From Bacteroidota bacterium (lineage in GTDB: Bacteria > Bacteroidota > Bacteroidia > Flavobacteriales_D > Sanyastnellaceae): a stretch of 34,418 nt of DNA. Of the stretch, positions 1 through 34,418 are shown in pieces; the stretch's first letter is position 1; every line of letters starts with the position of its first letter. The DNA lies in contig VGFR01000007.1 in the NCBI GenBank assembly GCA_016868835.1, forward strand, positions 1-34,418, given 5' to 3'. The notes beneath the pieces were generated by a model, which was given only the letters and a program-made list of their open reading frames with translations, did no database searches and had not been told where the DNA came from. A program made the position numbers and the translations under genes.

Positions 1-1284
1 ATCTAAACAAAAAACTACATTTAAATTCTGAAGCGCAACATCATGTATGACTTGGTCAAACGCACGCTGCATGAAGCTAGAGTATATATTACAAAAAGGA
101 ACCAAGCCTTGAGTAGCCATACCAGCACTGAAAGTAACAGCGTGCTGCTCAGCAATTCCAACGTCGAATGCGCGGTGTGGCATGGCTTCCATCATGAATT
201 TCAACGAGCATCCCGTGGGCATGGCAGGTGTTACACCAACTACCTTTTCATTTTTCTCTGCGAGTTCAATGATGGTGTGTCCGAATACATCTTGATAAAG
301 CGGGGGTTGTGGACTTTTGGGAGTGATTTTGATGATCTCTCCCGTATCTTTATTGAATAGTCCTGGTGCATGCCATTTGGTTGGAGAACCTTTTTCAGCA
401 GGTTCATATCCTTTTCCTTTCTTGGTAACGCAATGCAAAATTTTCGGACCAGGGATGTCTTTCAAATCACGCATAACCTTTACCATATAATCCACGTCAT
501 GGCCATCAATTGGACCAAAATAGCGCCACTTGAGAGATTCAAAATAGTTACTCTCATGAATTAAAGTGCTTTTCAAAGATTCAGAAATCTTGTGAGCAAC
601 GGCTTGAGCATTCGGACCAAACTTCGAGATTTTACCAAGTAAATTCCAAACTTCGTCCTTCACCTTGTTGTAGGTATGAGACGTTGTAATATCGGTCAAA
701 TATTCTTTCAAGGCACCTACATTGGGGTCAATGCTCATGCAATTGTCATTCAATACCACCAGAACATTGCAATCTGCAGTTGAGCCATGATTCAGCCCTT
801 CAAAGGCTAAGCCCGCGGTCATGGCACCATCACCAATCACGGCAATAACTTGTCTGTCTTCTTCTTTTTTAATTTTTGAAGCCACAGCCATTCCAACAGC
901 GGCTGAAATAGAAGTGGAACTGTGACCTACGCCAAACGTATCATATTCACTTTCGCTGCGCTTCGGGAATCCACTTAAACCCTGGTACTTTCTTTGCGTG
1001 TGGAAATCATCACGTCTTCCTGTTAGAATTTTGTGTCCGTAGGCCTGGTGACCCACGTCCCATATCAGCTGATCATAAGGGGTGTTGAAGACATAATGCA
1101 ATGCAACGGTCATTTCAACTACTCCTAAGCTAGCACCAAAGTGACCACCTTTTTCAGAGACAATATCTACAATGTACTGACGCAGCTCTTGACAAACCTG
1201 CTGCAATTGATCTTCAGAAATTTTTTCTCTGAGTGCAATGGGTTGATCAATAAGAGAAAGTATGGGGCCTGCTTGGTATGTCAT
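1..1284 (-). CDS. dxs: 1-deoxy-D-xylulose-5-phosphate synthase, N-terminal ~428 codons (C-terminus runs off the window)
   Basis: Reverse-strand translation from ATG at 1284: MTYQAGPILSLIDQPIALREKISEDQLQQVCQELRQYIVDIVSEKGGHFGASLGVVEMTVALHYVFNTPYDQLIWDVGHQAYGHKILTGRRDDF..., ending at the window edge in ...VVFCLD, a typical DXS core. Open at the edge, so absent from the ORF track. Confidence 0.96.
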   Translation of the reverse strand, partial: MTYQAGPILSLIDQPIALREKISEDQLQQVCQELRQYIVDIVSEKGGHFGASLGVVEMTVALHYVFNTPYDQLIWDVGHQAYGHKILTGRRDDFHTQRKYQGLSGFPKRSESEYDTFGVGHSSTSISAAVGMAVASKIKKEEDRQVIAVIGDGAMTAGLAFEGLNHGSTADCNVLVVLNDNCMSIDPNVGALKEYLTDITTSHTYNKVKDEVWNLLGKISKFGPNAQAVAHKISESLKSTLIHESNYFESLKWRYFGPIDGHDVDYMVKVMRDLKDIPGPKILHCVTKKGKGYEPAEKGSPTKWHAPGLFNKDTGEIIKITPKSPQPPLYQDVFGHTIIELAEKNEKVVGVTPAMPTGCSLKFMMEAMPHRAFDVGIAEQHAVTFSAGMATQGLVPFCNIYSSFMQRAFDQVIHDVALQNLNVVFCLD

Positions 1285-1345
1285 AATGTACAAATGTAAA
1301 CAAGACCAGGCAAGTTTTGTTCAGTACTTACAAACCAAAGTACAT

Positions 1346-3418
1346 CTAGTGTACAATCAATTTTTTTCTTAGATATTGATTTCCGCTCTGCACCTCTACA
1401 AAATAGAATCCAGCACCTGGCGGGGTGATTGAAATCTGATGAGTTCCAATCGACAAATAACCGGTAAACGGCGTTTGCACCAATTGCCCTGCCGCATTGT
1501 ACAAACGAACGTTGGTATTTCTATGACTCTCAGTAGAAATTTCCAATGTGGTTTGGTTTGAAGTTGGATTGGGATAAAGATTCACATTCAATTCTGATTC
1601 AAGAATTTCTATAAAATTTCCCAAAGTGTCTACTCCGGAAATGTTAATATCATCGAGGTAGATGTTGTTTCCACCGTAACAAATGAACTCGAATTTCAGC
1701 TGATAGTGGTTAGTCATGAAAGCGTCAGAGGTTAACGTTAGTGTTTCACCATTCCACTGATTTAAAGCTGTAGGGGTGAAAGCCAAATTTGTTGCAGTTG
1801 CTGTAGGAAGGGTTGTAGTTCCTTTTCGAATGCGATTCAAGGTCCATGAATCGCCGCAATCTCCACTTGAACTGATTCTTAATCGATCATCAGTAGTGTT
1901 TACTCTATTGGCATAGGCCCATTTGTAACTTACGAAAATGGTATCCATGGCGCTCATGTCAAAAGTATTCGATACCATTTCGTCGACATGACCGCTTTCA
2001 GAGTTATAGTTTCTCAATTTTAAGCCGTTACTCCCAGAATACGGTGTGGGTACAACTTCCCATGTTTCATCGGCATCTGGGTTATTGATAAACCAGTTGT
2101 TTGCTGGCCAAGTATTTTCGAATCCCTCTACAACAGGTGATAGGAGTGTGCCGTCATTCAACACATGAATAACATTCGAATACGTTTTAGATAATGTGCC
2201 TGTAGAATTACTTACGGTGAGTGTAACTGAGTATGTCCCGGCCACGTCATAGGTATGTGTTGGATTTTGATGAACAGCGGGGTTGTCACCTGATAAAGTT
2301 TGTCCATCACCAAAATTCCACGACCAACTTGTAATGGCATGGTATGAGGCATCAGTAAAAGCAATGCTATCTCCTAAGCAAATAATATTTTTGTCATATT
2401 TGAAATCGGCTTCACATAAAACAGGATTCGTCACACCCGTTGCTGCTAGGTTGGAAGCGGTTATTAAACTACTTCTTTGAGCTACATTGCTTAAAATAGC
2501 TGCACGCATGCGTGTTCTTTGGCCTTGTGTGAACATGCGCGAACAGTAGGAGTACTCCATGTAATTTTGAACATTATCAATGGTATTTCCGCATGAACTT
2601 CCCGTCAAAGAACATGATGTCCATCCGATGGTATTCGGGGTGTCAGCGACTTGGTCATCTTGATTGCAGTTCGAATTAACCGCAGGCGAGTTTCCGGGTC
2701 CCCAAGTGTGATAAAGATTTAACCAATGACCAACCTCGTGCGTCAAGGTTCTTGACTTACTTCCTGAACTGGTGCCAATAGCTCCAACATAATCACTTCG
2801 CACCACTATTCCGTCTGCTGAAGCCCCCCAAAATCCTGAAACATCTCCCGGCATAAGCGTATAACCTGCAGCACCCGCGGCATCGGCACAAATCCAAATG
2901 TTGAGATACTTGTTTCTTGGCCATTGAATTAAATCTTTCATGTCCTGTCCACCATCTGTTGTTAAGGCGGAGACCAAACGGTTAATTCCTCTTGTACAGT
3001 TCCCGTTAGGATCTTTGGTTGCAAGTGCGAATTCAATTCCAATGTCTGCTGTTACACCTTCAAAGGCCGATACTACCAAAGAAATATCAGCATTTAACAT
3101 TCGGAAATCGCGATTTAGAATTTCCAAGCCGTTTAAAATTTGTTCGTCAGAAATATTCTCTGGCCCATTGTTATGTATAACATGAAATACGACTGGAATG
3201 GTATAAATGGTTTGCCCACCACCTCGCGCTTCTTCGCCAAATGAAGAGGTTTCTAATTCAAGTTGATTTTGAGCCATTCTTGCTGCATCCCAGGCTTGTG
3301 GATTCATTCCAAAAAAACGAACTCGAGCATCACGTTCTCCGCAGAACAAATTTTGTTCCTGCCCTAAAGCATGGAATCCACAAAGCAATAGGACAAGCAA
3401 AACATAAATATTTTTCAT
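1346..3418 (-). CDS. Secreted M43 (pappalysin/cytophagalysin-like) zinc metalloprotease with PKD domain and T9SS type A C-terminal sorting domain
   Basis: Signal peptide; zincin motif HEVGHWLNLYHTWG with downstream Met-turn-like NYMEYS; PKD-like SWSWNFGDGQTLSG...HTYDVAGTYSVTLTV; C-terminal NLYPNPTSNQ...GFYFVEVQSGNQYLRKKLIV. Confidence 0.92.
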   Translation of the reverse strand: MKNIYVLLVLLLCGFHALGQEQNLFCGERDARVRFFGMNPQAWDAARMAQNQLELETSSFGEEARGGGQTIYTIPVVFHVIHNNGPENISDEQILNGLEILNRDFRMLNADISLVVSAFEGVTADIGIEFALATKDPNGNCTRGINRLVSALTTDGGQDMKDLIQWPRNKYLNIWICADAAGAAGYTLMPGDVSGFWGASADGIVVRSDYVGAIGTSSGSKSRTLTHEVGHWLNLYHTWGPGNSPAVNSNCNQDDQVADTPNTIGWTSCSLTGSSCGNTIDNVQNYMEYSYCSRMFTQGQRTRMRAAILSNVAQRSSLITASNLAATGVTNPVLCEADFKYDKNIICLGDSIAFTDASYHAITSWSWNFGDGQTLSGDNPAVHQNPTHTYDVAGTYSVTLTVSNSTGTLSKTYSNVIHVLNDGTLLSPVVEGFENTWPANNWFINNPDADETWEVVPTPYSGSNGLKLRNYNSESGHVDEMVSNTFDMSAMDTIFVSYKWAYANRVNTTDDRLRISSSGDCGDSWTLNRIRKGTTTLPTATATNLAFTPTALNQWNGETLTLTSDAFMTNHYQLKFEFICYGGNNIYLDDINISGVDTLGNFIEILESELNVNLYPNPTSNQTTLEISTESHRNTNVRLYNAAGQLVQTPFTGYLSIGTHQISITPPGAGFYFVEVQSGNQYLRKKLIVH

Positions 3419-3424
3419 AGATCA

Positions 3425-3453
3425 CAAAAGTATGATATCATGAGGTAAAACAA
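3425..3453 (-). promoter_or_regulatory. Bacteroidota-type promoter for the M43 protease gene
   Basis: Reverse strand TTG (3453-3451), 18 nt spacer, TACTTTTG (3432-3425), just upstream of the start at 3418; matches TTG/TAnnTTTG. Confidence 0.55.
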
Positions 3454-3480
3454 TTTGATTCTATTTCGAAAATATTCTTA

Positions 3481-3512
3481 TTGTTTTGTTCCTACGCATG
3501 TGCGTACTTTTG
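3481..3512 (+). promoter_or_regulatory. Bacteroidota-type promoter for lepA
   Basis: TTG (3481-3483), 21 nt spacer, TACTTTTG (3505-3512), 16 nt upstream of the ATG at 3529. Confidence 0.55.
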
Positions 3513-3528
3513 TCACTCGTATAGAAAC

Positions 3529-5319
3529 ATGAAGAACATAAGAAATTTCTGCATCATTGCACATATCGATCACGGGAAATCTACTCTTGCTGATAGAATG
3601 TTGCAAATAACCAAAACAATTGAAGATCGAAAAATGGTGGCACAGGCGCTTGACGATATGGATCTCGAGCGTGAAAAGGGCATTACCATTAAGGCGCATG
3701 CCATTCAAATGGTCCACAAATACAACAACCAGGACTATGTATTGAACTTAATCGACACACCTGGTCACGTAGATTTCTCCTACGAGGTTTCTCGGTCTAT
3801 CGCATCCTGTGAAGGGGCCATTTTAATTGTAGATGCTACTCAGGGAATTCAAGCCCAAACCATATCAAATTTGTATTTAGCATTAGAAAATGACTTAACC
3901 ATCATTCCCATTTTAAATAAAATCGATTTGCCCAATGCAGATCCAGAAGTGGTGAAAGATCAGATTGTAGATTTAATCGGTTGTGAACGCGATGAAATTC
4001 TTGCGGCAAGTGGTAAAACAGGTGAGGGTGTACCCGCCATTCTCGATGCCATTTGCGACCGAATCCCGGCTCCAATCGGAGATTCAGAGGCACCTTTACA
4101 AGCGATGGTTTTCGATTCTGTGTTTAATTCTTTCCGTGGAATTATTGCGTATTATCGAATCATCAACGGCACCATTCGCAAAGGCGATAAAGTGAAGTTC
4201 ATTAGTACGGGAAAGGAATATTATGCAGATGAGGTGGGGGTTTTGGGAATGGATTTGAAACCGCGCGATTTTGTTGCCGCGGGTGATGTGGGATATATTA
4301 TTTCAGGAATAAAAACCGCAACAGAGGTTAAGGTTGGTGATACCATTACTACCGTTGCGAATCCGTGTACTGAAGCTTTACAAGGATTTGAAGATGTGAA
4401 GCCCATGGTTTTCGCGGGTATTTATCCGGTTGATACCGATGAATACGAAGAACTGCGTGCAAGTATGGAGAAGTTGCAATTGAATGACGCTTCTTTGGTA
4501 TTTGAACCAGAAAGCTCGGCCGCATTGGGTTTTGGTTTCCGTTGTGGGTTCTTGGGCATGCTGCACATGGAAATTATTCAAGAGCGTCTGGAACGAGAAT
4601 TCAATATGACTGTAATTACTACCGTTCCGAACGTTAGTTATTTCTGTTATACGACGAAAGGCGAAAAATTAGAGATTAATAACCCTTCAGAACTTCCCGA
4701 ACAAAATCACATTGACTACGTAGAGGAACCGTTCATTAAAGCTCAAATCATCACGAAGACGGAGTTCATTGGGGCCATCATGACACTGTGTATAGAAAAG
4801 CGAGGAATGCTCACGAATCAGCATTACTTAACCACAGATCGCATTGAGCTAACTTTTGAAATGCCTCTTGCCGAAATTGTATTTGATTTTTACGATCGTT
4901 TGAAGACCATCTCCAAAGGATATGCATCCTTCGACTATTTCAGAATTGGGTATCAGCAAAGTGAGTTGGTGAAATTGGATATTCTATTGAATGGAGATCA
5001 GGTCGATGCACTGAGTGCCCTGATTCACAAAGACCACGCCTATGAACTGGGCAAAAAGATTTGCTTGAAATTAAGAGAACTCATACCAAGACAACAGTTC
5101 TTAATTGCCTTGCAAGCCGCAATTGGAGCTAAAATTATTGCAAGAGAAACCATTAACGCACTGCGTAAAGACGTTACCGCCAAATGTTATGGTGGTGACA
5201 TTTCACGTAAACGTAAGCTTCTTGAAAAACAGAAAGAGGGCAAGAAACGTATGCGCCAGGTAGGCTCCGTTGAAGTTCCTCAAGCCGCATTTCTAGCTGT
5301 TCTAAAATTGAACAGCTAG
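3529..5319 (+). CDS. lepA: Elongation factor 4 (LepA) GTPase
   Basis: [25 protein letters not shown]...[15 protein letters not shown]...NKIDLP... full length. Start placed at ATG 3529 rather than the track's TTG 3481, because 3481 overlaps the likely promoter. Confidence 0.97.
5293..5319. terminator. Hairpin between convergent lepA and accC (possible bidirectional terminator, no strong U tract)
   Basis: Perfect 10-bp stem CTAGCTGTTC-TAAAATT-GAACAGCTAG that includes the lepA stop codon. Confidence 0.4.
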
Positions 5320-5332
5320 ATAGCGTATTTTC

Positions 5333-6670
5333 TTATTCCATACTCCACGTCTCCAAAAACTTGGTCGTGAAATTTCCTGATCTGAATTGATCATCTTTCA
5401 TGAGTTTTTGATGAAATGGAATGGTGGTTTTAATTCCTTCTATGATATACTCATCCAGTGCACGTTGCATTTTCTCAATAGCTTCCTCACGCGTTTGTGC
5501 AACAGTAATCAATTTTGAAATCATAGAATCATAGTAAGGCGGAATGACATACCCAGCATAGGCGTGAGTGTCAAGACGCACGCCGTGTCCACCGGGGCTG
5601 TGATATGCTGAGATTTTACCAGGATTTGGAATAAAGTTTTTGTACGGGTCCTCCGCATTGATTCTGCATTGAATGGCATGCATGGTCGGATAATAGTTTT
5701 TCCCCGAGATAGGTTCACCCGCAGCAATTTTAATTTGCTCCTTCACCAAGTCGTAGTCAATGACTTCTTCTGTAATGGTATGTTCAACCTGAATACGCGT
5801 ATTCATTTCCATGAAATAGAAATTGCGGTCTTTGTCTACCAGAAATTCTACTGTTCCAACACCCTCGTAATTCACGGCCAACGCAGCTTTGATAGCAGCT
5901 TCACCCATTTTTTCACGAAGTTCTGGAGTCATATATGGGGAGGGAGTTTCCTCAACTAGCTTCTGGTGTCTGCGCTGAATAGAGCAGTCTCTTTCAGACA
6001 AGTGACAAGCTTTTCCATATTGGTCACCGGCAATTTGAATTTCAATGTGACGTGGTTCTACAACGAATTTCTCCATGTAAATCCCATCATTTCCGAACGC
6101 AGCTCCTGCTTCACGACGAACCATTTCCCAGGCGGGTTCTAGCTCTTCTTCATTATTTACTACGCGCATTCCTTTTCCACCACCTCCAGCCGTTGCCTTC
6201 AGAATAACGGGGTAAACGATCTTCTTCGCAGTTTTCTTGGCGTGCTCGATATTTTCTATGAGCCCATCGCTGCCTGGAATGGTAGGAACACCTGCTTCTT
6301 TCATGGTTTGCTTCGCCATGCTCTTGTCTCCCATCGCATCGATCATTTCAGGTGAAGCTCCAATGAATTTGATTCCATTTTCCTTACATACCTTTGAGAA
6401 AGTAGCATTTTCTGAAAGAAATCCGTAACCGGGATGTATGGCATCAGCATTTGTAATTTCTGCTGCAGCTATGATATTCGGTATTTTCAGGTATGAGTCT
6501 TTACTGGCTGGAGGACCAATGCAAACAGCTTCATCTGCGAAACGAACGTGTAAACTGTCACGATCGGCAGTGCTATAGACAGCCACAGTGCGAATTCCCA
6601 TTTCCTTGCATGTGCGAATGACACGCAAAGCAATTTCGCCGCGGTTGGCAATTAAAATTTTCTTAAACAT
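5333..6670 (-). CDS. accC: Acetyl-CoA carboxylase biotin carboxylase subunit
   Basis: [26 protein letters not shown]..., [11 protein letters not shown]-grasp loop, [18 protein letters not shown]. Confidence 0.97.
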
Positions 6671-6680
6671 GGAATGTATT

Positions 6681-7157
6681 TTAAGCTAATTCAACTAAGA
6701 ACAAGGGCTGATCAAATTCAATAGGGGTACTGTCGTTTACAAGCACCTTTACAATTCGACCTGAAACTTCCGATTCAATTTCATTGAATAGCTTCATTGC
6801 CTCAACAATGCAAACCCTATCTCCCACCTTGATTTCAGAACCTACCTCAACGAAAGAAGGTTTATCCGGACCTGATGACCGGTAGAATGTGCCAATCATA
6901 GGGCTTTTAATCTCTACAAGCGTATCATTTTTAACCTCTGCAACAGCAGCTGGGGCAGCTGCGACCGCTGGTACAGGAGCAGGAGTAGCACTTACAACTG
7001 GAGCAGCAACAATGGGAGAGGCCACTTGAATGACTTCTTGTTTTGCTTTGCCATTTGCCTTGATTGTGATTTTGAAATCTTTTTGTTCAATTTCTACTTC
7101 ACTCACTCCGCTTTTCGCTACGAATTTGATTAAATCTTGAATTTGTGTAAGATTCAT
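6681..7157 (-). CDS. accB: Acetyl-CoA carboxylase biotin carboxyl carrier protein
   Basis: Ala/Pro-rich linker and biotinylation motif [13 protein letters not shown]; adjacent to accC. Confidence 0.97.
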
Positions 7158-7275
7158 TTTATTTGTTTTTTTAGAGAATAGTGGGCAAATATAACTCTAT
7201 TCAATCATTTTTTGATCGAAAATTGGATTTTTTGCGTTTTTTTGAATGACTGGTAGTGGTTGAGTACCGCGAATA

Positions 7276-8256
7276 CTAATAGGACCATTTCACATAAACC
7301 GAACCCCAAGTAAACCCGCCACCGAAGGCGGCTAAGATAATGTTGTCGCCTTTGTTCAATTGATTTTCCCAGTCAACCAAGCACAACGGAATAGTGGCAG
7401 CTGTGGTATTGCCATACTTGTGAATATTGATCATGACTTTTTCATTCCCAACACCCATTCTGCGGGCCGTAGCATCAATGATGCGAAGATTCGCTTGGTG
7501 AGGAACCAACCAGGCAACATCTTCTGAGGAAAGTCCGTTCTTTTCCATAATTTCGGCCGAAACATCCGCCATTCCAACTACAGCCGCCTTAAATACAGGT
7601 TGGCCGTCTTGGAAAATATAATGCTCTTTATTTAAAACCGTTTGTGCACTTGCAGGGTTTACAGACCCGCCAGACTTTTGATACAAATAGTTTCTTCCAG
7701 TACCATCTGTTTTTAAAATACTATCTAGGACACCTGTCTCGTCTTCAGATGGTTCCAAGAGAACTGCTCCCGCGGCATCACCAAATAAGACACATGTCGT
7801 TCTATCGGTATAGTCAACAATGCTCGACATTTTATCAGCGCCAACCACTACAACTTTTTTGTTTTTTCCAGACTCAATGAACTGCGTACCAACGGTTAAG
7901 GCATAGATGAATCCTGAACAGGCCGCTCCTACGTCGAAACTCCAAGCATTTTTTGCCCCAATTTTGTCTGAAATGATATTGGCAGTTGCCGGAAATTGAT
8001 GATCGGGGGTAACAGTAGCACAAATGATTAAGTCAATATCCATTGGAGTAATTCCGCGTTTAGCGCACAACTGCTTTACAGCCTCGGCACCCATATCACT
8101 TGTACCAAGTCCCTCCCCTTTGAGTATGTGCCTTGTTGAAATGCCAGTTCTTGTTTTAATCCACTCATCGGTGGTATCAACCATTTTTTCCAAATCGGCA
8201 TTCGTTAATAAATCTGGTGGTAAGTATCCGCCTACGGCTGTAATGGCTGCTTTCAT
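7276..8256 (-). CDS. fabH: Beta-ketoacyl-ACP synthase III
   Basis: [39 protein letters not shown]..., DVGAACSGF active-site Cys, VPHQAN and GNTTAATIP motifs. Confidence 0.97.
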
Positions 8257-8304
8257 AATTAAAGGGTAATAGATTGAATTGAGTGGCGAATATACAACAG
8301 CTTT

Positions 8305-9270
8305 TTATTGCGCCACTGAGCGAACGAAATTATTGAACTTACGATGCTGCTCATAATTACCTGCATGCGCAGACCTCTTCAATACAAAACAATGATCTTT
8401 TGGAATCTGATGTTCCTGTGCAATGGATTCTTGAATAGATAGTGGAATGAGTCCATCAAACTTTCCCCAAATTAAATAAACCGGCATGGTCCAAGTGAAA
8501 TGATGTTGTTGTAATTCCTCTGAATTTTCATAGAGGTAACGAAGAACAAATGCGTCTTTGGTCGCGACGCCCTTCGGACGAACAGATTTTCTGTAAACAA
8601 CTTTCAGTTTAAAGTACCATGGTACATGATGAAAAGCTGTTGCAAGATTGGCTTTGGCCGAGGCATCGCTGGTAGGTGCAAGTAATTCTTGAACATTTTC
8701 AACACCAAGTTTTTGCGCATGTTGATTTGCAATTTCAAGAGAATAACAGCAAGCTGGAGAATCGTACAAAATCAATTTTCGAACCCGCTCAGGATGTTGT
8801 TCAGCGAAATAAGCTGAAACGATACCGCCGTAAGAGTGACCAACCAGTACAAAAGGTTCAGTGATTTTTTCATTCGAAATGATTTGATACAAATGATCCA
8901 CTTGCGATTGTATGCTGTTATCTTCTGTCTCATACAATTTACTTTGACCATGCCACAACAAATCAGGCATCAATAAATCATAGTCGTTAAGTAAGGCTTT
9001 GTTTTTGAAGAAAGCGAGTTCGCTCTGCATTCCAAATCCGTGAACTAAAACCAACAACGGTTTTTTGGTTCGCGATATGCGGTAGGCATGCTCGCCCAAT
9101 TCATCCTCGAATTTCTCGAATTTGACCCCTTTTTTGGTCCAAACGTGTGAAAAATGATGCTCGAATTTTTGAACCAATTTGGACTGCCCGCAAATGGCAC
9201 TTGAAAAAAACAAAAAGGCCACCATAAAAAGGTAGCCTAAAAAAGTGAAATGAAAATGAGTATATTTCAT
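8305..9270 (-). CDS. Alpha/beta hydrolase fold protein with predicted signal peptide
   Basis: LLVLVHGFG oxyanion region, VLVGHSYGG nucleophile elbow, VYLIWGKFDGLIP acid strand, SAHAG catalytic His region. Confidence 0.85.
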   Translation of the reverse strand: MKYTHFHFTFLGYLFMVAFLFFSSAICGQSKLVQKFEHHFSHVWTKKGVKFEKFEDELGEHAYRISRTKKPLLVLVHGFGMQSELAFFKNKALLNDYDLLMPDLLWHGQSKLYETEDNSIQSQVDHLYQIISNEKITEPFVLVGHSYGGIVSAYFAEQHPERVRKLILYDSPACCYSLEIANQHAQKLGVENVQELLAPTSDASAKANLATAFHHVPWYFKLKVVYRKSVRPKGVATKDAFVLRYLYENSEELQQHHFTWTMPVYLIWGKFDGLIPLSIQESIAQEHQIPKDHCFVLKRSAHAGNYEQHRKFNNFVRSVAQ

Positions 9271-9298
9271 GAAAACAAACTCAATGGAATCAGAGCAA

Positions 9299-9490
9299 TT
9301 AAGCTGCTGTTTCCTTCTCCATTACTACTTTACCTTTGTAGTAAAGCTTTCCTTCATGCCAATGCGCTCTGTGAAACATATGCGGTTGACCAGTAGTAGG
9401 ACAAGTAGAAACGTTTGGAGCTTCCAATTTGTAGTGAGTTCTACGCTTCGCCTGACGGGTTTGCGAAATTCGGTGTTTAGGATGTGCCAT
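9299..9490 (-). CDS. rpmF: Ribosomal protein L32
   Basis: [56 protein letters not shown]. Confidence 0.96.
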
Positions 9491-9509
9491 ATTCGTCTGT
9501 TTTTATAAG

Positions 9510-10040
9510 TTATTCTTCCTCTTCGGAAGGATTAAATTCAAAATTTTCAAAATTCTTTATGTCTTTCCATTGGTCATCTGAATCCTTTTCCACACTGTAT
9601 TCTTCAATAGCATGAACCACTTCGGGGTTGCAATCTTTTTGATTGTCGTGCATTCTTCTTGCCGGAAGGCTGAGAATTACAAGCTCGTAAAATCTATTTG
9701 CAACTTCAAGTTGATATTCGCTGGGCCCAAGCGTCCAAACCTCATCCTCATCAGTTTTCGTTTCATGACCGAATTTGACCAACAATTGATCAAAACCGTT
9801 TAGAGTGAAGTCAAAGCTTTCTCCGCAACGATCACAAGGCAGTTGAACTGTGCCTTCAAGTTCTACGTCTAATTCCAACAAGGTTTCTTGCTTGTTTAGA
9901 ACAACATGGAAATTTAAATTGGCATCTTCAAATTCAGTAGTAGGAAAGTCTTCAAAGAACGTTTGGTCCAATTTAAAATCAATTTCGTGAAGACCGTTTT
10001 TCCAACCCGAAAAGGGGATAGTGCATAACGACTTTTTCAT
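9510..10040 (-). CDS. DUF177 (YceD-like) protein
   Basis: MKKSLCTIPFSGWKNGLHEIDFKLDQTFFEDF...VQLPCDRCGESFDF...; upstream of rpmF as usual for the family. ATG at 10040 preferred over the track start at 10115. Confidence 0.88.
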   Translation of the reverse strand: MKKSLCTIPFSGWKNGLHEIDFKLDQTFFEDFPTTEFEDANLNFHVVLNKQETLLELDVELEGTVQLPCDRCGESFDFTLNGFDQLLVKFGHETKTDEDEVWTLGPSEYQLEVANRFYELVILSLPARRMHDNQKDCNPEVVHAIEEYSVEKDSDDQWKDIKNFENFEFNPSEEEE

Positions 10041-10118
10041 AACCTTGATTTCAAACGGACGGCAAATATACACATTTTTCCAATTTGTACTACTTTTGGC
10101 GCTCAAATAAAACATGAC

Positions 10119-10685
10119 ATGGCGACTACAACTGCAGACATCTCAAACGGAATGTGCTTTAGAATGGATTCTCACATTTGGAAAGTAATTGAATTTCTTC
10201 ACGTTAAACCGGGAAAAGGACCCGCTTTCGTTCGCACGAAATTAAAAAACCTAAACAATGGAAAAATTGTAGACCACACGTTCAACTCAGGTGTTAAAAT
10301 AGATACGGTTCGAATAGAAACAAGAGAGTATCAGTTCTTATTCAAAGACGACCAATACAATTTCATGAACATGGAAGATTTTGAACAAATTGGAATTCCA
10401 GAACACATGATTAACGCTCCCAAATTTTTAAAAGAGGGTATGAAGTGTATTGTTTTATTCAACACGGAAGATGAACAGCCCATGTCATGTGATTTACCTT
10501 CTTTGGTTGAATTTGAAATTACATACACAGAACCCGGTTTGCGTGGCGATACCGCAACGAATGCAATGAAGCCAGCAACTCTAGATGTTGGTGTAGAAGT
10601 GCGTGTGCCTTTGTTTATTGAAGTTGGAGACCGCATTCGTGTAGATACGGCTTCAGGTCAATATCACGATCGTTTAAAGAAGTAA
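10119..10685 (+). CDS. efp: Elongation factor P
   Basis: MATTTADISNGMCFRMDSHIWKVIEFLHVKPGKGPAFVRTKLKNLNNGKIVDHTFNSG..., C-terminal GDRIRVDTASGQYHDR. Confidence 0.97.
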   Translation: MATTTADISNGMCFRMDSHIWKVIEFLHVKPGKGPAFVRTKLKNLNNGKIVDHTFNSGVKIDTVRIETREYQFLFKDDQYNFMNMEDFEQIGIPEHMINAPKFLKEGMKCIVLFNTEDEQPMSCDLPSLVEFEITYTEPGLRGDTATNAMKPATLDVGVEVRVPLFIEVGDRIRVDTASGQYHDRLKK

Positions 10686-10697
10686 TTCCGAAAAACA

Positions 10698-11888
10698 ATG
10701 GCATCTTTCAGTGAAATTTCATTTGCGGATCAGCGCGTGCTTGTTCGGGTAGACTTCAATGTACCGCTTGACGAAAATTACAATGTAACCGATAATACAC
10801 GCATTCGTGCGGCTTTACCTACCATCAAGAAGTTAGTTGGTGATGGTGCAAAGGTCATTTTAATGTCTCATTTGGGTCGTCCGAAAGGCGGGCCAGATGA
10901 GAAATTCTCGCTGAAACATATTTGCTCTGAAGTTGCGAATTTACTTGGTCAAGAAGTGAATTTCTCTTCAGATTGTATCGGGGATACTGCAAAAAACGAA
11001 GTTGAAAAATTATCGAACGGAAGTGTTCTGCTTCTGGAAAATTTAAGGTTTTACACAGAGGAAGAAGGCGGAGACGAATTTTTTGCGGGTCAATTGGCAG
11101 AGTTGGGTGATGCATATGTAAATGATGCTTTTGGAACGGCCCACCGAGCGCATGCATCCACTGCGGTGATTGCCAAATTTTTCCCGACTGACAAGTATTT
11201 CGGGTTTCTAATGGAACAAGAAGTCTTGAGCATTGAACGTGTTTTAAACAGCACCGAAAGGCCAGTAACAGCTATTGTAGGCGGAAGCAAAGTGTCGAGT
11301 AAAATTGCAATCATTGAAAATTTACTGAGTACAGTGGACCACTTGATTATTGGTGGAGGCATGGCATTTACATTCATTAAAGCGCAAGGCGGAGAGATTG
11401 GTAATTCTTTAGTTGAAGATGATAAATTAGAACTTGCACTTCAATTGCTTTCACTCGCTGAATCGAAAGGAGTTCAAATTCATTTACCCTCAGATGCTAT
11501 CATTGCCGATGCGTTCAGCGCCAATGCCAACGTTTCAAGTGCAGATATTACATCCATTCCAGCGGGTTGGATGGGGTTAGATGTAGGCGAGAAATCTGTT
11601 GAACAATTCTCCAGTATTATTCTTCAATCGAAAATTGTTCTGTGGAATGGTCCTATGGGTGTTTTTGAATTGGAGCCGTTTGCAAACGGAACTATAGCTA
11701 TTGCGAAGGCTTTAGTGAAAGCCACTGAAAATGGCGCTTTCACTTTGGTTGGTGGTGGCGACTCGGTAGCTGCCATTAATCAATTCAAACTTGCTGAAAA
11801 AGTAAGTTACGTGAGTACAGGTGGTGGTGCCATGTTGGAATCTTTGGAAGGAATAGAATTGCCCGGTATCGCAGCAATAAAAAATTAA
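10698..11888 (+). CDS. pgk: Phosphoglycerate kinase
   Basis: [70 protein letters not shown]. Confidence 0.98.
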
Positions 11889-11933
11889 TTTTTACTCTAG
11901 TTTTTGTATCTTCGTGCATCTAAAAATCAAACT

Positions 11934-14900
11934 ATGCACGCAAGAGTTCTATCCCTTATCCTAACTCTCCTTGTTTCTTCGTTTTTAATTCCCGTTTCAG
12001 CTCAGATTTATCAACCGGAAGGCTTGAATATTCCTGGTGAATGGAATGGTTGGACAAACCCTCCGGCAGCGGGTCCTTTTTTATCTTCGTCGCAAGCAGG
12101 CGGTTTGGTGAATTTGATTACCACAGGTGAACGCCGATGGACCACTACGTTTCAGTCTGGCTACACAGGTAGTAGACAATTTTTATTTACCAGTGGTCCA
12201 AATGGAAGCCCATACAACAACAAGTGGGGTGGAGTAACAACCACTTTGAATACCATTCAGAATTATTTCTATCAATCGGGAACGAACAATTCAGTCAATG
12301 TAACGAATGGTAAGTATTACACCATTAACTGGGATGATAATGGATACGTGAATACGAATGCTATTGTAATGGAAACCTCAAATGCTCCTGTTACAATTTC
12401 AAGTGATTCACAAAACCCCGCCGCTAATGCGGTTTATAACTACAACAGTGTCATTGTAACAGCAAGTTTGTCTGCGTCGTTAAGTCCAGAAGAAAAAGTC
12501 TATCTGCGATACTCAACAGACAATTGGGTAAACATTACCAACGTGTTAATGACGGTATCAGGTTCAACAGCTCAGGCTGTAATACCATCGTTTGCAACGG
12601 GCACAAACGTGAGTTATAGCATTGTAACCACCACAAGAACCTTCGCGAGCAATGAAGGAAACTATAACGCAGATTTAAGTACCATTCGCAGAAATGAAAA
12701 TAATAGGACTTATACTATTTTAGCTCCATCAGACGGTTGTGTGGCCGTTGGTAACCCGAGTGATTGGGGAATCAATCAATGGAATGTTTATGTATACAAC
12801 GCATCCAGTGCCAATGCTTGGGTCAACAATTATGTTGGATACTATTCCATGCCCGATCTTTCGTTCAATACCAGTTTAAATCAAACCAATTCGAATTTTT
12901 ACTCTTGGAATATAAATGGTTCCCCAGCAAATGCTCCTGGCTATCAAGGTTGTACAGCCGGAAATGATAACCATTCATTCCGAATGAAACGACAAGGTTT
13001 TCCTTGTGGGGCCTATCAAATTTCGGTTACAGATATCGATGATTTGGGCGAGTTATATGTCAATGGTACTCTAGTATGGAAAAATCATGTGTGCTGCGGT
13101 TTGTCATCTGCTGTTTGGGGCGGGTATTTAGATGGTTCTTCAACGGTTGAGTTCAAAGTTCTTGAGATTGGAGGAGGTTCTGTTTGCGGTTTAACTTTTG
13201 CCTCTTTGCCAGAGCCTACTGCCGTTATTACCCCTACTAATCCAACTGAAATTAATTGCAACGGTGTCATTACTTTGTCAAATGTCTCTGGCGGAGCATG
13301 CCATCTGGTGAGTGCACCATTCAATGGTGTAATACCTTCAGGAAGTAGTTTTTATGGATCAGGTCAAATTCCTTCAGGTGACCCGAATTATTGCATGTTA
13401 ACACCCAATAGCGGAGGACAATTGGGAACATGGGCATATACTCCCACATACAGACCTACTGCTTTCAGCGTGAGATACCGTCAATACATGGGTCAAGGAT
13501 CAGAAGCAGATGGCATAAGCTTTAACTATGGAAATTTTAACCCAGCTGTTGGTGGGGGAGAATCTGGATTTGGGAAATTGGTCATCGCATTTAAAACATA
13601 TGGTGCTGATGTGGTGGAATTGCTCTATGATGGGGTTCTTATTGCAAGTTATAGCCCATCATTTGGGTTATCGAATGAGGCTTGGACACCAACGCAAATA
13701 GATATATCTGCTGACGGTAAAGTGACTTTAATTTTCAATGGAACAACAGTCTTTAACCAGGTTCAGCTTCCTGCTGGATATGCAACAGCAGATAAGTCGA
13801 ATTGGATTTACGCTTTTTCCGGCAGAACGGGTGCAGACACCGATTTACAGGCAATAGATGATTTAACCATCTATTCAAGAGATAACCTCGAGTTCTTTGT
13901 TAGTGGGGTTACCTCTTCTTGGACAACTTCAAAAACTATCAATGCTCCTGCGGGTACGTATACCGTTGAAGCGAGAAACGTTTGTGGTACAGGATGCACA
14001 TACACTCTAGGGTCAGTGACCATCATTGATCCTTCATCGCCTTCATTAACTTTAACTTCTACAAACGGTACAGGTCAGTCTTACAATGACGGTGTGGCAG
14101 ATTGCGGAATGTCTAGCTCAACTTTTGGTTGGTTAACAGATGGAAGTTATTCTGTGACAGTGAACGGATGTACCAACGCTAACTATACCGTAACCGAACA
14201 GTTTGTGGTGAACGGTACAGTGCAAAATACGGAAACTTGGAACCTTTCGGGAACCGCAACTTGGACCCCGAACAGATTCTGGTCTGTAGGAGTTACTACC
14301 GTGAACGTCACTGTTACCGATTCAGAAGGTAACGCGTTCACTACCACATACACGGTTACAATCACAGACAACGAACCATTGAGTATTGTTGCTCCTGCTG
14401 ATATAACGGCGTGTTCGGGAACAACGGTTGATTTGGGTTCTGCTACTGTTGGTGGATGTTGGACCAACGTATCGAATAACGCACCTGCAAATTTACCGAT
14501 TGGAAATACAACCATCACATGGACTATTACAGGTGCAAGCGGTAATACTGCAACAGATACTCAGATAGTAACAATAATTGAAACAGTTACGCCAACGGTA
14601 ACCATTTCCGCCTCACCCGATTTACAGGTTTGTCCGTTTGCTGAACCAGGTGGAAATGATGAGAATATGATATTTTTTACAGCATCTACAACGAATTGTG
14701 GTGACAATCCAACGTATCAATGGTATGTGAACGGAAATGATACTTGGGGTAATGAACCAAATGTTTCGGGAGATGTGTTTATTGGCGGAGAGCAGATTTA
14801 TGTTACCGTGATACCTACAAATGACTGCCAGACATCGAGTCTTGTTACTTCGAATATTTTAGTACCTGTTGCAATGAATGCTCAGTCGTATTATGTCGAT

Positions 14901-17900
14901 TATGATGGTGATGGATATGGGAACTCTTTCAATTCTCAAATGGCTTGTAGTCCACAACCTGGTCTAACTACCGTAGGTGGCGATTGCGATGATTACAATG
15001 CAAATGCATATCCAGGTGCAACGGAGATTTGCGGAAACGGAATCGATGATGATTGTATTGGTGGTGACTTGGCTTGTAATGTGCCGGGTTGTACCGATAA
15101 TACTGCTTGTAATTACAATTCTGCGGCTACCAATGATGATGGTTCATGTTCTTATGGATCTAGTTTTTATGCTGACACGGATAACGACGGATATGGAGCA
15201 GGAACGGCAACGCAAGCTTGTACACAACCTTCTGGATTCGTAACGAATAATACGGATTGTAACGACTCAAGTAGTGCAGTTTACCCAGGTGCAACAGAAA
15301 CTTGCAACAGCATAGACGATGATTGCGACGGTTCAACTGATGAAGGTGTTCAATCTACGTTCTATGCAGATGCTGACGGTGATGGTTTTGGTGAATTAGC
15401 AACTTCAACAGACGCGTGTACTGCTCCAACAGGATATGTATCGAACAGCACAGATTGTGACGATTCAGACAACGCATTATATCCCGGTGCAACAGAAACT
15501 TGCAACGATATTGATGATGATTGTGACGGAACAGCGGATGATGGGCTCCAAACTACAACATATTATGTAGATGGTGATGGCGATGGATTTGGAACAACAA
15601 CTTCTGCAGATTTTTGTGAAGATCCTGGAGTTGGATATGCAACAAACAATACAGATTGCAACGACACAAATGCTCAAATCAATCAAACGGCAACAGAATT
15701 GTGCAACGGTATTGATGACAACTGTAATAACCAAACAGATGAAGGATTGCCATTCACAAACTATTATGTAGACAGCGATGGCGATGGCTTCGGAGCTGGA
15801 ACGGCGGCAAGTTTTTGTGCGAACCCTGGAGCTTCCTACGCAACCACCAATACCGATTGTAACAACGGGAATGCAAATATTTATCCAGGTGCAAACGAGA
15901 TCTGTAATGGCGTTGATGACGATTGTGATGGATCTACAGATGAGGGCGTACTAAACACTTACTATGCAGATGCAGATGGTGACGGTTATGGAAATTCAGG
16001 CAACACACAAACAGCTTGTTCTCAACCAACAGGTTATGTGACTATTGGCGGTGATTGCTTCGATGGTTCAGCTGCCATTAATCCAGGCGCAACCGAAATT
16101 TGCAACAACATAGATGACAACTGTGACGGCACAATAGATAATGCATTTGTTAACTACTATGCAGATAGTGATGGTGATGGTTTTGGTGGTGGAAATGCAG
16201 TTTCAATTCAATCGTGTACTACACCAGCTGGCTATACAACCTCAGCAACCGATTGTAACAATGCCAATGCCAACGTTTATCCTGGCGCCATAGAAATTTG
16301 TAATGGTATTGATGACGATTGTGATTCAAACATTGACGAGGGTGTATTGATGACGTATTATTTAGATTCAGATGGAGATGGATTCGGAGGTACAACTTCT
16401 ACAACAGGATGCTCAGCACCGAATGGGTATGTTTCATCTTCAACAGATTGTAATGACACCAATTCAGCTGTGAATCCAGGTGCGACAGAAGTATGTAATT
16501 CAATTGATGATGATTGTGATGGAACCACAGACGAAGGTTGTCCGTCAACAACGCCAGGTGAGGAGCCAAGCAACGCTGTGAGTGCTCCGTCTAGTTATTA
16601 TTCGTATTGCTCTAATTTCTACGGTACACTTGCAGGCGCATTACCAAGTACGTACGCACAATCCACATGTGTTACCGGAGAAGATAAGTGGTATACATTC
16701 ACGGCGTTGTCAAGTGGAGTAACTATATTCATTGGCTCTTACTTCAATGATATCTTAATTGAATTGCAAGATGTGAATGGTAATTTAATAGAGACGGAAA
16801 ATGCTGTGAATGGTATTGGAACAGAAGTAATGAACTACGTGGGATTAACTGCTGGACAGGTATATCGTGTGGGCGTTAGAAACTACAACAGTAACCTTGC
16901 TGCTGGTAATCAATTCTCTGGATGTATTCGTCATTTGAAGCGCGGCGGTTGTGATAGCGGAACTGTAGGTGGAGGTAACTGGCCAAGTCAAATTAGCATG
17001 TGCTCTGTTTTCAAAGCAACATACGCAGGTTCAGGTGTTCAGTATCGTTATACTTGGACAGGACTTACAGGCGGCGCTACCGGAAACGTTTACACAAGAA
17101 CTCAAAGTTCAGATTACTTGAGTTTGACAAACGTTACACCAACACTACAAAGTGGCTGTCAATACAGCGTATTGGTAACAAACCTATACACCATAGCCAA
17201 TGGCGCTGGTGTAAATGAAGTCTTGGAAGTACCAGCTTTAGCACCGTGTACAATTACCATATTAGCCGACGCTACAGTACAATTACGTTCAACAGACCAA
17301 TGCTCAAACGGACCACGCTTCAGAAGCTCGGTTGTAGCTTCTTTACCTTGGGTATGCGGTGTAAATAACTGGCGTTGGAGATTCACTGAGGTGAACCCAT
17401 CAACTTATCAGGTTATTGGCTTACCTATTGAAATAAATAGAGGTGCAGCAAGTAATTACTTGAACTTGGGAACTGTTGCAGCATTACAATACGGTAAGAC
17501 GTATGCAGTTCAAACTGCCCCTGTATTCACATATACCGGTTCCAACTACCAATGGGGCCCTTCACACTACCTATGTATCATAGGCTTGTCAGGAATGACG
17601 CTGAACAATACAGATCAGGTTATGGATGAATCAAATAAAAATGAAAATTTGATTGTCAATGAATTCGAACTTGCTTTGTATCCGAATCCAACCAATGGAG
17701 ACGAACTGAATATTACATTGAGTGGAGTTTCTGGCGATGATCAGTCATTGGTAAGAATAATGAATACCTTCGGTCAGATTGTTTATGAAGGAAAATGGAA
17801 CGCGGAAGGCGTTATTCAAAAACAAGTTAACGTGAGCCGTTGGTCCAATGGTATGTATCTTTTTGAGGTTCGCTCAGGAGATCAGACCCTTACGAAACGA

Positions 17901-17918
17901 TTCATGATTAGTCAATAA
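11934..17918 (+). CDS. Very large secreted modular protein (about 1994 aa): HYR-like domain, eight MopE-type Asp-rich repeats, two C-terminal Cys-containing repeats, T9SS sorting domain
   Basis: Signal peptide MHARVLSLILTLLVSSFLIPVSAQ; HYR-like LSIVAPADITACSGTTVDLGSATVGG; repeated YYxDxDGDGFG...DCND...PGATExCNxIDDDCDGxxDEG; C-terminal LYPNPTNGDELNIT...GMYLFEVRSGDQTLTKRFMIS. ATG at 11934 preferred over the track TTG at 11904. Confidence 0.9.
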   Translation: MHARVLSLILTLLVSSFLIPVSAQIYQPEGLNIPGEWNGWTNPPAAGPFLSSSQAGGLVNLITTGERRWTTTFQSGYTGSRQFLFTSGPNGSPYNNKWGGVTTTLNTIQNYFYQSGTNNSVNVTNGKYYTINWDDNGYVNTNAIVMETSNAPVTISSDSQNPAANAVYNYNSVIVTASLSASLSPEEKVYLRYSTDNWVNITNVLMTVSGSTAQAVIPSFATGTNVSYSIVTTTRTFASNEGNYNADLSTIRRNENNRTYTILAPSDGCVAVGNPSDWGINQWNVYVYNASSANAWVNNYVGYYSMPDLSFNTSLNQTNSNFYSWNINGSPANAPGYQGCTAGNDNHSFRMKRQGFPCGAYQISVTDIDDLGELYVNGTLVWKNHVCCGLSSAVWGGYLDGSSTVEFKVLEIGGGSVCGLTFASLPEPTAVITPTNPTEINCNGVITLSNVSGGACHLVSAPFNGVIPSGSSFYGSGQIPSGDPNYCMLTPNSGGQLGTWAYTPTYRPTAFSVRYRQYMGQGSEADGISFNYGNFNPAVGGGESGFGKLVIAFKTYGADVVELLYDGVLIASYSPSFGLSNEAWTPTQIDISADGKVTLIFNGTTVFNQVQLPAGYATADKSNWIYAFSGRTGADTDLQAIDDLTIYSRDNLEFFVSGVTSSWTTSKTINAPAGTYTVEARNVCGTGCTYTLGSVTIIDPSSPSLTLTSTNGTGQSYNDGVADCGMSSSTFGWLTDGSYSVTVNGCTNANYTVTEQFVVNGTVQNTETWNLSGTATWTPNRFWSVGVTTVNVTVTDSEGNAFTTTYTVTITDNEPLSIVAPADITACSGTTVDLGSATVGGCWTNVSNNAPANLPIGNTTITWTITGASGNTATDTQIVTIIETVTPTVTISASPDLQVCPFAEPGGNDENMIFFTASTTNCGDNPTYQWYVNGNDTWGNEPNVSGDVFIGGEQIYVTVIPTNDCQTSSLVTSNILVPVAMNAQSYYVDYDGDGYGNSFNSQMACSPQPGLTTVGGDCDDYNANAYPGATEICGNGIDDDCIGGDLACNVPGCTDNTACNYNSAATNDDGSCSYGSSFYADTDNDGYGAGTATQACTQPSGFVTNNTDCNDSSSAVYPGATETCNSIDDDCDGSTDEGVQSTFYADADGDGFGELATSTDACTAPTGYVSNSTDCDDSDNALYPGATETCNDIDDDCDGTADDGLQTTTYYVDGDGDGFGTTTSADFCEDPGVGYATNNTDCNDTNAQINQTATELCNGIDDNCNNQTDEGLPFTNYYVDSDGDGFGAGTAASFCANPGASYATTNTDCNNGNANIYPGANEICNGVDDDCDGSTDEGVLNTYYADADGDGYGNSGNTQTACSQPTGYVTIGGDCFDGSAAINPGATEICNNIDDNCDGTIDNAFVNYYADSDGDGFGGGNAVSIQSCTTPAGYTTSATDCNNANANVYPGAIEICNGIDDDCDSNIDEGVLMTYYLDSDGDGFGGTTSTTGCSAPNGYVSSSTDCNDTNSAVNPGATEVCNSIDDDCDGTTDEGCPSTTPGEEPSNAVSAPSSYYSYCSNFYGTLAGALPSTYAQSTCVTGEDKWYTFTALSSGVTIFIGSYFNDILIELQDVNGNLIETENAVNGIGTEVMNYVGLTAGQVYRVGVRNYNSNLAAGNQFSGCIRHLKRGGCDSGTVGGGNWPSQISMCSVFKATYAGSGVQYRYTWTGLTGGATGNVYTRTQSSDYLSLTNVTPTLQSGCQYSVLVTNLYTIANGAGVNEVLEVPALAPCTITILADATVQLRSTDQCSNGPRFRSSVVASLPWVCGVNNWRWRFTEVNPSTYQVIGLPIEINRGAASNYLNLGTVAALQYGKTYAVQTAPVFTYTGSNYQWGPSHYLCIIGLSGMTLNNTDQVMDESNKNENLIVNEFELALYPNPTNGDELNITLSGVSGDDQSLVRIMNTFGQIVYEGKWNAEGVIQKQVNVSRWSNGMYLFEVRSGDQTLTKRFMISQ
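14889..16540 (+). repeat. Eight tandem degenerate coding repeats (~200 bp, ~66 aa; first one longer), MopE-type putative metal-binding modules
   Basis: Module starts at about 14889, 15164, 15360, 15560, 15762, 15960, 16155 and 16357, each [FY]YxDxDxDGxG...DC...CNxIDDxCDG. Confidence 0.9.
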
Positions 17919-17937
17919 TTCAAGCGAAACGAAAATG

Positions 17938-17966
17938 AAAAGGGGTGAAGAAATTCACCCCTTTTT
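17938..17966 (+). terminator. Rho-independent terminator after the large MopE-repeat protein
   Basis: Perfect stem AAAAGGGGTGAA-GAAA-TTCACCCCTTTT followed by T, 12 bp with a GAAA tetraloop. Confidence 0.88.
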
Positions 17967-18043
17967 CTATGAGATATATCACTGCGGTTTTATGACAATA
18001 GTATGACATAGAAACTCAGTCGCGAAAGCATCTTCGCGTTTGT

Positions 18044-19279
18044 ATGCAGGGTTTGAGAGCTATTTCCATTCATCACCACCACTTTCCTTTGGAAACCATA
18101 GGTGATTTTTCTCTAGCTGAAGAGGCTTTGGAGGGAACAGTCAATAAATTAAAGCAGACTTTTGGAATTCAAGAAATCATGTACCTCGGCACGTGCAATC
18201 GCATTGAATTTATTTTCACCTTACCCCACTACGTATGTCCAGGATTCGCATTCGAGTTTTTGAAATGCGTTCAACCCAATGTGCCAGATGAAGTGCTACG
18301 CGGTATAGCGGGAAAGGTACTTCGTTTCAATGACGAAGAAACGGTAGAACACTTATTTCGCGTGGCTTCTGGATTAGATTCAATGATTGTGGGAGAGCAA
18401 GAAATTATTACGCAATTGAGAAAAGCCTATGAGGCTTGTGAGAATCTGAAAGCAACGGGTGATGATTTGCGCCTTTTAATTCAGGCGGCAATACGCGTTG
18501 GAAAAGAAGTTTACACGGAAACCAATCTCTCGAAAAAACCCGTTTCTATAGTTTCAATCGCTTGGAACGAATTCAGAAAAAAACAATTTCCTCATCAATC
18601 TAGAATTCTGTGCGTAGGTGCGGGTCAAATCATTCGAAATTTTGTAAAATTTCTCGGCGAAAACAGTTACTCCAATGTTCATGTAGTGAATAGATCATTG
18701 GAAAACGCAGAACAAGTGGCGCGCTTGGCGGCAGGAAAAGCTTCAACACTTTCTGACCTCACTGCTCAAATTCCAGCTGCAGATGTTCTTGTTGTTTGCA
18801 CAGGATCACAGGAATATATCATTCAAAAAGAACACTTAGAAATGTTGGTAGATGGTAACTCTACCGAGAAAATGGTAATAGATTTAGCACTTCCAAATAA
18901 CGTGCATCCAGATGTATTAAATCTGCCAAACATTGATTTTGTTGACATGGTATCCATTCAAAAATCAATTCATGAGAACATTGCATTCAGAGAAGAATCC
19001 ATGGAAGATGGAATTCGAATAGTGGATCGCAACAAGAATGAATTCAAGAAAATGGTGCAGTCTAGAAATGTTGAACGGGTCATGAGAGCCATTCCTGAGA
19101 CCATTAAGGGAATAAAACAAACCGCGGTGGAACTGGTGTTCAAAAAAGAAATTGACGGTCTGAATGAAGAAACAAAAGCCTTGGTTTTAGATATCATTCA
19201 GTACATGGAAAAGAAGTATATTTCGGTGCCAATGAAAATGGCAAAGGATGTACTTTTGGAGGAGATATCAAAAAATTAA
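18044..19279 (+). CDS. hemA: Glutamyl-tRNA reductase
   Basis: YLGTCNRIEFIF, HLFRVASGLDSMIVGEQEIITQLRKAYE, VGAGQIIRNFV, VNRSLENAE. Confidence 0.95.
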   Translation: MQGLRAISIHHHHFPLETIGDFSLAEEALEGTVNKLKQTFGIQEIMYLGTCNRIEFIFTLPHYVCPGFAFEFLKCVQPNVPDEVLRGIAGKVLRFNDEETVEHLFRVASGLDSMIVGEQEIITQLRKAYEACENLKATGDDLRLLIQAAIRVGKEVYTETNLSKKPVSIVSIAWNEFRKKQFPHQSRILCVGAGQIIRNFVKFLGENSYSNVHVVNRSLENAEQVARLAAGKASTLSDLTAQIPAADVLVVCTGSQEYIIQKEHLEMLVDGNSTEKMVIDLALPNNVHPDVLNLPNIDFVDMVSIQKSIHENIAFREESMEDGIRIVDRNKNEFKKMVQSRNVERVMRAIPETIKGIKQTAVELVFKKEIDGLNEETKALVLDIIQYMEKKYISVPMKMAKDVLLEEISKN

Positions 19280-19282
19280 CAC

Positions 19283-20176
19283 GTGAAGTCAATTGTTATA
19301 GGTAGCAGAGGAAGTGATCTAGCCTTGTGGCAAGCGAATTATATTAAGGCGAAAATCGAAGATCTTGGATTTACCTGCGTTATTCAAATCATTGAAACAA
19401 GGGGAGATCAAATTCAAAACATTGGATTTTCGAAAATGGAAGGCAAAGGATTTTTTACCAAAGAAATAGAAGAGGCCTTGCTTGAAAAAAAAATAGATAT
19501 TGCCGTTCATTCGCATAAAGATCTCGAAACCTCGCAACCTTCAGGCTTATGCATCGCAGCTGTGACAGAGAGAGCGGCTCCTGAAGATGTAATCTTAATC
19601 TTGAAGTCATCTGTTGATGAAAATGCTGTCTTTGATTTCAAACAACACGCCGTTGTTGGTACCAGTTCAGCACGAAGAAAAGCTCAATTGAATTTTCACC
19701 GACCCGATGCGAAACTAGAGGATTTACGAGGCAATGTACCCACACGAATTCAGAAATTGCGCGATGGAAAATATGATGCAATCATCTTAGCCAAGGCAGG
19801 TTTAGATCGTTTGGAAATTGACCTGTCTGAATTTCATGTTCATGTATGTGAACCTGAAAAATTTGTTCCTGCCCCAGCGCAAGGTGCTCTTGGCCTGCAA
19901 TGTAGAACCGAAGACGAATCTACCATTCAATTACTTTCGAACCTCAATCACATAGAAACTTCAGATTGCGTTTTTATAGAAAGATCAGTATTGGCTCAAT
20001 TAAATGGTGGTTGCCAACTTCCTCTTGGTGTTTATGCGCAGAAACATTTCAATGAATATGTAGTACACGTTTCCTATGCGAAATCTAGCTTTGATGAAAC
20101 GGTATATTACAGTCTGCGCAATGAATCACAGACAGATGCCATTCATCATGTTTTGAAACTCCTCAAAGAGGAATGA
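19283..20176 (+). CDS. hemC: Hydroxymethylbilane synthase (porphobilinogen deaminase), GTG start
   Basis: VIGSRGSDLALWQANYIK, EIEEALLEKKIDIAVHSHKDL, GTSSARRKAQL, LRGNVPTRIQKL, APAQGALGLQCR, LNGGCQLPLG. Confidence 0.96.
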   Translation: MKSIVIGSRGSDLALWQANYIKAKIEDLGFTCVIQIIETRGDQIQNIGFSKMEGKGFFTKEIEEALLEKKIDIAVHSHKDLETSQPSGLCIAAVTERAAPEDVILILKSSVDENAVFDFKQHAVVGTSSARRKAQLNFHRPDAKLEDLRGNVPTRIQKLRDGKYDAIILAKAGLDRLEIDLSEFHVHVCEPEKFVPAPAQGALGLQCRTEDESTIQLLSNLNHIETSDCVFIERSVLAQLNGGCQLPLGVYAQKHFNEYVVHVSYAKSSFDETVYYSLRNESQTDAIHHVLKLLKEE

Positions 20177-20823
20177 AGTGTGTTTTCATAACTAAGAATA
20201 TTAAAGGCAATGAACCTCTAGGTCAACTGCTAAAAGAAAAAGGCATTGATTGCATCGGAGAGTCCTTTCTTCGATTTGAATTGGTCAATGATATTCCGGA
20301 AGAAATAAATTCAGCATGGATTTTTTTTACATCTCCTACTGCAGTTGAGATGTATCAAAGAGCATATCCAAAATGTAATAAATCTTGGGCTGCTCTCGGA
20401 ATGGGTACTGCAAAGGGAAAGGAAAATCTTTTTCAATTTATTGGAAGTGGCAAGGAAGTAAAAAATATCGCTGCACAATTTAATGAACTACCGAATAGTC
20501 ATTCGGTAACACTGATTTCACCAGAAAACGGAAATAGAAGTTTGAAGCCTTTTCTTCAGAATACGGCCGAGGTGGTGATTCTATATAAGACTATAGAATT
20601 ACCGAAACATCTTCCACAGGCTACCGCGTACGTTTTTACATCTCCTTCAAATGCCCGTGCAGCCGCTATTTTGAATGATCTTTCTACATTACATGTATCA
20701 TGTCTTGGATCAACAACAAGAAATCAACTTCTTGATTTGGGGGTAACGAAAGTTCATGAATTTAATTCTTGGATTTGGGAGGAAATAACAGAAGAGATCG
20801 AGGTTTGGCTATCCAATCTCTAA
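20173..20823 (+). CDS. hemD: Uroporphyrinogen-III synthase
   Basis: 4-nt ATGA overlap with hemC; FFTSPTAVEMY and VFTSPSNARAA; family is divergent but context is strong. Confidence 0.85.
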   Translation: MKCVFITKNIKGNEPLGQLLKEKGIDCIGESFLRFELVNDIPEEINSAWIFFTSPTAVEMYQRAYPKCNKSWAALGMGTAKGKENLFQFIGSGKEVKNIAAQFNELPNSHSVTLISPENGNRSLKPFLQNTAEVVILYKTIELPKHLPQATAYVFTSPSNARAAAILNDLSTLHVSCLGSTTRNQLLDLGVTKVHEFNSWIWEEITEEIEVWLSNL

Positions 20824-21597
20824 TTCAACACCAAGCAACAAAAGCACTATGAGCAATGCTCCTAATACAATGCGGTAATATCCGAATGGACGGAATCCAA
20901 ATTTTGTTAGGAGATTCACAAACGTTTTAATAGCAAGGATACCTACAACAAAGGCGACTAAATTACCAATGCCCAATAGTTTCAAATTTTCAGAATTGAA
21001 AAAATTAGGATTTGCTTCTAACGTATCTTTCATCTTGAAAACGGTAGCTCCAAACATAGTAGGTACTGCCAAAAAAAACGAGAACTCAGCTGCTGATTTT
21101 TTTTTCAGTCCTTGAGTCATTCCGCCTATAATTGTTGCTGCACTTCTGCTTACGCCGGGAATCATGGATACACATTGAAACAAGCCAATGACAAAAGCCG
21201 AACGGTAATTCGGTTCCTCCAAGCTTCGTTCACGAATCAATTTATCAATGAACAAGAAAATAACTCCGCCAATGAACAATGATATTCCAACTGTCATTGG
21301 ACTTTCAAGGGCCGCATCTATTTGATCAGAAAATAAAAATCCTAAAATGGCGGCTGGAACAAAAGCCACCATAAGCTTGAAATAAAATTGGAAACTTTGA
21401 AAGAATTTTTTCCAATAAAGCACCACAACGCTTAAGATGGCTCCAAGCTGTATGTTCACTAAAAAAGCTTTCGTGAAATCTGTAGATTGAATTCCCAAGA
21501 GCTCTTGAGTAATAATCATATGCCCGGTACTGGAAACAGGCAAGAATTCTGTTAAACCTTCAACAATGGCAATGAGAATGGCTTCTAGAACACTCAA
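20809..21597 (-). CDS. uppP: Undecaprenyl-diphosphatase (BacA/UppP)
   Basis: AILIAIVEGLTEFLPVSSTGHMII and CVSMIPGVSRSAATIIGGM signature motifs. Confidence 0.97.
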   Translation of the reverse strand: MSVLEAILIAIVEGLTEFLPVSSTGHMIITQELLGIQSTDFTKAFLVNIQLGAILSVVVLYWKKFFQSFQFYFKLMVAFVPAAILGFLFSDQIDAALESPMTVGISLFIGGVIFLFIDKLIRERSLEEPNYRSAFVIGLFQCVSMIPGVSRSAATIIGGMTQGLKKKSAAEFSFFLAVPTMFGATVFKMKDTLEANPNFFNSENLKLLGIGNLVAFVVGILAIKTFVNLLTKFGFRPFGYYRIVLGALLIVLLLLGVELEIG

Positions 21598-21842
21598 GCT
21601 TTTGAGTTTTCGTTGTTTTTCGATTTAAACATGATTCCATAACCAATCACGGCATAACCAATTAAAACTACAATGGGAGCAACTGTAATTCTTCGCGCAC
21701 TGAAAAGTTCATCTGGGTTGAATTGATTCGGATCTTCAGAGCCTCCACCACTCATTAAAATGTATCCAATAGTTATGATAGCTACACCTAAAAGAATAAT
21801 GTATGCGTTTGTTTTTGTGAAGGGGAAGTTTAATTTACTCAT
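21594..21842 (-). CDS. DUF3098 family small membrane protein
   Basis: Two hydrophobic segments (YIILLGVAIITIGYILM, APIVVLIGYAVIGYGIM); 4-nt overlap with uppP as expected for the Bacteroidota DUF3098-uppP pair. Confidence 0.82.
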   Translation of the reverse strand: MSKLNFPFTKTNAYIILLGVAIITIGYILMSGGGSEDPNQFNPDELFSARRITVAPIVVLIGYAVIGYGIMFKSKNNENSKA

Positions 21843-21860
21843 GATAATGTTTCAACTCGA

Positions 21861-21890
21861 CGAAAATACTTCAAATTTAGTTGGTACCAA
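21861..21890 (-). promoter_or_regulatory. Bacteroidota-type promoter for DUF3098-uppP
   Basis: Reverse strand TTG (21890-21888), 19 nt spacer, TATTTTCG (21868-21861); the TTG lies in the palindrome TTGGTACCAA (21881-21890). Confidence 0.45.
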
Positions 21891-21919
21891 AACAATCTTA
21901 GCTCAATTACTTTTGTTTC

Positions 21920-22879
21920 ATGAAACTGAATTTCATAATCTGCGTTTCAACTCTTATGGCAATTTTTTTTTCATCTTGCAATTTATACAACTGGCAGCAA
22001 CGCAGGGTGGAAAGAAGGATGGTACGAAATGGAATAGTTGGCCTTTCGAAGGTTACGTCAGATGGTACCGAAAATGGCTATTGCACAAGCAAAGAGAATT
22101 TAGATCTTTCAAAACCAACCTTGCTGCTTATTCATGGTTACCACGGTGGTGGTTTAGATCAGTGGTCACCGAATATTCCTGTGCTTTCAGAACACTTTAA
22201 CATTGTTGCTCCCGATTTGAATTATCATGGAAAAACGAAATTCGATTCCAATTTTTCAATTGAAATGCAAGTTGATTGGGTTCATCGATTCATTTCTTCC
22301 TTGGAAGTCTCATGTCTGCAAAACAACCTTATTGTTATTGGCAGTTCGTATGGAGGTCTTGTAAGTGCACGTTTCTGTGAGAAATATGCAAATCAAGTGA
22401 AAGCGCATGTCTGTTATGATGGTTTATCGGGTTGTTTCAATAAATCAACAACAGATAGCATTGCTCAAAAACATGGAATTCCCAATGCATTTGCCCTTCT
22501 TAATCCGACCACAGTGAAAGATTTAAAAACCTTGGCTGGATTACAAAATTCAGTAAACGCCTCGAATTTCATTCTAAAAATCGCTTTGGAAAATCATTTC
22601 CTGAAAAACAGAAATGAGAAAATGGAACTCTTAAATTATTTAGATCGAAATGAATCTCAATTGAAAAGTCACAAGTTTTATTGGCCAATGCCTGTCTATA
22701 TTTTATGGGGAGAAAATGATCAAATCATTTCGAAGCAAAGCGCCTACTGCTTGAAACGAATTTATCAAATTCCCGACAATCAATTTTCCATGATTCCAAA
22801 TGCAGGTCACATCTTGAATATGGAGAATCCGAAGGTCTTCAATCAATGGGTAATAGATCGCTTCGCTACGAAAGATTAA
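21920..22879 (+). CDS. Alpha/beta hydrolase fold lipoprotein, paralogue of the 8305..9270 product
   Basis: Lipobox-like FFSSC; TLLLIHGYHGGG, VIGSSYGGLVSARF, VYILWGENDQII, NAGHILNMENP. Confidence 0.85.
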   Translation: MKLNFIICVSTLMAIFFSSCNLYNWQQRRVERRMVRNGIVGLSKVTSDGTENGYCTSKENLDLSKPTLLLIHGYHGGGLDQWSPNIPVLSEHFNIVAPDLNYHGKTKFDSNFSIEMQVDWVHRFISSLEVSCLQNNLIVIGSSYGGLVSARFCEKYANQVKAHVCYDGLSGCFNKSTTDSIAQKHGIPNAFALLNPTTVKDLKTLAGLQNSVNASNFILKIALENHFLKNRNEKMELLNYLDRNESQLKSHKFYWPMPVYILWGENDQIISKQSAYCLKRIYQIPDNQFSMIPNAGHILNMENPKVFNQWVIDRFATKD

Positions 22880-22909
22880 GTTCCCTTATTTTTGTTAAAA
22901 TTTTCAATT

Positions 22910-24664
22910 ATGTTCAGAAGTGTAACGTGCGGTGAATTGCGCATTTCAGATGTAGGTAAGCAAGTGAAATTGGCCGGATGGGTTCAACGTTCGCGCGATT
23001 TGGGTGGAATGACCTTTGTTGATTTACGTGATAGATATGGTATTACACAATTGGCATTCAATATGGATACGCAAGCTGCACTGTGCGAAGCAGCCCGCAA
23101 ATGGGGAAGAGAATTTGTGGTTCAGGTGGAAGGTAAAGTGGTTGAACGTTACTCGAAAAATACAAACATTCCAACCGGAGAAATTGAAATAGAGGCGACC
23201 GCTTGTACTGTTTTGAATGCATCATTAACGCCCCCTTTCACCATTGAAGATGATACAGATGGCGGTGATGATTTACGCATGCAGTGGCGCTTTTTAGACT
23301 TACGCCGCAACCCGTTGAGGCAAAATCTCATGCTTCGTCACAAATTGGGAATTGAAACGCGTAAATACCTTGACAGCTTGGAATTCTTGGAAATTGAAAC
23401 CCCATATTTAATCAAGTCCACCCCGGAAGGTGCACGAGATTTTGTTGTGCCGAGTAGAATGAATCCAGGTCAGTTCTATGCATTGCCGCAGTCACCACAA
23501 ACGTTTAAGCAGTTGCTTATGGTCAGCGGTTACGATCGCTACTATCAAATTGTGCGTTGTTTCCGCGATGAAGATCTTCGTGCAGACCGCCAACCCGAAT
23601 TCACGCAGATAGACTGCGAAATGGCCTTTGTAGAGCAAGAAGACATTCTAAACACGTTTGAGGGGTTGATTCGCCATTTATTCAAAACTGTGAAAGGAAT
23701 TGATATTCCTGAAGTGCCGCGCATGCTGTATTCTGAGGCCATGCGGTTGTACGGGAATGATAAACCAGATATTCGTTTTGGAATGACCTTTAAAGATTTG
23801 ACAGATCTTGGGAAAGGAAAAGGATTCGGTGTATTTGATTCAGCAGAATCTATATTGGCTATCAACGTTGCTGGTTGCGCAGTGTATACGCGTGCGCAAT
23901 TAGATGAATTAACCGAATGGATGAAGCGTCCACAAATTGGAGCGAAGGGGTTAATTTATATGCGATGCAATGAAGATGGAACATTCAAATCTTCCGTAGA
24001 TAAGTTTTTCGATTCTGAATCTTTAGCGTTGTGGGCAGAACGTTGTGAATCAAAGCCAGGTGATTTGGTATTGGTTTTATCAGGCGGAACGAATGCCACA
24101 AGGAAACAATTGAGTGAATTGAGGTTGCTTATGGGTGGAAGGCTAGGGTTAAGAAATTCAGCGGTTTTCGCTCCGCTTTGGGTCATGGATTTTCCTTTGC
24201 TTGAATTCAATGAGGAAGAGGGAAGGTACTTTGCCATGCACCATCCCTTCACTTCACCCAAACCCGATCAGATTCATTTATTAGAAACAGATCCAGGATC
24301 TGTCAATGCAAATGCCTATGACTTTGTGTTGAATGGTGTTGAAATTGGCGGTGGCTCAATACGTATTCACGACAGAGAAGTACAAGCTCGAATGTTTGAT
24401 TTACTTGGATTTAGCAAGGAAGAGGCACAAGCACAGTTTGGATTTTTATTGAATGCCTTCGAGTATGGCGCACCGCCACACGGTGGATTGGCTTTTGGAT
24501 TTGATCGATTGTGCTCGTTGTTCGGTGGTAGTGAGGGAATTAGAGACTTCATTGCTTTCCCAAAAAACAACAGTGGAAGAGATGTTATGATTGATGCTCC
24601 AAGTGAAATTAACCAGGTTCAGTTGGAAGAATTATCAATTTCTGTAAAAAAGTTGGAAAACTAA
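22910..24664 (+). CDS. aspS: Aspartyl-tRNA synthetase
   Basis: [44 protein letters not shown]..., [52 protein letters not shown]. Start at ATG 22910. Confidence 0.98.
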
Positions 24665-24682
24665 AAAAAATACCTATCTTTG
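24653..24682 (+). promoter_or_regulatory. Bacteroidota-type promoter for rpmH
   Basis: TTG (24653-24655), 19 nt spacer, TATCTTTG (24675-24682); overlaps the 3' end of aspS. Confidence 0.7.
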
Positions 24683-24707
24683 CCTCCCGTTTGAAAAAAC
24701 AAAGCAT

Positions 24708-24881
24708 ATGTCAAAACGTACTTATCAACCATCGAATACCAAGCGCAGAAACAAACATGGTTTCCGTAAGCGCATGTCAACGGCTGCGGGTCGTGCAGTT
24801 TTATCTTCACGTCGTGCGAAAGGTCGCAAGAAGTTAACCACTTCAGATGAGCGTCGTCATAAAGGAATAGAGCGTCTGTAA
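24708..24881 (+). CDS. rpmH: Ribosomal protein L34 (57 aa, below the ORF-track cutoff)
   Basis: Translation [57 protein letters not shown]. Confidence 0.97.
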
Positions 24882-24900
24882 TCAGTCGCATAAAAATACA

Positions 24901-24928
24901 AACCGCTCTTCACGAGCGGTTTTTTTTT
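24901..24928 (+). terminator. Rho-independent terminator of rpmH
   Basis: AACCGCTC-TTCAC-GAGCGGTT followed by a T run. Confidence 0.9.
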
Positions 24929-24936
24929 GATAGCAT

Positions 24937-25845
24937 ATGAATTTAATTACAGTTGGTACGGTAGCATTCGATAGCATTGCTACGCCATTTGAGTCAAGAG
25001 AAAAGGTAATAGGTGGCGCAGCTACCTACATTTCTTTGGCCGCATCATTTTTGAATGGATCATGTGGGGTGGTGAGTGTGGTTGGAGATGATTTTCCAGA
25101 ATCGGTCATTACTGATTTGAAATCGAGAGGAGTGGATTGGTCGGGCTTGGAGATTAAACAGGGGGAAAAATCCTTTCATTGGTCTGGGAAGTATCATTTA
25201 GATATGAATTCGCGTGATACGCTTGCTACAGACTTGAATGTTTTGGCATCGTTTGAACCAAAAGTTCCGGCATCGTTTCAAAATGCTGATTATGTTATGT
25301 TGGGAAATTTGGTGCCGGCGGTTCAGATTGGTGTGTTAAGACAAATGGCAAAACGCCCGAAATTGGTTGTTTTGGATACCATGAACTTTTGGATGGATGT
25401 TGCACGAGAAGATTTAGATCGCGTTTTTACCATGGTAGATGTGGTGACCATTAATGATGAAGAAGCCCGACAGTACACAGGTGAAAGATCTCTGAAAAAA
25501 GCAGCTAGGCAGATTTTGGCCTTGGGTCCGAAGGCGTTGATTATTAAAAAAGGGGAGCACGGTGCTCTCTTGTTTGGTGGTGACGAAGTCTTTTTTGCTC
25601 CGGCTATGCTTTTAGATGAGGTGAAGGATCCTACGGGTGCCGGAGACTCTTTTGCAGGCGGATTCATAGGTTATCTGGCCAAAACAGATGATATTTCTTT
25701 CGATAACATGAAGCGAGCCATTGTACACGGCTCGGCACTTGCGTCTTTTACGTGCGAAGATTTTGGTCCTGATGCACTTATGAAAGTAACAGCAGAACAA
25801 TTGCAACATCGGTTGAATGCTTTCGATCAAATGGTTCGCATTTAA
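24937..25845 (+). CDS. PfkB-family carbohydrate kinase
   Basis: N-terminal GGAATYISLAASFLNG and C-terminal signature DPTGAGDSFAGGFIGYLA. Confidence 0.9.
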   Translation: MNLITVGTVAFDSIATPFESREKVIGGAATYISLAASFLNGSCGVVSVVGDDFPESVITDLKSRGVDWSGLEIKQGEKSFHWSGKYHLDMNSRDTLATDLNVLASFEPKVPASFQNADYVMLGNLVPAVQIGVLRQMAKRPKLVVLDTMNFWMDVAREDLDRVFTMVDVVTINDEEARQYTGERSLKKAARQILALGPKALIIKKGEHGALLFGGDEVFFAPAMLLDEVKDPTGAGDSFAGGFIGYLAKTDDISFDNMKRAIVHGSALASFTCEDFGPDALMKVTAEQLQHRLNAFDQMVRI

Positions 25846-25990
25846 TTGTTCATTCTTGGTTAGAATCATTAATTCCAATTCACTTTTAAATTAATGTATT
25901 CATAGTTACTATGAAGAGAGTAGATTTTATGAAAGAATGCGAGGCTATTTATACAATAGAAATGAATTATCTTAGATAAAAATTTCGAAA

Positions 25991-27622
25991 ATGCGCATAA
26001 AAATTTCATTGCTATCTGCACTGATGGCAGTATTTACTTTTTCTGACATCTACAGTCAATCTGTTCTCATTTGCGGTAGTCCTTATGAAGCCGTTTGGTT
26101 AACAGACGTACAAATGAAAATTCAGGCTACAGGACAATTTGGGACAGTAGATATTTTCAATACATCATTTGCAACACCCTCAACTGCAACAATGCTTGGG
26201 TATGATGCCATATTAAATTTTACAGATGTACCACCAGTAGACCCAACACTATTTGGTAACAATTTAGCAAGTTATATTGACCAAGGCGGCGGTGTTGTAA
26301 ATTGTGTTTTTGCTGTGGCGATTGTCCCTGTATCAGGAGCATTCGGAACTACCACATATGCAGTAGCAGAGTTTGCTAATGCGCAAACACAAAATGTACC
26401 CTTGTCTCTCGGCATAGTAGTGAATCCAATTCATCCTATTTTAAGCGGTGTAAATTCTTTTCAAGGTGGAAGTTCCAGTTTCAATTCGCCAGGAACCGCA
26501 TTCGTACCTGGATCGAGTGTAAATGCCTATTGGAGCAATGGCCAATGGTTGGTTGCAACTCGCGAAAATGTTGGTCCAATGGGTGTGCGCAGGGCTGATT
26601 TGAATTTCTATCCACCGTCATCTGACGCAAGATCAGATTTCTGGAATTCTACAACCAACGGAGGACTACTCATGGCAAATGCATTAACATGGGTTATGAA
26701 CCCAAACATGGCGGGATGTACAGATGCAACGGCATGTAACTTTAACGCTTCAGCGAATATAAACGATGGATCATGTGATTATGGTTCTGATTACTATGCA
26801 GATATAGACGGTGATGGATACGGTGCTGGTTCAGCAACGAATGCTTGTGTTCAACCTTTAGGATATGTTACAAATAATACAGATTGTGATGATGCGAATG
26901 CAAATCTGAATTTGGGGGTAAATGAAATTTGCAATCAAATAGATGATGATTGTAACGGATTGGCTGATGATGGATTAATCTATACAGATTATTATGCAGA
27001 TAATGATAATGACGGATTTGGTGCTGGATCACTCACCAACTCTTGCGTAGTTTTAGGTCAAGGGTATGTCATTGACAATACAGATTGCAATGATGCTGAT
27101 CCAAATATGAATCCCATTGCCATTGAAGTTTGCAATCAAATAGACGATAACTGTAACAACTTGATTGATGATGGTTTAATCTTCAACAATTACTATTCAG
27201 ATAATGATTCAGACGGATTTGGCGCCGGTTTGCCAATTGGCTCTTGCGCTGATTTGGGATTGGTTTATGTTCTTGATAATACAGATTGCGATGATGCAAA
27301 TTCCAATGTGAATCCCATTGCAATTGAAATAGGAGGAAATGGAATTGATGAGAATTGTGATGGTCAAATAGATAATTCAGTTATTGAAATTTCTAACAGC
27401 AGCTTTGTTCTCTATCCAAATCCCACCAATCAGTTCATCAACGTACAAGTGGGATCTTATTACGTTGGAAAATATTACCAAGTGTGTAATGTTGTGGGGG
27501 ACGAAGTGCTCAATGGACAAATCAATGGTACTCAAGGCATATTGGATTTGGCTTCATTAACCAATGGCGCATATTTCTTCAAAATAGAACAAGAAACAAA
27601 ACGATTTATACTCAGCAGATAA
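25991..27622 (+). CDS. Secreted protein with three MopE-type repeats and T9SS sorting domain; N-terminal region possibly GATase1/ThuA-like
   Basis: Signal peptide; GCTDATACNFNASANINDGSC; three YYADxDxDGxGAG...DC(N/D)DA...CNQIDD modules; C-terminal LYPNPTNQFINVQV...GAYFFKIEQETKRFILSR. Confidence 0.88.
   Translation: MRIKISLLSALMAVFTFSDIYSQSVLICGSPYEAVWLTDVQMKIQATGQFGTVDIFNTSFATPSTATMLGYDAILNFTDVPPVDPTLFGNNLASYIDQGGGVVNCVFAVAIVPVSGAFGTTTYAVAEFANAQTQNVPLSLGIVVNPIHPILSGVNSFQGGSSSFNSPGTAFVPGSSVNAYWSNGQWLVATRENVGPMGVRRADLNFYPPSSDARSDFWNSTTNGGLLMANALTWVMNPNMAGCTDATACNFNASANINDGSCDYGSDYYADIDGDGYGAGSATNACVQPLGYVTNNTDCDDANANLNLGVNEICNQIDDDCNGLADDGLIYTDYYADNDNDGFGAGSLTNSCVVLGQGYVIDNTDCNDADPNMNPIAIEVCNQIDDNCNNLIDDGLIFNNYYSDNDSDGFGAGLPIGSCADLGLVYVLDNTDCDDANSNVNPIAIEIGGNGIDENCDGQIDNSVIEISNSSFVLYPNPTNQFINVQVGSYYVGKYYQVCNVVGDEVLNGQINGTQGILDLASLTNGAYFFKIEQETKRFILSR
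26791..27380 (+). repeat. Three tandem MopE-type coding repeats
   Basis: DYYADIDGDGYGAG..., DYYADNDNDGFGAG..., NYYSDNDSDGFGAG..., each followed by DC(D/N)DA and (C/G)NxIDxxC. Confidence 0.88.
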
Positions 27623-27640
27623 AATTGGACATGAGATTAG

Positions 27641-27663
27641 AAAAGGGTGCAAGCCCTTTTTTA
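27641..27663. terminator. Terminator shared by convergent 25991..27622 (+) and M23-like (-) genes
   Basis: AAAAGGG-TGCAAG-CCCTTTTTT stem-loop with T run. Confidence 0.75.
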
Positions 27664-28494
27664 TTTTCCGAAATAAGCTTGAATGTTTTCTGAAATTCCG
27701 TTTTTCCAAATTTCAAAGAGAAGTTCGCCAGAACCATTTTTTACATTCGGTAATCCTAAGGATTCGCCTGCTTTGACTTTTTTCCCCGTACCCACCGATA
27801 TACTCTTTAAATTTTTGTATACGGAGACAAATCCATCGGCGTGTTGAACTAAAACACGATTGCCATCAACAGGAGAGAATGAAGTTTCAATGATGGTTCC
27901 GTCTAAAATAGATTTAACCGTTTCGTTTATACCACATTTCCAACTGACCTGATTTGAATTTGGCACAAAAAAATATTCGCCACTAACGGGCGGTAACAAC
28001 AGCGATCCACCCCGTGCATTTGCTCTTCCTTGGTACGGAACCATTCCTGTAGTTTGATTTAACTCTGCTCGAATTTTATTTTCAATTTCAGAGGTTTGAT
28101 AATTCAAATCAACTTCAGAAAGTTTGGTTGTGTCGGTTAAATTCGATGAAGGTCCACTTCCCGACAGAATAAGTTTTAAATCGGTATAATATCTCTCTTG
28201 CGATCGCATGACCTGTGTCAAAGAATCTGCTTTGAATCGAGCAACTCGGGCGTTTTCTCGTGATTCGTACGATGAGAAATCTGGAACCAATACGGTCTTT
28301 AATGGGGTGAAAGCAATAAGAGCATAAAATAAAAAAGCGAAAACCACAATGAATCCTCCGAACATGACAATTACATTCATAGGACTAAGACTGTACGAAA
28401 ACTTTTCCTCGAACGTATTTTCATTTAAAACGATTAAGCGAAATGGCTTCTTTAGTTTCTTGAGTATCCGTCTTTTTTTTCTTTTACGTTCCAT
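27661..28494 (-). CDS. M23 (LytM-like) fold protein, membrane anchored, apparently catalytically degenerate
   Basis: Single TM after a basic N-terminus; C-terminal DGNRVLVQHADGFVSVYKNLKSISVGTGKKVKAGESLG...GELLFEIWKNG matches the M23 core, but the expected His/Asp residues are replaced. Confidence 0.82.
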   Translation of the reverse strand: MERKRKKRRILKKLKKPFRLIVLNENTFEEKFSYSLSPMNVIVMFGGFIVVFAFLFYALIAFTPLKTVLVPDFSSYESRENARVARFKADSLTQVMRSQERYYTDLKLILSGSGPSSNLTDTTKLSEVDLNYQTSEIENKIRAELNQTTGMVPYQGRANARGGSLLLPPVSGEYFFVPNSNQVSWKCGINETVKSILDGTIIETSFSPVDGNRVLVQHADGFVSVYKNLKSISVGTGKKVKAGESLGLPNVKNGSGELLFEIWKNGISENIQAYFGK

Positions 28495-28609
28495 TTTTCG
28501 TTCTAAAAGTAAGAAGTTTCAACGGAAATTAGAATTAATGCAATAAATTCGCTTTCCTTCGTTGTTATTGCGCCGCATGAATCAAAACCTGCTCATCTCG
28601 AAAAGAAAT

Positions 28610-31219
28610 ATGAAGTATAAATTCATACTTGGATTGATGTTGGCTGCCATAGTATGGGAAGCATGCTCAACAAAAGTTGACGGCGTAGCATATCGCATCT
28701 ATCACAATACCACCGGGCATTACAATGGTTATTTCAATGCGAATGAATTGATCAAGAAAACGCAACTCAATTTTGAAGTGAAGCGGAAAGATGATTTTGA
28801 TGAAGTCATTGCATTAAAGAACTACGGAAATCCTGAACTGTTCAAAGAGGCCAAGCCAGAGATGGACAAAGCCATAAAAAAGTGCGAAAAGGTTATTAAA
28901 AGACATACCATGACCTCTGAAACCAAGAAGGACATGAAGTGGCCCGTTTTTAATAAATGGATGGATGATAATTACCTTGTTATTGGTCAAGCTAATTTAT
29001 ACAAAGGTGATTACTTCAAAGCGCAAGAAACATTTGATTTTATTTCGAATAAATACCAAGACCCTGATGTGGTCTTGAATGCATACACCTGGGCAATGCG
29101 CGCTTACATGCTTGATTCAGAATTCTCACGTGCCAAGCAAATACTGTTAAAAGCTGAAGCATTGGAAGATGTTTCGGAAAAATTTAAAGTTCAATTTGAA
29201 TTGACAAAAGCTGAATTTTATATGGCTCAGAACATGAACAAAGAAGCCATTGAAAATTTGGAAAATGCAATACCAAGAATTACGAAAAAACAAGAGAAGA
29301 TTATTCCTCAATTCGCTTTGGCCCAATTGTATGATGAGGAAAACAGATCATCTGACGCCAAATTGGCTTACCAGAAAATTCTCAAGCTAAAGCCATACTA
29401 TCAACTCGAATTTCATTCACGACTTAAGCTCTTGCTTGCGGAATACCGAACAACAGGTAATGCATCTTCAACAGAAAAATCTTTGGAGTTGATGTTGGTA
29501 GATGAGAAAAATGAATCGTATAAAAGTTACATTTTCTCCGGACTTGGAATGGTTGCAGTTGATGAAGGTAGAAAGTTAGATGCAGTAGGAAGGTACAACC
29601 AAGCATTGAAAGAAACGAAAGACAATAAAAAACAACGCACCAAACTTTTTATTTTGCTTGCAGATCTCAACTTTGACTTGAAGCAATACACAGATGCCCA
29701 ACGAAATTATGATAGTGCATATCATAATTTGTCAGACAAACATCCGCGTTACTCAGAAATTAAGGCGAGAGCGCAGAGCTTATTGGAATTGGTTACTCAA
29801 CTCAGAATCATTGATCAAAATGATAGTTTGGTGAATCTATGTGCCAAGAATCCTGAGGAAATTCAAATGGTAATCGAACGCGAACATAATCGCTTAACTG
29901 CTGAAATGACAGCCCAAAAGGAGCGCGATAAGCAAGAGTTGTTGAATCGGTTGAAAGGGGATGATATTGTAGGCGCTTTTTGGATTTACAACAAGAATTT
30001 GCTTGAAAAGGGGAAGCAAAGTTTTGAGGATCAGTGGGGAAGTAGACCGCTCAAAGACAATTGGAGAAATCAATCTTTGGTTTCTCAGATGTTTAGTGTT
30101 CCTGATGAAAGTATTATTGAAATGGTTGAGGATACGGCGCAATTGAATAATGACAAATACAAAGTTCCATCGGTTGAGGAAATGAAGTCAAAATTACCTT
30201 GCGCCGATAAGAAATCAATGGATAAGTTGGCTGCAGATTTAGCGGAGGCATACTACATGGCTGGACTTGTTTATAAAGAAAAGTTGAATGATTTAGATAA
30301 TGCATTGTTGTCATGGTTCAATCTAGATCAGCGTTGTGTAAAAGGCAGTTTCCACGCCATGGCGTATTATCAATTGTTTAGAGGATGGACAACCAAAGAA
30401 AAGGAGGGGTATCAGGTAAATTCTACTTGTCCTACCTGCAGCGCTGCTTATTGGGGAAGAAAAATTAAAACAGAATACGCAGGTTCTGAATGGGCCATGC
30501 TGGTAGATGATCCGAACTACGCAAGTGGCGAGCAAATCAAAAGGTCCGAGGAGGAAAAGAATTACAGTGCCGCTTACAGTCACTTTCAGAATGGAAATTA
30601 CGTTCAAGCTTTGCTTGCCACAAGAAAGGCAATCGAAGAACGACCTGATAATCATCTCATTTGTCAATACCACATGCTACGAGCATACAGTCTCAGTAAA
30701 ACTGAAGTGGCAAACGGTGTAAAAGAAAATTGTATCGCTGAATTGAACTGGGTAAAAACAAATTGCCCCGATACAGACCTCTCAAAAGTGGCATCAGATG
30801 CATTAAAGGCAATGGATGGAAAGCTTGAACCGCAGCCTCAGAACAACGAAAGTGGTCAGTTCAAAAGATTGGATGAGGGTGAACATTTTGTGGTTATTTC
30901 TTTTGAGAATAAAATGGGTGACTTTAAAGCTGAGAGAACTGGATTAGCAGATTTCAATAGCACTTTCTTCAGTTCAAACGACTATAAAGTAAGTAAGGCA
31001 CAAATTCCGAATGGAGCTTCTTTGGTTTTAGTCAAGTCTTTTTCAAATTTGAAGGAAGCAAAAGAATATTTTACTACTTTTGTTGGAGATCAAGAGCTTT
31101 CTAAAGTAATTGATTTTAAAGCAACAAAGCAATTTATTATAACTAAGCAGAACTACCTAGAACTCTTCAAATCACGCGATTTGAAAGGGTATTTAGAGTT
31201 TGCTCTAAAAAATTATTGA
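28610..31219 (+). CDS. sprE: SprE/PorW-like TPR lipoprotein of the type IX secretion system
   Basis: Lipoprotein signal IVWEAC; family-typical N-terminus STKVDGVAYRIYHNTTGHYNGYFNANELIKK; TPR-like repeats. Start at ATG 28610. Confidence 0.87.
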   Translation: MKYKFILGLMLAAIVWEACSTKVDGVAYRIYHNTTGHYNGYFNANELIKKTQLNFEVKRKDDFDEVIALKNYGNPELFKEAKPEMDKAIKKCEKVIKRHTMTSETKKDMKWPVFNKWMDDNYLVIGQANLYKGDYFKAQETFDFISNKYQDPDVVLNAYTWAMRAYMLDSEFSRAKQILLKAEALEDVSEKFKVQFELTKAEFYMAQNMNKEAIENLENAIPRITKKQEKIIPQFALAQLYDEENRSSDAKLAYQKILKLKPYYQLEFHSRLKLLLAEYRTTGNASSTEKSLELMLVDEKNESYKSYIFSGLGMVAVDEGRKLDAVGRYNQALKETKDNKKQRTKLFILLADLNFDLKQYTDAQRNYDSAYHNLSDKHPRYSEIKARAQSLLELVTQLRIIDQNDSLVNLCAKNPEEIQMVIEREHNRLTAEMTAQKERDKQELLNRLKGDDIVGAFWIYNKNLLEKGKQSFEDQWGSRPLKDNWRNQSLVSQMFSVPDESIIEMVEDTAQLNNDKYKVPSVEEMKSKLPCADKKSMDKLAADLAEAYYMAGLVYKEKLNDLDNALLSWFNLDQRCVKGSFHAMAYYQLFRGWTTKEKEGYQVNSTCPTCSAAYWGRKIKTEYAGSEWAMLVDDPNYASGEQIKRSEEEKNYSAAYSHFQNGNYVQALLATRKAIEERPDNHLICQYHMLRAYSLSKTEVANGVKENCIAELNWVKTNCPDTDLSKVASDALKAMDGKLEPQPQNNESGQFKRLDEGEHFVVISFENKMGDFKAERTGLADFNSTFFSSNDYKVSKAQIPNGASLVLVKSFSNLKEAKEYFTTFVGDQELSKVIDFKATKQFIITKQNYLELFKSRDLKGYLEFALKNY

Positions 31220-31221
31220 AC

Positions 31222-31653
31222 ATGCTATCTAAAGGCGCAACAACAACGAAAACAACTGACGGAGTTTCAGATAACGCAATCAATAGAATTGTTGAAGGAA
31301 CAATTATTGAAGGTGAAATTAGATGTGAAAGTAACATTCGAATTGACGGTATTTTTACAGGTAATATCGGTACCAAGGGACGTCTTGTTATAGGTCCAAC
31401 GGGTAAAATTGAGGGAAATATTATTTGTCAGAACGCTGAAATAGATGGTTTCGTGAAAGGGAAAATTCAAGTGGCACAACTGCTTTCATTGAAAAGCACT
31501 GCCAAAGTTGAAGGTGATATCTTCACTGATAAATTAGCTATTGAGCCAGGTGCAGCATTTACAGGTATGTGCTCTATGGGCCAGAAGCCAAAAGAGGCTC
31601 CAAAACCAAATGAACCCATTCCAACCACACCGAATCAAGGAGTAAAATCATAA
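31222..31653 (+). CDS. Bactofilin (polymer-forming cytoskeletal protein)
   Basis: NRIVEGTIIEGEIRCESNIRIDGIFTGNIGTKGRLVIGPTGKIEGNIICQNAEIDGFVKGKIQVAQLLSLKSTAKVEGDIFTDKLAIEPGAAFTGMC beta-helix pattern. Confidence 0.92.
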   Translation: MLSKGATTTKTTDGVSDNAINRIVEGTIIEGEIRCESNIRIDGIFTGNIGTKGRLVIGPTGKIEGNIICQNAEIDGFVKGKIQVAQLLSLKSTAKVEGDIFTDKLAIEPGAAFTGMCSMGQKPKEAPKPNEPIPTTPNQGVKS

Positions 31654-31844
31654 AAAATAGTTTTCTGAAATATACCAGTCTAGCGACCCAAATGGCCATT
31701 GCTATTGGGTTAGGTGTATGGATTGGAATGAAACTAGATGATTACTATCATTTGAAAAGACCATATTTAACCATGGTCTTTTCGCTTTTTGGTGTTGCCA
31801 TAGGCATGTATCAATTCATGAAAGATTTCCTAATTAAAAAATGA
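31650..31844 (+). CDS. AtpZ/AtpI-like small membrane protein, 64 aa, candidate non-canonical ATA start
   Basis: Translation (I/M)KNSFLKYTSLATQMAIAIGLGVWIGMKLDDYYHLKRPYLTMVFSLFGVAIGMYQFMKDFLIKK*: two TM segments, family-like, ATGA overlap with the next gene. First in-frame ATG only at 31692. Absent from ORF track. Confidence 0.78.
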   Translation: MKNSFLKYTSLATQMAIAIGLGVWIGMKLDDYYHLKRPYLTMVFSLFGVAIGMYQFMKDFLIKK

Positions 31845-32203
31845 AAACGCAGAATACCCTTTACTTGGCCATTGGCGCTTTACTCGGCGCCGCCATTTAT
31901 TTCACAATAAATTTCACCTCAGTACCCTTGATTGCGACTGCTGTGCCGCTGGCTTTTGCAGCAATAGCGGTACTTCTAAACAACCACTTCGAGAAAACTA
32001 AAAGTCTATCGCCAACAAAGTCTGTGAATGCAGTCATGATTGGGGTGCTTATTAAACTGCTTTTTTCGGCATTGATTATAGCCGGATTGATTGTTTTAAA
32101 GAAGGAATCAAAATACGCGTCTGCAGGCTTGGTTTTTCTGACGTATATTATTTACTCGGTGCTTTTGATAAAGTCTGCCTTGAAAATTGAAAATTCAAAG
32201 TAG
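31841..32203 (+). CDS. Small membrane protein in the atpI position of the ATP synthase operon
   Basis: Four predicted TM segments, between the atpZ-like gene and atpB. Confidence 0.65.
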   Translation: MKTQNTLYLAIGALLGAAIYFTINFTSVPLIATAVPLAFAAIAVLLNNHFEKTKSLSPTKSVNAVMIGVLIKLLFSALIIAGLIVLKKESKYASAGLVFLTYIIYSVLLIKSALKIENSK

Positions 32204-32274
32204 ATTTTCTAAAAAAAAGTTTTATACTTCATTGGCTCTTCATTACATTTGCCCCGCGAAAAAAATGTTGAGTC

Positions 32275-33390
32275 GTGAATTTGAATAAATTACTCCTTCT
32301 AACGTCATTGGTTTTTACCAATCTTCTGGGGTTTGCTCAGAAGAATCATGCACACGCACCAGTTGCAGTTAGCCCTGATAGTACGGCGAAATATGAGCAT
32401 GCAGAAGGCGATTTCAAAATTGGAGAAATGATTATGCATCACATTTCAGATGCGCATCAGATTCACTTTGGTGGTTCCTTGTATCTACCTCTACCGGTCA
32501 TTGTATTGCATGACGGTCACTTAGACATCTTTTCTTCAAGTAACTTTTACAGCGTGAATGAGCATGGCGAACTGGATTTCCGCGATTATAAAGGTTATCG
32601 TAATCACCATGAGATGATTGAGTATGTGGGAGAAAATGCTACGCATGACACCCACGGACACACCGTTTTAGATTTCTCGATTACAAAGTCGGTATTTGGA
32701 ATGTTGTTAATCATTGCATTAATGATTATCATTTTCAGATCTGTTGCCAAGAAATACTCAAACAACCCGAATACAGCTCCAAGTGGCTTTCAAAACCTAC
32801 TGGAACCCTTCATTTTGTTTATTCGTGATGACTTAGCCGCACCTGCAATGGGCCCCAAAAAGGCAGAAAAGTATGTGCCATTTTTATTGACGGTATTTTT
32901 CTTTATTTGGATGTGTAATTTGTTAGGTTTAGTTCCATTCCTAGGGGGTTTCAACATCACGGGGACATTGAGTATTACACTTGTTTTAGCGGTATTGGTA
33001 TTTTTAATAACATCGATCTCGGGTAACAAGCATTACTGGGGCCATATTTTTTGGCCACCAGGGGTTCCGGTGTTTGTAAAAGTTATTTTGGTTCCAATTG
33101 AAATCATGTCAATTTTTATTAAACCTGCCGTACTCATGATTCGTCTTACAGCGAATATTACTGCTGGCCATATTGTAATTCTAGCTTTTGTAGGCTTAGC
33201 CTTAATGTTTGGTCAGAAAAGTGAATTAGCCGGATATAGCGTGGGCATTGGAAGTGTCTTATTTATGATATTCATGTATTTTTTAGAGTTGCTAGTTGCA
33301 TTCTTGCAAGCTTACGTTTTTACGCTTCTCGCCGCAATGTACTTCGGTGATGCAACTCAAGAACATCATGCTGAACACGCACATAGTTAA
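32275..33390 (+). CDS. atpB: F0F1 ATP synthase subunit a (GTG start, N-terminal extension)
   Basis: LLGLVPFLGGFNITGTLSITLVLAV, KPAVLMIRLTANITAGHIVILAF, LLVAFLQAYVFTLLAAMYFGDA. Confidence 0.96.
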   Translation: MNLNKLLLLTSLVFTNLLGFAQKNHAHAPVAVSPDSTAKYEHAEGDFKIGEMIMHHISDAHQIHFGGSLYLPLPVIVLHDGHLDIFSSSNFYSVNEHGELDFRDYKGYRNHHEMIEYVGENATHDTHGHTVLDFSITKSVFGMLLIIALMIIIFRSVAKKYSNNPNTAPSGFQNLLEPFILFIRDDLAAPAMGPKKAEKYVPFLLTVFFFIWMCNLLGLVPFLGGFNITGTLSITLVLAVLVFLITSISGNKHYWGHIFWPPGVPVFVKVILVPIEIMSIFIKPAVLMIRLTANITAGHIVILAFVGLALMFGQKSELAGYSVGIGSVLFMIFMYFLELLVAFLQAYVFTLLAAMYFGDATQEHHAEHAHS

Positions 33391-33427
33391 ATTATAAATA
33401 AAAACAAAATAAAAACAAAATAAAAAC

Positions 33428-33673
33428 ATGGAAGTTTTAAATCTAATCTTAGAAGCCGGTGTAGGACAAGGTTTAGCCGGAATTGGTGCTGGAATTGCCG
33501 CTGTTGGTGCAGGTATCGGTGTTGGTCGTATCGGCGGATCAGCTCTCGAAGGCATGGCTCGTCAACCTGAGTCAAGCGGGGAGCTTCGTTCAAATATGAT
33601 TGTGGCTGCAGCGTTAGTAGAGGGTGTTGCCCTTTTCGCTGTAATCGTTTGCTTGTTGGTAGCTCTAGGATAA
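33428..33673 (+). CDS. atpE: ATP synthase subunit c
   Basis: GQGLAGIGAGIAAVGAGIGVGRIGGSALEGMARQPESSGELRSNMIVAAALVEGVALFAVIVCLLVAL. Confidence 0.98.
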   Translation: MEVLNLILEAGVGQGLAGIGAGIAAVGAGIGVGRIGGSALEGMARQPESSGELRSNMIVAAALVEGVALFAVIVCLLVALG

Positions 33674-33715
33674 TACATTGATTGCGGTTGAATAACCGTT
33701 TAAATTTTTAACACT

Positions 33716-34213
33716 ATGGAAGGATTACTTAGTGTGTCCGTTGGTACCGTATTTTGGGCATCTATTGCCTTCATTGCTGTACTTGTGCTATTGAAAAAAA
33801 TGGCGTGGGGACCTATCATGCAAACGCTGAAAGAGCGCGAAGAAGGCATCGCGGATGCGCTTCGTAAAGCTGACGCAGCAAAAGAGGAGATGAGCAAGCT
33901 ACAAGCGAGTAATGAAGATTTACTTCGTGAGGCGCGCAATGATCGCGATCGTATCATGTCAGAAGCGAAAGCCATGGCAGATCAAATGCGTTCAGAGGCT
34001 GTAGGAAAAGCTCAGAAAGAAGCGTCGGCTATTATTGCCAAGGCTCAAGTTGAAATCGAAACTCAAAAACAAGCAGCTATTTCTGAATTGAAAAACCAGG
34101 TTGCTGATTTAAGTATTCAATTGGCTGAGTCTCTGTTAAAGAACGCGCTTACTGATGCCGAAAAACAGCAGGCTTTGAATAGTGCGTTAATCAATGAATT
34201 CGGTAAAAACTAA
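33716..34213 (+). CDS. atpF: ATP synthase subunit b
   Basis: N-terminal TM then long charged coiled-coil helix; between atpE and atpH. Confidence 0.95.
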   Translation: MEGLLSVSVGTVFWASIAFIAVLVLLKKMAWGPIMQTLKEREEGIADALRKADAAKEEMSKLQASNEDLLREARNDRDRIMSEAKAMADQMRSEAVGKAQKEASAIIAKAQVEIETQKQAAISELKNQVADLSIQLAESLLKNALTDAEKQQALNSALINEFGKN

Positions 34214-34216
34214 GGC

Positions 34217-34418
34217 ATGTCAAACATTCGGTTATCCTCACGTTATGCGAAATCACTTCTCGAATTGTGTCAAGAGCGCAATGAGCTGGATGTGGTTTTG
34301 AATGATATGAGGTTGATTCTTGAGGCAACAAAAGAAAGCAAGGAATTGAATCTATTGTTGGCATCACCTGTTGTATCAGGAGATAAGAAACAACATGTTT
34401 TGAATTCTATATTCAAAA
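34217..34418 (+). CDS. atpH: ATP synthase subunit delta, partial
   Basis: MSNIRLSSRYAKSLLELCQERNELDVVLNDMRLILEATKESKELNLLLASPVVSGDKKQHVLNSIFK, open at window end. Confidence 0.93.
   Translation, partial: MSNIRLSSRYAKSLLELCQERNELDVVLNDMRLILEATKESKELNLLLASPVVSGDKKQHVLNSIFK

Follow-up and report, generated by a model that had tools for sequence, protein, structure and literature searches.

atpZ is probably translated from a conserved near-cognate AUA or AUU codon at the end of the bactofilin gene in a genus of freshwater Flavobacteriales

Here we show that atpZ, in a genus of uncultured freshwater Flavobacteriales from lakes, has no canonical start codon at its expected N-terminus in any genome in which we found it. 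Its translation probably begins at a near-cognate AUH codon where the preceding bactofilin gene ends, namely AUA at position 31650 in the sequence analysed here and AUU in the relatives, a rare type of weak start that the eight genomes would have in common. A near-cognate start conserved across the genus is, in our assessment, real and, as far as the searched literature shows, new for atpZ, since our search returned no report of an AUA or AUU start for this gene.

The sequence analysed, referred to as the window, comprises positions 1 to 34,418 of the forward strand of contig VGFR01000007.1 (Bacteroidota bacterium, assembly GCA_016868835.1). In it, atpZ sits at the head of the atp operon, between the bactofilin gene, whose own ATG aligns with ATG in 7/7 relatives, and the atp genes, being followed by a gene for a 120-residue protein and then by the ATP synthase A chain (PF00119). 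Features of the locus are collected in Table 1. The product read from the ATA matches PF09527 in a profile search at 62.6 bits, compared with a cut-off of 26.6, and residues 5-58 cover profile positions 1-53 of 54.

Table 1. Features at the bactofilin-atpZ junction (positions in the window)
Feature	Position	Strand	Remarks
Bactofilin gene (PF04519)	31222..31653	+	Upstream neighbour of atpZ; 102.7 bits; TAA 31651-31653 overlaps ATA
AAGGAG, Shine-Dalgarno-like	31637..31642	+	Not conserved in relatives; probably incidental
ATA, proposed atpZ start codon	31650..31652	+	Within ATAA stop/start overlap
atpZ	31650..31844	+	64 codons counted from ATA, then TGA stop; PF09527; N-terminal codons kept as protein
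13 codons before first ATG	31653..31691	+	Coding-type substitution
First in-frame ATG of atpZ (internal Met, TQM motif)	31692..31694	+	Rejected as sole start; predicted paired in hairpin
Next gene, 120 aa	31841..32203	+	Ordinary ATGA overlap with atpZ; ATG conserved in 8/8 genomes

The atpZ frame opens after a TGA at 31611-31613 and runs through ACC CAT TCC AAC CAC ACC GAA TCA AGG AGT AAA ATC ATA AAA AAT AGT TTT CTG AAA TAT ACC AGT CTA GCG ACC CAA to its first ATG, at 31692-31694. Direct reading thus agrees with an initial annotation made from the window sequence, which had described a stretch devoid of ATG, GTG and TTG and had placed the bactofilin stop within an ATAA at 31650-31653, where both the ATA and the TAA are indeed present. 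About 26 codons without a canonical start are not rare by chance alone. The genus sample consisted of nine genomes, eight of which yielded atpZ (the window and seven relatives, the latter each assembled separately from metagenomes and for the most part labelled Flavobacteriales or Bacteroidetes), and none of these eight carries a canonical start upstream of the LKY motif; by contrast, one is available in all 73 genomes that we sampled across other genera of the same family and order. Chance absence was ruled out by this distribution. The same comparison excludes, for the genus as a whole, the option raised in the initial annotation that the ATA arose from an ATG through a single-base error in sequencing or assembly: one change would restore a normal ATGA junction, yet the same place lacks a canonical start in seven independently assembled species. 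The next junction (31841-31844), previously described as a normal ATGA, is kept as such in 8/8 genomes, and the loss of the start is therefore specific to atpZ.

Evidence that translation begins upstream of AUG 31692 comes from the pattern of substitution. Between relatives G004 and G005, the 13 codons before this ATG differ by ten synonymous and no nonsynonymous changes, and none of 20,000 random-substitution draws gave so few nonsynonymous changes; between the window and G004, the codons before the ATG show seven synonymous and four nonsynonymous changes. The other two reading frames of the same stretch give the reverse pattern, with nearly all changes nonsynonymous. Judged by these substitutions, the codons preceding AUG 31692 are under protein-level selection, from which it follows that translation starts before it. 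This bears directly on the alternative, also put forward in the initial annotation, that translation proceeds only from the internal AUG and yields a 50-residue AtpZ lacking the cytosolic N-terminus. Although that AUG is found in 8/8 genomes and both hydrophobic stretches would stay intact, the almost exclusively synonymous change in the preceding codons makes this reading very unlikely. Many genera whose atpZ has an ordinary start further upstream keep this methionine too, so the protein itself accounts for its conservation, and the shortened product would lack about 10 of the Pfam profile's 54 positions. Moreover, the adenine context of this AUG is poor and the codon is predicted to be paired in the window.

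The coding signature is exceptional in the genome sample. We compared 309 ortholog pairs within the genus, each with both 5' ends, and found that changes lying 5' of the first canonical codon were spread evenly over codon positions 1, 2 and 3 (219/231/186), as in untranslated sequence; the corresponding atpZ changes were 1/0/7, i.e., seven of eight at position 3. Among these pairs atpZ alone shows the signature convincingly, one other weak signal (two synonymous changes, one nonsynonymous) being unconvincing. Other genes of the window with large gaps were also inspected, and their conserved upstream stretches proved to be non-coding and followed by an ordinary start. A genus-wide habit of non-AUG starts was accordingly not seen in either the ortholog pairs or the inspected window genes. 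Separately, conserved TATNTTTGC-like sequences at 24648-24708 (plus strand) and about 7157-7196 (minus strand) of the window resemble the -7 promoter boxes of Bacteroidota; they immediately precede the gene that starts at 24708 and the minus-strand gene that starts at about 7157, and are common to relatives with stops in the same stretch.

As to which codon is used, alignment across relatives, which the initial annotation had proposed, places the window ATA, without gaps, opposite ATT in 7/7 relatives and opposite ATG in G075 (locus L085), a genome from another genus, in which ATG AAT AAT AGT TTT CTT CGA TAC corresponds to ATA AAA AAT AGT TTT CTG AAA TAT; no genome of the genus has a canonical start at this place. 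The bactofilin stop of the relatives is situated a few bases further upstream and is overlapped by another invariant ATT (TAATT), so that there are two AUU candidates, one in UAAUU at the stop and one six bases later. The region of the start is well supported; of the two candidates, the first has the better adenine context and the second the better alignment, and either may be the codon used in the relatives. Initiation at some other upstream near-cognate, which in the window would be ATC 31647 or CTG 31665 and in the relatives the AUU within UAAUU, appears unlikely. The relatives' first AUU does have A at both -3 and -6 in 6/7 cases and occupies the place that AUG has in a UAAUG junction, and ATC 31647 adjoins the ATA; against this, the ATC aligns with CGC, CGT or GCT and the CTG with CTA or TTA, neither being conserved as a near-cognate, while AUA aligns with AUU and with the ATG of G075.

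The nucleotide context also favours the AUA. Adenines at -3, -6, -12 and -13 are the four positive initiation determinants reported in Flavobacterium johnsoniae (PMC9976891, PMC6847099); all four precede the window ATA, compared with only A-6 for ATG 31692. The predicted probability of being unpaired is 0.77 for the ATA versus 0.13 for AUG 31692, which falls in a predicted hairpin, but this structural contrast is weaker or absent in the relatives, with AUU predicted to be no more open than AUG in several of them (L003, L005 and L009 among others). An AAGGAG 7 nt before the ATA had been noted in the initial annotation, and is present at that position. It occurs in the window only, however, the relatives carrying TTCAAAATAATT with no conserved extended motif, and Flavobacteriia ribosomes sequester the anti-Shine-Dalgarno sequence and largely ignore such motifs (PMC9976891), in line with the caveat on Bacteroidota attached to the original proposal. 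For both reasons we discount AAGGAG as support.

A different route around the missing start would be a -1 ribosomal frameshift close to the bactofilin 3' end, generating a bactofilin-AtpZ fusion in which no start codon is needed. The geometry would permit it: atpZ lies in the -1 frame relative to bactofilin, this frame is open across the junction in 8/8 genomes, and 6/7 relatives read TCA AAA TAA, where AAA could slip one base beside the stop. The window, however, has AAA TCA TAA, with a pre-stop codon that cannot slip, one relative has AAG TAA, and a slippery X XXY YYZ heptamer is absent before the stop. Strong local structure is also lacking (z = -1.4), AtpZ is made from its own start in other genera, and joining a soluble polymer to a membrane protein would be unusual. 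We therefore regard a fusion as highly improbable.

A precedent for AUA starts is found in the same order. Escherichia coli infC starts at AUU; the gene encodes IF3, the factor that rejects near-cognate codons, and autoregulation explains its weak start. In sister genomes of the genus, infC reads GGAGG-AAATATC-ATA-AAG, and across most of the sampled Flavobacteriales families the gene entirely lacks ATG, GTG and TTG while AUA is conserved, which suggests, from sequence comparison, an order-wide AUA start of infC and indicates that AUA starts appear usable in Flavobacteriales. At infC loci L145-L167 and L078-L084 the conserved sequence is (GCC)ATA GCA ATA CGA AGA or similar, and a GGAGG stands ~7 nt before the AUA in the genus and a few others. 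We did not find infC in the window's own assembly, probably because of an assembly gap, and the precedent thus comes from sister genomes; our literature search found no report on infC starts in Bacteroidota. Both infC and atpZ have a near-cognate AUH start conserved over a clade, but infC differs in that its start is explained by autoregulation, whereas we know of no role of AtpZ in translation. Taken with the aligned AUU and AUG codons and the adenine context, the infC precedent upholds the originally proposed AUA beside bactofilin termination, with the modification that the relatives have AUU, at two candidate positions.

Overlap with the stop of the bactofilin gene is suggestive of termination-reinitiation. 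A ribosome that has newly finished bactofilin at its UAA, or a 30S subunit binding the A-rich stretch, would reach the AUA or AUU, where initiator fMet-tRNA would be placed, presumably making fMet the first residue. AUA and AUU being weak initiators, AtpZ would then be made far below AUG-level amounts. The junction has the overlap geometry of ordinary coupled ATGA/TAATG junctions, such as that at the other end of atpZ in the same operon, but AUG is replaced by AUA (ATAA) or AUU (TAATT).

Comparable starts have been mapped by ribosome profiling in Staphylococcus aureus, where infC and ccpN use AUA and cvfC1 uses AUU, and where AUA/AUU reporters give about 10-30% of AUG output (PMC13009471). As with atpZ, these are single genes that keep an AUA or AUU start across related species; there it lowers output (PMC13009471), as it would in atpZ. 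The S. aureus starts, unlike that of atpZ, rely on extended Shine-Dalgarno pairing and were mapped experimentally, whereas the atpZ start is read from sequence in a lineage that largely ignores the motif; it also sits on the upstream stop codon. In Bacillus pseudofirmus OF4, AtpZ is likewise small and hydrophobic, with its gene leading the atp operon; there atpZ has been tied to the acquisition of magnesium, and atpI next to it to assembly of the synthase (PMC4453477). The atpZ genes described here differ from it in following a bactofilin gene and in having no canonical start.

Dependence of the atpZ start on IF3 or growth state might be imagined, and it is possible, although rather doubtful, that AUA/AUU is a selected device tying AtpZ synthesis to IF3 level, growth state or termination on the bactofilin mRNA in a group that does not use Shine-Dalgarno-led initiation. 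Were this so, the regulated product would be a factor of ATP-synthase assembly or magnesium transport. From a practical standpoint, gene callers limited to ATG, GTG and TTG would shorten or miss AtpZ throughout the genus. As a natural, clade-conserved case of an apparent AUA/AUU start in a bacterium without Shine-Dalgarno-led initiation, atpZ also allows a direct test of whether weak-codon use rests on adenine context, upstream-stop coupling or IF3.

A weak start would suit a protein of which little is required next to the plentiful subunits of the ATP synthase. Outside the genus, the only start options for atpZ are GTG or TTG in 21 of the 73 genomes (including L062, L071, L086, L094-L097 and L100), which is consistent with such a low-amount need; atpZ may often have a weak start.
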